From contig NZ_CP144555.1 in the NCBI RefSeq assembly GCF_036607905.1, positions 6,076,001 through 6,140,000 on the forward strand: a stretch of 64,000 nt of DNA, written 5' to 3'. This DNA comes from Streptomyces sp. SCSIO 75703. GTDB lineage: Bacteria; Actinomycetota; Actinomycetes; Streptomycetales; Streptomycetaceae. Position numbers and translations under genes: made by a program. This document shows, piece after piece, positions 1 to 64,000 of the stretch (its first letter is position 1; the number at the start of each line of letters is the position of its first letter). The notes beneath the pieces are model-generated. The model worked only from the letters and a program-made list of their open reading frames with translations, ran no database searches and was not told the DNA's origin.

Positions 1-47
1 TGGGCGTCAGCCTGCTCACCCCCTCGTCCAAGGAGACCTCGGCATGA
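1..47 (+). CDS. C-terminal end of an upstream CDS (partial)
   Basis: Codons read from base 3 are open and end at TGA 45-47, giving the tail GVSLLTPSSKETSA. The stop overlaps the ATG of the next gene (ATGA), as in the following gene pairs, so this is probably the last part of a translationally coupled upstream gene of the same operon. An AAGGAG Shine-Dalgarno sequence for the next gene lies inside it (30-35). The tail is too short to identify a family. Confidence 0.55.
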   Translation, partial: GVSLLTPSSKETSA

Positions 48-895
48 CCATCTGGACCGACCTGACCGGCACCGACTTCGAGGTGTCGTACGCACCGGTG
101 AACGGGACGCCCACCCGTGTGCTGCGCGCCGGCGACGGCGCGGCCGTCGTGATGCTCCACGGCACCAGCGGCCACCTGGAGGCGTTCGTGCGCAACGTGC
201 CGGAGCTGTCCGAGCACTTCGCGCTGCACGCCCTCGACATGCTGGGCCACGGCTACACCGACAACCCGGGCGGCGACCTGCGCATCCCCCGCTACGTGCG
301 GCACGTGCTCGACTACCTCGACAGCCGCGGCATCGAGCGAGCCCACTTCATCGGCGAGTCCCTCGGCGGCTGGGTGGCCGGCCGGCTGGCCGCAGACCAC
401 CCGGAGCGGGTCGGGCGGCTGATCCTCGTGGCCCCGGGCGGGACCGTGGCCAACCCCGAGGTCATGAACCGTATCCGCACCAGCACCAAGGCGGCCGTCA
501 CCAGCGACGACCGGGACCTGACCCGCCGGCGCCTGGAACTGCTCATGCACGACGCGGTGAACGTCTCCGAGGAACTCGTCGACGTCCGCCACGCGATCTA
601 CCACCGTCCCGAGTTCGTCGCCGGCATCGACGAACTGCTGTGCCTGCAGAAGATGGAGAACCGGACCGAGGACCTCCTCAGCCCCGAACAGATGGCCCGG
701 ATCGAGGCGCCCACCCAGATCGTCTGGGGCGCCCAGAACCCCTTCGGCGACGTCCCGGAAGCGCACCGGATGCAGCAGTCGATCCCGGGCGCGGCCCTGG
801 AGATCTTCCCGGAGTGCGGCCACTGGCCCCAGCACGAGCACGCGGACCGGTTCAACAAGCTCGCGCTGGAGTTCCTGGGCCGGGAGAGGGCATGA
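44..895 (+). CDS. Alpha/beta hydrolase, meta-cleavage product hydrolase type (MhpC/BphD-like)
   Basis: A 283-residue cytoplasmic hydrolase. Seen: oxyanion-loop HGTSGH at residues 39-44, nucleophile elbow GESLGG with Ser106, and catalytic His260 in CGHWPQHEH. The C-terminal stretch resembles the MhpC ending. The acid after strand 6 is shifted: WGAQN stands where WGxxD is usual, so Asp236 may serve instead. Family members hydrolyse C-C bonds of ring-fission products, and relatives such as NicD deformylate N-formylmaleamate. It starts by ATGA overlap after the upstream gene, with AAGGAG 8 bases before the ATG, and is coupled to the LLM oxidoreductase. The neighbours suggest ring-fission product processing; the substrate is unknown. 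Confidence 0.85.
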   Translation: MTIWTDLTGTDFEVSYAPVNGTPTRVLRAGDGAAVVMLHGTSGHLEAFVRNVPELSEHFALHALDMLGHGYTDNPGGDLRIPRYVRHVLDYLDSRGIERAHFIGESLGGWVAGRLAADHPERVGRLILVAPGGTVANPEVMNRIRTSTKAAVTSDDRDLTRRRLELLMHDAVNVSEELVDVRHAIYHRPEFVAGIDELLCLQKMENRTEDLLSPEQMARIEAPTQIVWGAQNPFGDVPEAHRMQQSIPGAALEIFPECGHWPQHEHADRFNKLALEFLGRERA

Positions 896-1971
896 GCACG
901 GCGGCCACGGCCACGGCCACGGCCACGGCCGCGCCCCGCGCGGCGCTGCGGGTCGGCGTCCGCGTCCCGCCGTGCGACCGGGCGGACCGGCTGGTCGAGT
1001 CCGTCCGCCGGGCCGAGGAACTCGGCTTCGACCAGGTGTGGTTCCCCGACTCCCAACTCCTGTGGCGAGACGTGTTCACGGTACTGACCGCGGCCGCCCT
1101 GGGCACCGACCGGATCGGCCTGGGCACCGCGGTCACCAACCTGGTGACCCGGCACCCGGCCGTCGTCGCCTCGGCCGCGCGCAGCGTGGCCGAGCTGGCG
1201 CCCGGCAGGTTCACCCTCGGCCTCGGCGTGGGCAACAGCTCGGTCGGTCCCATCGGCCTGCGCCCGAGCACCGGGGCGGCGCTGCGCGAGGGAATCGGCG
1301 TGCTGCGGGCCCTGCTGTCCGGGGACGAGTGGGACTTCGGGGGCGCCCGCTCCCGGCTCCGCGACCCCCGGCCGGACGTGCCGATCCACATGGCCGCCAG
1401 CGGCCCGCGCAACCTGCGGCTCGCCGGGGAGACAGCGGACGGGGTCATCCTGCTCAGCGGCGCCTCCCCGAAGACCCTCACCGGTGCCACCGCGCGGGTA
1501 CGGGAGGGCGCCGAGGCCGCGGGCCGCGATGCCGAGTCGGTCCCCCTGACCGTCTCGGCGTTCTGCGCCGTGACCGACGACGTCGAGGCCGACGCGCGAC
1601 GGCTCAAACCGGTCTGCGCGTCCATCGCGCAGAACGGCGGAGCGCCCTTCCTCGCCCTCGCCGGAATCGAACTGGACGTCCCCGCCCGGGTGGAGGGCGT
1701 CTACCCGGACCTCGTACACGCCGAGGACTGGGACGCGGCCGTGGAGATCTGCTCGCAGTGGGTCAGTGACGAGGCGGCCCTGCGCTTCGCCCGGGAGTTC
1801 TGCCTGTTCGGCACCGCCCAGGAGATCACCGAACGGCTCGGGGAACTGCACGCCACCGGAGTGACCGGGGTGTTCCTCCAGCACGTCGGCTCCTACGACC
1901 CGCCCACCGAGCTGATCGAGAGCGTCGGCTCCACGGTGTTGCCCGCCCTGCGCCGGGGAGCGGTCCGGTGA
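892..1971 (+). CDS. LLM-class flavin/F420-dependent oxidoreductase
   Basis: A 359-residue luciferase-like monooxygenase-family protein. An AELGFDQVWFPD-type N-terminal strand-helix, an R(I/L)GLGTAVTNLVTRHP segment and GRFTLGLGVGNSS are typical of the Mer/LLM F420-dependent TIM barrel. Related enzymes use F420 or FMN to reduce or oxygenate substrates. The longer open frame starting at 640 is not used: the ATG at 892 overlaps the stop of the hydrolase gene (ATGA). Residues 4-12 are a Thr-Ala repeat encoded by a GGCCAC hexanucleotide repeat. The F420 option fits a co-transcribed, now broken, NADPH:F420 oxidoreductase gene downstream. Confidence 0.85.
   Translation: MSTAATATATATAAPRAALRVGVRVPPCDRADRLVESVRRAEELGFDQVWFPDSQLLWRDVFTVLTAAALGTDRIGLGTAVTNLVTRHPAVVASAARSVAELAPGRFTLGLGVGNSSVGPIGLRPSTGAALREGIGVLRALLSGDEWDFGGARSRLRDPRPDVPIHMAASGPRNLRLAGETADGVILLSGASPKTLTGATARVREGAEAAGRDAESVPLTVSAFCAVTDDVEADARRLKPVCASIAQNGGAPFLALAGIELDVPARVEGVYPDLVHAEDWDAAVEICSQWVSDEAALRFAREFCLFGTAQEITERLGELHATGVTGVFLQHVGSYDPPTELIESVGSTVLPALRRGAVR
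903..932 (+). repeat. GGCCAC hexanucleotide repeat inside the LLM gene
   Basis: Four exact GGCCAC units and a fifth GGCCGC follow the start codon and encode alternating Thr and Ala. Length changes by slippage would stay in frame and alter only a disordered N-terminus. Confidence 0.7.
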
Positions 1972-3374
1972 GCGTCCTGGAGGAGCTGGCACTGCGCGGC
2001 CGGCGCGCGGTCGACAAGGCCGACGCCCGCACCCGGTCGCTGGCGGCCCTCCATGTCCTCGACACGCTGGGCTGCGTCGTGGCCGGCACCTCCCACCCCC
2101 TCGCCCGGCAGCTCGACCGGTTCACGGTGGCCACGGGCGTTCCCGGCGAACTGCGCACGCCCGCCCTGCCCGGCCGGCACCCCCTGCGCACCACCGTGTG
2201 GGCGGAGGCGGTGCTGGCGCACGCCGACGAGTACGACGCCCTGCACCCCGCCGCCGCGGTGGTGCCCGCGGCCGTGGTGGTGCCGGCGGCGGTGGCCGTC
2301 GCCGACCGCGAGGGACGGCCGGGCAGGGCGGCCGTGGACGCCGTGATCGCCGGCTACGAGGTGATGGTCGAGGCGGGGCTCCGTTTCGGCGGCCCCCGTA
2401 TGTACGGCGCCGGATGGTGGCCGACCGCGGTCCTCGGCGCGCTGGGCTCGGCCGCCGCCGCGGCCGTCCTGCTGGACCTCGGTCACGAGGAGACCGCCGC
2501 GGCCCTGGGCCTGGCCGCGGCGGGCCTCGGCGGACTGCTCAGCGCGGACGATCTCGGCGCGGGCCACTATCTGCTGGCCGGGCGCGCGGCGGCCGACGGA
2601 GCGGAGGCCGCCCACCTGGCCCGCGTCGGCGCCAGGGCCAGTCACTCCCTGCTGGACGGGCCTGCCGCCGCCGCTCTGGGCACGAGCGCCGCACCCGTCT
2701 CGGCCGAGGCGGAGCCGCACGTGAACGGGTGCGTGTTCAAGGCGTATCCGTGCGCCCGGCCGCTGCACGCGGCGCTGGACGCGCTGGAGGCGCTGGAGGT
2801 CCGGGGCCTGCCGGTCGCGGCGGCCCGGCGCATCGAGATCCGACTGCCCGGGGCGCTCCTGCGCTTCGTCACCGCCGACCGGGCACCGGCGGGCCCCACC
2901 GAGGCCGCGGCCAGCGCGGTCTTCGCCGTCGCCGCGTGGCTCCACGGGGCCGCCACGGATGTCGGCTTCTTCAGAGGCCCCCTGCCGCCGGGCGTACCGG
3001 AGGTGGTCCTGGGGCACTGTCCCGAGCTCGACGCCCACCTGCCGGACCGCTGGGGCGCACGCGTGATCGTGGACCTCGCGGACGGACGGCGGGTTCGCGA
3101 GGAGGTCCTCGGCGGCGGTGGGGACGCCGCACGAACCCTGGCCGGTGAAGCGGTCACCGCCAAGTTCCGCCGCAACGTCGGTGCGGGCGACGGTGACGGC
3201 GACTGGACGCGGTGGATCGCGCGGTGCCTGTCCCTGGACACGGTGTCCGACGTCGGGGACCTGCGGCACACCCTGTGCCGACTGGCGCCGCCCGAGCGTC
3301 TTCGCCGTCCCGCCGTTCCGTCGCCCCCGAGGAACGCCCGCCCGCATTCCCGTATCCGAGAGGAGCAGGCATGA
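1968..3374 (+). CDS. MmgE/PrpD family protein
   Basis: A 468-residue protein close to the usual length of about 450. The N-terminus has the family pattern ALHVLDTLGCVVAG, followed by the all-helical domain with HADEYDAL and GYEVMVEAGLRF segments. PrpD is 2-methylcitrate dehydratase and other members act on dicarboxylates or cyclic acids; catabolic clusters often contain a member of unknown specificity. The GTG start overlaps the previous stop (GTGA), and the gene ends in an ATGA overlap with the F420-oxidoreductase pseudogene. Its role with the hydrolase and LLM enzyme is probably hydration or dehydration of a carboxylic intermediate (inference). Confidence 0.85.
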   Translation: MSVLEELALRGRRAVDKADARTRSLAALHVLDTLGCVVAGTSHPLARQLDRFTVATGVPGELRTPALPGRHPLRTTVWAEAVLAHADEYDALHPAAAVVPAAVVVPAAVAVADREGRPGRAAVDAVIAGYEVMVEAGLRFGGPRMYGAGWWPTAVLGALGSAAAAAVLLDLGHEETAAALGLAAAGLGGLLSADDLGAGHYLLAGRAAADGAEAAHLARVGARASHSLLDGPAAAALGTSAAPVSAEAEPHVNGCVFKAYPCARPLHAALDALEALEVRGLPVAAARRIEIRLPGALLRFVTADRAPAGPTEAAASAVFAVAAWLHGAATDVGFFRGPLPPGVPEVVLGHCPELDAHLPDRWGARVIVDLADGRRVREEVLGGGGDAARTLAGEAVTAKFRRNVGAGDGDGDWTRWIARCLSLDTVSDVGDLRHTLCRLAPPERLRRPAVPSPPRNARPHSRIREEQA

Positions 3375-4044
3375 CCGGCCACAGGATCGCCGTCGTCGGC
3401 GGCACGGGCCCCCAGGGCAAGGGCCTGGCCTACCGGTTCGCGCAGGCCGGTCACAGCGTCGTCCTCGGCTCCCGGTCCGTCGAGCGCGCGCGGCGGACGG
3501 CGGCCGAGATCGCCCGCGGGGCCGGTGACGCCGTCCCGGTCGGCGGGGCGGACAACGCCACCGCCGCCGCATCGGCGGACGTCGTGCTGCTCGCGGTGCC
3601 CTAGTACGGTCATGCCGCACTGGTGGAATCCCTGCGCACCCCGCCGACGGGCAAGGTGGTGCTCAGTGGTGTGAACCCGCTCGGCTTCGACCGGCACGGC
3701 CCCCACGGCCGGGAGGTCGCCGACGGCAGCGCGGCCGAGGAGGCGCAGCGGATCGTCCCGGGAGCCCGGCTGGCGGGCGCGTTCCTCACCTGTCCGCGAC
3801 GAGCCTGTGGAACGAGGCCGGGCTGCTCGCACACGAGGACGTACTGGTCTGCGGGGACGACGCCGGGGCCAAGGCGGTGGCCGTCGAGCCGGCGCGCACG
3901 GTCACCGGCCGGGCCGGCGTCGATGCCGGCGCGTTGCGGCCGGCCCGTCAGCTGGAGCCGCTCACCGCCGTGCTGACCGGCGTCAACAAGCGTGACAAGG
4001 TCCGCTCCGGAGTCCGCGTCGCGGGGCTCGGGCCCGGGGGATGA
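3371..4044 (+). pseudogene. npdG: NADPH:F420 oxidoreductase, broken by a stop codon and a frameshift
   Basis: The first 77 codons encode the Rossmann start (IAVVGGTGPQGKGLAYRFA, then GSRS) of NADPH-dependent F420 reductase, ending ...VVLLAVP. The next codon is TAG (3602-3604), after which homology continues in the same frame (GHAALVESLRTPPTGKVV, GVNPLGFD). Near 3785-3790 the expected AFHHLSA reads out of frame, consistent with loss of one base. The rest (LSATSLWNEAGLLAHEDVLV, then LRPARQLEPLTAVLTGVNK) is in another frame and stops at 4042-4044. A normal enzyme would be about 220 residues. If real, the operon has lost its own F420H2-regenerating enzyme. Confidence 0.85.
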
Positions 4045-4052
4045 CCACCGGT

Positions 4053-4090
4053 GGGGGCGACCGTCTCCTCCGTCGGAGGCCGTCGCCCCC
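4053..4090. terminator. Bidirectional hairpin between convergent genes
   Basis: GGGGGCGAC at 4053-4061 pairs perfectly with GTCGCCCCC at 4082-4090, with further pairing between TCTCC and GGAGG segments inside. It lies between the npdG remnant (plus) and the response regulator (minus). There is no T-tract, which is common for actinobacterial terminators. Confidence 0.7.
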
Positions 4091-4151
4091 CACGGCGGCC
4101 CGGCTCGGGCTCGCCGCACGGAGATCCCGGTACGCGGCCTTCCGACAGGGC

Positions 4152-4823
4152 TCAGCGACCCGCTGAGCCGTGGGCCGGGGTGATCTCCAGGTAGCGCAGG
4201 ACCGCTGTGACCCGACGGTCGGCCTGGTCGGTGGGCGCCAGGTCGAGCTTGGCGAAAATGCTGCGGATGTGCTTGTGCACGGCCCCCTGGGTGACGATCA
4301 GACGTCGGGCGATGGCGGAGTTGCCCAAGCCCTCGGCCATCAGGGCCAGGACGTCGCGCTCCCTCGCCGTCAGCCGCTCGAGTCCCCTGTCCGGACGGGG
4401 CCGGGTGAGCATCTGCGCGACGACCTCGGGATCGATGGCCGTACCGCCCTCGACCACCCGGTGTAGCGCGTCCAGGAACTGCTCGACGCGGCCGACCCGT
4501 TCCTTGAGCAGGTACCCGATCCTGTCGGTGCCGCCGGCGAGGAGCTCGGTGGCGAAGGCCCGTTCCACGTAGGCGGACAGGACGAGCACGGCGAGACCGG
4601 GCTGGCGCCGCCGGGCCTCGACCGCCGCCTTGATGCCCTCGTCGGTGTGCGTGGGCGGCATCCGCACATCGACGATGGCGACGTCCGGCTCATGGGTGTC
4701 CACGGCCGCCAGGAAGGTCTCCGGGGACTCGGCGGTCGCCACCACCTCCAGGGACTCCGCGCGCAGCAGCATGGCGACGCCCTCACGCAGCAGAAAGTCG
4801 TCGTCGGCGATCACGATCCGCAT
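4152..4823 (-). CDS. NarL/FixJ-family response regulator
   Basis: A 223-residue two-domain regulator. The receiver has the acidic pocket Asp7-9, phospho-acceptor Asp52 (VAIVDVRMPP) and Lys107; the LuxR-type helix-turn-helix (LTARERDVLALMAEG to HKHIRSIFAKL) spans about 151-195. The start used is the ATG whose upstream 13 bases overlap the histidine kinase gene, which gives a canonical receiver start. Paired with the kinase upstream, it probably controls the divergent MacB-like ABC exporter, a common Streptomyces arrangement. An inverted repeat GCTCAGCG-ACC-CGCTGAGC (4150-4168) spans its stop codon. Confidence 0.92.
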   Translation of the reverse strand: MRIVIADDDFLLREGVAMLLRAESLEVVATAESPETFLAAVDTHEPDVAIVDVRMPPTHTDEGIKAAVEARRRQPGLAVLVLSAYVERAFATELLAGGTDRIGYLLKERVGRVEQFLDALHRVVEGGTAIDPEVVAQMLTRPRPDRGLERLTARERDVLALMAEGLGNSAIARRLIVTQGAVHKHIRSIFAKLDLAPTDQADRRVTAVLRYLEITPAHGSAGR

Positions 4824-6088
4824 GGCATCTCCATCTCCAGAACCGTCGGTCCGCCCCGAGGGCTGGTCACGGCGAACCAGCCGTCGTGCGCCTCGACCCG
4901 GCCGCGGATGCCGGCCAGACCCGAGCCCCGGCCCTCGTCCGCGCCGCCGATTCCGTCGTCCTCGATCCGCAAGGACAGCAGGCGGCCCCGCCGTCGCACG
5001 GTCATGGCCGCGCTCCGGGCGCGGCTGTGCCGGGAGAGGTTGGTGAGCGCCTCGGCGGCCACGAAGTAGGTGGTCGCCTCCACGGACGCCGCACAGCGTC
5101 CGGGAACGTCGATGTCGGTACGGCACGGTACGGCGCAGTTCGCCGCGAGTGCCGCGAGGGCTTCGGAGAGCCCCCGGTCGGCCAGTACGGGTGGCAGGAT
5201 GCTGCGCACGACCGTGCGGAGTTCGGCCAGAGCGGTCTCCGCGGCGTTCTGGGCCTGTACGAGCGTCGCCTCCGCGGTGGCCGGGTCACGGGTCAGCGCA
5301 CGGTGGGCCGCTCCGAGCAGAACCGTCACGGAGACGAGCCGGTTCTGCGTTCCGTCGTGCAGGGAGCGCTCGATGCGCCGCAGTTCCGTCGCGTGCGCGT
5401 CCAGTGCCGCGGCCCGGGTGGCCGACAGCCGGGCGATCCGCAGCGACAGGTCGACATCGTGCGGGGGCGCCAGCAGGCGGCGTCCCGGCACATCCTGCAA
5501 ACGGGCCATCCACGGCCCGAGGACGAGGAAGACCGCGGCCAGCACGACGCCGAACAACGCGACCGCGACCGCACCGGACGTGTTCCGTACGGTCCAGAAC
5601 ACGAAGTTCGGACTGGCGTCGTCGCGGGGCAGTATCCGCCACCACAGCGGATAGGTGAGGTCCTGGACGGCCTGCACGGCCAGCGTGGCTCCGGCGGCCC
5701 CGAGGAACAGCCCCGACGTGCCGTGCGCCGACAGCCAGCGCAGTTCCCTCCGGAAGAGCGGATCGGCGAGGGCGGCGCGTATCCCGCGCGGCGCGGGCCC
5801 CATCGCGGTGAGCTCGACGTCCCATCGGGACAGCCGGGCACGCTCGCGTTCGGCGGTGGCCCGGACGAGCCGAGGGAGGGTGGAGGCCAGCGGAACGCCG
5901 ATGCCGATCACGCAGAGCAGGGCGACCAAGAGGCTCCATGCCAGGACGATGAACGCGGGCAGGGCCGTTCCCAGTCCGCCGACGAGACGTTCGAGCGCGT
6001 CGAGGAACATCCGCCCACGACCCAGGACGATCGACCTCAAAGCCTGCCTGGTAGCGCCCAACTTGGCTCTGTCCACAGTGACTTCCAC
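4811..6088 (-). CDS. NarL-type sensor histidine kinase (HisKA_3)
   Basis: A 425-residue membrane kinase. Hydrophobic segments lie near 45-70, 125-145 and 170-195. The dimerisation helix carries phospho-acceptor His244 in ERSLHDGTQNRL. An HATPase_c domain follows, with EALTNLSRHS as N box, then IEDDGIGGAD and GSGLAGIRGRVEAHDG as G boxes. No periplasmic ligand domain is evident, so the sensing part is probably within the membrane, as in kinases that monitor envelope stress or antibiotics (inference). It overlaps the response regulator start by 13 bases and is transcribed away from the ABC operon. Confidence 0.92.
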   Translation of the reverse strand: MEVTVDRAKLGATRQALRSIVLGRGRMFLDALERLVGGLGTALPAFIVLAWSLLVALLCVIGIGVPLASTLPRLVRATAERERARLSRWDVELTAMGPAPRGIRAALADPLFRRELRWLSAHGTSGLFLGAAGATLAVQAVQDLTYPLWWRILPRDDASPNFVFWTVRNTSGAVAVALFGVVLAAVFLVLGPWMARLQDVPGRRLLAPPHDVDLSLRIARLSATRAAALDAHATELRRIERSLHDGTQNRLVSVTVLLGAAHRALTRDPATAEATLVQAQNAAETALAELRTVVRSILPPVLADRGLSEALAALAANCAVPCRTDIDVPGRCAASVEATTYFVAAEALTNLSRHSRARSAAMTVRRRGRLLSLRIEDDGIGGADEGRGSGLAGIRGRVEAHDGWFAVTSPRGGPTVLEMEMPCGS

Positions 6089-6208
6089 CGAAGGACTCTA
6101 GAGGAACCTGCCGGCCCCTGCCAGCCGGCCCGGCGCCGGTGGCAAGGGGGGCGCAGGGCACCGCCCGAGGGTGGTGCCTGCACTACCTCGAAGGGGCCAC
6201 TGGCTGGA

Positions 6209-6268
6209 TTGATGGGGGCGAGGCGCTGTTCCTACCGTCGAGAGCCGTCGAACCAGCCTTCCGGAAGG
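6209..6268 (+). promoter_or_regulatory. Putative promoter and palindrome upstream of the ABC operon
   Basis: TTGATG (6209-6214) and TACCGT (6233-6238) are separated by 18 bases and resemble a HrdB-type promoter. Downstream, CCTTCCGGAAGG (6257-6268) is a perfect 12-base palindrome that includes the probable Shine-Dalgarno sequence, 10 bases before the ATG. It could be a regulator site or a small hairpin hiding the ribosome binding site. Confidence 0.45.
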
Positions 6269-6278
6269 TGCTCCGCCC

Positions 6279-7049
6279 ATGTCAGTTCCCCCGCCCGCCG
6301 ACGCCGTCCGCCTCGAACGGGTCGGCAAGACCTACAGAGGCGATCACTCGGTCACGGCGCTGGCCGCGGTCGATGTCAGCTTCCCGCGCGGGACGATGAC
6401 GGCCGTGATGGGGCCGTCCGGATCCGGCAAGAGCACCTTGCTGCACTGCGCGGCCGGACTCGACCGGCCTACGTCAGGCCGGGTGATGATCGGTGACACC
6501 GACCTGTCGTCGATGTCGGAGAAGCGGCTGACCGAGATGCGCCGCGAACGCGTCGGATTCGTCTTCCAGGCGTTCAACCTGGTCGGCGCGCTCACCGTGG
6601 AAGAGAACATCCTGCTGCCGTCCAGGTTGTCCGGCCGCCGCCCGGACCCGGCGTGGGTCGGGGAAGTGATCGCACGGGTCGGGCTGGACCACCGTCGCGG
6701 GCACCGCCCGGCGGAGCTGTCCGGCGGTCAGCAGCAGCGGGTGGCGATCGCGCGGGCGCTGGTCGGCCGGCCCGAGGTGATCTTCTGCGACGAGCCGACC
6801 GGCGCACTCGACACCCGGACGGCCGCCGGGGTGCTGGCTCTGCTGCGGTCGGCGGTCGATCAGGCCGGGCAGACAGTGATCATGGTGACGCACGACCCGG
6901 TGGCCGCGTCGTACGCCGGCCGCGTCATGGTGCTGGCCGACGGCCGCATCGTGAGGGACATGCCGCAACCCGGAGTTCAGCGGATCGCCGAGCAACTGGC
7001 CATGCTCGACGGGCGTCCGCGGCAGCCCGCGACGAGCCGGGAGGGCTGA
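6279..7049 (+). CDS. MacB/LolD-type ABC transporter ATP-binding protein
   Basis: A 256-residue ATPase. Walker A GPSGSGKST lies near residue 45, the Q-loop is in FVFQAFNLVGALTVEEN, the signature is LSGGQQQRVAIARAL, Walker B is VIFCDEPTGALD, and a switch His lies in MVTHDPV. The pattern matches the MacB/LolD/FtsE group that works with FtsX-like permeases, here the gene 3 bases downstream. The pair probably exports or extracts amphipathic or toxic compounds and is likely controlled by the divergent two-component system. Confidence 0.93.
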   Translation: MSVPPPADAVRLERVGKTYRGDHSVTALAAVDVSFPRGTMTAVMGPSGSGKSTLLHCAAGLDRPTSGRVMIGDTDLSSMSEKRLTEMRRERVGFVFQAFNLVGALTVEENILLPSRLSGRRPDPAWVGEVIARVGLDHRRGHRPAELSGGQQQRVAIARALVGRPEVIFCDEPTGALDTRTAAGVLALLRSAVDQAGQTVIMVTHDPVAASYAGRVMVLADGRIVRDMPQPGVQRIAEQLAMLDGRPRQPATSREG

Positions 7050-7052
7050 CCG

Positions 7053-9584
7053 GTGTGGGGACTCATCACGCGGTTGCTGCGGTATCGCAAGGGCACCTTC
7101 GTCGCCACGTTCCTCGCCCTCGCCGGAGGGATGTCGATCCTCACGGTATGCGGCTCGCTGGTGGAATCGGGGCTGCGGTACACAGGAGAGACGCAGCGGT
7201 ACAGCGCGGCCGTGGCCGTCGTCGCCAGGAACGACCTGACGGTGCGGGGACCGGAACGGTTCGGTGAGCGCGAGACCAGCACCGTGACCCTTCCCGAGCG
7301 GGGTGGCGTTCCGCAGTCGCTGGTCGACCGGGTCGCCGAGGTGCCGGGCGTCGAGCGGGCGGTGGGAGACCGGACGATCAGCGTCGCCTCCGCGGCCGCA
7401 CCGGACGTACCGGTCGCGGGCCATGGCTGGGCAAGCACCGCGCTCGCCCCCTACGAGATGGTCTCCGGCACCGCGCCTCGGGCCGAGGACGAGATCGCCG
7501 TGGACCGCACGCTCGCCGCGGCGGGGAAGCTGCGCCCCGGCACCACCACGACGATCCTCACCGGTGGTTCCCTCCGGCAGGTCCGCGTGACCGGCGTCGT
7601 GGGAAGGCCTGGCGAGCCCGGCCCGCGGTCGTCGGTGTTCTTCACCGACGCGCAGGCGGCCCGGCTCCACCCCCGTCAGGGCCTGGTCGACGCGATCGGT
7701 GTCGTCGCCGCCGAGGACGCCGACCGGGACACCGTCATCGCCGCGGTCAAGCGGCTCACCGACGGCACGGGGACGAAGGTGTACACGGGGGACGAGCGGG
7801 GGCTGGCCGAACAGCCGGAGGCCGTCGCCGCCAGGAGCTTCACCGTGGAGGCGGGCGGCGCCTTCGGCGGCTACGCGGCGTTGATCACCGGGTTCGTGGT
7901 CGCCTCGACGGTCGGCCTGTCGGTGCGGCACCGCCGCCGCGACTTCGCCCTGCTCCGGGCCATCGCGGCGACTCCGGGCCAGGTGCGGATGCTGATCGTC
8001 GGCGAGGTGGGCCTGCTCAGCCTGCTCGCCGCGGTGGTGGGCATCCCGCTGGGCCTGCTCGCCGGCCGCCGCGTCGGCGGAGAACTGGTGACCCGGGGGT
8101 TCGTCCCGGAGGACTTCACCCTGAGCGGCGGCGCCCCGGCCGCCGCGGCGGTGGCCGCCGCCGTGACCGCGGTCGCGCTGGTCTCCGCCGTGATCGCCGG
8201 CCGCCGCACCACCCGCATCCGGCCCACGGAGGCGCTCGGTGAGGCGTCCGTGGAGCGCGCTCTGGGCGGCAGGGCCCGGGTCGTGTCCGGTGTGGTGCTC
8301 CTCGGCGTCGCGTTCGCTCTGATCGCCCTCACCGGCAGCACCGGCGGCCAGACCGCGATGGGCGCGGCGGTGGGAATGCTGTACACGTTCGTTCTGGCGA
8401 TCGCGCTGCTCGCCCCGTGGATCAACCGGGCCGCGGCCGTGGCGCTCTCCCCGCTGCTGCGGGCGGTGTTCGGCGACAGCGGGTACCTCGCCGCCGCGAA
8501 CCTGCGGGCGAACGCGCGCGGCATGGTCGCCGTCCTGACGGCACTGGTGCTTTCCGTCGGGTTCGGCGGCACCATCTGGTTCCTGCAGGACAACCTGGAA
8601 CGCCAGACGGTCGTCCAGAGCAGGGAGGGCACCATCGCCCAGCACGCGCTGGCCGGCGACGCGGGCGTGCCCGCCGCGGTGGCGGCGGAGGCCCGGCGGA
8701 TCCCGGGGGTGGCCGCCGCGACCGGGATCCGCAGGACCTCGGTGCTCGTCCCCTTCATGGACGAGGCGATGCCGGTGGTCGCGCAGGGTGTCGACCCCGA
8801 GGGCGCGGGCCGGACCATGGACCTGAAGGTGACGTCCGGGAACCTCGACGACCTGCGCGGCCGGGAGACCGTGGCGGTCTCCTCGTCCCAGGCGGACACG
8901 TCCGGCTGGGAGGTGGGCAGCAGGGCCAGGATGTGGCTCGGGGACGGCACTCCGGTCACGCTCGAAGTCGTCGCCGTCTACAGCCGGGGCTTCGGGTTCG
9001 GCGACGTCACACTCACCAACGAAACGCTCGCCGGGCACACCGCGAGCGGCCTGAACGATCACGTGCTGATCCGCAGCGCGCCGGGTGCCGACGTGGAGCC
9101 GGCCCTCACGGAACTCGCGGACGCGTATCCGGGAATCGCCGTGACCGGAACGGAAGGACTCTCCGGCGAGTTGGCCAAGGAGGTGGCGATGAGTTCCTGG
9201 CTCAACCGCATGCTGGTCGCCGTGCTGGTCGGGTACGCGGTGCTCGCGGCCGCCAACACCCTCGTCATGGCCGCGCTGGCCCGGGCCCGGGAACTGTCGC
9301 TCCTGCGCCTGGTCGGGGTGACCCGCCGCCAGTTGAAGCGGATGGCCCACGCCGAACAGGGGGCTCTGCTGGGCGTGGCACTCGCCATCGGCGTGGCGGT
9401 CTCGGCGGTCACCCTGTCCTCCATCGTCAACGCCGTCGCCGGGCAGCCCGTCCCGTACGTGCCACCGCTGGGTGTGGCCGTCATCCTCGTCGGCACCGTC
9501 GCGCTCGCACTGGTGTCCACGTCCGTACCGGTCGGACGGCTCCTCCGCACCCCACCGGTCGAGGGAATGGGACTCCGGGAGTAG
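7053..9584 (+). CDS. ABC transporter permease, FtsX-like
   Basis: An 843-residue permease with a GTG start. After an N-terminal membrane helix and a large extracellular region there are two FtsX-type three-helix modules, around residues 270-390 and 700-840, plus central hydrophobic segments around 410-520. The repeat of LRLVG/LLRAIAATPGQVRxLI-type cytoplasmic loops is characteristic. It forms an exporter with the preceding ATPase, in the same transcript, and is followed by a very strong terminator. Confidence 0.92.
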   Translation: MWGLITRLLRYRKGTFVATFLALAGGMSILTVCGSLVESGLRYTGETQRYSAAVAVVARNDLTVRGPERFGERETSTVTLPERGGVPQSLVDRVAEVPGVERAVGDRTISVASAAAPDVPVAGHGWASTALAPYEMVSGTAPRAEDEIAVDRTLAAAGKLRPGTTTTILTGGSLRQVRVTGVVGRPGEPGPRSSVFFTDAQAARLHPRQGLVDAIGVVAAEDADRDTVIAAVKRLTDGTGTKVYTGDERGLAEQPEAVAARSFTVEAGGAFGGYAALITGFVVASTVGLSVRHRRRDFALLRAIAATPGQVRMLIVGEVGLLSLLAAVVGIPLGLLAGRRVGGELVTRGFVPEDFTLSGGAPAAAAVAAAVTAVALVSAVIAGRRTTRIRPTEALGEASVERALGGRARVVSGVVLLGVAFALIALTGSTGGQTAMGAAVGMLYTFVLAIALLAPWINRAAAVALSPLLRAVFGDSGYLAAANLRANARGMVAVLTALVLSVGFGGTIWFLQDNLERQTVVQSREGTIAQHALAGDAGVPAAVAAEARRIPGVAAATGIRRTSVLVPFMDEAMPVVAQGVDPEGAGRTMDLKVTSGNLDDLRGRETVAVSSSQADTSGWEVGSRARMWLGDGTPVTLEVVAVYSRGFGFGDVTLTNETLAGHTASGLNDHVLIRSAPGADVEPALTELADAYPGIAVTGTEGLSGELAKEVAMSSWLNRMLVAVLVGYAVLAAANTLVMAALARARELSLLRLVGVTRRQLKRMAHAEQGALLGVALAIGVAVSAVTLSSIVNAVAGQPVPYVPPLGVAVILVGTVALALVSTSVPVGRLLRTPPVEGMGLRE

Positions 9585-9599
9585 GAGTCGCCACTGCTG

Positions 9600-9648
9600 C
9601 GCCGGGATCGGGCGCGCCGCCCTCGGGCCGGCGCGCCCGATCCCGGCG
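9600..9648. terminator. Strong terminator hairpin after the ABC operon
   Basis: Bases 9600-9618 (CGCCGGGATCGGGCGCGCC) are perfectly complementary to 9630-9648, a 19-bp stem with an 11-base loop, starting 15 bases after the permease stop. No T-run follows. Confidence 0.85.
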
Positions 9649-9818
9649 TGCCGGCCGGCCGGTGCGCCGGTCATGGCCGCTGTACCGGGACGGTAGCGCT
9701 GGCTGCACCGTGATCCTTCCCGTACGCGTGATCGAACCGGAGGGCCTTGATCGAGATGCTTGAGGTGTTACCGAGGAACGTCCACCCCGCCACTGTCCAG
9801 TGGCTCTGAGGAGCAGCG

Positions 9819-11063
9819 GTGTCCGAGCACGTCCAGCGCGTCAGCCATGCGCACATCCCGTCCCAGCGTCGACGCGGGCTGACACGGATCACCGTGGCGG
9901 CCCTGGCCGGCGTCCTCGCCGCGGGCGGCCTGGCGGCCTGTGAAACCGGCGACGCGGCCGAAGCCGAGGCCGAGATCGGCGTCATGGAGAACGAGATCGC
10001 CCTGCGGAAGGCGATGCGCGAGACGGTGCGGGCCGGATTCCCCGGCGTGCTGGTCTCCGTCAAGGGAAGAGACGGCAGGACCCGCGACTACACGGCGGGG
10101 ACCGGCGACCGCGAGGCTGGTTCCGCTCCTCCGGAGAACGGGCACGTGCGGATCGGCAGCAACACCAAGACCTTCGTCGCCGCGACCGTTCTCCAACTCG
10201 TCGCCGAGGGCTCGGTCAAGCTGGACGAGCCGATCGCCACCTACCTGCCGGGCGTCGTCGAGGGCCCGGACTACGACGGCAAGAAGATCACCGTGCGGAA
10301 CCTGCTCGGGCACACCAGCGGCCTCCCCGACTACACCGCATTCGTGGACGCCGGCACCGACACCGTCCCGAGCCGCACCTACACGGCGGAGGAACTTCTC
10401 AGCCCCGCGCTGCGGCACGACGCGGCGTTCCCCGTGGGAAAGCGGCGCCAGTACAGCAACACCAACTACATCGTCGCGGGGATGCTCATCGAGAAGGTCA
10501 CCCGCAAGCCCGTGGGGGAGGCGGTCACCGAGCGCGTGATCGAACGACTCGGCCTGAAGCAGACCTACTGGCCAGAGCCCGGGGACACGCATGTCGAGAA
10601 GCCGCGCATGGAAGGATACGTCGCCCCGCCCGGAGGCGAACTCACGAACGCCACGGAGATGGACCCGTCGGTCTCCGGGGCCGCGGGAATGGTGATCTCC
10701 ACCCCCCGCGACCTCAACCGGTTCTTCGCCGCCCTGATCGGCGGCACGTTGGTGCCCGCGGCGCAGTTGAAGGAGATGCAGAAGACCGTCGAGTCACCGG
10801 ACGAGGAGCCCAACACCGTCTTCGGCCTGGGCCTGGACAAGATCACCCTGTCCTGCGGCACCCTGTGGGGCCACGGTGGTGACATACACGGTTACGAGAC
10901 CCGCGGTGGGGTCACCGACGACGGCCGCGAGGTCACGGTGGCGGTCAACGCGCTGCCCGGCGCGATCGTCTCGGAGCAGGACTCCCTGGAGGCGATGACC
11001 AGGGACGCCATGGAGAAGATCGAGAAGGTCACGCACGTGGTCGACACGGCGATCTGCGCGTGA
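9819..11063 (+). CDS. Serine hydrolase, beta-lactamase/D-Ala-D-Ala carboxypeptidase family lipoprotein
   Basis: A 414-residue exported enzyme. The start is GTG with GAGGAG five bases upstream. A basic, then hydrophobic leader ends in lipobox LAAC, so the mature protein is probably lipid-anchored. Class C-type catalytic motifs are present: SNTK (SxxK), YSNTNY (YxN) and WGHGGDIHGY (the KTG-equivalent HGG). Members are DD-carboxypeptidases, esterases or D-aminopeptidases; resistance to beta-lactams cannot be inferred. It appears monocistronic and is followed by a hairpin. Confidence 0.9.
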   Translation: MSEHVQRVSHAHIPSQRRRGLTRITVAALAGVLAAGGLAACETGDAAEAEAEIGVMENEIALRKAMRETVRAGFPGVLVSVKGRDGRTRDYTAGTGDREAGSAPPENGHVRIGSNTKTFVAATVLQLVAEGSVKLDEPIATYLPGVVEGPDYDGKKITVRNLLGHTSGLPDYTAFVDAGTDTVPSRTYTAEELLSPALRHDAAFPVGKRRQYSNTNYIVAGMLIEKVTRKPVGEAVTERVIERLGLKQTYWPEPGDTHVEKPRMEGYVAPPGGELTNATEMDPSVSGAAGMVISTPRDLNRFFAALIGGTLVPAAQLKEMQKTVESPDEEPNTVFGLGLDKITLSCGTLWGHGGDIHGYETRGGVTDDGREVTVAVNALPGAIVSEQDSLEAMTRDAMEKIEKVTHVVDTAICA

Positions 11064-11226
11064 GGAGAGCGACGGCGGAGGGCGACCGGTCGGGAGGCGT
11101 GGGGCGGGACGGCGGTGCTGTGCGTCCCCGGCCGGCCCCCTGACGAGGAGCGCCACGCGGCCAGTCGCCGTGAGCGCCACCGGGCGGTGGCCACCCGTCA
11201 CACCGGACCCGCCGCCCGCCACGAAG

Positions 11227-11276
11227 CGACCGTGCCGGTCACAGCCGCCACCGTGCGGCTGTGAACAGCACGGTCG
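11227..11276. terminator. Two-tier hairpin between convergent genes
   Basis: CGACCGTGC (11227-11235) pairs with GCACGGTCG (11268-11276); inside, TCACAGCCGC (11239-11248) pairs with GCGGCTGTGA (11255-11264), with a symmetric 3-base internal loop. It can serve both the serine hydrolase (plus) and the small secreted protein (minus). Confidence 0.75.
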
Positions 11277-11283
11277 CGGGACC

Positions 11284-11559
11284 CTAGTACCAGCGGTACA
11301 GGAACCACTTCATCTTGCCGTCGTTGCCTCGCTTGTACTCACAGTAGTAGGAGCCACCGAGGGCGTCGCCCTCAGCGGTGCACGCACCCAGGGTCCAGTA
11401 GGCACGGTAGAAGTGCCAGCCGGCCGGAACCGCGCTCGTCTCGCCGGCCGAGAGCCGTGACGGCGCCGTCGCGTCGACCGCTTGGGCCGTCGCAGAGGTG
11501 CCTGCCAGGGCGAGGGCGCCTCCCAGGGCCAGGCTTACCAGTGCGCGTCGCATGTACAT
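11284..11559 (-). CDS. Small secreted protein of unknown function
   Basis: A 91-residue product. The ATG was chosen because GAGGGGA lies seven bases upstream; the longer open frame lacks a ribosome site. A signal peptide (MYMRRALVSLALGGALALAG, cleavage near ATAQA-VDA) leaves a mature domain of about 60 residues rich in Trp and Tyr, with two Cys 14 residues apart that could form a disulfide, ending in the aromatic KWFLYRWY. I do not recognise a characterised family. Confidence 0.7.
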   Translation of the reverse strand: MYMRRALVSLALGGALALAGTSATAQAVDATAPSRLSAGETSAVPAGWHFYRAYWTLGACTAEGDALGGSYYCEYKRGNDGKMKWFLYRWY

Positions 11560-11756
11560 CGTGTTCCCCTCTGGTCGTTGTCGCGGTGGTGGAGACCGTG
11601 ACCGTCCGTCGCGCACACGAACCCCGTGGGACGTCCGGTACGTGGCGCCCAATCTCCCCGTCGGCGGGCCGCTTCTCGACGAGATTCGGGCTGGTCCGAA
11701 CAACGGCATTCCAGGAGGATTTGCCGGGACCCCGCCGTATGCGACTCGGGAGAACC

Positions 11757-12849
11757 GTGGTCTACCGCATTCACTTCACCCTGGAGGACCTGGCCCGGAC
11801 GCGTGTGGCGCCGCCCGCTCCACTGATGGAACTGGGCGCCGCGGTGCGCAGCCTGCAGGACCGCAGCCACCCGGTGCGATTCGGAGCCTGGAGACGTGCC
11901 GCCTACACCAGGCTCGATCCCGCGGCCCGCATGGTCCTCGACCTGATCCCGGCCGGCGGCTGGGCACCCACGTTCCTCACCACCGCCGACAGCGGCGGTC
12001 CACACGAGTTGCTGGAGCGGGTACGCGCCGTACCCCGGTCCCGGATCCGCGAGGATCTGGCGCACGTGGCGGAGTGGCGGCCACTCCCGTCATGGGCGCA
12101 CAACCTGGCCGACGACTCCGACCTGCTACGGCAGCTCTGTGACGGTCTGGAGCACGTTCACGCCGTGCTGCTGTCTCCCCACTGGGCACAGGTCGTCAGT
12201 GAAGCCGCAGCGGACCGGACGAAGCGGATGCGCCAGGTGCTCGTCGGGGGGATGGAACACCTGCTTGCCTCGCTCCACCCTCGGCGTATCCGCTGGAATC
12301 CGCCTGTCCTGGAGGTCGCCATGCAGTCGGGCTTCGACGGCGACCTCCATCTCGAAGGACGCGGACTGCTGCTCATCCCCTCGGTCTTCGCCTCCGAAGC
12401 GCCCGCCATCGACATCGACGCCAGGCCGCAGCCCGTGGTCAGATACCCCCTCGGCCAAGGGGACTCGAGCCTGCCACCTCTGCTCACCCGCCCACCACAC
12501 CCGGCCCCGCCGGGATCCCGGTCTCCGGTGGTCCCACTCCTCGGGCAAACCCGGGCCGCCGTTCTCCACACCATCGCCGATCACCCCGGTTCTTCCACCA
12601 AGGAACTCGCCGGCCTCCTGGGCATCTCACCTCCGAGCGCCAGCGAACACGCTGCGCGCGGCGGGACTGGTCCGCACCGTCCGAGAGCGGAACACAGCAC
12701 TCCACAGCCTCACCCCCCTTGGCCTCGCTCTCCTCAACACCTCCCGGTACCCCACCCCCGGGCCCGAGCCGCGAGGAGCGGAGCAAGCGGACCACGACCG
12801 ACCGGGTTGCACCGTCGTGTCATACCCGCCTCAGCAAAGGACACGGTGA
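11757..12849 (+). pseudogene. ArsR-like winged-helix regulator, frameshifted in its DNA-binding domain
   Basis: From GTG 11757 the frame encodes a long N-terminal domain beginning VYRIHFTLEDLARTRV, common in Streptomyces ArsR-like regulators of about 330-360 residues, then the winged-helix start (TRAAVLHTIADHPGSSTKELAGLLGISPPSASEH in pieces). At about 12646-12655 homology jumps frame: TLRAAGLVRTVRERN and LHSLTPLGLALL continue in the frame ending at 12849. The junction CACGCTG fits loss of one copy of a tandem CACGC (5 bases). As it stands, recognition helix and wing are lost. ATG 11739 is an alternative start with a poorer ribosome site. Confidence 0.7.
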
Positions 12850-13078
12850 AGCGAACAGCCCCCTGGGCGGCCCCGGTTGACGGCTTCCAGCCCCGGATCG
12901 GGCACCTCGCCGGCCGGACGCGGGCGAGGACGGCTGGGCGAGAAGGGGGGCGGGTGGCCGAGCCGGTCGCGCCGGGTGACCGGGGAGGACCTGCGGGCCC
13001 GGCGGGGCAGCCGCGACATGCGGGGCACGCCCTTACACGTGAGGAAGGGCGTACGGCTGCGTCCCGGGAGGTGCTGCG

Positions 13079-14250
13079 TTGGAGTGGACAAGGGTGTCGA
13101 CGGCGGCCGATCTGGTGAGGGCGGCCGAGTTCCGGGTGCTCGCCATCGAGGTCGACGGTGTGGTCCGCGGGATGCCGATGGTCACGCTCGCCCCGGGCGT
13201 GCGTCTGCGTGGTGGCGTTCTGGAGTTCGGCGCCAAGGGCGTGCGGCTGACCCGGGACAACGTCCTGGAGGACGTGACCGTGCACTGCCCCGAGCACGAG
13301 GCCGCGATCCTCAACGACACCTCCGTCACCGACTTCGGCACGCTCACGCTGCGCGGAGTGCGTACCACCGGTCAGGTGTTGCTGCTCGCCCGGGACACCG
13401 TGCGCTCGGGACACGTGACAGCGGCCGACGTGGTCGTGGAGGCCGCCGATGTGCCCGGCGGTGGAGATCACCGCAGAACTGCTGGGGGTAAGCGCCGGCA
13501 GCGCCGGGCGGCCGGTGCGCGGCAGTGGCGTCTTCGTCGGCGGGCACGGCGACCGGGGCGGGGCCGCGGACGGGGGCACCGTGCGGGTGAGCACGCTGCG
13601 GACCGGGGAGATTCACACCGATGGCGGTATCGCCGCCGGGACACCGGACCTGATCAGCGGCGGGGTGTTCGTCATCTCGGGGGCTGTGGTCGACCAGGTG
13701 CTCAACACCGGGACGGTCACCACGTACGGGCAGAACGACATGGTGCTGGACAACTGGGGGCAGGGTGCGGGAATGGACGGCGACCGCGCCGCTGACCTCG
13801 CACGGCCCCAGCGGGATCGGGTTCGTCAACTTCGGCGCCCTGGGCAGCCTCGACGTCCAGGCCCCGATCACCACCCACGGGACCGGGGCGCGGGGTTTCC
13901 ACGTCTACGACGGGTCCCTCGCACGCGCGTCGTTCGCTTCGATCGCCACCACGGGCGACGGCTCGGTGGGTGTTCAGGTCAGCAGGGAACTGCCGCACCT
14001 GGAAGTGCGCGGGGACCTGACCACTTCCGGAGGTATCGGCCTCAGCCTGGTGCGGGGCGTGCAGGTGGAGCTGGCCGCCGTGGCCCTGAGCGTGAAGCCG
14101 GGCGGCCGGATCGGTACGGCCACGATCGGCGGACGGATCGCCACGGCGGGGGCGGACGCGGTCCGGGCAGGCGTCGGTGACGTGGACCTGTCCGGCGTCG
14201 ACATCACCGCCGCGGACGGCCGGTCCATCGTGCCCCGCGCCGCAGGCTGA
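13079..14250 (+). pseudogene. Beta-helix-like repeat protein broken over three frames
   Basis: TTG 13079 follows CGGGAGG and opens MEWTRVSTAADLVRAAEF. Coding similarity runs in frame 1 to about 13450, continues in a second frame (VEITAELLGVSAGSAG to MVLDNWGQ) to about 13760, and ends in a third (EWTATAPLTSHGPSGIGFVN to the stop at 14250). Short repeats of the type GxVxTxGxxxxG suggest a right-handed beta-helix. No signal peptide is seen. The first junction may also hide a deletion of tens of codons, because the text jumps directly from EAADV to VEITAELL; the second fits a +1 shift near GGGGGCAGGG. About 390 residues in total; function unknown. Confidence 0.7.
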
Positions 14251-14262
14251 TCGCGCCCCCGT

Positions 14263-15192
14263 TCACCGCGGCGGGCGGACGAGCGGCCTTCGTTCGGGTG
14301 GCGCGGGGCGTGTGCGGCGTGCGGGCCACTCCGCCGCGGTGGACCAGAGGAGGGCCGCGCACAGGAAGGCCGCGGCCGCGAAGACCAGCGACTGGGTGAC
14401 GGAGTCGTCCCGCGCCCCGGCGAGGAGCGCGCCGACGGCCGACAGCGCCAGGGCGACCGCGGGCAGTGCCGCAGGGCGCCGCATGACACCCGGTGCGCCG
14501 GCCGGGGGCAGCAGTCGTGCCGCGAGGCTGTACCAGGCGCAGGCCAGCAGTGTGGAGCCCAGGACGTCGCTGGGCCGGTGGTGGTAGGTGGCCTGGACGG
14601 CGCCGGCGGTGACGGCGAGCCACAGCACGCCGACCGTGGTGAGGTAGGGGCGGACGCGGGGGGAGGCGACGAAGACGGCGCCGAGAGCCAGTCCGGCCGG
14701 GATGGCCACGTGTCCGCTGGGGAAGCTCGGCTCGATGAGCGAGACGCGCGCGTCCACCAGATCGGGGCGGGGCAGGGCCATCCTGGTGAGTTCCTTGCTC
14801 CCGACGGTGGCGATGACGATCCCGATCGCCGCGCAGCCTCGCCACCAGGACCGGCGTACCACGGTGACGACCGCGATGACCGCGAGGCCCACGAGCAGGG
14901 TGGGCATCGCGGTCTGTTCCAGGGGTGGCAGGGCCGACGAGCCGTACGCCGCCCCTGACCAGTCGTAGATCCATGCCGGTTTGGCGCCGTACCCGCCGAA
15001 CAGGGCGTTCTCGGCGCGTTGTCCGGACGGGGTGCGGACGGCGATCAGGTACACCGCCAGGAAGCCCAGGAGGTACAGCGGAGCCGAGGCCCGCGGCCGT
15101 ATGGTCCGCGCGGGGCTGGGCCCGGCAGCGGTTCCCGGGACCTGGCCGGGGTCCGGGCGCGTGGACGGGGGCGGGGGGTCCTGGTGAGTCAT
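14263..15192 (-). CDS. PAP2-family membrane phosphatase
   Basis: A 309-residue polytopic protein. The phosphatase signature is complete: KELTRMALPRP (motif 1, KxxxxxxRP), PSFPSGH (motif 2, PSGH) and HHRPSDVLGS (motif 3, RxxxxDxxxG, with catalytic His). Six hydrophobic segments surround these. Relatives dephosphorylate phosphatidic acid, diacylglycerol pyrophosphate or undecaprenyl pyrophosphate. GGAGA precedes the ATG. The Pro-rich N-terminus is probably cytoplasmic and disordered. Confidence 0.92.
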   Translation of the reverse strand: MTHQDPPPPSTRPDPGQVPGTAAGPSPARTIRPRASAPLYLLGFLAVYLIAVRTPSGQRAENALFGGYGAKPAWIYDWSGAAYGSSALPPLEQTAMPTLLVGLAVIAVVTVVRRSWWRGCAAIGIVIATVGSKELTRMALPRPDLVDARVSLIEPSFPSGHVAIPAGLALGAVFVASPRVRPYLTTVGVLWLAVTAGAVQATYHHRPSDVLGSTLLACAWYSLAARLLPPAGAPGVMRRPAALPAVALALSAVGALLAGARDDSVTQSLVFAAAAFLCAALLWSTAAEWPARRTRPAPPERRPLVRPPR

Positions 15193-15278
15193 CGCTTTCT
15201 CCGTTCCTCGTGGAGGGCAGTGCGGTCACGCGCCGTCTTGGGCGCGAGGGGGCCGGCCCGGCCGGCCCCCGGAGGTCC

Positions 15279-16238
15279 CTATTCGAGGAGCGCCTGGCTC
15301 TGCCGCCGCTGGGCGGTGATCGCCAGCACCGGGAGGGGCGCGATCAGCAGGAGGAGGACGACCAGGTCCGGCAGGGACTGCATGAACCCGTTCGGCCGGC
15401 TGACGATCGCCTGGATGCGGACGAACGCGACCGCCGCGACGGGGATCAGCCACCGGTAGTCGCCGGTGGCGGCCGTCGCCACCCATGCGGCGATCAGCGC
15501 GGTGACTTCGAGGGCGAACAGGCCGCGTTGGAAGACCGGGCTGAGGGAGACGATGTGCAGGCCGCCAGCCATGAACATGGCGAGCGCGACGGGGGCCAGC
15601 CAACGGTACGAGTGACGTCGCAGCCGGCCGGGACCACAGGCCGCCAGCACGGCGCACGCGGTGCACAGGGTCCCGGACAGCACCAGGTCACGGGCCGTTA
15701 TCGGGGCGCCCAGCCCGTAGTAGCCCAGGCCCGCTTTGCCCTCGTCGCCGAAGAGCGTGGTGCTGGTGAACGTGGCGCCGGCGTAGATCATCGTCGCTGC
15801 CGCCGGCAGGGCGATCCACGGCTTGCCGCGCACCAGGGCGACCAGGCAGACCAGTGGAAGCAGTCCGTAGGGCAGGAGCCGCGTCCGTGTGCCGGGGCCT
15901 TGCGCCCACGGGTACCAGCCGGAGAAGTGGAAGGCGATGGCATGCCGGCCGGGATCGATGTGCAGCGCCCAGTGCCACACATCCTGCAGGTACGGCACCA
16001 GCGCCAGCGCGGCGAGGACGAGAGCGGCCAGATGGACGCCGTCGAGCCACCACGGCCGGGCCGTGTCGTCGACGACGGCACGGGCGCGGGCCCGCACCCC
16101 GGCACGCGCCAAGGCGACGACCTCCCGCGGCGGGGGCCAGGAGCGGCCGGGATACGCCTCGGCCAGGCAGGCCAGCAACTCCTCTCCCTGCCGGGACCGG
16201 TAGGGCTCGGGGTAGGCCGCGAGCAGCAGACGGTTCAC
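15279..16238 (-). CDS. Polytopic membrane protein, PadR-linked, unknown function
   Basis: A 319-residue protein with a short soluble N-terminus (LLLAAYPEPYRSRQGEELLACLAEAYP) followed by about eight hydrophobic segments. The YPxxYRxRxGEELL start is shared by actinobacterial membrane proteins encoded next to PadR regulators. The GTG start overlaps the PadR stop (GTGA), so the two are translationally coupled. It may be a permease or membrane sensor repressed by PadR; the sequence does not show a transported substrate. Confidence 0.75.
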   Translation of the reverse strand: MNRLLLAAYPEPYRSRQGEELLACLAEAYPGRSWPPPREVVALARAGVRARARAVVDDTARPWWLDGVHLAALVLAALALVPYLQDVWHWALHIDPGRHAIAFHFSGWYPWAQGPGTRTRLLPYGLLPLVCLVALVRGKPWIALPAAATMIYAGATFTSTTLFGDEGKAGLGYYGLGAPITARDLVLSGTLCTACAVLAACGPGRLRRHSYRWLAPVALAMFMAGGLHIVSLSPVFQRGLFALEVTALIAAWVATAATGDYRWLIPVAAVAFVRIQAIVSRPNGFMQSLPDLVVLLLLIAPLPVLAITAQRRQSQALLE

Positions 16239-16576
16239 GCCGGGGCTACCCCGGCATCTCCCGGGAGTCCGATGACGACGGCCGCCGCCTGCTGCATCCG
16301 CAGCGCTTCCCTGCCGAGCGCCTCGGTGCCGTCCTCGGTGAGCCGGTAGTAGCGCCGCGCCCGCCCGTCCACGATCTCCTCGTCGCCGGCGGCCACCAGC
16401 CCGGCCCGCTCCATCCGCTCCAGCGCGCCGTAGAGAGTGCCGACAGCGATCCGGAGCCGCCCGTCGGTGGCCCGCTCGGCGGCCTTGATGATGCCGTAAC
16501 CGTGCAACGGTCCGTCCATGAGCGCGGCAAGTATGAAGTATTGCGGTTCCGTCAGGACCGGGTTCCGTCGTGTCAT
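16235..16576 (-). CDS. PadR-family transcriptional repressor
   Basis: A 113-residue winged-helix protein. MTRRNPVLTEPQYFILAALM with GPLHGYGIIKA and GTLYGALERMERAGLV is the standard PadR DNA-binding core; a short C-terminal helix (EALGREALRMQ) gives the dimer. The ATG is preceded directly by an AT-rich dyad that is probably its own operator. It is co-transcribed with the membrane protein downstream, so repression of both by PadR and release by a small ligand is likely (inference from family). Confidence 0.9.
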   Translation of the reverse strand: MTRRNPVLTEPQYFILAALMDGPLHGYGIIKAAERATDGRLRIAVGTLYGALERMERAGLVAAGDEEIVDGRARRYYRLTEDGTEALGREALRMQQAAAVVIGLPGDAGVAPA

Positions 16577-16584
16577 GCGTCGAG

Positions 16585-16609
16585 GATATATCGAGGTACG
16601 AAATATATC
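16585..16609. promoter_or_regulatory. Probable PadR operator
   Basis: GATATAT (16585-16591) and ATATATC (16603-16609) form a perfect inverted repeat with an 11-base spacer, eight bases before the padR start. It is the most AT-rich spot in the neighbourhood and probably also contains the -10 region, so binding would block transcription. Confidence 0.65.
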
Positions 16610-16742
16610 TGCCGGCCCTGGGCGGGTCGCCGTCGGCTTCGTTCCCGGGTCCTGCGGGCCGCCGGTGCCGGTCGGGCGCCGGAGGTCCGACCCGGCCACG
16701 CGCCGTTTCGCCGCGGTGGCGAACCACGCGATCTCCAGACCG

Positions 16743-16773
16743 GGTTCAATTCTGAACCACGTCTGGTTATAGT
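16743..16773 (+). promoter_or_regulatory. TetR promoter with overlapping operator, probably leaderless
   Basis: GGTTCAATTCTGAACC (16743-16758) is a perfect palindrome. It covers a -35-like TTCAAT (16745-16750), 17 bases before TATAGT (16768-16773). The start codon begins seven bases after the -10, where transcription should begin, and no Shine-Dalgarno sequence is present, so the mRNA is probably leaderless. Confidence 0.65.
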
Positions 16774-16779
16774 CACCGC

Positions 16780-17388
16780 ATGGCAGGACTTCGTGAGCGC
16801 AAGAAGGAACAGACGAAGCAGCGGATCACCGCTGTGGCACTGCGGTTGTTCGCCGAGCGCGGCTTCGACGCCGTCACGGTCAGTGAGATCGCCGAGGCCG
16901 CCGAAGTCGCCAAGGCCACCCTTTTTGCGTACTTCCCCAGCAAGGAGTCGCTCGCGCTGCAGGGCGTGGGACAGGAGAACCTGGCCGAGATCGTCGCCGG
17001 ACGGCCGGCGGGGCACTCCCCGCTCCAGGCACTGCGAGCCCACTACGAGGCGTTCGCCAACGGGCACATGGCAGCGATGGACCGGGACCAGGTGCTCGCC
17101 CAGATGCGCGTGATCTTCGACAGCCCCGCGCTGAGCGGAGCCGCGAACGCCCTGCTCTACCAGCAACGCCGGGCGCTCGCCGACGTACTGGCGCAGGAGT
17201 ACGGGGAGACGGCGGCCGCACTGGTGGCGGCTCAGATCGCGGCGACCGCGCTGACCCTCAGGGAGAGCTTCTTCCGTCTCCTGGTCGACGGCGTGCCCCC
17301 ACAGGAGGCGGTCCGCGCCCTGGCGAAGGACACCGAACTCGCCTTCGCCCTGCTGGAACACGGCGTCTCTCCTGCGAAGGGGCACTGA
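16780..17388 (+). CDS. TetR-family regulator
   Basis: A 202-residue regulator. The N-terminal helix-turn-helix (RITAVALRLFAERGFDAVTV, then AKATLFAYFPSKESL) spans about 15-62; the C-terminal ligand domain is all helical. The palindrome over its promoter suggests autorepression. The next gene starts one base after its stop, so it probably also controls that TIM-barrel protein. Confidence 0.92.
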   Translation: MAGLRERKKEQTKQRITAVALRLFAERGFDAVTVSEIAEAAEVAKATLFAYFPSKESLALQGVGQENLAEIVAGRPAGHSPLQALRAHYEAFANGHMAAMDRDQVLAQMRVIFDSPALSGAANALLYQQRRALADVLAQEYGETAAALVAAQIAATALTLRESFFRLLVDGVPPQEAVRALAKDTELAFALLEHGVSPAKGH

Positions 17389-17389
17389 C

Positions 17390-18331
17390 GTGCGCGCACG
17401 GGGCATCAACTACGACACCGGGTTCCTCCCCGGGCGGGACCTCTCCCGCAAGACCTTCACCCACGAAACGGTCCGGCACGACATGGCGGTGATATCCGAC
17501 GAGCTGCACTGCGATGCCGTTCGCGTCTCCGGCCGGGATCCCGAACGGCTGACCATCGCCGCCCGCTGCGCGGCAGCCGTCGGCCTCGAGGTGTGGTTCG
17601 CCCCGTTCCCCGTCGACCTTCCCGCCGACCGGTTGCTGCCGTTCCTCGCCGACTGTGCCACCCGGGCCGAAGCCGTACGACGGAGCGGTGCCGAAGTGGT
17701 GTTCGTCGCGGGCTGTGAGATGAGCGCGTTCTGCGGTGGTTTCCTCCCGGGCGCCACCTACGGCGACCGCCTGCGGGCCATGGCTGAGGCCGACATGGAC
17801 TGGTGGAACGGCCTTGGCCCGGTGCAGGAACGTCTCAACGTCTTCCTCGCGCGAGCCGCCGGGACGGTGCGTGCCCGCTTCGGCGGGCGCATCACCTATG
17901 CCTCGGCTCCCTGGGAGTTCGTCGACTGGCGTCCGTTCGACCTCGTCGGCGTCGATGCCTACCGTGCCGCGTACAACGCCGACAGCTTCCGGTCCGAACT
18001 GCGGGGACACCTCGCACACGGCAAACCCGTCGCGGTGACCGAGTACGGAACCTGCGCCTACCGGGGCGCGGGCGGGCGGGGCGGCTCGGCCTGGCAGGTG
18101 CCGCGGGACGCGGTGCCGGACGAGGACGAGCAGGTCCGCTATCTCACCGAACTGCTGGACGCCTTCGAGGAGGAAGGGGTGGACACCGCGCTCTGGTTCA
18201 CCTTCGCCGGTTACAGCAGACCTGGAGAGGCGGATCTGGGTTCCTACGGTGTGGTCCGCATGCTCGACGAGAGCCGTTGGGAACCGAAGAAGGTGTTTCA
18301 CGCGATGGCGGCCAGGTACCGCCGCGACTGA
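17390..18331 (+). CDS. TIM-barrel, glycoside-hydrolase-like protein of unknown function
   Basis: A 313-residue soluble protein. Segments such as RGINYDTGFLPG at the start, VWFAPFPVD, VVFVAGCEMSAF, FDLVGVDAYRAAY, PVAVTEYGTCAYRGA and ALWFTFAGY follow the strand ends of a (beta/alpha)8 barrel of the GH-A type; Glu in GCEMS and in VTEYG sit where an acid/base and nucleophile pair would be. No signal peptide is present, so the substrate is intracellular. Coupled to the TetR gene with a one-base gap and a GTG start. Confidence 0.6.
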   Translation: MRARGINYDTGFLPGRDLSRKTFTHETVRHDMAVISDELHCDAVRVSGRDPERLTIAARCAAAVGLEVWFAPFPVDLPADRLLPFLADCATRAEAVRRSGAEVVFVAGCEMSAFCGGFLPGATYGDRLRAMAEADMDWWNGLGPVQERLNVFLARAAGTVRARFGGRITYASAPWEFVDWRPFDLVGVDAYRAAYNADSFRSELRGHLAHGKPVAVTEYGTCAYRGAGGRGGSAWQVPRDAVPDEDEQVRYLTELLDAFEEEGVDTALWFTFAGYSRPGEADLGSYGVVRMLDESRWEPKKVFHAMAARYRRD

Positions 18332-18529
18332 GGGGCGGGGCGACCCTGCCGACCGGGCCGAGGGCCGTGCGAGGTGCATCCGCCTCCCCGCCAAGGCGTG
18401 CGCGTGGCCGGCCGGACCCCAACCGGACAAGAGGCAACTGCCGGTCCTCGCCCGGGAACGCGGCCAGGCCCCCTGCCTGCGCCACCGCGGTGATCTCTTC
18501 GCTGCGCCCCGTGACCCGGAACGTGCTGG

Positions 18530-19441
18530 TCACTTCGTGGCGACGCTCCACGCACCGTCGCCGGCCGCACCGGCGTTGTGCACGGCGGTCCACGCGGCGT
18601 CGTCGATCCGGAGGGCGTCGAGGAGATAGGCGGAGATCGCGTCGGCGACGAGGGCGACACGGTCGGGGTCCTCGTCGGTGGTCTCGGCGACCTGCTCACC
18701 GGCGACGCCGCCCATGGTGTGCTCGCCCTCGGCGATGGCGAGCAGGCTCTTCGGGGACGGGCCGAGACGGTAGGCGTCGGTGAACCACTCCGGCCCCCTG
18801 GTGGAGAGCTGCGACTGGTCCTTGCCGCCGGCGACGACCAGGGCGGGGGCGGTCATGGTGGAGAAGTCCGGCCGCATGAACGGAAGGTGCCCGGCGGCGA
18901 ACGGGGTGAGCGAGTCGCCGGTTCCGGTCGCGGCGATCAGCGCGCCGGCCGAGACCGCGGGGTGGGAGAAGTCCTCTCCGCGAGCGCCGTCGGCGTCGAG
19001 CACGCGCGCGCCGAGGAGCGCGCCGGCCGTCTGGGCTCCCCAGGAGTGGCCGACGACGGCGATGCGCTCACGGTCGACCCGGGTCTCGAGACCGCCCGCC
19101 TGGGCAAGGATGCCGTCGAGACCGTCGATGACCGCGTGGAGGTCGGCGATCCGGACGCGCCAGATGGTGGCGAAGCGCGGATCGTCCCACCCGATGCCGT
19201 TGCGGCGGGAGTCCAGGTGGGTGGGCTGCACGACGACGAATCCGGCCGCGGCCCACCGGTCGGCGAGCGGTTCGTATCCGTCCATGGACCAGGCGTTGCC
19301 GTGGGAGAACACGATGACGGGCAGGTTCGCTCCGGACAGCGGGGCGGTGACCTTGACCTGGAGGGCGACGCCGCGATCGGGCGCGGGAACCGTGAGGGGT
19401 TTGACCGCGACGATCCGCTGGCCGAGGGGGCTGGAAGGCAT
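18530..19441 (-). CDS. Alpha/beta hydrolase (dienelactone hydrolase/PAF-acetylhydrolase-like)
   Basis: A 303-residue hydrolase. VIVFSHGNAW gives the oxyanion strand, VVGHSWGAQTAG the nucleophile elbow, ALVVAGGKDQSQ an acid position and EGEHTMGG the catalytic His region. It resembles chlorophyllase/PAF-acetylhydrolase-like proteins often found beside a TetR gene. Divergent from the TetR gene with two operator palindromes between them, so it is probably the repressed target; the substrate is likely a lipophilic ester that also acts as inducer (inference). Confidence 0.85.
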   Translation of the reverse strand: MPSSPLGQRIVAVKPLTVPAPDRGVALQVKVTAPLSGANLPVIVFSHGNAWSMDGYEPLADRWAAAGFVVVQPTHLDSRRNGIGWDDPRFATIWRVRIADLHAVIDGLDGILAQAGGLETRVDRERIAVVGHSWGAQTAGALLGARVLDADGARGEDFSHPAVSAGALIAATGTGDSLTPFAAGHLPFMRPDFSTMTAPALVVAGGKDQSQLSTRGPEWFTDAYRLGPSPKSLLAIAEGEHTMGGVAGEQVAETTDEDPDRVALVADAISAYLLDALRIDDAAWTAVHNAGAAGDGAWSVATK

Positions 19442-19485
19442 GGGGCACCTGCGCTTTCCGTAGGGAGCCGTCTCTCTGCCATACT

Positions 19486-19529
19486 TTGGCGGAGCGGCGT
19501 TCCGCCAATTTAGCGGAACGTTGTTCCGC
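19486..19529. promoter_or_regulatory. Two tandem TetR operators in a divergent promoter
   Basis: Two 17-base dyads of the same design are present: GCGGAGC-GGC-GTTCCGC (19489-19505) and GCGGAAC-GTT-GTTCCGC (19513-19529), 24 bases apart centre to centre. A plus-strand promoter TTGGCG (19486-19491), 17 bases, TTTAGC (19509-19514) is embedded in them. Confidence 0.75.
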
Positions 19530-19546
19530 GAGTAAAGGGAGCCCTC

Positions 19547-20116
19547 GTGCCGGAACCGACCGGAGTACGCCAAGCGCAGGCGCGACGCACCCGCAGCGGT
19601 GTTCTCACGGCCGCGGCGGCCGTCTTCGTGGAGCAGGGCGTCCAAGCCCCCATCCGCGACATCGCCGAACGCGCCGGCGTGGGCGTCGGCACGATCTACC
19701 GGCACTTCCCGACCCGGGCGGACCTCGTCACCGCCGTCTACCGGCACCAGATCGACATGTGCGCCGCGCTCGCCCCCCGGCTCCTGGAGGAATCGCCCTC
19801 TCCGTTCACCGCGCTGACCCACTGGGTGGACGCGTTCGTGGAGTTCCTGGTCACCAAGCACGGCCTCGGCGCCGCGCTGGGGTCCGGGGACGCGGGGCTG
19901 GAGAACCTCCACGGCCTCATGCTCGACACCCTGGTCCCGCCCTGCGCGACCTTGCTCGACGCCTGCGCCGCCGCCGATGAGATCACCCCCGGCCTCACCG
20001 CCTACACGCTCATGCGCGCCATCGGAAACCTCTGCATCACCGGCCCCGAGTACGACCAGGCCGACGCCAAGCGCATGGTCGCGACCCTCCTCGCCGGCTG
20101 CCGTCGTCCGGTATAG
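19547..20116 (+). CDS. TetR-family regulator
   Basis: A 189-residue regulator with a GTG start and AAAGGGAG upstream. Helix-turn-helix: VLTAAAAVFVEQGVQAPIRD with VGTIYRHFPTRADL (about 20-60). The C-terminal half is typical of the TetR_C group with a KxVxTLLxG-type end. It probably represses itself and the divergent hydrolase through the two operators. Confidence 0.92.
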   Translation: MPEPTGVRQAQARRTRSGVLTAAAAVFVEQGVQAPIRDIAERAGVGVGTIYRHFPTRADLVTAVYRHQIDMCAALAPRLLEESPSPFTALTHWVDAFVEFLVTKHGLGAALGSGDAGLENLHGLMLDTLVPPCATLLDACAAADEITPGLTAYTLMRAIGNLCITGPEYDQADAKRMVATLLAGCRRPV

Positions 20117-20187
20117 GGGCAGGAGCGCGGGACCTCGCGGGTTCGGCTGAGCGGTGTCAGTGCGTCGGGGACGGGCGGGAGGGCCGG

Positions 20188-20595
20188 TCAGTCGTCGAGT
20201 GCGTGGCGGACGCGGCGAGACGGGCTGAACGTGTAGAGGTCGAGGATGTCGGGCGGTTCGGCGAGGCCGGGGCCGCCGTCCTTGACCCAGTCGGTGATGT
20301 CGGCAGCGGCGCCGGGGTCGTTGACCTGGCCGAGCCAGACCGGGCGTCCGCCTGCCTCGCGGCCTTCGGCGGAGGGCTGGATGACGATGACGTTGGCGCG
20401 CTCGCACGCGTCCAGGCAGTCGGCGCGCCGGACCATCGCGACTCCGGCGAGTCGGGTGCGCAGGTCGGTGAGCTGGGCTTCGTGGTCCAGGTGCGGCACC
20501 TCGGCCGGGGTGCCGCAGCAACAGCCGCGGCAGACGGTGACGGTGGGCCGGGCCGCCCCCCTCGCGGGGGCGGCCTTCCTGGTACGGCGGCTCAT
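20188..20595 (-). CDS. Thioredoxin-like [2Fe-2S] ferredoxin-domain protein
   Basis: A 135-residue protein. VTVCRGCCCGTP near residue 20 and ADCLDACERANVIVIQP near 60 supply the Cys ligands expected of a thioredoxin-fold [2Fe-2S] ferredoxin (as in NuoE-like or 'CobW-associated' ferredoxins). The C-terminus carries a WLGQV segment. It is encoded by overlap after the P1B-4 ATPase; such pairs occur in actinobacterial metal-efflux loci, and a role as metal/redox partner is an inference. Confidence 0.8.
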   Translation of the reverse strand: MSRRTRKAAPARGAARPTVTVCRGCCCGTPAEVPHLDHEAQLTDLRTRLAGVAMVRRADCLDACERANVIVIQPSAEGREAGGRPVWLGQVNDPGAAADITDWVKDGGPGLAEPPDILDLYTFSPSRRVRHALDD

Positions 20596-22583
20596 CGCGT
20601 GTCCTTCGCCGCGCGGACCCAGGCCGCGTCGCGCAGCAGACGCAACCCGTTGAGGCCGACGATGACGGTCGATCCCTCGTGCCCGAGAACACCGAGCGGC
20701 AGCGGCAGGTGGCCCACCAGGTCCCAGACCACCAGGCCGGAGATGAACACTCCGGCGATCACCAGGTTCTGCGTCACCAGGCGCCGGGCCGCCCGCGAGA
20801 GGGCGATCACGGTGGGGACGGTGGCGAGTTCGTCGCGGACGATGACCGCGTCGGCGGTCTCCAAGGCGAGGTCGGAGCCGGCGCGGCCCATGGCGATGCC
20901 GGTGTGGGCGGCGGCCAGGGCGGGCGCGTCGTTGACGCCGTCGCCGACGACCAGCACCTTGCGCCCCTGGGCCTCCAGGCTCCGTACGGCTTCGACCTTG
21001 TCCTGCGGCAGGAGACCGGCGTGGACCCGGGTGCCGGAGATGCCGGCCTCGGCGGCCAGGCGGGCGGCGGCGCGCGGGTTGTCGCCCGTCACGAGCATCG
21101 GAGCGTCGCCGGTCAGCGTGGTCAGGGCGGTGACGGTCGCGGTGGCATCGGGACGCAGCCGGTCGGCGACGCCCAGCACCCCGACCGGGACGCCGTCGCG
21201 CAGGACCAGGACGGCCGTGCGGCCACCGTCCTCGAGGCCGGCCGCGACCTCGGCGGCGCGGGCCGCGCCGTCGCGGCCGTCACCGTCGAGGAGGCGGGCC
21301 GGGGCGCCGACCCTGACCACGTGGCCGCCGACGGTGGCGGTGACACCGACGCCGGGGGCGGAAGTGAAGTCCCGCACGTCGGAGATGGCCAGGCCGCGGG
21401 CGCGGGTGGCGTTGACGACGGCGCGGGCGAGGGGGTGTTCGCTGGGGTGCTCGGCGGTGGCCGCCAGCGCCAGCAGGGCGTCCTCGGTCAGGCCGGAGCC
21501 GTCCAAGGGGCGGACGTCGGTGACGCGGGGGGTGCCCTCGGTCAGGGTGCCGGTCTTGTCGAGGGCGACCGCGTCGACCTGCCCGAGACGTTCCATCACC
21601 ACGGCGGACTTCACCAGGACGCCGTGACGTCCGGCGTTGGCGATCGCCGACAGCAGCGGCGGCATCGTCGCCAGGACCACCGCGCACGGCGAGGCCACGA
21701 TCATGAAGGTCATCGCCCGTAGCAGCGAGCCGGTCAGGTCTCCGCCGAACGCGAGGGGGACCAGGAATACCGCCAGGGTCGCGACGACCATGCCCAGGCT
21801 GTATCGCTGCTCGACCTTCTCGATGAACAGCTGGGTGGGCGCCTTGGTCTCGGAGGCTTCCTCGACCATGGCCACGATCCGGGCGATCACCGAGTCCGAG
21901 GCGTCCCGCTCGACCTTGACACGCAGGGCGCCGGTCCCGTTGAGGGTGCCGGCGAAGACCTCGTCCCCGGCCTCCTTCGCGACCGGCAGGGGCTCGCCGG
22001 TGATGGTGGCCTGGTCCACGTCGCCGGCCCCGGCAAGGACGCGGCCGTCGGCGCCGACTCGCTCACCGGGGCGGACCAGGATGGTGTCCCCGACCACCAG
22101 GTCCTCGGTCGGGACCGTCGACTCGCTCCCGTCGTCGGCCAGGCGGGTGGCGACGGTCGGGGCGAGGTCGAGCAGCCCCCGCACCGCGTCCTGGGTGCGA
22201 GCGGTGGCCAGGGCCTCCAGGGCGCCGGAGGTGGCGAAGATGACGATCAGCAGCGCACCGTCCATCACCTGCCCGATCGAGGCCGCGCCGATCGCGGCCA
22301 CGATCATCAGCAGGTCCACGTCCAGCGTCTTCTCGCGCAGCGCCGTCAGCCCTGCCCAGGCCGGTCCCCACCCGCCGGTGACGTAGGCGGCGGCGTACAA
22401 CGGCCCCCACGTCCAGGCGGGGGCGCCGGTCAACTGCAGTGGCAGTGCGATCAGGAACAGCACCAGCGCCGCGGCGGCCCAACGGGCCTCCGTCAGGGCG
22501 AACACCCGCGTACGGCGCTTCGGTGCCGTACGCGAAGCGGCCGGAGTGGCCCGTTCGGGCCGCTGGAGCAGGTCAGCAGGCAT
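20592..22583 (-). CDS. P1B-4-type heavy-metal efflux ATPase (Co/Fe/Ni/Zn group)
   Basis: A 663-residue P-type ATPase. Actuator TGEP (195-198), transport motif SPC (298-300) in place of the CPC of Cu/Zn pumps, phosphorylation site DKTGTLT (Asp342), ATP-binding HP in SEHPLARAV, and VGDGVNDAPAL hinge are all present. HEGSTVIVGLNGLRLL near the C-terminus is the HEG(G/S)T motif of P1B-4 pumps (CoaT, CtpD, CzcP). No N-terminal metal-binding domain is present. The ATG follows a weak GAAGGG. An ArsR-type dyad overlies the promoter; the divergent arsR gene is decayed. Confidence 0.93.
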   Translation of the reverse strand: MPADLLQRPERATPAASRTAPKRRTRVFALTEARWAAAALVLFLIALPLQLTGAPAWTWGPLYAAAYVTGGWGPAWAGLTALREKTLDVDLLMIVAAIGAASIGQVMDGALLIVIFATSGALEALATARTQDAVRGLLDLAPTVATRLADDGSESTVPTEDLVVGDTILVRPGERVGADGRVLAGAGDVDQATITGEPLPVAKEAGDEVFAGTLNGTGALRVKVERDASDSVIARIVAMVEEASETKAPTQLFIEKVEQRYSLGMVVATLAVFLVPLAFGGDLTGSLLRAMTFMIVASPCAVVLATMPPLLSAIANAGRHGVLVKSAVVMERLGQVDAVALDKTGTLTEGTPRVTDVRPLDGSGLTEDALLALAATAEHPSEHPLARAVVNATRARGLAISDVRDFTSAPGVGVTATVGGHVVRVGAPARLLDGDGRDGAARAAEVAAGLEDGGRTAVLVLRDGVPVGVLGVADRLRPDATATVTALTTLTGDAPMLVTGDNPRAAARLAAEAGISGTRVHAGLLPQDKVEAVRSLEAQGRKVLVVGDGVNDAPALAAAHTGIAMGRAGSDLALETADAVIVRDELATVPTVIALSRAARRLVTQNLVIAGVFISGLVVWDLVGHLPLPLGVLGHEGSTVIVGLNGLRLLRDAAWVRAAKDTR

Positions 22584-22626
22584 GACAAAGAACAACCCTT
22601 CGGGGCGGAGGCAGGGCGACGCATCC

Positions 22627-22656
22627 ACCTTACAGGAATACTTGAACAGGTCTTCA
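22627..22656 (-). promoter_or_regulatory. ArsR/SmtB-type operator and promoter of the metal ATPase
   Basis: On the minus strand, TGAAGA-CC-TGTTCA (22656-22643) is a near-perfect 12-2-12-like dyad typical of ArsR/SmtB metal sensors. It covers the -35 area 10 bases upstream of TAAGGT (22632-22627), a plausible -10. The ATPase start follows about 44 bases later. Confidence 0.6.
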
Positions 22657-22680
22657 TGTGTTGTGGGCGGGGCGGGCGGC

Positions 22681-23030
22681 ATGGGGCGCCGAACCGGCAA
22701 GAACAAGCCACCCCCGCGAGCGCCTGGACACGGCGGGGGCCACCGGCACGCGGCCACCCTCCAGGCCCTGGCCACCCCCTGGCGGCCGCACATCCGGGAC
22801 CCCCTCCAGGAACGCCCCTGCGCGGCCGGCGGCCCCGTCGAAGCCGTGGGCAGGGGGAACCTCCGCCTGCTCCCACCGGCTCCGCCTGCCGCGCGCTGTC
22901 GGGCTCGTCACCGGTGAACGCCGGGGCCGCGCCATCGTCGACGCCCTCTACGACAGCCACGTCGCCGAACTCCCGGAACACGCCCCCTCCCACGCCGAGC
23001 ACCCGCGCCGGGGCAGACGAAAGCGAGCCT
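22681..23030 (+). pseudogene. Decayed ArsR-family metal sensor gene
   Basis: Read from ATG 22681, the text ATLQALATP, then LQERPCA and VEAVG matches the first helices of ArsR regulators that partner P1B-4 ATPases. Near 22850-22862 homology shifts frame to SACSHRLRLPRAVGLVTGER, then RRGRAIVDALYDSHVAEL and HAEHPRRG, i.e. the recognition helix, wing and C-terminal helix. Many substitutions (ATPWRPHIRDP for the usual ATPSRLLIL) and loss of a nearby stop show decay. It diverges from the ATPase, the normal position for its sensor. Confidence 0.7.
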
Positions 23031-23122
23031 TGGCTGGGTGCCATCGAAGTCTGGCAGGGTGTCCGCTGGCCGGGGCGCTGCGGTGCGCCGGGTTGTTCGG
23101 GCCACGCCACCAGGAGGAACCA

Positions 23123-23512
23123 GTGTCATACCCGCAACCGCTCACGCCCGAGGGGGAACTCGCCGACGCGAAGAGGCGGCTGAGCCTCCCGCGTATCGTC
23201 GTGGTGTGCGGCTCCACCCGATGCGTGACCGAGATGAACGAGGCCGATCTCCAGGAGACCAAGGCCGGAAGGATTGTCGTCAAACCCTGTGTTGACATGA
23301 CATCGCCGCACGAACTCCGGTCCGATCAGGCCGAGGCTGAGGCGCTGAAGGGTCGACTTGGCGATCTGCACCGAGCGAAGATCCGGCTCGCTGATGAGGT
23401 GCTCGTAGTCGGCGACTACATCGGGGACAGCACCCGGGCCGAGATCGCCTACGCCCGGTCGCTGGGCAAGCCCGTGCGGTTCACGCATCCCGAAGTCGAC
23501 CCCGACGCCTGA
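23123..23512 (+). CDS. Nucleoside 2-deoxyribosyltransferase-like (DUF4406/YspA-type) protein
   Basis: A 129-residue protein with a GTG start and a perfect AGGAGG six bases upstream. VVVCGSTRC at about 30, KIRLADEVLVVGDYIGDSTRAEIAYARSLGKPV at 85-120 match the Rossmann-like nucleoside deoxyribosyltransferase/SLOG-related superfamily that binds nucleotides. A long open frame upstream in the same frame is only the arsR remnant. Function in this locus is unknown; related small proteins are often phage or defence associated. Confidence 0.75.
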   Translation: MSYPQPLTPEGELADAKRRLSLPRIVVVCGSTRCVTEMNEADLQETKAGRIVVKPCVDMTSPHELRSDQAEAEALKGRLGDLHRAKIRLADEVLVVGDYIGDSTRAEIAYARSLGKPVRFTHPEVDPDA

Positions 23513-23659
23513 CTGTTCACCCCACACTGTCCGCAGGCACCCTGGGAAGTGAACAGACGACATTCCAGCAGTGGGCCGTTGTGTTCCCTGGTCTCGGGGC
23601 CGTCTGCCACGGGCGGGAACTCGGGTGGCCTCAGCGCGCGATCCGGGTAGGGTCGGGCG

Positions 23660-24154
23660 ATGTCCGAGCTGAAGCGGCTGCATGCCGACCACGCCCCGGC
23701 GGTGCTGGCCTTCGAGCTGGCGAACCGCACCTACTTCGCTGCCTCGGTCCCCGACCGCGGCGACGACTTCTTCGACCAGTTCACCGACCGGTACCACGCC
23801 TTGCTGGCCGAGCAGGAGGACGGCAGTTGCGCCTTCTACGTGCTCGTCGCCGAGGACGGCTCGGTACTCGGCAGGTTCAACCTGTACGACCTGGAGGGCG
23901 GCACCGCGAGACTCGGCTACCGGGTCGCACGGCAGGTCGCCGGCCACGGCGTGGCGACCGCGACCGTCGAGGAGCTTTGCCGGCTGGCGGCGGCGCGGCA
24001 CGGGCTGCGCACACTACGGGCTGCCACCTCCCACGACAATGTCGCGTCCCGGAAGGTGTTGGCCAAGGCCGGGTTCGGCCCGGTTGGCCCCGCCGCCCCG
24101 GCCGACCTTGGCGGCCGGTCGGGCACCTGGTACCAGCGTGACCTCCAGCCGTAG
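23660..24154 (+). CDS. GNAT-family N-acetyltransferase (RimJ/RimL-like)
   Basis: A 164-residue acetyltransferase. VLVAEDGSVLGRFNLYDL is the central beta strand pair, YRVARQVAGHGVATATVEELCRLAAA contains the acetyl-CoA pyrophosphate loop (R/QxxGxG/A as RQVAGHG), and ATSHDNVASRKVLAKAGF is the conserved motif B. The substrate may be a protein N-terminus or a small amine. Monocistronic, about 150 bases after the previous gene. Confidence 0.88.
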   Translation: MSELKRLHADHAPAVLAFELANRTYFAASVPDRGDDFFDQFTDRYHALLAEQEDGSCAFYVLVAEDGSVLGRFNLYDLEGGTARLGYRVARQVAGHGVATATVEELCRLAAARHGLRTLRAATSHDNVASRKVLAKAGFGPVGPAAPADLGGRSGTWYQRDLQP

Positions 24155-24328
24155 ACCATGATCTTGCCGGCGGACCGGCTGCGGCGAGGCTGCCGGTACC
24201 GCTGAGCACCGGTGTGTGAGGACCGACGATCCTAGTGGGCGGGTCGTGGGTCTTCGGAGGGATGGGACGTCGTGGGCAGGGGTGCGCTCTCCCTGCTCGG
24301 ATTTCCCGCGGAGAAGCCGTGCGCGGGG

Positions 24329-24349
24329 GGTGAGAGGTCGCCTCTCACC
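24329..24349. terminator. Hairpin at the end of the rpsR2 transcript
   Basis: GGTGAGAGG (24329-24337), loop TCG, CCTCTCACC (24341-24349) is a perfect 9-bp stem that overlaps the rpsR2 stop codon and ends the minus-strand zinc-stress transcript. Confidence 0.65.
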
Positions 24350-24581
24350 GGTTCGGGTACGGGAGCAGCGCCATCTCACGGGCGTTCTTGATCGCCGCGG
24401 CGAGCTGTCGTTGCTGCTGGGCCGTGACGCGGGTGACGCGGCGGCTGCGGATCTTGCCGCGGTCGGAGAGGAACTTCCGCAGCAGGTCGGTGTTCTTGTA
24501 GTCGATGTAGGTGATCCCGGCCGCGTCCAGCGGGTTGGGGCGGGACTTCAGCGGCTTGCGGGGGCCTTGACGGGGGGCCAT
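24345..24581 (-). CDS. rpsR: 30S ribosomal protein S18, zinc-independent paralogue
   Basis: A 78-residue S18. The core ([18 protein letters not shown], then [27 protein letters not shown]) is canonical. No Cys residues are present, so this is the C-minus form used when zinc is scarce. AGAAGGAG precedes the ATG. Last gene of the rpmG2-rpmE2-cobW-like-rpsR2 transcript that starts at the Zur-like box near 26.25 kb. Confidence 0.95.
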
Positions 24582-24616
24582 GGTGCTCCTTCTGTGTGGG
24601 GCGGATGCGGACGGTT

Positions 24617-25771
24617 CTACGCGGTCGGCTCGAGGAGGGAGTCGAACGCGGCCGGGAGTTGTTTCCAGGCGTCGGGGCCGGCGGTGTACTCGGCGTCGGT
24701 GAGGAGGCAGGACTCCAGCACGCGCGCGAGCCCGTCGCGGTCCAGGCCGGGTGAGGTGAAGACGAGGTGCTGGCAGCGGTCCCCGTGTTCGGGGTGCCAG
24801 TCCATCGCGGCGGCCGCTCGGCGTACGGGCGGGACCATCTCCCAGGCGGCGTCCGGCAGGGAGGCGAGCCACGGGCCGGCGCTCTCCACGCACAGGGCTC
24901 CGCCCGCGGCGTCCCAGGCGAGCAGGGTGTCGGGGCGGTCGGCGAGCCAGAACCGTCCGCGGCTGCGGGCCGCGGCGCAGCAGAGGTCTTCCAGCGCCTG
25001 GTAGAGGCGTTCGGGATGGAACGGGCGGTGCCGGCGCCAGACGAAGGTGGTGACGCCCGCCTCGTCGGCTTCCTGGGGGAGCAGCGCACAGGCGGGGTGC
25101 TGGGCCGCGGCGGCCGCTTCGGCGTCGAAGCCGGCGAAGGCCAGCCGGGCGAGTTCCGCGGAGTCGGCGCTCACCTGCCGGGCGACGGGGTGGAGTTGGC
25201 TGAGGAGTGCCCGGTCCTCGTCGTCGGCGTCCTCGCTCTCCACGACGGCGAGGACGGGGGCGTACTCCACTTGCCTGGCCCAGGTGTCGCCGACCGTGCG
25301 CTGGTCGGTGGCTGCCGCCGCGAGGCCCGCCTCGGCCAGGTCGTCGCCGTTGCCGAGGCAGGGGAGCACGAGAGCGGGGTCCACCGCCGTGATCACGTTG
25401 GTGAGCCGCACCGCGTCGCCGCCGTGGTGGACGACGACCTCGGCCATCCCCTTGGGTTCCACGGAGTCCCACAGCTCGACGACGGCGAGCCGGGTGAGGC
25501 CGGCGTCGGCGAGTCGTTCCAGCTCGGGGACCAGGTCCTCGCGCAGCGCACAGCACGCGCAGTCGTTGACCAGCGGGGCGCCGCACCGGGACAGCTCGCC
25601 CGAAGCGTCGCGCACCTGGCGCAGGACGGTGCCGTCGGCCGCCGTGGACAGGTCGTGATGGAGGGCGACGCTGCCGGGTACCAGGCGCAGGAGGTGCTCC
25701 ACGACCTCGCGGCGTGCCTCGGCGTGGAGCCCGGCGACGATGACGACGGGCAGTCCGGTCTCGTCCCGCAT
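24617..25771 (-). CDS. COG0523 (CobW-like) protein with lost GTP-binding motifs
   Basis: A 384-residue COG0523 homologue. The metal site CxCC is kept ([12 protein letters not shown], about residue 70), and the C-terminal CobW_C domain ([18 protein letters not shown], then WLADRP) is intact. The P-loop reads [20 protein letters not shown] instead of GFLGAGKTT; the ESSGxxEP switch is ELWDSVEP, and the NKxD base-recognition motif is replaced by [11 protein letters not shown] binding is therefore unlikely. It overlaps rpmE2 (TGATG) and lies among zinc-independent ribosomal genes, suggesting a zinc-handling or zinc-binding role without GTPase activity (inference). Confidence 0.88.
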
Positions 25772-26025
25772 CAGTGGGCTCCGCGCCGACCGTACCGGCG
25801 CTCGAAGCGCTCGACCCGCCCGGCGGTGTCCAGGACCCTGGCGGTCCCCGTGTAGAAGGGGTGGCTGACGTTCGAGATCTCGACGTCGACCACCGGGTAG
25901 GTGTTGCCGTCCTCCCACTCGATCGTCTTCTCACTGGTCATGGTGGAGCGGGTGAGGAACGCGTAGTTCGCGGCTCGGTCGCGGAAGACGACGGGACCGT
26001 ACGCGGGGTGGATTCCGGGTTTCAT
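25771..26025 (-). CDS. rpmE2: 50S ribosomal protein L31 type B
   Basis: An 84-residue type B L31: [46 protein letters not shown]. The zinc-ribbon Cys of type A are absent. Known Streptomyces and Bacillus counterparts are Zur-repressed and replace the zinc-containing L31 to free zinc. Second gene of the minus-strand transcript, 46 bases after rpmG2. Confidence 0.95.
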
Positions 26026-26071
26026 GGGGCGTCCTTGAGGTCGGGGGCGGCGGAGGGGGAGTGGTGGGAGG

Positions 26072-26236
26072 TCAGCGTTCTTCGCGGAAGGCGACGTGGC
26101 GCCGGGCGACCGGGTCGTACTTGCGCAGCACCAGGCGGTCGGGGTCGTTGCGGCGGTTCTTGCGGGTGACGTACGTGTAGCCGGTTCCCGCCGTAGAGCG
26201 GAGCTTGATGATCGGGCGTACCTCGTTGCGTGCCAT
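26072..26236 (-). CDS. rpmG: 50S ribosomal protein L33, zinc-independent paralogue
   Basis: A 54-residue L33: [40 protein letters not shown], ending FREER. No Cys, so C-minus. The gene is short and easily missed. No Shine-Dalgarno sequence precedes the ATG; TATACT lies only seven bases upstream, so translation is probably leaderless. First gene of the transcript, directly at the Zur-like box. Confidence 0.93.
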
Positions 26237-26243
26237 GAGGGGT

Positions 26244-26264
26244 AGTATATGGGAATGGTTTCCA
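26244..26264. promoter_or_regulatory. Divergent promoter with Zur-like box
   Basis: TGGGAATGGTTTCCA (26250-26264) is a TGGnAAnnnTTnCCA dyad matching the shape of actinobacterial Zur sites. On the minus strand it sits between a -35-like TTTGGT/TTGGTA and -10 TATACT (26249-26244) of rpmG2. The plus-strand rpmB2 starts 40 bases away, so one site can control both directions. Confidence 0.75.
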
Positions 26265-26304
26265 TTACCAAAAACTAGCCGTCCGACGAGAGGTAGGTAG
26301 GACC

Positions 26305-26541
26305 TTGTCCGCCCACTGCCAACTGACCGGAGCCCGGCCGGGCTTCGGCAACGCCATCTCCCACTCGCATCGGCGCACTTCGCGCCGCTTCGACCCCAAC
26401 ATCCAGCGCAAGCGCTACTGGCTGCCCAGCGAGGGGCGACATGTCCGCCTGACGCTCAGCGCGAGGGCGATCAAGACTGTCGACAGCATCGGCATCGAGG
26501 CCGCCGTGGCCCGTATCCGCGCCCGAGGGGGCAAGGTCTGA
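26305..26541 (+). CDS. rpmB: 50S ribosomal protein L28, zinc-independent paralogue
   Basis: A 78-residue L28 with a TTG start after [28 protein letters not shown], then [20 protein letters not shown] and the C-terminal [13 protein letters not shown] are typical. Only one Cys remains of the zinc ribbon (C-minus form). Divergent from rpmG2 over the shared Zur-like box and coupled to rpsN2 by TGATG. Confidence 0.95.
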
Positions 26542-26846
26542 TGGCCAAGAAGAGCAAGATCGCCCAGAACGAGAAGCGCAAGGCGACCGTCGAGCGGTAC
26601 GCGACCCGCCGTGCGGAGCTGAAGGAGATCATCCGCCGGCCGTCCTCCACCGACGCCGAACGCCAGGCCGCGAGGGAAGAACTGCGGCGCCAGCCCCGCG
26701 ACGCGAGCGCCACCCGGGTGCGCAACCGGGACAGCGTGGACGGACGGCCGCGCGGCCACCTGCGGAAGTTCGGCCTGTCACGGGTCCGCCTGCGCGAGCA
26801 GGCCCACGCCGGCTTCCTGCCCGGGGTCACCAAGTCCTCCTGGTAG
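26541..26846 (+). CDS. rpsN: 30S ribosomal protein S14, zinc-independent paralogue
   Basis: A 101-residue long-form S14 ([20 protein letters not shown], then [12 protein letters not shown] and [21 protein letters not shown]). The CxxC zinc site of short S14 is absent. Its ATG overlaps the rpmB2 stop, and a strong hairpin follows. Confidence 0.95.
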
Positions 26847-26874
26847 CCGCGCCGCTCGCACCACGAGCGGAGAA

Positions 26875-26906
26875 TCCGGCCGTGACTCGGGGGAGTCACG
26901 GCCGGA
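26875..26906. terminator. Bidirectional terminator after rpsN2
   Basis: TCCGGCCGTGACTC (26875-26888), loop GGGG, GAGTCACGGCCGGA (26893-26906): a perfect 14-bp stem. It lies between convergent rpsN2 and the methyltransferase gene and can end both. Confidence 0.85.
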
Positions 26907-26932
26907 ACCGGCGCGGAGGGGGCCTGCGGACG

Positions 26933-27763
26933 TCAGGGCAGGCGCAGGAGGCTGAGCCGGTAGCCCTCGGCCTGGGGGAGCCGCTGCGCGGCCAGGGCGG
27001 ACACCATCTGCCGGCAGGGGAGCGGCAACTGGGCCACCAGCGGTTCGGGAAGGCTGGTGAGGGTGTGTGACGCCAGGACGCGCGAACCCGGCCGCCAGTC
27101 GGCCAGTCGGGCCGGATCAGGGCAGTGCCAGTGCATACGGGCCTCGACCCTGCCGAGGGCGTCGTGCTGTTCCTGGGTGTCGAAGAAGCCGGGGCCGGCG
27201 GTGTCCAGGGCCAGCAGGGCGCCCGGGAAGCGGTCGGCGAGGAGGTCGACGACCCTTCGCACGTCGGGTTCGTGCAGGAACGGCAGTACGGCCTCCGCGA
27301 CGAACAGGCAGGGCCCGGTGGAGCGCGAGGCCACCTTCGCGACCCACGCCTCGTCCGTCACCGAAGCGGCGATCATCGTCCGCCGGGGGCTGTCCGTGAA
27401 GAAGTTCCGGCGCAGGGCGATCACGTCGGGCAGGTCGAGGCCGAACCACCGGGCGCGGCCGTTGTCGACCCGTTCGTGACGTGTGTTGAGTCCGGTGCCG
27501 ATCTCGACCACGGTGGCGTCGGGATGCGCGGACAGGAAGTCCGCCACCCACCGGTCGAAGAGGAGGGTGCGCAACAGCGCGCCGGTGAGGGACGGGAGGC
27601 CGTCGAAGCGTGCGAACTCGTAGTCGATCGAGGCGGCGATCTCTTCGGCCCGCGCATCCCTCAGAAGTGCGTGTTCCTTGCGGTTTTCCACCGCGCGGGC
27701 GTACAGCGGTATGAGGAGCGTCTCCTGTACCGCCCCCAGGCGCGGCTTCTTCCTGTCGTCCAT
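26933..27763 (-). CDS. SAM-dependent methyltransferase, LCMT/PPM1-type
   Basis: A 276-residue class I methyltransferase. ATVVEIGTGLNTRHERVDNG is the SAM-binding motif I of the leucine-carboxyl-methyltransferase-like group (O-methyltransferases acting on polyketides or unknown acids), followed by WFGLDLPDVIALRRNFF and a helical cap. The ATG at 27763 has GGAGAGG eight bases upstream; an in-frame GTG 18 bases earlier lacks a site. It stands alone within the zinc-stress island, and no link to zinc is evident. Confidence 0.85.
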   Translation of the reverse strand: MDDRKKPRLGAVQETLLIPLYARAVENRKEHALLRDARAEEIAASIDYEFARFDGLPSLTGALLRTLLFDRWVADFLSAHPDATVVEIGTGLNTRHERVDNGRARWFGLDLPDVIALRRNFFTDSPRRTMIAASVTDEAWVAKVASRSTGPCLFVAEAVLPFLHEPDVRRVVDLLADRFPGALLALDTAGPGFFDTQEQHDALGRVEARMHWHCPDPARLADWRPGSRVLASHTLTSLPEPLVAQLPLPCRQMVSALAAQRLPQAEGYRLSLLRLP

Positions 27764-27837
27764 GAGCGGCCTCTCCGGCACAGGTGTGTACCGGGCCGGA
27801 CGGTGCCGTGGCTGCGACCACCGCCCGGCCCGGAGTC

Positions 27838-29025
27838 TCAGTGCCCCGTCACGGTGGTGAGGGGGTCGTGCTCGTGCGCGCAGCTCTCGTCGAAGCCGTA
27901 GGTGTCCCAGGCGGGGAAGGGGTCGGAAGCGGGCAGGGCTTCGCCGTCCCGCATGAGGCAGCCGGTCAGGGCGGCCCGGAGCGGCTCCGCGTCCAGTCGC
28001 GTTCCGATGAAGACGAGCTCCTGCGCGAAAGGGCTGTCGGTGTCACGAGCGGAGGAAGGCTCGAAGCGCGCCACCGAACCGGCCTGCGACCACAGCCCCG
28101 TCACACGGGGCCGGCTGGCGAGCGTGAAGAAGCCTTTGGACCTGAGGACCTGCCCGTAGGCTCCGCTGTCCAGTGCCTGCGTCACGAACGTCCACAACCG
28201 CCCGGGATGAAAGGGCGTCGTGGAGCGGAAGACGGTCGAGGAGATGCCGTACTCCTGCGTCTCGGGGACGTGGTCGCCGTTGAGTTCTCTGACCCACCCC
28301 GGGGCCTGCTGCGCGCGCTCCAGGTCGAAGCGGCCGGTACCCAGGACGGTGCCGGCAGGCACGCGGCCTCGTACCGCCGGCACCACGCGTGCGGCGGGGT
28401 TGAGCCGTGCCAAGGCGGCCCTCAGGTGGTCGGCGGACGCGGAGTCGACGAGGTCGAGCTTGTTGAGCACGATGACGTCGGCGAATTCGATCTGGTCCAT
28501 CAGCAGGTCGCTGACCGTGCGTTCGTCGTCCTCGTACTGGTCCAGGCCCCGTTCGGCCAGTTCGTCGCCTCCGGCCAGTTCGGGCAGGAAGTTGGCGGCG
28601 TCCACGACCGTGACCATCGTGTCCAGCCGGGCCAGGTCGTCGAGGGTGGCGCCGTCGTCACGGGCGAAGGCGAAGGTGGCGGCCACCGGCATGGGCTCGG
28701 AGATGCCGGAGGACTCGATGAGGAGGTAGTCGAAGCGCCCCTCGCGCGCCAGCCGGTCCACCTCTTCCAGCAGGTCGTCGCGCAGGGTGCAGCAGATGCA
28801 CCCGTTGGTCATCTCGACCAGGCGTTCCTCGGTGCGGGACAGGGCGGCCTCGCCGCCGCGCACGAGGGCGGCGTCGATGTTGACCTCGCTCATGTCGTTG
28901 ACGATGACGGCGACCCGCAGGCCCTCGCGGTTGGTGAGGACGTGGTTGAGCAGGGTGGTCTTCCCGGCACCGAGAAAGCCCGACAGGACGGTGACGGGAA
29001 GGCGCGGCGAGGGGGCGTCGGACAT
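27838..29025 (-). CDS. COG0523 (CobW/ZigA-like) GTPase, metallochaperone
   Basis: A 395-residue GTPase with all motifs: P-loop GFLGAGKTT (about 16-24), GCICC metal site, [12 protein letters not shown], and a CobW_C domain ending in a His-rich tail ([14 protein letters not shown]). Family members deliver zinc or other metals and are induced by zinc starvation through Zur. It follows rpmF2 by six bases, under a second Zur-like box. Compare the GTP-dead paralogue at 24.6-25.8 kb. Confidence 0.92.
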
Positions 29026-29031
29026 GCCGGG

Positions 29032-29202
29032 TCAGCCTTCGGGGCGGAGCAGGCCGCGCTCGTACGCCTTGGCCAGCCGCTGGGGGACGAGGTACGGCAC
29101 GCCGTCCACCGTGACCGTCACCAACTGCGGCGTCGTGGCCTTCCACTGAGCGCGACGGTGCCGGGTGTTGCTGCGCGACATCTTGCGTTTGGGTACGGCC
29201 AT
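29032..29202 (-). CDS. rpmF: 50S ribosomal protein L32, zinc-independent paralogue
   Basis: A 56-residue L32: [20 protein letters not shown], then [20 protein letters not shown]. The C-terminal zinc-ribbon Cys are missing (C-minus). GGAGG precedes the ATG. First gene of a two-gene transcript with the GTPase; too short for most ORF filters. Confidence 0.93.
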
Positions 29203-29244
29203 GAGAACCTCCGGATGTGAGCGGTGAGCGAGACAGACGATACA

Positions 29245-29259
29245 TGAAAATGGATGTCA
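29245..29259. promoter_or_regulatory. Zur-like box upstream of rpmF2
   Basis: TGAAAATGGATGTCA (29245-29259) resembles the Streptomyces Zur site TGaaAAtgaTTttCA with three mismatches in the right arm. It is 43 bases upstream of rpmF2, next to a minus-strand -10-like TATCGT. Confidence 0.65.
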
Positions 29260-29781
29260 TTACTGTGTCGCTGGGGCCCGGTACTCGACCTGCGTCCGGA
29301 GCCACCGCGCTGCCTGATCCGCGCCCGGCACGCGAAGGACACCGCGGCCTCCGACGCGCGGCCTTCGCGGCCGACGGCATCGAGGCCGGGGCGGGCCGCG
29401 CCGCGGGGCCCCTCGGATGAACGGGCACGGTGAACGGGGGCGTCGGAACCCCACGGCGTGAAGTCCCCGCCCACCCGCCGGCCCGGCCGCGCACCGAGTC
29501 CTGCACCGCCGGCTACCCGGCGGCGACACGAACGAGTACGGGTACGACACCCGTCCGGCGGCGACGGGTTCCGAACGGCGCAGACCGGCCTTCCGGCGTT
29601 CGCGGACCGTCATCGGGCCGCGCGGCGCCACCGGTCCGGCCGCGCCGCTGTCGGGGCGGGCCGGCTCCCGCGTCGGGTCGGGGCCACCCTCGGCGGCGGC
29701 AACGTCGGCAAGGCCCGTTTCGCCGCGCGGGGACCGGCCGCACCCCAGCGCCCCGGCAGGGCCGGGGCCGCCGCGCCGCCC
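29260..29781. other. Intergenic region, no gene recognised
   Basis: About 520 bases between the rpmF2 promoter and the end of the first IclR gene. Open frames on both strands are GC-rich and have no recognisable domain, start context or repeat. It holds at most the right end of the rpmF2 promoter and a terminator for the IclR pair, neither of which I can pin down. Confidence 0.4.
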
Positions 29782-30567
29782 TCATTCACCCGTCAGCCGG
29801 GAGCACTCCTCACCGATCTCCTCGGCGGTCTCCAGCAGCCGGCGCAGCCAGGAGCTCCGCATGGTCTCCAGGGAGGTGCGGCCGGCGGTGGTGGAGATGT
29901 TGACGGCGGCGACGACGCGGCCCCGCTCGTCACGGACCGGTGCCGCGATGGAGCGGAGCCCCTGCTCGAGTTCCTGGTCGGTGACCGTCCACCCCCGCCG
30001 CCGGATGCGGTGGATCTCCTTGCGGAGGTGGTCGGGGTCGGTCTCGGTGCCGGCGGTGAGCTGTCGGAAGTCGGTGCGGGCGAGGTAGCTCTCGAGCTCG
30101 GCGTCGTCGAGCCCGGCCAGCAACACCCGCCCGGTGGACGTCACGTAGGCGGGGAAGCGGGTGCCGACGGCGATGGCGACCGTCAGGATCCGGAAGCCGT
30201 GGACCCGGGCGACGTAGACGATCTCGTCGCCGTCCAGCACGGTGAGCGAGGTCGTGTCCCGAACGTCCGCGGCCAGCCGCTCCAGGGCGGGCAGGGCCAG
30301 GTCGGGCAGGCGGAGGCTGGCGAGGTAGGCCCGCCCCAACTCCAGCACCCGGGGCTGGAGAACGTACCCCCGGCCGTCGAAGCGCGCGTAGTCCAACTCG
30401 ACGAGGGTGAGCAGGAATCGGCGGCTGGCGGCCCGGGTGAGGCCGGTTCTCCTGGCCACCTCGGCCAGGGTCAGGGGACCGGAGGCGTCGCCGAGGGTGA
30501 GCAGCACCTGCAGTCCGCGCTCCAGGGACTGGACGAAGGGCATCTCCCGAGCGGTCTCCTCAGGCAT
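29782..30567 (-). CDS. IclR-family regulator
   Basis: A 261-residue regulator. Winged helix: FVQSLERGLQVLLTL, LTLAEVARRTGLTRAASRRFLLTL (about 10-70). The IclR effector domain follows, with GWTVTDQELEQGLRSIAAPVRD typical of the PcaR/PobR group that senses aromatic acids. It overlaps the second IclR gene by eight bases and is its close paralogue. Target is probably the adjacent MFS/Rieske cluster. Confidence 0.92.
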   Translation of the reverse strand: MPEETAREMPFVQSLERGLQVLLTLGDASGPLTLAEVARRTGLTRAASRRFLLTLVELDYARFDGRGYVLQPRVLELGRAYLASLRLPDLALPALERLAADVRDTTSLTVLDGDEIVYVARVHGFRILTVAIAVGTRFPAYVTSTGRVLLAGLDDAELESYLARTDFRQLTAGTETDPDHLRKEIHRIRRRGWTVTDQELEQGLRSIAAPVRDERGRVVAAVNISTTAGRTSLETMRSSWLRRLLETAEEIGEECSRLTGE

Positions 30568-31387
30568 GGGCCCCTCCTCGGGGGGTGGCGGCGAGGTCGG
30601 CCGGGTAGCTGTGCAGGTCGGCCTCGATGCGCGCGGCGGTGGAGAGCAGCGGTGGGAGCAGCCGGCGACGGATGTCCTCGACGCTGGTCCGGTTGGCGTG
30701 GGTGGAGATGTTCACGGCCGCGAAGGTGGCGCCGGACCGGGTGCGTACGGGCACCGCCACCGCACGCAGCCCCTGCTCGAGTTCCTGGTCGACGATGGAC
30801 CAGCCTTGTTTGCGCACCTGGGCCAAGTCCGTCCGCAGCGCTTCCGGATCGGTGAGGCTGTGGCTGGTCCAGGCGGTGAGGGTCGTCCGGGCGAGGTACT
30901 CCTCCAGCTCCTCCTCGGAGAGTCCGGCGAGGAGCACCCTCCCCATGGAGGTCAGGTGCGCCGGGAGGCGGGTGCCGACGCCGATCGCGATCGCGATGAT
31001 CCGGGTGACGGGGACCCGGGCCGCGTAGACGATGTCGTCACCGTCCAGGACGGAGAGCGAGGACGATTCACGGACCTCGGCCGCCAGCCGTTCCAGGTGC
31101 GGCTCGGCCACGTCCCGGACGGACAGCCGGGAGAGGTACCGGTAGCCCAGGTCCAGGACGCGGGCACGCAGCCGGTACACGCCGTGCTCATGGTCCACAT
31201 ACCCCAACTGTGCCAGCGTCAGCAGGAATCGGCGGGCGGTGGCGGGGGCCATGTCCGTGGCACGGGCCACCTCGCTGAGAGTCATCCGCGGGTGTTCCGC
31301 GTCGAAGGCGTTGACGATGGCCAGCCCCCGGGCGAGCGACTGGACGAAGTCGGTGTCGCGAGGTGAGCGTCGAGTCCCGTTGGTCAT
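30560..31387 (-). CDS. IclR-family regulator (tandem paralogue)
   Basis: A 275-residue regulator from the ATG at 31387; the open frame extends further upstream but without family similarity. DFVQSLARGLAIVNAF, MTLSEVARATDMAPATARRFLLTL and GWSIVDQELEQGLRAVAVPVR align closely with the neighbour, indicating a duplication. It is divergent from the MFS/Rieske operon; a TGGAA-N6-TTCCA dyad between them is a likely binding site. Confidence 0.92.
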   Translation of the reverse strand: MTNGTRRSPRDTDFVQSLARGLAIVNAFDAEHPRMTLSEVARATDMAPATARRFLLTLAQLGYVDHEHGVYRLRARVLDLGYRYLSRLSVRDVAEPHLERLAAEVRESSSLSVLDGDDIVYAARVPVTRIIAIAIGVGTRLPAHLTSMGRVLLAGLSEEELEEYLARTTLTAWTSHSLTDPEALRTDLAQVRKQGWSIVDQELEQGLRAVAVPVRTRSGATFAAVNISTHANRTSVEDIRRRLLPPLLSTAARIEADLHSYPADLAATPRGGAHA

Positions 31388-31563
31388 CCGGTCCCGCTTT
31401 CTGCTTCTGCGGCAGGGGGTGTGGGTGCGTGGATCGGCGCTCAGCTCCCCGTTGTCCCGTGCCGAACCTGAGCGCATGGTGTGCGCATGTCGCACGCTAG
31501 TCGCCAGAGTGAAGAGATGGCAACGCGGCTGCCGCTGACGGGACCCGGAAGTCGTCGGCCGAG

Positions 31564-31589
31564 GTGCGTGGAAGATCCATTCCACGCAC
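31564..31589. promoter_or_regulatory. Probable IclR operator
   Basis: GTGCGTGGAA (31564-31573) and TTCCACGCAC (31580-31589) are perfect inverted repeats with spacer GATCCA. The core TGGAA-N6-TTCCA matches the IclR-type consensus. It lies 42 bases upstream of the -35 of the MFS promoter. Confidence 0.65.
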
Positions 31590-31631
31590 GGGCAGTAGTA
31601 CCCGACCTCTCCCGGCCTTCGAACACACCTC

Positions 31632-31660
31632 TTGACGGCGCCCATCGGCAGCCCTACGGT
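31632..31660 (+). promoter_or_regulatory. Promoter of the MFS/Rieske operon
   Basis: TTGACG (31632-31637), 17 bases, TACGGT (31655-31660): near-consensus HrdB-type promoter about 45 bases before the MFS start. Confidence 0.65.
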
Positions 31661-31705
31661 GCAATCACTTTACGCACCATCGTTCGACATGCGAAAGGGG
31701 GGTTG

Positions 31706-32920
31706 GTGGGTACTCGCCATCCGAGCCGCTCCCGTTCGGGCGTTCCCCGCGGCTTCGCACCGATGCTCGTGCTGTCGATGGGCGTCGGCCCGCTGGCCCT
31801 GTACGGACTCACCGCGACCGCCCCGCTGGTCACGGCCGACCTGGGGCTCAGCCGAGCCGCCCTCGGCTCCCTGCCGACCGCGGCGTTCCTGACGGCGGCC
31901 CTGCTCTCGCCACTGGTGGGCCGATGCGCGGACCTGTTCAGCCCGCGGGCGGTCCTCGGGGTGCTGTTCGGGGTGGCGGGCCTGGCCCTTCTCGGCACGG
32001 CGACCGCCTCGTCCTACGGCTGGCTGCTGGTGGCGGTCGCGCTCTGCGGCGCGGCCCAGGCCGTGTCCAACCCGGTGACCAACCAGCTCATCGCGGCCGG
32101 CGTCCCGCAGGGCCGGCGCGGCCACCTGATGGGACTGAAGCAGTCGGGGGTGCAGATGAGCCAGTTCACGGCCGGTCTGCTGCTACCGAGCGTCGCACTG
32201 GTGTGGGGCTGGCGCGGGGCGGTGGCTGTGGCGGCCCTCGCCGCCGGGGCGGGCCTGATACTGGTGCCGGGTGCGGTCCCTGCCGGACGGCCGACGCCGC
32301 CGGCCGGCGCAGAGCGCGGACCGGGCGGACTGCCGTCCCTCGTCTGGTGGCTCACCGGTTACGCGTTCGTCACCGGCGCCGCGCTCCAGGCCACCAACGT
32401 CTACCTGCCCCTGTACGGCTTCGAGCGGCTCGAGATGTCGGTGCGGACCGCGGGGCTCACCGCGGCCGTCGCCGGCGGTATCGGTCTCGTCGCCCGTATC
32501 ACCTGGGGCCGGATGGCCGACCGGGCGCGGGACACCCGCGGCCCGCTGCTCATCCTGGCGGCCGTCGCCGCGCTCGCCTCCTGCCTGCTGATCGCGGCGG
32601 AGCGGCTCCACACCCCGGCGCTGATCTGGGCCGGCACCGCCCTGTTCGGGGCGAGCGGCATCGCCGCCAACGTCGTCCTGATGCTCACCCTGATGCGGGC
32701 CACGCCCGTCCACACCGTCGGCATCGCCTCCGGGGTCCTCGCCGTCGGACTGTACCTGGGCTTCGCGGCCGGCCCGATGGCCTTCGGCCTGATCGTCGAC
32801 CACACCGGTTCCTACTCCTCGGCCTGGCTCACCGTGACGGGAGCCAACGCCGTCGCCGCGGTCCTCGCGCTCTTCCCACGCCGCGAGCACCGTCCCACTC
32901 CAGCTCTCCGGCCGGTCTGA
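31706..32920 (+). CDS. MFS transporter
   Basis: A 404-residue, 12-helix permease. GRCADLFSPRAVLG is the motif A region after helix 2, and GLKQSGVQMSQFTAGLLLP resembles motif C; the second half repeats the fold (GRMADRARDTRGPL). The GTG start at 31706 follows AAAGGGGGG; the TTG immediately before is too close to it. Position next to the Rieske oxygenase and IclR genes suggests uptake of the aromatic substrate, but other members of this group are exporters. Confidence 0.85.
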   Translation: MGTRHPSRSRSGVPRGFAPMLVLSMGVGPLALYGLTATAPLVTADLGLSRAALGSLPTAAFLTAALLSPLVGRCADLFSPRAVLGVLFGVAGLALLGTATASSYGWLLVAVALCGAAQAVSNPVTNQLIAAGVPQGRRGHLMGLKQSGVQMSQFTAGLLLPSVALVWGWRGAVAVAALAAGAGLILVPGAVPAGRPTPPAGAERGPGGLPSLVWWLTGYAFVTGAALQATNVYLPLYGFERLEMSVRTAGLTAAVAGGIGLVARITWGRMADRARDTRGPLLILAAVAALASCLLIAAERLHTPALIWAGTALFGASGIAANVVLMLTLMRATPVHTVGIASGVLAVGLYLGFAAGPMAFGLIVDHTGSYSSAWLTVTGANAVAAVLALFPRREHRPTPALRPV

Positions 32921-32964
32921 CGACCCACGACCGGCTCGGCGGAAACACACCAGAGAGGTGAAGC

Positions 32965-34260
32965 ATGCTCACGCACGACCAGAACGAACTCCTCACCAGG
33001 ACCGGCCCCGGCACCCCGATGGGCGACCTGTTCCGCCGCTACTGGATACCGGCGCTGCTCGCGGAGGAGATCGCCGAACCGGACTGCCCCCCGGTCCGGG
33101 TCAAGCTGCTGGGCGAACAGCTCATCGCCTTCCGCGACTCGCGGGGCCGCATCGGCCTGCTCGACGAGTTCTGCAGCCACCGCACCGCGTCACTCTTCTT
33201 CGGCCGCAACGAGGAGTGCGGACTGCGCTGCTCGTACCACGGCTGGAAGTACGACGTGGACGGCAACTGCGTCGACATGCCGTCCGAGCCGGAGGGTTCG
33301 GCCTTCAAGAACCGCATCAAGCAGCGCTCGTACCCCTGTGTGGAACGCGGCGGTGTCATCTGGACGTACATGGGGCCCGCCGAGCGGCAGCCCGCGCCGC
33401 CCGAACTCGAGTGGGCCGTGCTCGACGACGACCAGCGGTTCGTCTCCAAGCGCCTGCAGGAGTCCAACTACCTCCAGGCGATGGAGGGCGGCATCGACTC
33501 CAGCCACGTCTCCTTCGCACACCGCTTCAACATCGACGACGACCCGATGCACGCCGGCACCGAGGGCCTGCAGTACATCAAGTCGGACACCCGGCCGAAG
33601 TTCGAGGTCGTGGAGTCCGACGGAGGACTGGTGATCGGGGCCCGCCGGGTGGTCGACGAGGAGAGCTACTACTGGCGGATCACCCAGTGGATCATGCCCT
33701 GGTACACGATCATTCCGCCGTTCGGCACGCACAACCCGCTCGGCGGCCACGCCTGGGTCCCCATCGACGACGAGAACTGCTGGGCCTGGAGCATCAACTA
33801 CCACCCCACCCGCCCGCTCCGGGAGGACGAACTGGCGGCCATGCGCGCCGGTGACGGGATCCACGTCAAGTACGTCCCCGGCACCTACCGCCCGGTGGCC
33901 AACCGGGAGAACGACTTCCTCATCGACCGGCAGGCCCAGCGCGAGGGCCGCAGCTTCAGCGGCGTGGAGGGCATCTCCATGCAGGACGCCTCGCTTCAGG
34001 AGAGCATGGGCCGCATCTGCGACCGCACCAAGGAGCGGCTGGGCACCAGCGACGCCGGCATCATCCTGGCCCGGCGCAGGCTGCTCGCCGCGCTGGAGGA
34101 ACTCCAGGAGAGCGGCGACGACGCCGTGCTGCCCGGCACGGACCCGGAGCACCAGCGGGTCCGCTCCACCTCCATGATCCTGCCGACCTCCGTGCCCTTC
34201 CAGGAGGGCGCGCGCGACGCCCTGGTCGCCGTGCCGGGGGAGGACTTCGTCTCCATCTGA
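32965..34260 (+). CDS. Rieske non-heme iron oxygenase, phthalate-dioxygenase type alpha subunit
   Basis: A 431-residue oxygenase. Rieske ligands: Cys70-x-His72 (CSHR) and Cys89-x2-His92 (CSYHGWKY). The mononuclear iron site has bridging Asp178 and His181/His186 in GGIDSSHVSFAH. Homology is to single-subunit PDO-type enzymes (phthalate 4,5-dioxygenase, vanillate demethylase-like), which take electrons from a PDR-type reductase; one is encoded at 39.3 kb. GAGAGGTGAAG precedes the ATG. Substrate unknown; the transporter and regulators suggest an aromatic acid or sulfonate. Confidence 0.92.
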   Translation: MLTHDQNELLTRTGPGTPMGDLFRRYWIPALLAEEIAEPDCPPVRVKLLGEQLIAFRDSRGRIGLLDEFCSHRTASLFFGRNEECGLRCSYHGWKYDVDGNCVDMPSEPEGSAFKNRIKQRSYPCVERGGVIWTYMGPAERQPAPPELEWAVLDDDQRFVSKRLQESNYLQAMEGGIDSSHVSFAHRFNIDDDPMHAGTEGLQYIKSDTRPKFEVVESDGGLVIGARRVVDEESYYWRITQWIMPWYTIIPPFGTHNPLGGHAWVPIDDENCWAWSINYHPTRPLREDELAAMRAGDGIHVKYVPGTYRPVANRENDFLIDRQAQREGRSFSGVEGISMQDASLQESMGRICDRTKERLGTSDAGIILARRRLLAALEELQESGDDAVLPGTDPEHQRVRSTSMILPTSVPFQEGARDALVAVPGEDFVSI

Positions 34261-34342
34261 TCCCCACCGGGCACCCGCCGCCGGCCACGGCCGCCCGAGC
34301 GGGTGCCGCTCCGACCGACTCGACAGACAAGGGAAACTGGGC

Positions 34343-35449
34343 GTGAAAGACAAGAGCGGGCCCGTGAAGGGCCGCACCACGCGGAGAGCGAGGACCGCCG
34401 CGGCTGCCACCACGGCCTCCCTGGCGCTGCTGGCCACCGGCTGCGCCGGAGGCTCCACGGAGGCCGCCTCCGGCGGGGGCGCCTGCGCGGGCCAGACGGT
34501 GCGCGTCGGGGTCACCAAGAGCGCCAGCGACGCACCGTTCTACGTGGCCGAGGAGAAGGGGTACTTCGAGGACCAGGGGCTGAAGGTCCGCTTCCTGCCG
34601 TTCGACTCGGCGGCGAAGATGATCGCCCCGCTCGGCGCCGGGCAGCTCGACGTGGGGGCGGGCGCCCCCTCCGCCGGCTTCTACAACGCCGTGGCCCGGG
34701 ACGTGAAGCTGCGCATCGTCGCCGACAAGGGGTCGATGCCCGAGAACCACGGCTACATGCCGCTGATGGTGCGCAAGGACCTCTACGACAGCGGCGTCAA
34801 GAGCATCCGGGACCTGAAGGGCCTGAAGCTCGCCGAGCCCGCGCAGGCAACCGCGACCTCCAGCACCGCCGCCGTCATGCTCGGCGAGGAAGGACTCGAC
34901 TACGACGACGTCAAACACGAGTACCTGGGCTTCGCCGAGCACGTGACCGCCTACCAGAACAAGGCCATCGACGCCGGGCTGACCACCGAGCCCTCCGCGA
35001 GCATCGCCGAGAGGCAGGGCTTCGCGGTCCGGCTCGCCACCCCGCCCGACTACTACGACAACCAGCAACTGGCCGTCGTGCTCTACGGCGACGCCTTCGC
35101 CGAGAAGAACAGCCAGGTGGGCACCTGCTTCATGACCGCCTACCTGCGCGGCGCGCGTGACTACACGGCCGCGATGTCCGACGGCAAGGTGACCGGCGAC
35201 GGCTCCGAGGAGATCGTCCGCATCGTCAGCAAGGCCACCGGCATCGAACCGAAGCTGTACCAGTCGCTGGTGGCGAACTACGTCCACCCGGACGGCAACG
35301 TCCACGTCGAAAGCCTCCGCCAGGACTACGAGTTCTTCAAGAAGCAGGGCTGGATGGAGGGCAAGGCCTCCGTCGACGAGCTGGTCGACACCTCGTTCGC
35401 CGAGGCGGCGGTGAAGGAACTCGGCCCCTACGAGAAGTCCGGCTCCTAG
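34343..35449 (+). CDS. ABC importer substrate-binding lipoprotein (NMT1/SsuA/TauA type)
   Basis: A 368-residue lipoprotein with a GTG start; lipobox LATGC at about residue 34. VRVGVTKSASDAPFYVAEEKGYFEDQGLKV is the standard opening of NMT1-like binding proteins (nitrate, taurine, sulfonate, thiamine precursor, aromatic acids). GAGAPSAGFYNAVARD forms the ligand lobe. It works with the permease and ATPase that follow. Confidence 0.9.
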   Translation: MKDKSGPVKGRTTRRARTAAAATTASLALLATGCAGGSTEAASGGGACAGQTVRVGVTKSASDAPFYVAEEKGYFEDQGLKVRFLPFDSAAKMIAPLGAGQLDVGAGAPSAGFYNAVARDVKLRIVADKGSMPENHGYMPLMVRKDLYDSGVKSIRDLKGLKLAEPAQATATSSTAAVMLGEEGLDYDDVKHEYLGFAEHVTAYQNKAIDAGLTTEPSASIAERQGFAVRLATPPDYYDNQQLAVVLYGDAFAEKNSQVGTCFMTAYLRGARDYTAAMSDGKVTGDGSEEIVRIVSKATGIEPKLYQSLVANYVHPDGNVHVESLRQDYEFFKKQGWMEGKASVDELVDTSFAEAAVKELGPYEKSGS

Positions 35450-35725
35450 CCGGGGCGTCGTTCGGACCTCCGCGGAGACCGGACGACACACCCCGGCCCC
35501 TGCCCCCCCGGCTCCACCCCGCCCGGCACGCACAACCCCGGCCCACCACCGGGAACCGCCCGCAGCCGCGTCGCCGGGCCGGTCCGAGTACGCCCCGTAC
35601 GAGGCCATCCCCGCGCTTCGCGACCGCAGGCACCAGACGCCGCGGGCCACGCGCCCTCCGGGCCGGCGGCGCCCTCTGTCACACAAGGCCCGGGCCACCA
35701 CCGGCCCGGCCCCGAAGGAGTGCTC

Positions 35726-36583
35726 ATGTCCCCTCCAGCCACGTCCGCCCCGACCCCCGCCACCAGCCCGGCCCCGGGGGCCGTTCCCGAAGGGGGCCCG
35801 CCCGTCCGGCGCGAGCGCCGGATCAGCCCTCGGCAGCGCGACCGCCTCCTCGCCGTCGTCACCCCGCTGGCGCTTCTGCTGGTCTGGGAGATCCTCGCCC
35901 GCGCCGGCGCCATCGACGCGCGGTTCTTCCCCGCGCCCAGCGACATCTTCCAGCGCATGATCGAGTCGATCTCCAACGGTGAGCTGTGGGGCCACACCTG
36001 GGCCAGCCTGCGGCGACTCTTCTTCGGCTTCTGGCTCGGCCTGGTGCCGGGCCTGCTGCTGGGCGTCGTCATGGGACTGAGCCGAGGCGTGCGGGCCGCG
36101 CTCTCGCCGCTGGTCTCGGGCACCTATCCGATCCCCAAGAGCGCGCTGCTGCCGCTGATCCTGCTCGTCTTCGGACTCGGTGAGATGTCGAAGGTCGTCA
36201 TGGTCGCGATCGGCGTGTTCTACCCCGTCATCCTCAACACCACTGCCGGGGTCCTCCAGATCCAGCCGATCTACTACGACGTGGCGAAGAACTTCGGCGC
36301 CAAGCGGCTCCAGGTGTTCCGCACCGTGGCCGTCCCCGGTGCCATGCCCAGCATCATGACCGGCGTCGAACTGGGCGCCGGGCTGGGCCTGATCCTGATC
36401 GCGATCGCCGAGATGGTGGGGGCCGAGTCGGGCCTCGGCTTCATGATCTGGAACGCCTGGCAGCTCTACTCCGTCGAGACGATGTACGTCGGCCTGCTGG
36501 TCATCGCCCTCATCGGGTACGCCATGTCGCTGCTACTCGGCTCGATCGCCCGCGCCATCACCCCCTGGAAGGCCGACCGATGA
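35726..36583 (+). CDS. ABC importer permease (SsuC/TauC type)
   Basis: A 285-residue permease; the ATG at 35726 is five bases after GAAGGAG, whereas GTG 35720 overlaps that site. Six hydrophobic segments follow a Pro-rich N-terminus; the EAA loop is in ...AKNFGAKRLQVFRTVAVPGAMPSIMTGV. Coupled to the ATPase by ATGA. Confidence 0.9.
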   Translation: MSPPATSAPTPATSPAPGAVPEGGPPVRRERRISPRQRDRLLAVVTPLALLLVWEILARAGAIDARFFPAPSDIFQRMIESISNGELWGHTWASLRRLFFGFWLGLVPGLLLGVVMGLSRGVRAALSPLVSGTYPIPKSALLPLILLVFGLGEMSKVVMVAIGVFYPVILNTTAGVLQIQPIYYDVAKNFGAKRLQVFRTVAVPGAMPSIMTGVELGAGLGLILIAIAEMVGAESGLGFMIWNAWQLYSVETMYVGLLVIALIGYAMSLLLGSIARAITPWKADR

Positions 36584-37476
36584 CGAACCAGAAGGGCATC
36601 ACCACGCTGCCGGGCACGGAACCGGGCACCGCCGTGGACACCTCCGCCGCCACGGCCGCCCCGCCCACCGACATCAAGATCGCCACCCGCGGCCTGCGCA
36701 AGGAGTTCCGCTCCCAGGGGAGCGTGGTCACCGCGCTCGACGCACTCGACCTGGACATCCCACGGGGCCAGTTCTTCGTGATCGTCGGCCCCAGCGGGTG
36801 CGGCAAGACCACCCTGCTGCGCATCCTCGCCAGGCTGGAGGAGGAGACCAGCGGGCACGTCGAGGTGTGCGGGCCGACCGCCGGCCGGCCCGAGAACTCC
36901 CTCGTCTTCCAGGGCGACTCCCTCTTCCCCTGGATGACCGTCCGGGACAACGCCTCGTACGGGCTGCGCATGCGCCGCGTGCCGGAGGACCGGATCCAGG
37001 AAACGGTCGGCCACTACCTGGCCAAGACCGGGCTGACCCAGTTCGCCGACTGCTACCCGCACCAGCTCTCCGGCGGTATGCGCCAGCGCGTCTCCATCGC
37101 CCGCGCCTTCGCCAACGACCCCGACATCCTGCTGATGGACGAGCCGTTCTCCGCACTCGACGAGCAGAACAAGACACTGCTCCAGGAGGAGTTGCTGCGG
37201 ATCTGGGAGGAGACCCGCAAGACGGTCGTCTTCATCACGCACAGCGTGGACGAGGCGGTGACCCTCGGCGACCGGATCATGGTGATGACCGCGCGGCCGG
37301 GCCGCGCCAAGGCGTTCTTCGACGTCCCCTTCGAACGCCCCCGGCACGTCCTCGAACTGCGGCAGCAACCGGAGTACGGCGAGATGGTCTACGACATCTG
37401 GCAGCACCTCCGCGAAGAGGTCGACAACAGCCAGGCCGCACCGCCGGCCCCCAAGCGCCGGAGGTTCCGGCGATGA
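36580..37476 (+). CDS. ABC importer ATP-binding protein (SsuB/TauB type)
   Basis: A 298-residue ATPase. Walker A GPSGCGKTT, Q-loop VFQGDSLFPWMTV, signature LSGGMRQRVSIARAF, Walker B ILLMDEPFSALD, switch His in ITHSVDEAV. An N-terminal Ala/Thr-rich stretch of about 30 residues precedes the domain. Ends in an ATGA overlap with the alcohol dehydrogenase gene, so uptake and oxidation genes share a transcript. Confidence 0.92.
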   Translation: MTNQKGITTLPGTEPGTAVDTSAATAAPPTDIKIATRGLRKEFRSQGSVVTALDALDLDIPRGQFFVIVGPSGCGKTTLLRILARLEEETSGHVEVCGPTAGRPENSLVFQGDSLFPWMTVRDNASYGLRMRRVPEDRIQETVGHYLAKTGLTQFADCYPHQLSGGMRQRVSIARAFANDPDILLMDEPFSALDEQNKTLLQEELLRIWEETRKTVVFITHSVDEAVTLGDRIMVMTARPGRAKAFFDVPFERPRHVLELRQQPEYGEMVYDIWQHLREEVDNSQAAPPAPKRRRFRR

Positions 37477-38705
37477 CGGCGGCCACTGCCCGCACCGCCC
37501 TGGCCGCCGTGGCCCTGCCCGGGGGCGGCACCGAAGTCCGCTCCTTCCCACTGCCGCCGAGCGGTGCGGACAGCGGGTTGCTGCGCGTGGAGGCCAGCGG
37601 CGTCTGCGGCACCGACGTCTCCCTGTACGCCGACGGGGTCGCCCGGCCGACCGTCCTCGGTCACCACGTCCACGGCCGGATCACCGAGATCGGCGATGTC
37701 GCTGCCCGCCGCTGGGGCGTCGCCCCCGGGGACCGGGTGGTGATCGAGGAGTACCTGCCGTGCCGGGCCTGCGGGCAGTGCGCCGCCGGACGCTACCGGC
37801 TCTGCCCGCGCACCGACCTGTGGCACGGGGGCCGCCGCGTCGGTCTCGTCCCGGCCGACGAGGAACCCTCGCTGTGGGGCGGCAACGCCCAGTACCTGTA
37901 CCTGCCGCCGGAGGCCGTCGTCCACCCGGTGCCGGAGGAGGTACCGGAAGAGCTCACCGCGTGGACACTGCCGCTGGCCAACGCGCTCGACTGGGTACGG
38001 GGCGCCGGAGAGCTCCGGGCGGGCGAGACGGTCGTGATCCTGGGGCCGGGCCACCACGGGCTCGCCGCTGTCACCGCCGCCCTGCACGGCGGGGCCGGCA
38101 CGGTCGTCGTGGCCGGGCTGGCACGCGACCGCGCCAGGCTGGAGATCGCCGCGGACCTGGGGGCGGACACCGTGGAACTCACCGAAACCGCGTCGGACTC
38201 CGGGCCCCGGGACCCGCACGCGGAACCCGGCCGGCCGGGGCCGGGGGAGACGGGCGCGACGGACTCGGGCACCGCGCTGCACGAGCACGTCGCCCGCCTC
38301 ACCGGGGGCCGGATGGCCGACGTCGTCCTGGACCTCACCGGCTCCGGGGCCGCGACCGCCACCGGGGCGCTGGGGCTGCTCGCCCACGGAGGCCGGATCG
38401 TCGTCGCGGGCGGCAAGGGGGCGGCCTCCTCCCCTCTGGACACCGGGCTGCTGACCCGGCTCACCGCGACCGTCCGCGGGGTGCGCGGCCGGGCCCCCGA
38501 GCGGGTCACCCAGAGCATCCGGCTCCTGGCCACCGCCGGAGCGGCGCTGGCGAAGGTGCCGACCGTCCACCTGCCGCTGGACGAGGTCGGCCCGGCGCTC
38601 GACCGGCTGGCGGCCGGGACGGGGCCGCAGACCCCGCACGTCGTCGTCCGGCCGTGGGCCGACCCGCGGCCGGCACCTGGTCAAGAGCGAGAGGAAGACC
38701 GATGA
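37473..38705 (+). CDS. Zinc-dependent alcohol dehydrogenase family protein
   Basis: A 410-residue medium-chain dehydrogenase. Catalytic-zinc region GVCGTDVSLYADG and GHHVHGRITEIG (His where GHE is usual), structural-zinc loop CRACGQCAAGRYRLC with four Cys, and nucleotide-binding GPGHHGLAAVTAAL. A disordered insert of about 35 residues (rich in Gly, Pro, Asp) sits in the coenzyme domain after ADTVELTE. It may oxidise an alcohol or cis-diol intermediate of the Rieske reaction (inference). Confidence 0.85.
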   Translation: MTAATARTALAAVALPGGGTEVRSFPLPPSGADSGLLRVEASGVCGTDVSLYADGVARPTVLGHHVHGRITEIGDVAARRWGVAPGDRVVIEEYLPCRACGQCAAGRYRLCPRTDLWHGGRRVGLVPADEEPSLWGGNAQYLYLPPEAVVHPVPEEVPEELTAWTLPLANALDWVRGAGELRAGETVVILGPGHHGLAAVTAALHGGAGTVVVAGLARDRARLEIAADLGADTVELTETASDSGPRDPHAEPGRPGPGETGATDSGTALHEHVARLTGGRMADVVLDLTGSGAATATGALGLLAHGGRIVVAGGKGAASSPLDTGLLTRLTATVRGVRGRAPERVTQSIRLLATAGAALAKVPTVHLPLDEVGPALDRLAAGTGPQTPHVVVRPWADPRPAPGQEREEDR

Positions 38706-39211
38706 ACAGCACACGGCGCTCCTACGAGGCGAACGTCCTCGTCGTGCCGCTCGGTGCCGACGCCGTACGAACCCAGGAGGCGTTCGCCGGCCGCGGCCTG
38801 GACGGGGTGATGACCGTGCACGGCGTCACCGAACCGGCCCCGGCCGGCCACGCCGCCGCCAGGCTCGCCTGCGCGCCGCTGCACCGCGACGGCTGGCGGC
38901 CGCCGGCCACCGGACTCGGCGTCGACGCCCTGGTGGACGGGGCCGACATGGTGGTGCTGCTCGCCGCCGACCTGGCGGAGGTGTCACCGGCGCTCTGCCA
39001 CGCGGTGGCGGACGCCGCCCGCGCCCGGGGCGCACTGATAGCCGCCCTGATCGTCGGCTCGGAGAACTGGGACACCCCGCGCGGCAACACCGCGATGGCC
39101 GCCCTGCGCGAGGCCACCGACATGCTCGTCGTGGTACGCGGCGTGGCGCTGGCCGCCTCCTTCCTCGACGTCCTGCGCGGTGGCGCCCGCGAACCCGCGG
39201 CAGCCCCGTAG
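38702..39211 (+). CDS. Small FtsZ-like protein of unknown function
   Basis: A 169-residue protein coupled by ATGA to the dehydrogenase gene. ANVLVVPLGADAVRTQEAF opens a Rossmann-like strand-helix, and GADMVVLLAADLAE, ARARGALIAALIVGS and LREATDMLVVVR resemble the central strands of FtsZ (ADMVFV, A..GALVVGVVT, L...VDTLIVI). The tubulin signature GGGTGSG is replaced by AADLAEVSP, so GTP binding is doubtful. Conserved function unknown; position in a catabolic operon argues against a role in division. Confidence 0.55.
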   Translation: MNSTRRSYEANVLVVPLGADAVRTQEAFAGRGLDGVMTVHGVTEPAPAGHAAARLACAPLHRDGWRPPATGLGVDALVDGADMVVLLAADLAEVSPALCHAVADAARARGALIAALIVGSENWDTPRGNTAMAALREATDMLVVVRGVALAASFLDVLRGGAREPAAAP

Positions 39212-39265
39212 TCACCCCGCGCCCCCAGAAACCGCCCACGGCCCGACGTCACGATTGCGATACCG

Positions 39266-40333
39266 ATGACCGACGTGTTGAACCCTCCCCCGGCGCCGCT
39301 CGCCGCCGCCGACGCCCCAGCCGACCGCAGCGCCGACGGCAGCGAGGCGGTACGCGAACTACTGGTGCGGAGCACGACCTGGCAGGCCGACGGCGTGCTC
39401 TCGCTGCGCCTGGTCGACCCGTCCGGGGCTCCGCTGCCGCCCTGGCGCCCCGGCGCCCACCTGGACCTGGTGCTGCCTTCCGGCCTGGTCCGTCAGTACT
39501 CACTCTGTGGCAGCCCCGAGGACCGGCACGGCTACACGGTCGCCGTGCTGCTGGTCGGCGACGGCCGCGGCGGCTCCCGCGAGGTCCACGAGACGGCCCT
39601 GGTCGGCCGGACCGTTTCCGTCCGCGGGCCCCGCAACCGCTTCCCGCTGGTCGAGGCGGAGCACCACCTCTTCATCGCGGGCGGCATCGGCATCACGCCG
39701 ATTCTGGCGATGGCGCGGGAAGTGAACGCCCGGGGACGGGACTGGCGGCTGGCATACGGCGGCAGGTCCCGGTCGTCCATGGCGTTCACCGAGGAGCTGC
39801 GGGCGCTGGGACCCGACCGGATCGCGTTCGTACCCCAGGACGAGTGCGGGCCGCTGGACCTCGACGCGCTGCTCGCCGATGTCCAGCCGGACACGGCCGT
39901 CTACTGCTGCGGACCTGAGGGACTGCTCGCCGCCGTCCAGCAGCGCCACCACGACAGCGGGGCCGCTTTCGCACTGCACTTCGAGCGTTTCGGCGCCCCG
40001 GTGACCGCCAGGTCGGCCGCGGACTCCGGCGGATCCGGCGCCCCGGGCGACGCGCCGGTGCCGGCGAGCGCCTTCGAGGTCGAACTGCGCCGCTCCGGCC
40101 AGGTGCTGACGGTCCCGCCGGACCGCTCGATCCTCGACACGATCCGCGAGGTGGCACCACAGGTGATGTCCTCCTGCGAGGAGGGCTTCTGCGGCACCTG
40201 CGAGACCCCGGTGCTGGAGGGCGTCCCGGAGCACCACGACACGCTGCTGAGCGAACGGGAGCGGGAGCGCGGAAAGACCATGATGATCTGCGTCGGCCGG
40301 TCGAAGACGCCCCGGCTGGTACTCGACCTCTGA
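39266..40333 (+). CDS. PDR/VanB-type oxygenase reductase (FMN, NAD, [2Fe-2S])
   Basis: A 355-residue reductase. The FMN-binding motif RQYSLCGSP lies near 75, the NAD-binding GGIGITPILAMARE near 145, and a C-terminal plant-type ferredoxin domain carries CEEGFCGTC plus the later Cys in MMICVGRS. Domain order FMN-NAD-[2Fe-2S] is that of phthalate dioxygenase reductase and VanB; it should feed electrons to the Rieske oxygenase at 33-34.3 kb. Fifty-four bases after the FtsZ-like gene, last in the cluster. Confidence 0.92.
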   Translation: MTDVLNPPPAPLAAADAPADRSADGSEAVRELLVRSTTWQADGVLSLRLVDPSGAPLPPWRPGAHLDLVLPSGLVRQYSLCGSPEDRHGYTVAVLLVGDGRGGSREVHETALVGRTVSVRGPRNRFPLVEAEHHLFIAGGIGITPILAMAREVNARGRDWRLAYGGRSRSSMAFTEELRALGPDRIAFVPQDECGPLDLDALLADVQPDTAVYCCGPEGLLAAVQQRHHDSGAAFALHFERFGAPVTARSAADSGGSGAPGDAPVPASAFEVELRRSGQVLTVPPDRSILDTIREVAPQVMSSCEEGFCGTCETPVLEGVPEHHDTLLSERERERGKTMMICVGRSKTPRLVLDL

Positions 40334-40459
40334 CCCGCCGGCAACGGCGTCCGCACCCGAGGCAGTGTCCCGCGGCGGTCCCGTCGAGCCACCGCCGGCC
40401 GCTGATCCCGCCCAGGGCGTACGGTCCGAAGCCCGACGTCGGCCTCGCCCCGCTGCGAC

Positions 40460-40487
40460 ACGGGGGTCCGGCCGCGGCCGGCCCCGT
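40460..40487. terminator. Hairpin between the reductase and the WxL-type gene
   Basis: CCGGCCG-CGGCCGG (40468-40481) is flanked by ACGGGG (40460-40465) and CCCCGT (40482-40487), giving an almost continuous stem with a GT bulge, between convergent genes. Confidence 0.5.
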
Positions 40488-40510
40488 ACCGCACTCGGCC
40501 GGGTGATCCG

Positions 40511-41629
40511 TCACCGGCTTCCGCGGGCTCCGGACCCAGCGTCGTGGTCGAGCGCTCCGACATGCGCGACGGCGCCTTCCGCCTCCCGGCCTGGGCCGTG
40601 ACCGCCCTCGGCCTCGGTCGGCGCGACCGCGGTCGACGCCCCGCCCCGACGGCGGCGGCTGCGGTGAACCGAGCCGGCGGCCACCGACGCGCACAGGGCG
40701 ACGAGGCAGAGCAGCAGCGTCCAGGGAACGGTCCAGGCGTGGGCCGTGGTCTTCGCACCGGCGAGCGGCGCGACCGAGCCGGACGCGTCGGTGAGGAGCG
40801 GGACGAGGGTGACCGTCCCCGTCGACCGCAGCGCGGGAGCCACGCCGCGGACCGGCACGGTGACCTTCCAGGTCTGGCCGGGGAGCAGCGCGGGCGAGTC
40901 GTCGATGTGGCCTGCGCGGGCCGTCATGGCCCCGAACGGGCCGGACAGGGACACTGTCTGACGTGCCGTCAGAATGGTGTTGCCCGTGTTGTGGAGGGTG
41001 TAGGTGACGGTGGCGTCTCCCTTGCCGAACGGATGCGCCGTCCCCGAGTACCGCACGCGCAGGTCCCGCACCGCGAGCTTCGGCTCGAGCGCGCCGCCCA
41101 CGCGCAGCCGGATCCGGATGCCGAGGCGGCGGCCCGTATCGTCGCCGTCCGCCGGCGAGGTGACGATGCCGCCCATGTAGTCGCCGGGCGCGGCGTCGTG
41201 CGGCACGGTGAGCGTGAACGGCACCTTGACCGACCCGCCGGGCCGGACCGTCACGTCCGGTCGGTCCGTACGGACCCACGCACCCACGCGTGTCGACTTC
41301 GCGTCCTCGGCGACCAGGTCGAGCCTGCCGGCCTCGTCGGTGAACGCGTCGGCGGCGTACACGGCCAGCCGGAGCGGTGTGGTGCCGTGGTTGACCACGA
41401 CGAGAGCGTCCTCGACGTGCCCGCCGGGATTGACGGTGTAGCCGTAGTTGGGCCGGCCGGAACCGAAGTCGTTGGAGGCCGTCCTCACGGCCCAGGAGAC
41501 GTCGCCGTCCGCCGCCACCGCGGGTCCGGCGCCCGTTCCGAGGACGGCGAGCACGGCGAGCAGGGCCACGACGGCGGACCGGAGGAGGGCTGTGGCGGCA
41601 GTGGTGGTACGCGGTCTGGTCGGGCGCAT
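40511..41629 (-). CDS. WxL-interacting-like (DUF916) surface protein
   Basis: A 372-residue exported protein: a signal peptide ending near PAVA-ADGDVSW, then two Ig-like domains with GYTVNPGGHVEDALVVVNHG and VKVPFTLTVPHDAAPGDYMGGI, both typical of DUF916/WxLIP, then one transmembrane helix (WTVPWTLLLCLVALCASV) and a basic, disordered cytosolic tail. It is probably membrane-anchored and binds other wall proteins. Downstream of the phosphatase gene on the same strand. Confidence 0.8.
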   Translation of the reverse strand: MRPTRPRTTTAATALLRSAVVALLAVLAVLGTGAGPAVAADGDVSWAVRTASNDFGSGRPNYGYTVNPGGHVEDALVVVNHGTTPLRLAVYAADAFTDEAGRLDLVAEDAKSTRVGAWVRTDRPDVTVRPGGSVKVPFTLTVPHDAAPGDYMGGIVTSPADGDDTGRRLGIRIRLRVGGALEPKLAVRDLRVRYSGTAHPFGKGDATVTYTLHNTGNTILTARQTVSLSGPFGAMTARAGHIDDSPALLPGQTWKVTVPVRGVAPALRSTGTVTLVPLLTDASGSVAPLAGAKTTAHAWTVPWTLLLCLVALCASVAAGSVHRSRRRRGGASTAVAPTEAEGGHGPGREAEGAVAHVGALDHDAGSGARGSR

Positions 41630-41766
41630 CTGAGGGTCCTCGGACGAGTCGGGGCGGTGAGGGCGGAACGGGAGTGGGGCGGGCACCCGGCGGTACCCGC
41701 CCCACCGGTGGAGCGGACCGGAACGGCCGGGCACGGTCGGCGTCGGTGTCCCGGCGTCCGGGTCGG

Positions 41767-43311
41767 CTACTGGAGCCAGTCGGACGTGTCCGGGGCGGTG
41801 GTGGCCACGTCGGCGCGCTGGTCCCAGCCCTTGCCGCGGTAGGGGTGGATCACCACCCTGTCGACGGGGGAGCCGACCGGCTGAGCGGGGCCGGCGCCGT
41901 TGTCCGGGCCGCACCACTTCACCTTGTTCAGCTCCACGGCGGCGTTGGGTGCGACGCACGTGCCGCTGCGGAGGTTCTCGACGACGAGCTTGTTGTCGCG
42001 CACCTGGACCTTGACGTAGGTGCGGACGTGCTCCTGGTTCTCCACCGAGTTGGCCCAGTGGCTCTTGGGGTTCAGCGGGTCGGGACCGAAGTTGGGGTCC
42101 TTGTTCGTGTCGGGAGCGGTGAGGCCGTAGTACTTCGACCCCGACGCGGAGTTCGCCGTCACGTAGATGACGCCACCCGGGCCCTGGGCCACCTGGGCGG
42201 CACCGGGCTGCTCGCCCGGGTGCGACTTCTTGCCGTTCTTGAGCACGTAGCTGCGGGAGTAGGCGTGGTCGTGACCCTGCAGGACCAGGTCGACGCCGAG
42301 CTTGGAGAACGCGGTCGGGAAGTCCTGACGGCGCTGCTTGTTGTCGCTGTCGTTCGCGTGGGCGGCCGGCGAGTAGATCGCGTGGTGGTAGACGAGCACC
42401 GTGTACTTGGCATCGGCACCGTGGTTCTTGATGACGTCGCTGACGTACTCGACGTGCGCGGCGTCGGAACCGTTGGAGTACGCGTTGCTGTTCAGGTCGA
42501 TGAACAGGACGTCCTTGTACGTGTACCAGTAGTTGCCGCCCGACCGGGTCGCCGAACTGCCGTTGTAGTACGGCGCGGAGCGGTCGGTGTTCGGCGTCCA
42601 GAAGTGCTGCTCGTACGCCTTGCCGCCGACGTCGTGGTTGCCGATCGTGGCGGCCCACGGGTACTGGCGCAGCTTGTCGGGCGCGAGGAACGCGTCCCAC
42701 TGCGGCTCGGCGTTGGCGTGCTCGACCTGGTCACCACCCGACACCAGCAGTTCGGCGTTCGGGTTGGCGGCGAGGGAGACGTCCAGCGTGTCCTTCCAGC
42801 CGGCGCCGTCCTTGTCCACGTTGCCGGACGCACCGATCTGCGGGTCGCCGTAGAACAGGAAGTCGAAGTCGCCCTTGAACTCCTGCGTCTTGAAGGAGTA
42901 CGTCGGGGACCAGCCGTCCTGGGATCCGACGCGGTAGGAGTACGTGGTGTTCGTGCGCAGGCTGTCGATCGTGGCATGCCCGTTGTAGCCGCCGTTGACG
43001 CTGTTCGCGGCGACGGTGGCCGGGAAGGTGACGGCGTTCGCGGGGAACTCGCCGGCCACGAGTGCGGAGGTCGGGGCGACCTGGACCACCTGGGCCGAGT
43101 CGGTCGGGGTGTACCAGGACACGACGCGCTGCGACGCGTTGGCGCCCACTCCGAGGACGATTCCGGTGGGCGCCGAGGAGGTCTCGGCGTATGCCTCGGT
43201 CGTCAGACCGCTGCCGAGGGTCGTGGTCACACCCAGGAGCACCGTGGTGGCGCTCAGGGCTATCCGGCGACGGACGAGCCCAGTCCTCTGGGGTCCCTTG
43301 TCGAGCTTCAT
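41767..43311 (-). CDS. Secreted purple-acid-phosphatase-like metallophosphoesterase
   Basis: A 514-residue exported enzyme. A signal peptide (RRRIALSATTVLLGVTTTLG) is followed by an FnIII-like domain (residues about 45-125) and the metallophosphoesterase core with FYGDPQIG, SGGDQVEHA, GNHDVGG, VYHHAIYS and QGHDHAYSRS. Two Cys late in the chain may form a disulfide. It probably releases phosphate from extracellular esters. A run of GTTCA-like repeats upstream might link it to PhoP. Confidence 0.9.
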   Translation of the reverse strand: MKLDKGPQRTGLVRRRIALSATTVLLGVTTTLGSGLTTEAYAETSSAPTGIVLGVGANASQRVVSWYTPTDSAQVVQVAPTSALVAGEFPANAVTFPATVAANSVNGGYNGHATIDSLRTNTTYSYRVGSQDGWSPTYSFKTQEFKGDFDFLFYGDPQIGASGNVDKDGAGWKDTLDVSLAANPNAELLVSGGDQVEHANAEPQWDAFLAPDKLRQYPWAATIGNHDVGGKAYEQHFWTPNTDRSAPYYNGSSATRSGGNYWYTYKDVLFIDLNSNAYSNGSDAAHVEYVSDVIKNHGADAKYTVLVYHHAIYSPAAHANDSDNKQRRQDFPTAFSKLGVDLVLQGHDHAYSRSYVLKNGKKSHPGEQPGAAQVAQGPGGVIYVTANSASGSKYYGLTAPDTNKDPNFGPDPLNPKSHWANSVENQEHVRTYVKVQVRDNKLVVENLRSGTCVAPNAAVELNKVKWCGPDNGAGPAQPVGSPVDRVVIHPYRGKGWDQRADVATTAPDTSDWLQ

Positions 43312-43375
43312 CGGCTTCCGTTCGTTCGAGAGCTGGGGGGTGGCATAAGAACCTGGTAAAAGTCACATGAGCGCG

Positions 43376-43403
43376 TGACGTCCTGATGAACCAGGGTGAA
43401 GCG
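43376..43403 (-). promoter_or_regulatory. Possible PHO-box-like repeats upstream of the phosphatase
   Basis: On the minus strand the sequence GGTTCGCTTCACCCTGG followed by TTCATC contains GTTCG, CTTCA and GTTCA units. The spacing of the last two is 10 bases rather than the 11 usual for PhoP direct repeats, so this is weak. A GTCAC-N8-GTGAC dyad (43361-43378) lies next to it. Confidence 0.3.
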
Positions 43404-43435
43404 AACCGTTCCGCTTACCCGAAGACCGACTGCCG

Positions 43436-44641
43436 TCAGCTCTCGAACACCCGCTGCGCGAACCACACCAGGCCCATGACGGACACACCCGCCGCGACCG
43501 CCGCCGTCGTCCACAGCCCCCCGGCCGGCCGGCGCCTGCGCAGCAGGGCGAGGGCGGGGAAGACGGCCGCCACGATGGCCAGTTGCACGACTTCGATGCC
43601 CACGTTGAAGACGAGCAGTGACCACAGGAGCGTCCACGACCGGGACTGGTCGATGCCCAGCGCGGAGGCGAAGCCGAGCCCGTGCACGAGGCCGAAGCCG
43701 AACACCACCGCGAGCCGCGTCCAGCCCGCGCGGTCCAGGCCGGGCCGGCCGCGGTCGGACGTCCCCAGGTCGGTGGCGTGGGACCGGCGTCGCCACAGCC
43801 GCCACAGGTGCCAGCCCGCGACCACCGCGATCGAGAGCGCGATGACGGGTTCGACGAACCACTCCGGAACCCGCACGAGCCCCAGGGCGGCCAGTACGAA
43901 CGTCACCGAATGCGCCAGTGTGAAGGTCGTGGCCGCCAGCACGATCTCGCGCAGCCGGCGCGAACCGACGACGAGCGCCAGCAGGAACAGGATGTGGTCG
44001 AGCCCGGTGAGCAGGTGCTCCGCTCCGAGCCGGAAGAAGGTCCAGGACCGCTCGGCCCCGGACTGCCCGGTGGAGAACGACCGGTGCTCGGCGTCGAGGG
44101 CCGTGCTCCCGGACGTCAGGTCGAGGTCGTAGGTGACGATCGTCTTGGTGTCGCGCACATAGCCCTCGGAGTCCGGGAACAGCCCGCTGCGCACCTCGTG
44201 CGCCTCGGCGGACGGCGGGCACTGGTAGTCGATGACCAGCAGGGCGTACGGAACCCCCTCACGTCGCTCGATCGTGAAGCCGCCGTCCTGGACCGGGGTG
44301 CACGCCCGGCCCCCGGTCGTCACGCCGAAGCGCCGGGTCACATAGGCGACGACCGAGTCGGCGTGGTCGTCGAGCGCCGCCGCCTGGTCCTTCGCGCCGC
44401 CGTCGTCGAACGCCGCGGTACCCGCCCGGAACAGCGGATCGTCCTTCTCGTGGTCGGCGGCGGAGACGACGAGCAGGTCGTACTCCAGCCGGAGTTCGGC
44501 ACGGACGTGCCCCGCCTCGGGAGCGGTGAGACCGGCGTACACGGTCGAGCTGAACCCGTGGGCGAGCGCCGGCACGGCGCTGAGCAGGACGGCCGCGACG
44601 ATGACGGCGGCGCAGGCGCGACGCCCGGCTGCGGAAAACAT
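43436..44641 (-). CDS. HupE/UreJ-like membrane protein
   Basis: A 401-residue protein with a signal peptide (cleavage near ALA-HGFSS), an extracellular domain of about 200 residues, and six C-terminal helices containing GAEHLLTGLDHILFLLAL and FTLAHSVTFVLAALG, the HupE/UreJ_2 hallmark with conserved His and Asp that may bind Ni or Co. GAGGAG precedes the ATG. Same strand as the phosphatase and WxL-type genes; relatives form such pairs in Streptomyces, but function is unproven. Confidence 0.85.
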   Translation of the reverse strand: MFSAAGRRACAAVIVAAVLLSAVPALAHGFSSTVYAGLTAPEAGHVRAELRLEYDLLVVSAADHEKDDPLFRAGTAAFDDGGAKDQAAALDDHADSVVAYVTRRFGVTTGGRACTPVQDGGFTIERREGVPYALLVIDYQCPPSAEAHEVRSGLFPDSEGYVRDTKTIVTYDLDLTSGSTALDAEHRSFSTGQSGAERSWTFFRLGAEHLLTGLDHILFLLALVVGSRRLREIVLAATTFTLAHSVTFVLAALGLVRVPEWFVEPVIALSIAVVAGWHLWRLWRRRSHATDLGTSDRGRPGLDRAGWTRLAVVFGFGLVHGLGFASALGIDQSRSWTLLWSLLVFNVGIEVVQLAIVAAVFPALALLRRRRPAGGLWTTAAVAAGVSVMGLVWFAQRVFES

Positions 44642-44812
44642 GGGACTCCTCTTCGGTCGGCGCACGGAATCTGCTGGACCCGGATGAACCACCGGTGGCG
44701 CGTGCGCGAACCGAGGCGGAAGCAGGCTCGGACAAGTCGGCTCACTGGCCGAAAACCGCACGCCATGAGGTAGGAAGTAGGCGCACTCACACCACAACGG
44801 AGGACGATTCCC

Positions 44813-45487
44813 ATGCGCTCTCGGCTTCTGCCCGCCCGCACGCTGGTCGCGGCAGTGGCGACCGCCGTACTGGTCGGCGGATGCGGCTCGGGCGACGACT
44901 GGTCCCGGCCGCGCCCGAAGCCGAGCGCCGTCGGCACCCTCGGCGCGGGGTTCGTCGAGCCGTCGGCACCACCGACTCCGGAGGCGACGATCACGCCGCG
45001 GCCCGGCTCCTGGGACGAACTGCGGCCATCGGAGGACTACCGCGTGGTGCTGCTGACCGCGGGCGAAGACCGTCAGACCAGGACGCTGGTGAGCGCGGTG
45101 AAGGAATGGGCCGAGGAGGTGCGCGCCGACCTGAGGACCGTCACCGCCACGAAACCGGACGAGTTCGTCCCGCGCATCAGCGACGCGATCGCCATGCGGC
45201 CCGACCTGATCGTCACCGCCGGCAACGACCTCATCGACCCCCTGGCCCTGGTCACGCCCCACCACCTCGACCAGCAGTTCCTCGTGGTCGGCGCCGAGCT
45301 GGCCGAGCCGACGGCGAACGTCACCGCCGCCGACTGGACCGGTGCCTCGTTCCGGGGCGAGGGACTCGGCATGTCCTCGTCGTACGACCCGGCCAGCTTC
45401 ACCTCGGAACGGGCCGGGCGCGCCGTACGGGCCGGCGCCGCGGCGGTGCTCACCGGCCTGACCGGGATTGTCGTCTGGATCGACTGA
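44813..45487 (+). CDS. Lipoprotein, BMP-family (PnrA-like) substrate-binding protein
   Basis: A 224-residue lipoprotein with lipobox LVGGC (Cys about 24). After a Pro-rich linker, YRVVLLTAGEDRQTRTLVSAV and MRPDLIVTAGNDLIDPLALV resemble periplasmic-binding folds of the BMP/PnrA type. It is about 100 residues shorter than typical family members and no permease gene is adjacent. Ligand unknown. Preceded by GGAGG. Confidence 0.65.
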   Translation: MRSRLLPARTLVAAVATAVLVGGCGSGDDWSRPRPKPSAVGTLGAGFVEPSAPPTPEATITPRPGSWDELRPSEDYRVVLLTAGEDRQTRTLVSAVKEWAEEVRADLRTVTATKPDEFVPRISDAIAMRPDLIVTAGNDLIDPLALVTPHHLDQQFLVVGAELAEPTANVTAADWTGASFRGEGLGMSSSYDPASFTSERAGRAVRAGAAAVLTGLTGIVVWID

Positions 45488-45900
45488 TGAGGGCGTGTCG
45501 CGAGAGCCGGCCCTGGTCGTGAGCGATCAACCGCCCTGAGGGGGTGATCCGACGGACGAACAGCGGGCCCGGCTTGAGCCCTTGCTGCCACTGGGCGAGA
45601 GGCCGGGCCGTCCCCCGGTGTGGACCCGGCGGCCGTTGCTGGACGGCACACGGTGGCGTGCCAGGCCCGGTGCCCCGTGGCGCGGCGTGCCGGAGCGGCA
45701 GGGGGCACCAGGGGCCGGGTCTACGAACTGGTCCTGCGCCGGCAGCGCGACGGCGCCGGTAAGCGGATCTTGGAACAGCCGCCGGCCGGGGCCGACGCGC
45801 GGGGCCTGATCACAGGGGACGTCGTGGACGCCACCCCGGCTCAGGAGGTGCGACGGCCGTGGGACCCGGGAGAGAACCGGCCGGGGGCCCGGCGGCGCGG
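45488..45900 (+). mobile_element. IS5-family transposase remnant
   Basis: From 45552 the text TDEQRARLEPLLPLGERPGR, then WTRRPLLDGTRWRARPGAPW matches the DUF4096 N-terminus of IS5-family transposases. After a frameshift near 45710, GRVYELVLRRQRDG, KRILEQPPAGADARGLITGD continues, up to the position of the first catalytic Asp, and then stops at the end of the peptidase gene. The DDE core is absent. GGGCGTGTCGCGAGAG near 45491 may be an old end. Confidence 0.75.
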
Positions 45901-46785
45901 TCAGACGGCGCCGGTGAAGGTGTCGCAGCGGGCCGGGGAACCCGTGGTGTACCCGGTGGTGAACCAGTGGACCCGCTGCCGCGAGCTGCCGTGGGTCCAG
46001 CTCTCCGGGTCGACACGGCCCTGGGTGCGTTCCTGGATGCGGTCGTCGCCGATGGCTTCCGCGGCGTCGATGCCCTCGCGGATGTCGGAGTCGGTGAACG
46101 GCGCCTTGAAGAAGCCGGTGGTGACGGCGTTCTTGGCCCAGGCCCCGGCATAGCAGTCGGCCTGGAGTTCCAGCCGGACCGAACCGCTGTCGGCTCCCGT
46201 ACGGTCCCGGCCGGCGCGGTCCATGGTGCCCAGCAGGTTCTGCACGTGGTGTCCGTACTCGTGGCCGATGACGTACGCCTGCGCGAAGGGCCCGCCCTTG
46301 GCGCCGAAGCGGTCCTCCAGTTCCTGGAAGAAGCCGAGGTCGAGATAGACGCCGCGGTCGGCCGGGCAGTAGAACGGGCCCATGGCGGAGGTGGCCCGGC
46401 CGCATCCGGTGCTCCAGGTGCCGGACACCAGGGTGGTTCCGGCCTTGCTGTAGGTCTGCTGGAAGTGCTCGGGAAGGGCGCTCTGCCAGTAGCTCTGGAT
46501 GCTGTTGACGACGCCCACCACGCGGCACTTCTCGGACTGGTTGGCGTCGCTGCCCTTGCGGCACTTCGCGTTCAGGTTCTCGCCCGGCTGCGAGGCGGCG
46601 GAGTCCGAGCCGCCGCCGTTCAGGAGATTGGTCGGGTTGACGCCCAGGAACATGGCGACGACCAGGACGACGACGCCGACGAGGCCGCCGCCGATGGTGA
46701 GCCCGCCTCCGGGTATGCCGCCGCCGCTGCTGCCGCGGTCATCGACCTGGGAGGCATCAAGATCCACGTCGTCGCGGAATTCCAT
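45901..46785 (-). CDS. Neutral zinc metallopeptidase (YpfJ family)
   Basis: A 294-residue protein. A Gly-rich N-terminus is followed by one transmembrane helix (LTIGGGLVGVVVLVVAMFLG, about 29-48). The catalytic zinc motif HEYGHH is at 175-180, with a further ligand region LELQADCYAGAWA and Cys pairs (KCRKG...KCRVV, GCGR...FYCP). These match the pfam04228 putative neutral zinc peptidases, whose substrates are unknown. Its stop abuts the IS5 remnant. Confidence 0.9.
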   Translation of the reverse strand: MEFRDDVDLDASQVDDRGSSGGGIPGGGLTIGGGLVGVVVLVVAMFLGVNPTNLLNGGGSDSAASQPGENLNAKCRKGSDANQSEKCRVVGVVNSIQSYWQSALPEHFQQTYSKAGTTLVSGTWSTGCGRATSAMGPFYCPADRGVYLDLGFFQELEDRFGAKGGPFAQAYVIGHEYGHHVQNLLGTMDRAGRDRTGADSGSVRLELQADCYAGAWAKNAVTTGFFKAPFTDSDIREGIDAAEAIGDDRIQERTQGRVDPESWTHGSSRQRVHWFTTGYTTGSPARCDTFTGAV

Positions 46786-47280
46786 GGGTGGTCCGTCTCC
46801 TGGGGGTTGGTGATCGCCCCCATTCTGCCCGGTGCCGCGGACCGGTCGCACGGAGGGAAGGCACTGCCGGGCGTTTCGGGGGCGGCGCCGCCGGATTCCG
46901 GTGTGCGCGGGTGTGCACCCGGGGGACTCCGCGGACGAACCCGGGACGGTGCGGTCCCGGGCCACCTGAATTCCATGGACCCGGGGCACACCGCAGTCCC
47001 CGCGCGAATCGCCGGCATGCGCCGGGACCAGACGGTGGTGGTGCCGGCAGCAGTCCCGCCCAACTACCGGTCCACAACCGCAACCCCGAGAGATTCGCGA
47101 AGCTCCGCCCGAAGTGCGTTCATCGGGTGGGTGGCGCTGTACTTCCACCCGTGTACGGGATCCCCGCCTTGCGTAACGTGTTGGGGCAAGTGCCGTGAAC
47201 TCGCGCATTGGACGTACCCTGCATCACAACAGCAACGACGATGTCTTGCGGCAACAGCCCCACCCCAGAGGGAGCGGACC
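46786..47280. other. Divergent intergenic region
   Basis: About 495 bases between the divergent zinc peptidase and H1-like genes. I see no gene. Both promoters must lie here, but no hexamer pair is convincing; GAGGGAG is the ribosome site of the right-hand gene. Confidence 0.4.
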
Positions 47281-48000
47281 ATGAACAGCGGCCACAGCAT
47301 TGCCACCACAACCGCCATGCTCCAAGCCGAACTTCCCCAGCTTGAAGTGCATCAGCAAACGCTGCAGCGGGAACTGGAGCAGGTGACGGAGCGGCTGGAG
47401 TCCGTTCGCGAAGCCCTGACCGCGCTCAATGCCCTGGCCGGCACCTCGGTCCCCCAGCCCCGCACGGAGACCGCGGCACCCGCTGACACGGCGGCGCAGG
47501 AAGCCCCCGCCGAGCCGGTGAAGGAGCCCACCCCCGAAACGGCACCGGCGGCCGATACGTCCGCGCGGACAGACAAGCCCGCCGTGCCTTCGCGGGCGAA
47601 GGCGGCAACCCGCCGCTCCTCGGGTAAGACCGCCGCGGCACCGCGCAGGAAGGCAGCTTCCAAGGCGGCCGACGAGCCGGCGCCGCGCCGCCGGGCGAAG
47701 AAGACCACGGGTGCCAAGGCCGCCAAGCCCACGACGGTGTCGGAGACGGCACCGGCCACCGCCGCGGCTCAGGAAGCCGGCGGGCTCACCGAGCAGGTCG
47801 TCGCCGTGCTGGCCGGCCGCCCCGACACCCCGCTGCGTGCCCGCGACATCGCCCAGGCGCTCGGCCGTGACGACACCCCGGGCAGCATCAACACCGTACG
47901 CAGCACCCTTGACCGCCTCGTCGCCACCTCCCGCGCCCACCGCGCCGGACGCGGCCTCTACCAGGCCCCCAGGAGCCGACAGGTGATCTCCCGGACCTGA
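47281..48000 (+). CDS. Coiled-coil, H1-like basic linker and winged-helix protein
   Basis: A 239-residue protein. Residues about 10-55 form heptads (LQAELPQLEVHQQTLQREL, VTERLESVREAL). The middle (60-165) is Ala/Pro/Lys-rich with PRRKAA, PRRRAKK and AKAAKP blocks like histone H1 or Lsr2-type linkers. The C-terminus (168-239: LTEQVVAVLAGRPDTPLRAR, DIAQALG, INTVRSTLDRLVATSRAHRA) is a winged helix. It is probably a nucleoid-associated or regulatory DNA-binding protein with an oligomerising N-terminus (inference). Confidence 0.75.
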   Translation: MNSGHSIATTTAMLQAELPQLEVHQQTLQRELEQVTERLESVREALTALNALAGTSVPQPRTETAAPADTAAQEAPAEPVKEPTPETAPAADTSARTDKPAVPSRAKAATRRSSGKTAAAPRRKAASKAADEPAPRRRAKKTTGAKAAKPTTVSETAPATAAAQEAGGLTEQVVAVLAGRPDTPLRARDIAQALGRDDTPGSINTVRSTLDRLVATSRAHRAGRGLYQAPRSRQVISRT

Positions 48001-48089
48001 GCCGGGAGACGGAGCAAACCGAAAGGCCGCCGCCGCGGGGGTGTGTCCAGTCGACGGCTGAGCTGGGCTGCGGGGATGCAGTGGCTGGT

Positions 48090-48535
48090 GGCGGGGTGAG
48101 GCGTCCTTCGAAGGCGGTCTGGAAGGCGACCTGGAAGGCGTTCAGTGGCGCCTTCCCGCGCACGGTCCAGCGGCGCCGGCCCTTGCCGGTCGGGTCCTGG
48201 CTCATCGGCGCCGTGCAGACGCACTCCAGCGCGGCGGCCTCGTTCGGGAAGCGGCCGCGGGCCTGGACCGCCGTGCGGATGCGGGCGTTGACGCTTTCGA
48301 CCATGTTCCCGCTGCGGATGACCTCGCGGATCTGGACGTCGAAGGAGAGGTACGGAATGCTCTCCTCCACGCGGGTCAGCGTGCGCTGCCGCCCCTTCAC
48401 GGACTGCGGCTCGAAGGTGCCGGCGGTGTCCCGGGGCACCTTCACCTCGACCGGGCCGACGTCGGTGAGCGGTCTTCGAACGGGTGCCGTTCCGGGAGCC
48501 GCCGCTGTTCCGGCCTGCCGCGTCGTGCGGGTCAT
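48090..48535 (-). pseudogene. IS256-family transposase with internal deletion
   Basis: One open frame joins the N-terminal motif VPRDTAGTFEPQSVKGRQR directly to the C-terminal SFDVQIREVIRSGNMVESVN, ARGRFPNEAAALECV, DPTGKGRRRWTVRGKAPLNA and FEGRLTP of IS256/Mutator transposases. Roughly 230 residues with the catalytic D, D and E are missing, and the natural stop is lost. The start ATG overlaps the stop of the response regulator gene. Confidence 0.8.
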
Positions 48536-49227
48536 GGCCGACGTGATTCCGTGCGGGCGTAGCGGTGCTCGGGGCGGCCGGCGTCGCCGTAGCGCAGGGA
48601 GAGCCGGAGCGAGCCGTTCTCCTGGAGATGGCGCAGGTAGCGTTGGGCCGTCGAGCGGCTGATACCGGCGCGGGCCGCCACGTCCTGCGCCGACAGAGGG
48701 TGCTCAGCCGCGGCGATGACCTGGCAGATCAGGTCCACGGTGGGCCCCGACCAGCCCTTGGCGGGCGGCGCGGCCGTCGTCGCCGGCGTGCGCACGGTCC
48801 CGAAGATCCGGTCGATCTGCTGCTGCCCCGGGCTCGTTCCGGCCCCGGCGTCCCGCAAACTGCGCCGCAACTCGGTGTAGCTGTTCAGCCGGGAGCGCAG
48901 GCCGTCCAGGGTGAACGGCTTGACGAGGTAGTGCAGCACTCCGTAGCGCAGAGCGGCTTCCACGACCTCGACGTCCTGTGCCGCGGTCACCATGATGACG
49001 TCGCTGCGCATCCCCTTCTGCCTCATCCGGCGCACGAGGTCCAGACCACTCCGGTCGGGGAGGTAGTGGTCGAGCAGGAGCAGGTCGACGTGGCGGCTCT
49101 CCAGCATCCGCATGGCGTGCAGGGCCGTGTGGGCAGTGCCTACGACGTGAAAGCCCGCCGTCTTGTCGACATAGGCGGCGTTGATCTCTGCGACGTGGAA
49201 GTCGTCGTCGACCACCAGGACGTCCAT
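48532..49227 (-). CDS. CitB/DcuR-family response regulator
   Basis: A 231-residue regulator. The receiver has Asp7-9, phospho-acceptor Asp53 (LLLLDHYLPDRSG) and Lys103 (HYLVKPFTLDG). The C-terminal winged helix (QDVAARAGISRSTAQRYLRHL) is of the CitB/DctR type. Its ATG overlaps the kinase stop (TGATG). It probably activates the divergent NMT1-type ABC importer in response to an organic acid or aromatic ligand. Confidence 0.92.
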   Translation of the reverse strand: MDVLVVDDDFHVAEINAAYVDKTAGFHVVGTAHTALHAMRMLESRHVDLLLLDHYLPDRSGLDLVRRMRQKGMRSDVIMVTAAQDVEVVEAALRYGVLHYLVKPFTLDGLRSRLNSYTELRRSLRDAGAGTSPGQQQIDRIFGTVRTPATTAAPPAKGWSGPTVDLICQVIAAAEHPLSAQDVAARAGISRSTAQRYLRHLQENGSLRLSLRYGDAGRPEHRYARTESRRP

Positions 49228-50873
49228 CACGGTGTGTCTCCTACCAGGGCGGGCTGCGTGCGGGCTGCGGATCTCGTGACGATGTCGGGGAACGTGACGG
49301 TGAACACGGCGCCGCCGCCGGCCCGGGCGGCGATGCGGGCGGTGCCGCCGTAGCGTTCGGCCAGGCTGCGCACCATCGCCAGACCGAGCCCCCGACCGCG
49401 GTGGTGCGGCGCCTCCTTGGTGCTCCATCCCTCTTCGAAGATGGTGTCGCGCAGTGCCACGGGCACTCCGGGCCCGTTGTCGCTCACGCGTGCCACGACC
49501 GTGTCCGCCTCGACGAAGACCTCGACCTCCACCGCGGGCTGGGTGGCGTGGGCCCCGAAGACGTCGAGCGCGTTGTCGATCAGGTTGCCCAGCACCGTCA
49601 CGATGTCCCGGGCGTCGATCAGACGGCTGGGCAACTGGCTGCGATCGGACAGGCGCAAGGTCACGCCCCGCTCGGCGGCGATGGCCGATTTCCCGGCCAG
49701 GAGAGCCGAAACCATCGGGACCCGGACGCGTTCCGCGATGTCGTCCGCTGACGCGCGCCGCGCGTGGGTGAGACCGGCGACGTAGTCGCGGGCCCGCTCG
49801 GACATGTCCAGGTCGAGATAGCCCAGGACGGTGTGCAGGCGGTTGGCGTGTTCGTGGTCCTGGGCGCGCAGCGCGTCCAGCAGACCCTTGATGGAGTCGA
49901 GTTCGCGGCCCAGCAACTCGACCTCGGTGCGGTCCCGCAGTGTGACGACCGCGCCGCCGTCAGGGGTGGGCATCCGGTTGGCGATCAGGACACGGTTCTC
50001 ACGCACCGTCAGCACGTCGCGTCCGGTGACCCGTCCCGTGAGGACATCGCGGCTGCGTCCGGGCGGAAGGACCTCCTTGAGGTCCCGGCCTTCGGCGTCC
50101 TCCTCGAGCGAGAGCAGACGGGAAGCCTCATCGTTCACCAGCCGTACGCGCTCGTGCCGGTCGAGCGCGATGACACCCTCCCGTACCGCGTGGAGCATCG
50201 CCTCCCGCTCCGAGAGCAGCGCCACGATGTCGGCGACGGACACCCCGTGCGTCCGCTTGCGCAGAGTGCGGGCCACCAGGAACGCGGCGCCCGCGCCGAC
50301 CGTGAGGGCCGCGCCGGCGTAGCGCAACAGTCCGGGCAGGGCGGCCATGAGGCGTTCCTGCACGCCGGAGTAGGCGATGCCGACCGACACCGCCCCGATG
50401 ACCTCGCCAGTGCTGTCGCGCAGCGGGACCTTCGCCCGCGCGGACGTGCCCAGGGTGCCGCGGTCGACCTCCAGGACGGTGTGTCCTTGCAGAGGTGTGG
50501 ACGGATCCGTCGACACACGATGGCCTACCCGCCGCACATCCGTGTGGGACCAGCGGATCCCGCGCAGATCCATGACCACGACATACAAGGCGCCCGTCGC
50601 CTTTCGCGTGCGCTCCGTCTGCCGCTGCACCGGCCCGGCGGGGTCGGGGCCGCTCGACAGCAGACCTGCGGCGATCTCCGGATCGACCGCCGTGGTCTGG
50701 GCGATGGCCAAAGCTTCGTGCTCGGCCTGGTAGTCGAGCTGCGTGCGGAGCGGCTGGAGGAACAGGCCGGTCAGCAACAACAGGACGCCCGTGGTGATCA
50801 GCAGTTGCACGAGCAGCACCTGGGCGAACACCTGCCTCGGCCAGCCGATGCGCAAGCGGGCCACTTCTGACAC
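49227..50873 (-). CDS. CitA/DcuS-family sensor histidine kinase
   Basis: A 548-residue kinase. Two membrane helices (about 12-35 and 170-190) flank an extracytoplasmic PAS-like sensor (LAIAQTTAVDPEIAAGLLSS, then RGIRWSHTDVRRVGHRV is the typical CitA-type ligand loop). A cytoplasmic PAS (about 215-310), the SPOB-like helix with His in AQDHEHANRLHTVLGYLDL, and an HATPase domain (NLIDNALDVF, VSDNGPGVP, GRGLGLAMVRSLAERYGG) follow. GTG at 50873 has GAAGG upstream; two other in-frame GTGs flank it. Ligands of this family are citrate, C4-dicarboxylates or similar acids. Confidence 0.9.
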   Translation of the reverse strand: MSEVARLRIGWPRQVFAQVLLVQLLITTGVLLLLTGLFLQPLRTQLDYQAEHEALAIAQTTAVDPEIAAGLLSSGPDPAGPVQRQTERTRKATGALYVVVMDLRGIRWSHTDVRRVGHRVSTDPSTPLQGHTVLEVDRGTLGTSARAKVPLRDSTGEVIGAVSVGIAYSGVQERLMAALPGLLRYAGAALTVGAGAAFLVARTLRKRTHGVSVADIVALLSEREAMLHAVREGVIALDRHERVRLVNDEASRLLSLEEDAEGRDLKEVLPPGRSRDVLTGRVTGRDVLTVRENRVLIANRMPTPDGGAVVTLRDRTEVELLGRELDSIKGLLDALRAQDHEHANRLHTVLGYLDLDMSERARDYVAGLTHARRASADDIAERVRVPMVSALLAGKSAIAAERGVTLRLSDRSQLPSRLIDARDIVTVLGNLIDNALDVFGAHATQPAVEVEVFVEADTVVARVSDNGPGVPVALRDTIFEEGWSTKEAPHHRGRGLGLAMVRSLAERYGGTARIAARAGGGAVFTVTFPDIVTRSAARTQPALVGDTP

Positions 50874-51065
50874 CTGCCTTCGGGAACTCACCCCCCGCGC
50901 CGGACGTTTCGCCGGGGCGAACGAACCGTAACCGCAGCTGTTTCCGCCAGGGAAGAGCACGGACGGCAGCGCGCCCGTATGCGGTCGGCACAATGCGCAG
51001 AATGGCGATTTACGGGAACTGGCGGTGGTTGCAGGCCAAAACTTCCCAGCCCGCGCACCTGTTCC

Positions 51066-51078
51066 TAACGTCCCTGGC
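51066..51078 (+). promoter_or_regulatory. Possible -10 box of a leaderless ABC transcript
   Basis: TAACGT (51066-51071) ends seven bases before the ATG at 51079, and no Shine-Dalgarno sequence is present. No clear -35 is seen, as expected for a promoter that needs an activator such as the divergent response regulator. Confidence 0.4.
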
Positions 51079-51894
51079 ATGACAAGCCCATCGAGCCCGG
51101 CCATCGAACTGCGGGGCGTCCGCAAGGTATTCCGTACGCCCTCAGGCGCCTCCCACACCGCCGTCCACGGCCTCGACCTGACCGTCGAGCAGGGCGAGTT
51201 CGTCGCCGTCGTCGGCCCCACCGGCTGCGGCAAGTCGACCACCCTGACCCTGGTCAGCGGCCTGGAGGAACCGACCGACGGTGAAGTGATGCTGTCCGGC
51301 ACGCCCGTGCGCGGCATCGACGAGCGGGTCGGCTTCGTCTTCCAGCAGGACGCCACCTTCCCGTGGCGGACCGTGCTGTCCAACGTGATGGCGGGCCCCC
51401 GCTTCCGCGGCGCACCCAAGGCGGAGGCCAGGGAGAAGGCCCGAGCGTGGCTGGCCCGCGTCGGGCTGAGCGCCTTCGAGGACCGCTATCCGCACCAACT
51501 GTCCGGCGGGCAGCGCAAGCGCGTCGCGCTGGCCGCCACCCTCGTCAACGACCCCTCGATCCTGCTGATGGACGAGCCGTTCTCCGCGCTCGACGTCCAG
51601 ACCCGCGCACTCATGTCGGATGAGCTGATGGAGCTGTGGGCGGGCACCGGGTCCTCCGTCGTCTTCGTCACCCACGACCTGGAGGAGTCCATCGCCCTGG
51701 CCGACAAGGTCGTCGTCATGACGGCCGGGCCGGCCACGGTGAAGGAGGTCTTCACGATCGACCTCCCGCGCCCACGCCGGGTCGAGTCGATCCGCCTCGA
51801 ACCCCGCTTCGTCGAGATCTACCGCGAGATCTGGTCGTCGCTGGGCGAAGAAGTCCGCATCACCCGCGAGAGGGGTGCCCAGCGTGTCGCCTGA
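51079..51894 (+). CDS. ABC importer ATP-binding protein (SsuB/TauB type)
   Basis: A 271-residue ATPase. Walker A GPTGCGKST, VFQQDATFPWRTV Q-loop, LSGGQRKRVALAATL signature (Lys at the usual Gln/Glu site), ILLMDEPFSALD Walker B, and VTHDLEESI switch. The ATG at 51079 gives the family start; an upstream in-frame start at 51025 would add an unconserved leader. Second NMT1-type system in the window. Confidence 0.92.
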   Translation: MTSPSSPAIELRGVRKVFRTPSGASHTAVHGLDLTVEQGEFVAVVGPTGCGKSTTLTLVSGLEEPTDGEVMLSGTPVRGIDERVGFVFQQDATFPWRTVLSNVMAGPRFRGAPKAEAREKARAWLARVGLSAFEDRYPHQLSGGQRKRVALAATLVNDPSILLMDEPFSALDVQTRALMSDELMELWAGTGSSVVFVTHDLEESIALADKVVVMTAGPATVKEVFTIDLPRPRRVESIRLEPRFVEIYREIWSSLGEEVRITRERGAQRVA

Positions 51895-52774
51895 CACCAC
51901 CGCGGAAGCGGACACCGCGTCGTCCGCCGTGACGGACTCGGGCGGCGTCACCAAGTCGGCCCGTACCGAGGAGCGTGCCCGTGCCGCGCGCCGCCGCCGC
52001 GGCATCGTCCTGCTGTCCCGCGCCGCCGTGCTCGTGTTCGTCCTCGGTGTGTGGGAATGGTTCTCGCGGGCCGGGATCATCGATCCGTTCAACTTCTCGA
52101 TGCCCTCGAAGGTCTGGGACCAGATCCGGCAGTGGGCGCTGCACGGCACCCCGCAGGGCTCCCTGCTCGAACAGATCTGGTACACGCTCTACGAGGCCCT
52201 GCTCGGCTGGGTCGTCGGCGTCACCGGGGGCGTGGTGCTCGGTATCGCGCTCGGCCGGGTCCGCTTCCTGGCCGACGTCATGGGCCCGTACATCAAGGTC
52301 CTCAACGCGCTGCCGCGGATCGTGCTCGCACCGATCTTCCTCATCTGGTTCGGCCTCGGACCGGCCTCGAAGGTCGCCTCCGCCGTCGTACTCGTCTTCT
52401 TCCCGGTCTTCTTCAACGCCTTCCAGGGCGCCCGCGAGGTCGACCGCCACCTCATCGACAACGCCCGCATCCTCGGCGCCCGCGACCGGCAGGTCACCTT
52501 CCAGGTCGTCATCCCCGCCGCCACCTCGTGGATCTTCACCAGCCTCCACGTCAGCTTCGGCTTCGCCCTGATCGGCGCCATCGTCGGCGAGTACATCGGC
52601 GCGACCAAGGGCATCGGGCTGCTCGTCTCCGCCTCGCAGGGCACTTTCAACTCCGCCGGCGTCTACGCCGCGATGGTCATCCTCGCCGTCGTCGCCCTGC
52701 TCGCCGAGGGCCTGCTCACCTTCCTGGAGCGCAAGCTCTTCCGCTGGAGGCCCGCCGCCAGTGAAACCCGCTAG
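51884..52774 (+). CDS. ABC importer permease (SsuC/TauC type)
   Basis: A 296-residue permease. The GTG at 51884 is preferred to the one at 51875 because GAGAGG lies 10 bases before it and directly against the other. Six membrane segments follow a charged N-terminus; the EAA loop is IDNARILGARDRQVTFQVVI. It overlaps the ATPase gene by 11 bases. Confidence 0.88.
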   Translation: MSPDTTAEADTASSAVTDSGGVTKSARTEERARAARRRRGIVLLSRAAVLVFVLGVWEWFSRAGIIDPFNFSMPSKVWDQIRQWALHGTPQGSLLEQIWYTLYEALLGWVVGVTGGVVLGIALGRVRFLADVMGPYIKVLNALPRIVLAPIFLIWFGLGPASKVASAVVLVFFPVFFNAFQGAREVDRHLIDNARILGARDRQVTFQVVIPAATSWIFTSLHVSFGFALIGAIVGEYIGATKGIGLLVSASQGTFNSAGVYAAMVILAVVALLAEGLLTFLERKLFRWRPAASETR

Positions 52775-52814
52775 ATCCACCCGCCGCCGTACGCCCCGCC
52801 CTCAGGAGCCGCAC

Positions 52815-53873
52815 ATGTCCCGTCGCACCCTGGCCACCAAGCTCACCACCGTCACGGCGGCCCTGGCCGCCCTGGCCGCCCTCGGCGGCTGTGCCGACCA
52901 GGTCTCCTCCGGCACCTCCGACAGCGGCGGCTCGGGAGGCAAGGGGCCCAAGGTCAAGATCATGGTCGGGGGCATCGACAAGGTCATCTACCTGCCCGCG
53001 ATGCTGTCCCAGCGCCTCGGCTACTTCGAGGACGAGGGCGTCAACGTGGAGCTCCTGAGCGAGCCCGCCGGTATCGACGCCACCACGTCCCTGGTCGCCG
53101 GGAACGTCCAGGGCGTCGTCGGCTTCTACGACCACACCCTCGACCTCCAGGCCAAGGGCAAGTCCGTCGAGTCCGTCGTCCAGCTCGCCCAGACTCCCGG
53201 CGAGGTCGAGATCGTCTCCAACAAGGCCGCAGGTGAGCTGAAGTCGCCGAAGGACTTCGCCGGCAAGAAGCTCGGCGTGACGGGCCTGGGCTCCTCCACG
53301 GACTTCCTCACCAAGTACCTCGGCGTCCACGCCGGGGTGTCCACGGACAAGTTCAGCAACGTCGCGGTCGGCGCGGGCCAGACCTTCATCTCCGCGCTGC
53401 AGCAGGGGTCCATCGACGGCGGCATGACGACCGACCCGACCGTCGCGCAGATCCTCGACAAGAAGATCGGCAAGGTCCTCATCGACATGCGTACCCCCGA
53501 GGGGTCGAAGAAGGCACTCGGTGGGCTGTACCCGTCGTCGTGCCTCTACATGAACACCGACTGGGTCGACGGGCACAAGGACACGGTGCAGAAGCTCGCC
53601 AACGCGTTGGTGCGCACCCTCGAGTGGATGTCCACGCACAGCGCGCAGGAGATCGCGGCGAAGATGCCGAGCGACTACGCGCAGGGCGGCGAGGGCCTCT
53701 ATGCCAAGGCGATCGAGAGCACGCTCCCGATGTTCACGAAGGACGGCAAGATGCCGGCCGACGGGCCCGCGACGGTGCAGCGGGTGCTCAAGTCCTTCAA
53801 CCCGAACCTGAAGAACGCCACGATCGACCTGGAGAAGACGTACACGAGCGAGTTCACACAGAAGGCCGGCTGA
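52815..53873 (+). CDS. ABC importer substrate-binding lipoprotein (NMT1 type)
   Basis: A 352-residue lipoprotein with lipobox LGGC near residue 26. VGGIDKVIYLPAMLSQRLGYFEDEGVNVEL is the NMT1/ThiY-like opening; DHTLDLQAKGKSVESVVQLAQTPG is the ligand-cleft region. AGGAG precedes the ATG. The location next to an N-heteroaromatic catabolic operon suggests the ligand may be its substrate (inference). Confidence 0.88.
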   Translation: MSRRTLATKLTTVTAALAALAALGGCADQVSSGTSDSGGSGGKGPKVKIMVGGIDKVIYLPAMLSQRLGYFEDEGVNVELLSEPAGIDATTSLVAGNVQGVVGFYDHTLDLQAKGKSVESVVQLAQTPGEVEIVSNKAAGELKSPKDFAGKKLGVTGLGSSTDFLTKYLGVHAGVSTDKFSNVAVGAGQTFISALQQGSIDGGMTTDPTVAQILDKKIGKVLIDMRTPEGSKKALGGLYPSSCLYMNTDWVDGHKDTVQKLANALVRTLEWMSTHSAQEIAAKMPSDYAQGGEGLYAKAIESTLPMFTKDGKMPADGPATVQRVLKSFNPNLKNATIDLEKTYTSEFTQKAG

Positions 53874-54198
53874 CGGAGTACGGTCGCGCCACGGGCCTAC
53901 CGCCTCCGAACAGAATGGGGCGGCGGCAGGCTCGTGGCCTCCTGCCCGGGCAAGGCACGGGCGTCGTACGCGCGCCGCGGCTTCCCCTTCCTGGACGACA
54001 GCCGGCTCACCCCGGCCCGCGGATGAACCGCGAGCGTGACGCGGCACCTGGCCCGAACAGGTGAACCCGCAGCCGCATGCCACACTCGCGTCACGACGAC
54101 TACAGCGGCCCCGGCCGGGCCATGGCCGTCTTCCACCGAGATCTGCCGCTCAACGACTCGCGGCCCTGACCACCGGCCGTCACGGGTAGTCGCTCTCC
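53874..54198. other. Convergent intergenic region
   Basis: About 325 bases between the ABC importer (plus) and maleate isomerase (minus). A 30-codon open frame (54077-54169, MPHSRHDDYSGP...) has no ribosome site or known relative. No strong terminator stem was found. Confidence 0.4.
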
Positions 54199-54966
54199 TC
54201 AGGCGGTCCCGCCGGCCAACAGCGCGCCCGCGTCCGGGACGACCGGCTCCAGGCCGAGGGATCGCAGGATGCTCCACACGGTGGCGGAGGAGGCGGAGAC
54301 CACCGGGACGTCGAAGGCGTCCTGCACGCGCTGCAGCGCGGGCAACGACGGCATCTGCACACAGGCGCTCAGCACCAGCGCGTCCACGCCCTTGGTGTCG
54401 ACCTTCCGCGCCAACTCGGGCAGCCGCGCCGGGTCGAGGCGGCCGACATCGAGGTTGTCCGGGACCTCGAGGCTCAGCGCGTCGTGCACCCGCAGTCCCT
54501 CGGCCTCCAGGTAGTCGCAGACCATCGCGGTCAGCGGTTTCATGTACGGCGCGATCACGGAGATCCGCTTCGCCCCGAGGTGATCCAGCGCCTCGGACAA
54601 CGCGCCGGCCGAGGAGAGCACCGGCGGCACCTCGCGGTCCCCGACCGCCCCGGCGACCGCGGCCGACAGCCGCTGCCGGCTGGTGCGGTGGTACCCCTTG
54701 CCCTGCGCCATGATCGCGACCAGGCAGGCGTACGCCATGACGTCCACGTCGGCGTCGCCGAGCTCGACGGCGCACCGGTCGGAGGCGGCGTCCATCGCGG
54801 ACAGCTGGTCGGGGTGGACCTGCTGCATGCGCATGCGGGCGGAGTGGAAGGTGAACCGCTCGGGCCGGATCCTCTCACGGGCCCGGAGCATGGCCGGGAT
54901 CTCGGTCTCCATCGTGGTGTTGGAACTGGGGACGATCAGGCCGACGCGGTAGGCGGGCGTACTCAT
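54199..54966 (-). CDS. maiA: Maleate cis-trans isomerase family protein
   Basis: A 255-residue Asp/Glu-racemase-fold enzyme. Both catalytic Cys are present in the maleate isomerase context: Cys81 in MAYACLVAIMAQG and Cys202 in LSACVQMPSLPALQ; the opening GLIVPSSNTTMETEIPAML matches. Maleate isomerase converts maleate to fumarate, the last step of the nicotinate maleamate pathway (NicE). Arylmalonate decarboxylase is a related alternative, but the paired Cys favour isomerase. Last gene of the long minus-strand operon. Confidence 0.88.
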   Translation of the reverse strand: MSTPAYRVGLIVPSSNTTMETEIPAMLRARERIRPERFTFHSARMRMQQVHPDQLSAMDAASDRCAVELGDADVDVMAYACLVAIMAQGKGYHRTSRQRLSAAVAGAVGDREVPPVLSSAGALSEALDHLGAKRISVIAPYMKPLTAMVCDYLEAEGLRVHDALSLEVPDNLDVGRLDPARLPELARKVDTKGVDALVLSACVQMPSLPALQRVQDAFDVPVVSASSATVWSILRSLGLEPVVPDAGALLAGGTA

Positions 54967-55067
54967 GGGGACATGCCTTTCGAAGGTGGGGCCGGCGGCC
55001 GGGCAGGGCAGGCCACAGGGACCGGCGGCGTGCGGGCCGACGGCTGAGGAGGGGGCGGGGCCCGTGG

Positions 55068-55871
55068 TCAGGTGGCGGAGTGGTGTTCCAGGTTGGAGGT
55101 GACGGTGTGTGGCATGGGCACCGCGCCCGGCCGCTGCCATGTCAGCCGTACGGGCCGGGACACGCTGCCGTCGGCCGCGTGCTCCAGCTCCAGGCCGAGG
55201 CCGCGGGTGGCGATGAGCAGCGAGTCGAAGCGGTAGTCGGGGTCGATGTCCAGCGCCATGCCCAACGCCGCGTCGATCAGGTGCAGTTCCAGTAGCTGCC
55301 GGGCACGCGCACCGTCGCCGTCGCGCACCGCCTCCAGGAACTGCCGGTCGATCCGCGTGAAGTCGTCCGGCACGGTGGGCCGGGACATGTGCAGCCGCTG
55401 ATGGCGCACGATCCGGGAGTGCTGCTGCGTCGTCATGTCGGCGAGCAGCGGCGGATAGCGGTGCAGCAGGATCGTGTGGAAGCGCAGGTGCGCCTTCTGG
55501 AAGTCCTTGGTGCGGGCCGAGACGCGCTCCATCTCCTCCAGCGCGTCGGCCATCACCTCGATGTCCTTCTCGGTGATCTCGCCCACCAGGGCGGCCACCA
55601 GTGGCGGTTCGATCAGCAGCCGGGCCGCGTAGGACTGCTCGGCCTGCTCGTGGTGGGCGGGGCTGACGGTCATGCCCCGGTTGGCCTCGGCGACGACCAG
55701 CCCGTCGGCCTCCAGCCGGTGCAGTGCCTCGCGGAGCGGGGTGCGGCTGACGGACAGTTCGTCGGCGAGCGTCTGCTGCGACAGCCTTATCCCGGGCGGG
55801 TAGACCCCGTCGAGAATGCGCTCGCGCAGCTCGCCGTAGATCTCCTCGACCGTCCGCCCCGATCTGAGCAT
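55068..55871 (-). CDS. GntR-family (FCD domain) regulator
   Basis: A 267-residue regulator. Winged helix: TVEEIYGELRERILDGVYPP, LADELSVSRTPLREALHRLEADGLV (about 8-70). The FCD effector domain (LLIEPPLVAALVGEITEKD, FHTILLHRYPP, HLIDAAL) supplies His/Asp metal ligands. It lies inside the operon, coupled by TGATG to the 101-residue protein, so it is probably an autogenous repressor relieved by a pathway acid. Confidence 0.92.
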   Translation of the reverse strand: MLRSGRTVEEIYGELRERILDGVYPPGIRLSQQTLADELSVSRTPLREALHRLEADGLVVAEANRGMTVSPAHHEQAEQSYAARLLIEPPLVAALVGEITEKDIEVMADALEEMERVSARTKDFQKAHLRFHTILLHRYPPLLADMTTQQHSRIVRHQRLHMSRPTVPDDFTRIDRQFLEAVRDGDGARARQLLELHLIDAALGMALDIDPDYRFDSLLIATRGLGLELEHAADGSVSRPVRLTWQRPGAVPMPHTVTSNLEHHSAT

Positions 55872-56176
55872 CAGTGTTCCCTTCCCCCGTTCGGTCCCTG
55901 TTCGTCGTCCCGCACATTCTCGCCCCGCTCGGCGTCGTCCCCGTCGGCGCCGAGCTGCATCGCGAACAGTTGGCTGAACTTCTCCGGCCGCTGGGCCGCG
56001 ACGATCTCCAACTGCATCGCGTCCAGCAGGATGCGGTAGCCCCGCTTGGGCACCGCGATCTCCAGCCGCTCGCCCTGCGGCGTCCACACCTTGCGCAACT
56101 GGACACCGGTGAACTCGTTGCCGATGCCGATCCAGTCTCCGTGCCGGACGATGCCGTCGTCCTGGTCGAGGTTCAT
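55871..56176 (-). CDS. Conserved small protein of the catabolic operon, unknown function
   Basis: A 101-residue protein. HGDWIGIGNEFTGVQLRKVW, TPQGERLEIAVPKRGYRILLDAM looks like a compact beta domain followed by a helix (MQLEIVAAQRPEKFSQLFAMQL) and a disordered acidic tail. No known family is recognised. It overlaps both neighbours (ATGA with the amidase, TGATG with GntR), so its level is tied to the pathway; it may be a small subunit or regulator. Confidence 0.65.
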   Translation of the reverse strand: MNLDQDDGIVRHGDWIGIGNEFTGVQLRKVWTPQGERLEIAVPKRGYRILLDAMQLEIVAAQRPEKFSQLFAMQLGADGDDAERGENVRDDEQGPNGGREH

Positions 56177-57063
56177 ACCACTGTCTCCGTTTCGGTCCGC
56201 CCCACCACGAGGCGCCGCGGGGTACGGGTGTAGGCGTCGGGGCGGGTCTGCTCCAGCACCGGCAGCGTGGCGCGCGCCCGGGTCACCGCGTCCAGGTCCA
56301 GTTCGAGGACGCGGTGCGCGAACCGCGCCTCGCCCAGGTCGGCGAGGACCTCGCCCCACGGGGCGACGGCCAGCGCGTGGCCGTACGTCTCGAAGGCGTC
56401 CTCGCCCGGCCGTTCGCCGTGGACCGTGGCGGAGGCGACGACATGGGCGCCGTTCTCGATCGCGCGGGCCCGCAGCAGGACCTCCCAGTGAGCGCGGCCC
56501 GTGGTCCGGGTGAACGCGGCGGGGACGAGGATCACCTCGGCACCGGCCCGGGCCAGCGTGCGGTACAGCTCGGGGAAGCGCACGTCGTAACAGATGGTGA
56601 GGCCCACCGTGACGCCGTTCACCTCCAGGAGCAGTGGTTCCGCTCCGGCGCGTTCGACACCGGAGGCCTCGAAGGACACTCCGCCGACCCGGGCGTCGAA
56701 CAGGTGGATCTTGTCGTAGGCGCCGAGCAGTTCACCGTTCCGGTCGATGACGAGCGCGGAGTTGGTGAAGCGGTCGGACCTGCGGTGTTTCACGCCACCC
56801 AGGACGACCACCGTACCGGCTTCCCGGGCCGCCTGCCGCAGCTCGGTGATCTCCGGGGAGCCGGCGCTGAAGGCGCGCTCCCGCATCTCGGCGTTGTTGC
56901 CGAGCATCAGCCCGTTCTCGGGCAGCAGCACCAGCTCCGCGCCGTCCTCGGCGCACCCGCGGACGGCGGCGAGCGCGTGGCGCAGGTTGGCCGCCGGCTC
57001 GCGGGTGGCGTGCCACTGGGTCAGCCCGATCCGCAGGGTGCGCCCCTCACTCCTCTCACTCAT
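56173..57063 (-). CDS. Carbon-nitrogen hydrolase (nitrilase superfamily amidase)
   Basis: A 296-residue Nit-fold enzyme with the catalytic triad Glu49 (LLPENG), Lys118 (YDKIHLFD) and Cys158 (TICYDVRFPELYR). The motifs resemble Nit1/Nit2 omega-amidases that act on amides of dicarboxylates. In this operon it may cleave an amide or N-formyl group on the way to maleate, a step for which no classical deformylase is seen here (inference). Confidence 0.88.
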   Translation of the reverse strand: MSERSEGRTLRIGLTQWHATREPAANLRHALAAVRGCAEDGAELVLLPENGLMLGNNAEMRERAFSAGSPEITELRQAAREAGTVVVLGGVKHRRSDRFTNSALVIDRNGELLGAYDKIHLFDARVGGVSFEASGVERAGAEPLLLEVNGVTVGLTICYDVRFPELYRTLARAGAEVILVPAAFTRTTGRAHWEVLLRARAIENGAHVVASATVHGERPGEDAFETYGHALAVAPWGEVLADLGEARFAHRVLELDLDAVTRARATLPVLEQTRPDAYTRTPRRLVVGRTETETVV

Positions 57064-58174
57064 CGTCGGTGTCCTCCGCCCGCTCGGGCAGCAGCATGTT
57101 GACGACGGACCAGCCACCGCCCGACGCCTCCATCGGCTCGTACGCGTACACCTCGCCGCGCACGCCCGGGCCGACCATGCCCAGCATGATGAGCCAGTTC
57201 GGGAACTCGTACTGGCCGTGGTCGAGCAGCGCGTACGGCTCCAGGCCGGCGATGTCGGTGCCGCGGCCGGCCTGCAGCATCCGCAGCAGGTACGTGTCGA
57301 ACTCGACGTCCGCCTTGCCGAACTTGCCCGGGTCCAGCCAGTGCGACAGGCCACCGGTGGCCAGCACGCCGACCTTGAGGTCACGGGAGGCGACGACGCC
57401 CCGCAGCACCTCGCCGAACACCCTCGCACCGAACGGTGAGAACGAGCGGCCGGGCTGGGTGATGACCGGCACCACCGGCAGGTCGGGGCGGGGCAGAAGC
57501 AGCCTCAGCGGAACGATCTGCCCGTGGTCCAGCGGGAAGTCGGCGGACTCCTCCACCTCGAGCCCCTCCGCGCGCACCGCGTTGACCAGGGCCTCGGCGA
57601 ACCGCGGTGAGCCGGTCAGCTCGATGCCCAGGTCGGAGCGCTTGAAGAACTCCATGGAGCCGGTGTAGGAGGTGCCGGTGCCGATGACATAGGCGCCGGT
57701 GCGGAACGACTGGAAGTGGCAGTCGGCGGTGACGATCAGCACGTCCGGGTCGGCGTTCGCGATGTCCTTGGCGAGCCGCTCGTAACCGGCGAGCAGCCGC
57801 CGCACCTGGGCCTCGGGATCGATCTCCGGGCGGGCCAGCAGGTCCGGCACGTGCGAGGCGCCACCGGCGAAGACCAGGCCGGCCGGCACGTCCGGCTCGG
57901 GCAGCGGGGTCGTGGTGTCGACGTGGAAGGCGCCCTTGCTGGTGGAGTCGGCCAGGTCGTCGGCGAACCAGCGGCTGACCAGGATGGTGATGCCGTCGGG
58001 CAGCCCGGCCGAACGCAGCCGGTCCCGGTCGCCCCCCGCGATGACGGCGGACCACTCGGCGTCCAGGCCCAGCCTGCCGGCGCCCACGGCTGCGGAGTCG
58101 GCGCGGAATTCGGCGAGCAGGTCCTGGTCCCGGGCGAGGGTCAGGATCGCCTGCTCCAGTGTGGTGCGGTCCAA
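57056..58174 (-). CDS. Class III extradiol dioxygenase with fused LigA-like and LigB domains
   Basis: A 372-residue protein with a TTG start and AGGAG seven bases upstream. Residues 1-75 (LEQAILTLARDQDLLAEFRA, then GLDAEWSAVIAGGDRDRL) form the LigA-like helical domain; from about 95 the LigB domain starts, with Fe-ligand region FAGGASHVPDLL (His108) and TADCHFQSF (His153), and later SHWLDPG. Class III enzymes open catechols, gallate or aminophenols in the meta position. Fused LigA-LigB proteins include gallate dioxygenases. Substrate unknown. Confidence 0.85.
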   Translation of the reverse strand: MDRTTLEQAILTLARDQDLLAEFRADSAAVGAGRLGLDAEWSAVIAGGDRDRLRSAGLPDGITILVSRWFADDLADSTSKGAFHVDTTTPLPEPDVPAGLVFAGGASHVPDLLARPEIDPEAQVRRLLAGYERLAKDIANADPDVLIVTADCHFQSFRTGAYVIGTGTSYTGSMEFFKRSDLGIELTGSPRFAEALVNAVRAEGLEVEESADFPLDHGQIVPLRLLLPRPDLPVVPVITQPGRSFSPFGARVFGEVLRGVVASRDLKVGVLATGGLSHWLDPGKFGKADVEFDTYLLRMLQAGRGTDIAGLEPYALLDHGQYEFPNWLIMLGMVGPGVRGEVYAYEPMEASGGGWSVVNMLLPERAEDTDDE

Positions 58175-58317
58175 GGTGTGCTCCTGAGGGAGGGGAGGGG
58201 AGGGGAGGGGCGGTCGGAGGCAGGGGGAGGGGGAGTGACCGGGGCGGGGTGCACGGTCCCGCCCCGGCCGGGGGCCGGACCGAAGGAGAGTGAGGCCCCG
58301 CGGCGGTCCGGCGAGGG

Positions 58318-59325
58318 TCAGACCAGACGGCCGCCTTCGACCACGGCCTCGCCGTCGATGAGGACGGTGCAGCCGCGCATCGGGATGTCGAGGTGCGCGG
58401 GGGTCTCACGGTCGGCGAACCGGTTCGGCCCGGTGGACCACATGAAGTTGCCGGCGGTGGACCGCAGTTCCTGCCCGTACAGGCTGCGCGGGTCGTACAC
58501 GTCGAACGCGGACCAGCGGGCCTGCGGGAGAAGGCCCCAGCCCATGTGGGAGATGGCGTAGACGTCCTCGTCGTCCCAGGCCTCGAAGTAGTCGCGCAGC
58601 AGGTGCGCGTCGGCGCCGGGGCCCTCGACCTTGGTGATGAAGCCCTTCTCGATGGAGATCTTCACCTCGTCACGGACGTAGCGCTGCCACGGGATCAGCG
58701 CGTCGCCGGGCTGGAGCACGATGACGCCCTCGGCGGTGCCGTCGTGCGGGAAGCAGGCGACGAAGCCGCTCGGCCAGTGGTCCCAGCGGTGCTCCTCGTC
58801 GACGTAGCCCCACTGGTGGGTGATGGGCAGATCGCCGCCGGAGATGTCGGCGGTGACGTCGGTGCCGGCGGCGCTGGTCACGTGCAGGGTGGAACCGGCG
58901 TTCAGCTTGCGGCCGCCCGCCTCGACCTGATCGCGCAGGCCGGAGTCGCCCATGAGGCGCTCGAGGACGTCGGCCGGCTCGGCGACGAACAGCATCCGCT
59001 TGCCGTTGCCGGTGATCCTGGTGCGCACGTCGGAGTGGATGAGTCCGCCGACGGTGACGTCGACGACCATGTCGCACTCGGCGGCGGCCGCGAGCAGCGC
59101 CGGCACCTCACGGCCGTCCGCCTGGTACGGCGGCAGCATCGGGTTGGACAGGCTGGAGGCGGTCAGGACCAGGGCCGAGGCGCCCAGGTCGCGGGCGGCG
59201 GCGACGGCGGCCTCGACGTACTCGTTCTTCTGGCCGAGTTCGGCGACGACGCCCACCTGCTGGCCGGCGGCCACCTTGCACAGGCGGAGCTGTTCGACGA
59301 AGAGTTCACGCAGCGTACGGGGCAT
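58318..59325 (-). CDS. nicX: 2,5-dihydroxypyridine 5,6-dioxygenase (NicX-like)
   Basis: A 335-residue enzyme of the aminopeptidase-T-like fold. Iron ligands expected from NicX (His265, His318, Asp320) correspond to His260 in ISHMGWG, His311 and Asp313 in PAHLDIPMRG. This family opens 2,5-dihydroxypyridine to N-formylmaleamate. A few relatives act on other dihydroxypyridines or on unrelated leucyl-aminopeptidase chemistry, but the ligand set supports a dioxygenase. Its role with maleate isomerase and the isochorismatase-type amidase fits the maleamate pathway. Confidence 0.82.
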   Translation of the reverse strand: MPRTLRELFVEQLRLCKVAAGQQVGVVAELGQKNEYVEAAVAAARDLGASALVLTASSLSNPMLPPYQADGREVPALLAAAAECDMVVDVTVGGLIHSDVRTRITGNGKRMLFVAEPADVLERLMGDSGLRDQVEAGGRKLNAGSTLHVTSAAGTDVTADISGGDLPITHQWGYVDEEHRWDHWPSGFVACFPHDGTAEGVIVLQPGDALIPWQRYVRDEVKISIEKGFITKVEGPGADAHLLRDYFEAWDDEDVYAISHMGWGLLPQARWSAFDVYDPRSLYGQELRSTAGNFMWSTGPNRFADRETPAHLDIPMRGCTVLIDGEAVVEGGRLV

Positions 59326-59405
59326 GGTGGGGTTCCCAATTCTGTGTGGAGGTTCCGGCTGATGTGGGGCCGCCCGGACCGGCCGGCTCGTGGGGTGGCT
59401 CGGTG

Positions 59406-60176
59406 CTACGGCAGGGAGCGGACGGCGCCGCCGTCCACGACCAGCGAGGCTCCGGTGGTGAAGGAGGAACGCGGCGAGGCCAGGAAGGTGATCGAGGAGG
59501 CGATCTCCTCAGCACTGCCCCAGCGGCCCAGCGGGATGTCCTTGACGATCTTCTGGACCTCCTCGTCCTCGCTGGTGCCGTTGCCCGCGGACTTGGCGGC
59601 GACGATGTTGCGCATCCGGTCGGTACCGGTGGCCCCCGGCATCACCTGGACGACCCGGACACCGGCGGGGGCGACCTCGGAGGCGAGCTGCTTGGCCATG
59701 GCCGCGACGGCGGAGCGGAAGGAGGAGGACAGCACGCCGCCGGGCGCCGGCTGGCGCACCCACGTCGAGGTCAGGAAGACGAGGGTGCCGCTGCCCTGCG
59801 TGACCATCTGCCGGGCACCGGCCCGGGCCAGCTGCACCGCCGGGCGCAGCAGCAGGTCGTAGGCGGCGCTCCAGTCGTCGTCGGTGGTGTCGAGGAACGC
59901 GCCGAGCGGGGGGCCGGCGGTGTTGACCACCAGGGCGTCGAGCCGGCCGTGCTCGGCGACGGTGTCGGGCACGAAGCGCGCGGTGGCCTCGGCGTCGGCC
60001 AGGTCGAGCTTCACCGGCAGGATCCGGCCGGGCGTGGCGTCGTTGACGGACGGTGCGGTACGGGAGGCGGCGACGGCGGTCGCCCCCTCGGCGGCGAACT
60101 GGCGGGCGACGGCGGCGCCGATGCCGCGGCTCGCGGCGGTGACGGCGACGACGTGGCCGTTGAGGCCGAGATCCAT
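59406..60176 (-). CDS. Short-chain dehydrogenase/reductase lacking the usual Tyr-x3-Lys
   Basis: A 256-residue SDR. The nucleotide motif is TAASRGIGAAV (residues about 13-23), and VVNTAGPP stands for NNAG. The active-site stretch reads TSTWVRQPAPGGVLSSSFRSAVAAMAKQLA: the Ser is kept but the Tyr-x3-Lys pair is replaced by Ser/Arg-type residues, as in a group of atypical FabG-like proteins. Reduction of a keto intermediate is possible but unproven. Confidence 0.82.
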   Translation of the reverse strand: MDLGLNGHVVAVTAASRGIGAAVARQFAAEGATAVAASRTAPSVNDATPGRILPVKLDLADAEATARFVPDTVAEHGRLDALVVNTAGPPLGAFLDTTDDDWSAAYDLLLRPAVQLARAGARQMVTQGSGTLVFLTSTWVRQPAPGGVLSSSFRSAVAAMAKQLASEVAPAGVRVVQVMPGATGTDRMRNIVAAKSAGNGTSEDEEVQKIVKDIPLGRWGSAEEIASSITFLASPRSSFTTGASLVVDGGAVRSLP

Positions 60177-60240
60177 GGGTCCTCCTGCGCGATGCGGGTG
60201 GTGCGGGCAGTACGCTGGTGCGACTGCGGGGCGGGGCCGG

Positions 60241-60438
60241 TCAGGCGTCGATCAGGGTGATGGCCTTCTCGGGGCAGTCCGCCATGGCGGTCTTGGCGGC
60301 CTCGATGTCGGCCTCGGCGACGGTGCCGTCGCCGACGACGGAGCCGTAGCCCCACTCGTCGAGCCGGAAGACCGACGGGCAGTGGTCGGCGCAGGTTCCG
60401 TAGGCGTTGCACTTGGTGGCGTCGACTGCGGCTTTCAT
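60241..60438 (-). CDS. Ferredoxin, [3Fe-4S]/[4Fe-4S] type
   Basis: A 65-residue ferredoxin: Cys-x5-Cys-x3-Cys-Pro (CNAYGTCADHCP) and a distal Cys-Pro (ADCPEKAITL). The missing second Cys points to a [3Fe-4S] cluster as in P450-type ferredoxins. It lies just downstream of the NuoF-like reductase gene and probably carries electrons to the Rieske dioxygenase. Confidence 0.9.
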   Translation of the reverse strand: MKAAVDATKCNAYGTCADHCPSVFRLDEWGYGSVVGDGTVAEADIEAAKTAMADCPEKAITLIDA

Positions 60439-60483
60439 GTGCGCTCCTCGGTTCGTTGCGGTGGGTGTGGTCGGAAGGGGGCG

Positions 60484-61746
60484 TCAGGCGCCGGCCGGGA
60501 ACGCCTCTGGGTACTCGGCGACCGCCGAGCGGGCGAGGGCGGCCGCGCCGTCCAGGAAGGCGCAGGCGCCGCGCCTGGGGAGCGTGTCGCCCCAGCGGGC
60601 GAGCTTGTCGCGGTCGTCGGCGCTGCCGCCGCCGTCGGCGAGCCGGGTGAAGGCGTCCCGGATGGACTTGGTGCCGTTGACGCACACTCCGCACTGGCCG
60701 GCGCTCTCTCGGGCGTACCAGGCGGCCAGGTCGGCGGCGACCCGCAACGGGGCGTCGTCGGCGCCCAGCGCGGTGATCGAGCCGCAGCCGAGGCCGCTGC
60801 CGAGGGTGCGCAGGGCGTCGTAGCAGCAGGGTGCGTTCTGGGCGCGGGCGCGGCGCAGCACGCCGCCGAACCAGCCGCCCACCAGGAACCCGTGGGCCTC
60901 CTCGGCCAGGCCACCGCCGACCTCGTCGAACAGGTGCCGGATCGTGCGGCCCAGCGGTACCTCGTAGACGCCCGGGGCGCCACAGGCGCCGGAGAGCGTG
61001 ACCAGGGCGGTGCCGGGCGAGGCGTCGGTGCCCTCGGCGCGGAACGCGTCGGCGCCGTTGCGGGCGAGCCAGGCGGCGTGCGCGAGCGTCTCCACGTTGG
61101 AGACGAGGGTGGGGCGGCCGTCGACGCCGCTCTCGTGCGGGCGCGGCGGCTTCGCCGTGGGCAGCGCCGGGCCGCCGTTGAGGGAGCGGCACAGGGCGCT
61201 CTCCTCACCGGCCACATAGGTGGGGTCCACGGCGTGGATCTCCACCTCGCGGGCGCGGTCGTCACCGGCGACGGCCAGTTCGTCGAGCGCGCCCTGGACG
61301 GCAGCGACCGTCTCGGGGTGCGAGAGGTAGACGACGGCCCGTCCCGCCCCCACCGTGCGGGCGGCGAGCAGCAGCCCGTCGAGCACCAGGTGGGGGCGGT
61401 GGGTGAGCAGCCAGCGGTCCTTGCCGGAGGCGGGCTCGCCCTCCTCGCCGTTGGCGACCACCACGCGGGGGCCCTCGCCGGCGGCGACGCCGCGCCACTT
61501 GATGTGCGCGGGGAAAGCCGCCCCGCCCCGGCCGCGGAGGCCGGAGCGCTCCAAATCGTCGAGGAGACCGGTGCCTTCGGTGCCCGGCTCGTACGTGCCG
61601 AGCGCGCGCTCGGCGGCCAGGCCGAGGCGGGCGTCCTCGCTGCCGGCGACGACCAGACGGGGGATGACCGCGGGGTGGACGGCGGCACGCCGGCCGATGG
61701 CGGTGCCCTCCGCGTGCGGCCCGGCGAGTACGGAAGCAGGGGTCAC
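60484..61746 (-). CDS. NuoF-like flavoprotein reductase
   Basis: A 420-residue homologue of the complex I 51-kDa subunit. GLRGRGGAAFPAHIKW (NADH region, about 68-83), VVANGEEGEPASGKDRWL (FMN), the SLBB-like domain (YEVPLGRTIRHLFDEVG) and ESAGQCGVCVNG plus the late RGACAFLDG for the Fe-S cluster. The first cluster Cys of NuoF (SCGxC) is Ala here, leaving three Cys. GTG start by GTGA overlap. With the ferredoxin it forms a likely NADH-dependent chain for the oxygenase. Confidence 0.85.
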   Translation of the reverse strand: MTPASVLAGPHAEGTAIGRRAAVHPAVIPRLVVAGSEDARLGLAAERALGTYEPGTEGTGLLDDLERSGLRGRGGAAFPAHIKWRGVAAGEGPRVVVANGEEGEPASGKDRWLLTHRPHLVLDGLLLAARTVGAGRAVVYLSHPETVAAVQGALDELAVAGDDRAREVEIHAVDPTYVAGEESALCRSLNGGPALPTAKPPRPHESGVDGRPTLVSNVETLAHAAWLARNGADAFRAEGTDASPGTALVTLSGACGAPGVYEVPLGRTIRHLFDEVGGGLAEEAHGFLVGGWFGGVLRRARAQNAPCCYDALRTLGSGLGCGSITALGADDAPLRVAADLAAWYARESAGQCGVCVNGTKSIRDAFTRLADGGGSADDRDKLARWGDTLPRRGACAFLDGAAALARSAVAEYPEAFPAGA

Positions 61747-62420
61747 GGTGCGACACCTCCGGTGGGCGGTGCGGGTGGTACGCCGGGCAGCAGGTCCAGC
61801 GCTTCCTCGAGTCCGATGACGTCGCCGTACTTGGCGTCGATGTCGAACAGGCTTGCTTCATGCGGGCCGGCGGCGCGGTCGCCCACGCAGTCGGTGACGA
61901 CGAACGCCGGGTAGCCGGCGGCGCAGGCGTCCACCGCGGTGGCGCGGACGCAGCCCGAGGTGGTGGCGCCGGTGATGATCACGCTGTCGGCGCCGAGGGT
62001 GGCGAGCAGCGTGGTCAGGCCGGTGTTCGCGAACGCGGAGGCGGCGCGCTTGACGACGAGCGGTTCGTTCTCGGTGCGGCCGAGGCGGGCGTCGAGCTCC
62101 ACCCAGGGGCTGCCGTCGAGCAGCACCTTCATCGCGGGCATCTTGCGCAGCCAGACCGCGCCCTCGATGCCGTCGGCGGCGAAGGCGATGGTGGTGAACA
62201 CCACCGGGGTGCCGGCCGCGCGGGCCGCGTCCAGCAGGGTGCGGGTCGCGGCGACGACGGCGTCCAGGTCGCTGCCGGGCGGGCAGTCGGGGTCGGTGAA
62301 CCCGTTGATCAGGTCGACGACCACGACGACCGGGCGGCTGCCGGGGGCGAGGCGGCCGCCGAGCCCGCGCTGTGCGTACAGCGCGCGCACGGCCACCTCG
62401 CCCTGAGCGGTGGCGCTCAC
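61743..62420 (-). CDS. Isochorismatase-family hydrolase, maleamate amidase-like (NicF-like)
   Basis: A 225-residue cysteine hydrolase with triad Asp36 (VVVDLINGF), Lys124 (VVKRAASAF) and Cys157 (TGATTSGCVRAT). The motifs and neighbours match maleamate amidohydrolase, which forms maleate and ammonia; N-carbamoylsarcosine amidase-like alternatives exist. GTG start overlaps the dihydrodiol dehydrogenase stop (GTGA). Confidence 0.82.
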   Translation of the reverse strand: MSATAQGEVAVRALYAQRGLGGRLAPGSRPVVVVVDLINGFTDPDCPPGSDLDAVVAATRTLLDAARAAGTPVVFTTIAFAADGIEGAVWLRKMPAMKVLLDGSPWVELDARLGRTENEPLVVKRAASAFANTGLTTLLATLGADSVIITGATTSGCVRATAVDACAAGYPAFVVTDCVGDRAAGPHEASLFDIDAKYGDVIGLEEALDLLPGVPPAPPTGGVAP

Positions 62421-63229
62421 AGTTCCTCGCCCCCCGACGGGGAACCGAGGCCCCGCGTCAGCAGCCCCGAGTCGGCGACCAGCACGCTGCCGGTGACGGC
62501 GGCCGTGTCGGATGCCGAGGCGAGGGTGACGTAGAGCCCGGCCAGCTCGTCGCCGGTGGGGATCCGGCCGAGTGGCAGCGCCTGCTCGGTGCCGGGCAGC
62601 ACCGCGTCCCCGGGCGCCTGGCCGAGGGTGCCCAGGCCGGTCATCACGGTGGGCAGGACGCCCGGCGACACCGCGTTGACCCGCACCTCGGGGGCCAGCT
62701 CGTGGGCGAGCTGCCTGACCACGCCGAGCAGCGCGTGCTTCGACGAGGTGTAGGGCACCCCGCCGCCGCCGGGCGCGTGGGCCGCGTACGAGCCGGTGAG
62801 CACGGCCCGGCCGCGGGTGGCCGCCAGATCGTCGAGCACGGCCCGGAGACTGACCAGTACGGAGCCGACGTTGATCCGCCAGCACTCCAGCAGGGCCTCG
62901 CCCAGCCGGTCGCCGGACAGGTCGGTGAACCGCACGTTGTGGTCGTAGACGCCGACGCAGGACGTGTACACGCTGATCTGGCCGAAGTGCCGGTGGGCGG
63001 CGGCCACCATCTCCTGCGACGTCTCCCAGTCGAAGGCGTCACCGGGGACGGTGACCAGCTCCGCCGGAGAGCCGAGCGATGCGGCCAGGTCTGTCAGCGG
63101 GCCGGGCCGCAGGTCGGCGGCGACCACCCGGGCGCCCTCGGCGAGGTAGCGGCGCACCACGGCCGAGCCGAGTCCGCCGGCCGCTCCGGTGACCAGGGCG
63201 ATCTCGCCCCGGAGACGTCCGCCGCTCAT
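62417..63229 (-). CDS. cis-Dihydrodiol dehydrogenase-like SDR (BphB/HcaB type)
   Basis: A 270-residue SDR. NAD-binding TGAAGGLGSAVVRRY, then the active site TGSYAAHAPGGGGVPYTSSKH: the PGGGGxxYTxSKHA pattern is characteristic of aromatic cis-dihydrodiol dehydrogenases that rearomatise the Rieske product to a catechol. It overlaps the Rieske alpha-subunit gene (ATGA), consistent with sequential steps. Confidence 0.85.
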   Translation of the reverse strand: MSGGRLRGEIALVTGAAGGLGSAVVRRYLAEGARVVAADLRPGPLTDLAASLGSPAELVTVPGDAFDWETSQEMVAAAHRHFGQISVYTSCVGVYDHNVRFTDLSGDRLGEALLECWRINVGSVLVSLRAVLDDLAATRGRAVLTGSYAAHAPGGGGVPYTSSKHALLGVVRQLAHELAPEVRVNAVSPGVLPTVMTGLGTLGQAPGDAVLPGTEQALPLGRIPTGDELAGLYVTLASASDTAAVTGSVLVADSGLLTRGLGSPSGGEEL

Positions 63230-64000
63230 GCCTGGCTCTCCTCGCCCGTGTCGGCGGCGTCTTCACCGAAGGCCAGGGAAGGCCACTCACCGGGTGCGGA
63301 GCGCATCATCTCGGCGTAGAAGGTGTACAGGTTGCGCTGCACGCCCTCCTCGTAGCGGGTCCACTGGACGCGGCCCGGACCGGGCCACTCCTTGACCGGC
63401 TTGGAGATGCCGACGCCGGGCTTGCCCATCTCGTAGTTGAGCTGGAAGTCGAGCAGCTTGGCGGCGGTGGAGGAGCCGGTGCGGCTGACCGTGATCCACG
63501 GTTCGGTGTCGTCGACCTCGAAGGCGCCGCCCATGGAGAACGTGCCGAGACCGGCACGGTAGGCACGGTCCTTCTGCTCGGGGGTGAGGTTCTTGTAACC
63601 GGCGAACCAGTTCCACACCTCGACCTGGCCCGGGCCGTGCGGCTGCCAGGTGCGCAGGGTGAGGATGCCGACCGGCGGGTGGTGGGAACCGTCCTCGGTC
63701 ATCGGCAGGGCGAGCATCGAGAAGTTCGGGAACACGTTGCCGACGAACACCCGGGACCGGCGGGCGACCTCGAGCTGGTCGGCGCTGATGTTGGTGGTGT
63801 TGAAGGACTGGGCCAGCTCGTCCGGGAAACCGAAGTAGTTCGGGCCGGGCTCGTCGGCGTCCTGCGCCATGGAGAACGACAGGGAGTGTCCGGGTGAGGC
63901 CTGGATGTGATAGCCCATCATGTTCTCGTGGAACGGCACCGGAAAGGCGCCGATCTCCCACACGGAACGGTGCAGCGTACCCAGGTGGTAGTCGTCGCCG
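63226..64000 (-). CDS. Rieske dioxygenase alpha subunit, catalytic domain (5' end outside window)
   Basis: The C-terminal 258 residues or so of a ring-hydroxylating oxygenase large subunit; the N-terminal Rieske domain lies beyond the right edge. GDDYHLGTLH supplies the two iron His, and NVFPNFSMLALPM, EVWNWFAGYKNLTPEQK, GTFSMGGAFEVDDTEPW and a late LDFQLNYEMG match the Ring_hydroxyl_A domain of dioxygenases. The beta subunit is not in the window. Electron supply is probably the ferredoxin and NuoF-like protein of the same operon. Confidence 0.9.
   Translation of the reverse strand, partial: GDDYHLGTLHRSVWEIGAFPVPFHENMMGYHIQASPGHSLSFSMAQDADEPGPNYFGFPDELAQSFNTTNISADQLEVARRSRVFVGNVFPNFSMLALPMTEDGSHHPPVGILTLRTWQPHGPGQVEVWNWFAGYKNLTPEQKDRAYRAGLGTFSMGGAFEVDDTEPWITVSRTGSSTAAKLLDFQLNYEMGKPGVGISKPVKEWPGPGRVQWTRYEEGVQRNLYTFYAEMMRSAPGEWPSLAFGEDAADTGEESQA

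Follow-up and report, generated by a model that had tools for sequence, protein, structure and literature searches.

An intact metal-export pump and an intact NmtR-type regulator beside each other's gene remnants, 0.7 Mb apart, in Streptomyces sp. SCSIO 75703

Here, we report that the genome of Streptomyces sp. SCSIO 75703 holds two copies of a divergent nmtR-pump module that have decayed in complementary ways. In the stretch of DNA analysed (the window; 64,000 nucleotides, G000:C1:6076001-6140000 of a one-contig 6.89 Mb genome), the pump, its promoter and the operator are retained and the regulator gene is a ruin; in the second copy it is the regulator and its matching operator that are constrained and the pump that is a decaying stub. 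Each copy has lost the opposite half, so that one working repressor is left far from one working pump. We put the probability that the distant NmtR represses the window pump in trans at roughly 0.7, judging from sequence comparison.

Results

The regulator gene beside the pump is a pseudogene

The gene at 22681-23014 (plus strand) is a pseudogene of an NmtR-type ArsR/SmtB repressor, in which the start codon is kept and the frame is broken by three indels and accompanied by many missense changes. The sequence-only reading had noticed ArsR-like segments in two frames with many changes and had called the gene wrecked, and this is borne out: tblastn with an intact homologue as query matches its residues 41-74 at 67% identity and residues 78-128 at 66%, in different frames, and a search of the genome with the regulator matches the dead locus at E 4.7e-16. 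The span proposed, 22627-23030, also fits, as 22627 falls on the inferred -10 hexamer of the pump and the regulator homology ends near 23014. The label ArsR is right for an ArsR/SmtB gene; as a generic label, it is refined here to NmtR type. The same reading had asked for an alignment to intact regulator-pump pairs of related strains. In the eight close homologues used (L175-L179 and L032-L034) the divergent regulator is intact throughout, and the window copy, 81.3-83.9% identical to them in DNA, is broken by indels of -5, -1 and +1. Over 22681-23000, 38 of the 265 sites that are invariant in all eight are changed in the window, i.e., 12/99, 22/102 and 4/64 at codon positions 1, 2 and 3, respectively. 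The same count run on each relative gives 0-3 changes at positions 1 and 2 (201-204 sites); for L178 and L179 the count is lowered by the near-identity of these two relatives. The N-terminus of the dead copy reads MGRR, with His3 replaced. Its promoter has gone as well: 4 of the 14 invariant sites between operator and start codon are changed, and all four lie in the former -10 hexamer of the regulator gene (22668-22673, plus strand), which is TAGGAT in close relatives. Pfam finds no family in the three ORFs overlapping 22681-23014, and no open frame runs through both the helix-turn-helix and the metal-site helix.

Indels are common errors in GC-rich DNA, and the frame breaks could in principle come from sequencing or assembly, with a linked repressor that still works. 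However, indel errors cannot account for 38 substitutions among 265 invariant sites, most of these substitutions being at codon positions 1 and 2, where close relatives show 0-3; we reject sequencing error as the cause of the broken frame and give a working linked gene on this account hardly any credence. A linked repressor made by programmed frameshifting was likewise rejected, as the three indels, the many prolines that fall in helices and the loss of His3 and the promoter appear to speak against it. Open frames of 175, 284 and 123 aa that lie across the ruin were considered as new genes and set aside, with no Pfam match at E 0.1; long open frames are common in 72% GC DNA. One of them continues into a small gene at 23123-23512 that adjoins the ruin and has sub-threshold matches only, to DUF7768 and DUF4406.

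The pump is intact and keeps its promoter and operator

The sequence-only reading had taken the pump (20592-22583, minus strand, 663 aa) for a P1B-4 ATPase, and we agree. Its frame and the P-type ATPase core are complete (Pfam E1-E2_ATPase at 1.2e-49 and Hydrolase at 3.8e-29; DKTGT present), and the closest PDB chain is 7qbz (E 7.3e-100). It carries ASPCAVV and HEGST, i.e., the P1B-4 signature as SPC plus HEG(S/G)T is defined in PMC7689651, and the NCBIfam assignment reaches the heavy-metal and cadmium-family level only. By its motifs and core, we class it as a P1B-4 ATPase of the CoaT/CtpD/CtpJ type, and Co/Ni export is predicted from the family. Compared with 14 relatives, its dN/dS is 0.20-0.36. 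At sites invariant in seven relatives, 18/540, 4/587 and 18/351 are changed at codon positions 1, 2 and 3, a pattern opposite to that of the dead regulator gene; on these measures, the window pump is intact and under purifying selection. Among the eight E1-E2 ATPase matches of the genome it is the only one with SPC plus HEGST, and by these motifs the genome has one P1B-4 pump. A small ORF (20188-20595, minus strand, 135 aa) overlaps the 3' end of the pump gene, with which it probably forms one transcript; it has no match in Pfam or NCBIfam at the limits used, and plasmid pFRL5 has a hypothetical gene at the equivalent position.

The operator dyad of the ATPase had been claimed to survive, and it is indeed real and kept: TGAACAGGTCTTCA (TGAAGACCTGTTCA in pump direction) lies at 22643-22656 with 14 of 14 bases as in the eight relatives. 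It sits in the inferred pump promoter (22627-22656, minus strand), which we read from sequence as a -35-like TGAAGA at 22651-22656, within the operator, an 18-base spacer and a -10-like TAAGGT at 22627-22632. TGAACAGGTCTTCA is the sole match within the window when up to 3 mismatches are allowed. By itself the dyad is weak evidence, because one or more matches of this inexact kind also appear in 27 of 100 shuffles. None of the 25 invariant sites in promoter plus operator (22626-22656) is changed, against 34/201 in the dead gene (p 0.018); for the 14-base operator taken alone the comparison is 0/14 against 34/201 (p 0.13). Since the operator overlaps the pump promoter, the statistical case for selection on the operator is modest, and promoter constraint may explain part of its retention.

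An intact NmtR lies beside a pump stub 0.7 Mb away

Searches of the same genome with the regulator and with the region found a second module at G000:C1:6799537-6799917 (L061:6538-6918, minus strand), about 0.7 Mb from the window and 86 kb from the contig end. Its regulator is intact, with 126 aa counted from MGHG. The ArsR winged-helix domain is recognised over cut-off by HTH_5 (E 7.6e-13), NCBIfam HTH_metalloreg scores 87.4 bits against a cut-off of 55, and in phmmer the best solved relative is NmtR of Mycobacterium tuberculosis (2lkp, E 7e-42). Aligned to 2lkp, the protein has the N-terminal Gly-His (MGH) and DxH-(10)-HxxH, i.e., at matching places the ligands that PMC7055735 gives for NmtR: the N-terminal amine, His3, Asp91, His93, His104 and His107. 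By domain and ligands, we consider it an NmtR-type ArsR/SmtB repressor, for which metal-triggered release from DNA is predicted from the family. Divergent linkage to the ATPase under control, a trait that defines the module rather than the protein, is lacking here. What adjoins it is the divergent N-terminal stub of such an ATPase, about 84 codons long (L061:7013-7258), which runs into a DUF981 gene with transposase-like ORFs beyond (by reading). In the relatives G286 and G209 an intact pump occupies this position.

Counted against seven relatives of the second module, the regulator has 2/229 invariant sites changed, its promoter and operator 0/26 and the pump stub 24/145; the dN/dS of the regulator is 0.065-0.231 against 23 homologues. 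Set beside the counts for the window pump and the dead gene, these figures indicate that each module consists of a constrained half and a decaying half, and that the halves are opposite. The two ruins also change in the same direction. Changes in the regulator ruin affect 22 of 77 invariant A/T sites, all of them to G/C, and 16 of 188 G/C sites, 7 of these to A/T; in the pump stub (L061:7013-7237), 12 of 37 A/T sites are changed versus 12 of 108 G/C sites. This drift to G+C suggests GC-biased fixation or mutation outside coding constraint. In a tree of NmtR proteins, whose deep branches have low support, the second-copy regulator groups with those of G286 and G209 (support 0.92). The regulators from intact relatives of the window locus belong to the other group, and the node at which both groups meet has a support of only 0.28; as the groups are separate, the two modules are not a recent tandem copy.

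The surviving repressor has reasons to bind the window operator

In the 6.89 Mb genome, TGAAGANCTGTTCA has exactly two matches, one per module, where about 0.012 are expected at 72% GC; a single central base (C/G) distinguishes the operators of the two modules. Exactly the variant of the window, TGAAGACCTGTTCA, is present in five relatives of the second module (L184-L188). The segment GMEASACSHQLRLLRNLGLVTGER, which by analogy would be the recognition-helix region, is identical in the second-copy NmtR and in L176, an intact relative of the dead gene. The shared operator, the shared GMEASACSHQLRLLRNLGLVTGER and the variant in L184-L188 are all reasons to expect cross-binding between the modules. 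A relaxed search with TGAAGANCTGTTCA (up to 2 mismatches) gives 61 genome matches versus 20 for the reversed control. There are three one-mismatch sites, one in a long ORF, one in a ribosomal-protein operon and one between genes (L092), and the same regulator may have a third genomic target among them. The L092 site (around 1501-1514) is a nearly palindromic relative of the operator, TGAAGAACTCTTCA, with a response-regulator-like ORF downstream (by reading).

The sequence-only reading had left two options, a constitutive pump or control by an unlinked paralogue. The second is now the better one, because an intact paralogue with the same operator exists and has lost the pump beside it. A constitutive pump, whose operator remains only since the promoter overlaps it, would agree with the destruction of the linked nmtR and its -10 hexamer, with the non-significant conservation of the operator alone and with the -35-like hexamer inside the dyad. 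Yet the same genome encodes an intact NmtR that is closely similar, is under strong constraint and has kept both its promoter and a matching operator, and ArsR paralogues of duplicated modules cross-repress in Pseudomonas putida as described in PMC7994332; we regard constitutive expression as unlikely, though as the main rival.

Control of the pump by another regulator, i.e., another ArsR or a zinc-type protein, was also weighed. The genome has 18 HTH_5 matches, and the 24345-29025 cluster adjoining the pump contains genes for ribosomal proteins S18, L33, L28 and S14, for two CobW-type GTPases and, by reading, an ORF resembling L31; this cluster looks like a zinc-starvation set. Against this, the dyad in the pump promoter is that of the NmtR module and is unchanged, and a guessed zinc-type palindrome has no site at the pump (three rows only: 29245 on both strands, and 51740). 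Moreover, seven further ArsR homologues were inspected, and in five of them the ligand pattern of NmtR, i.e., both MGHG and the DxH-H motif, is absent; the frames of L076 and L078 are unreadable. Such control seems quite improbable to us. The guessed palindrome has a one-mismatch match at 29245-29259.

Pump loci in other genomes

The pump search gave a match in 123 of 199 genomes. The survey comprised the best 103 pump-match rows (E up to 1.6e-255); the lower rows outside it are split, partial or about 40-45% identical. An intact linked divergent nmtR is present at 90 of these loci, none lies within 900 bases at 11, and one contig is too short; the window's nmtR is the only broken linked one among the 103. 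A second set of 80 named loci, which partly overlaps the first, has 74 intact and 6 without. The pumps of G026 and G092 have an internal stop and were kept in the survey, where only the regulator was classified. MGHG is found in 86/90 linked homologues and DxH(10)HxxH in 90/90. The exact operator motif occurs in 26/90 linked pump promoters (21 are at 4 mismatches and one at 6), i.e., on this count it is lineage-specific.

Among the 11 genomes that lack a linked nmtR, ten (the eleventh being G196) proved to encode an NmtR elsewhere. Nine of the ten have ATGAA/TTCAT half-sites at the unlinked nmtR and at the pump promoter (NmtR loci L159-L163, L165-L167 and L171; pump loci L008, L023, L102-L105, L111, L119 and L122). 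The tenth, G028, has the window-type dyad at both nmtR and pump, on separate contigs of a draft. Given these 10 of 11 genomes, a pump under an unlinked NmtR is probably not unique to the present strain; the state with two ruins was found once, here. Ada/Ogt-like DNA-repair ORFs stand beside the unlinked NmtR in the two loci read (L159 and L160). On contig C10 (L065, L201), G193 encodes an NmtR next to a similar dyad, and the L065 stretch contains no pump match; G193 also carries a complete module on contig C17.

Discussion

The best explanation we can offer starts from an ancestor that would have had two copies of the divergent nmtR-pump unit, in which NmtR, an ArsR/SmtB repressor, would come off DNA upon Ni(II)/Co(II) and the P1B-4 ATPase would export the metal. 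In the window copy, the repressor gene and its promoter would have decayed while the pump, its promoter and the operator remained; in the copy near the chromosome end, the repressor, its promoter and its operator would have remained and the pump would have been reduced to a decaying stub. The single intact NmtR would then act on its own operator and, in trans, on the window operator, where it would block the pump promoter until loaded with Ni or Co, and the metal would free both sites. Trans binding, repression and metal induction are thus what we infer, and the metals are taken from the NmtR family. That reciprocal pseudogenisation made a trans circuit of two loci out of what had been a self-contained divergon, in which selection keeps the pump operator, the distant repressor and the operator of the latter while the redundant halves decay, is the history towards which we lean, with somewhat less assurance than for repression in trans itself. 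The second copy may also simply be mid-decay. The module is matched by 14 plasmid records, not all of them from Streptomyces, and we infer that plasmid carriage in Streptomyces could have been the route for the second copy.

All parts belong to known families. In the NmtR/nmtA system of M. tuberculosis, an ArsR-SmtB repressor that senses Ni(II)/Co(II) controls a P1-type ATPase. The likeness to it lies in the match of the second-copy protein to 2lkp with the ligands at matching places, and in PMC7689651 the partner of the NmtR family is a Co/Ni-exporting P1-type ATPase; the difference is that the repressor and the pump stand here at two loci separated by 0.7 Mb, where each has the remains of its partner as a neighbour. 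The linked Streptomyces divergons have the same genes, the same divergent layout and the dyad in 90/103 and 74/80 loci, whereas the window repressor is a pseudogene. The naturally unlinked Streptomyces loci (11/103 and 6/80) likewise keep the dyad and have an intact NmtR elsewhere; they differ in that tblastn finds no ruin of a linked repressor there, and in that the dyad of the nine genomes has another centre. In P. putida, the paralogous repressors ArsR1 and ArsR2 of duplicated ars clusters act on each other's promoters according to PMC7994332, but both are intact there and the system concerns arsenic rather than Ni/Co. A literature search, in a library with only a minority of the subscription papers, found no description of an NmtR-pump pair from Streptomyces whose repressor is dead or unlinked, and as far as this search shows the split arrangement with both ruins is new.

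Before a pump next to a dead repressor is called constitutive, the rest of the genome should be checked. If the trans circuit holds, the present strain would offer a natural case of a local repressor-pump unit becoming a trans-acting circuit by duplication followed by the loss of opposite halves, one in which the order of events can be dated because both ruins are still readable.
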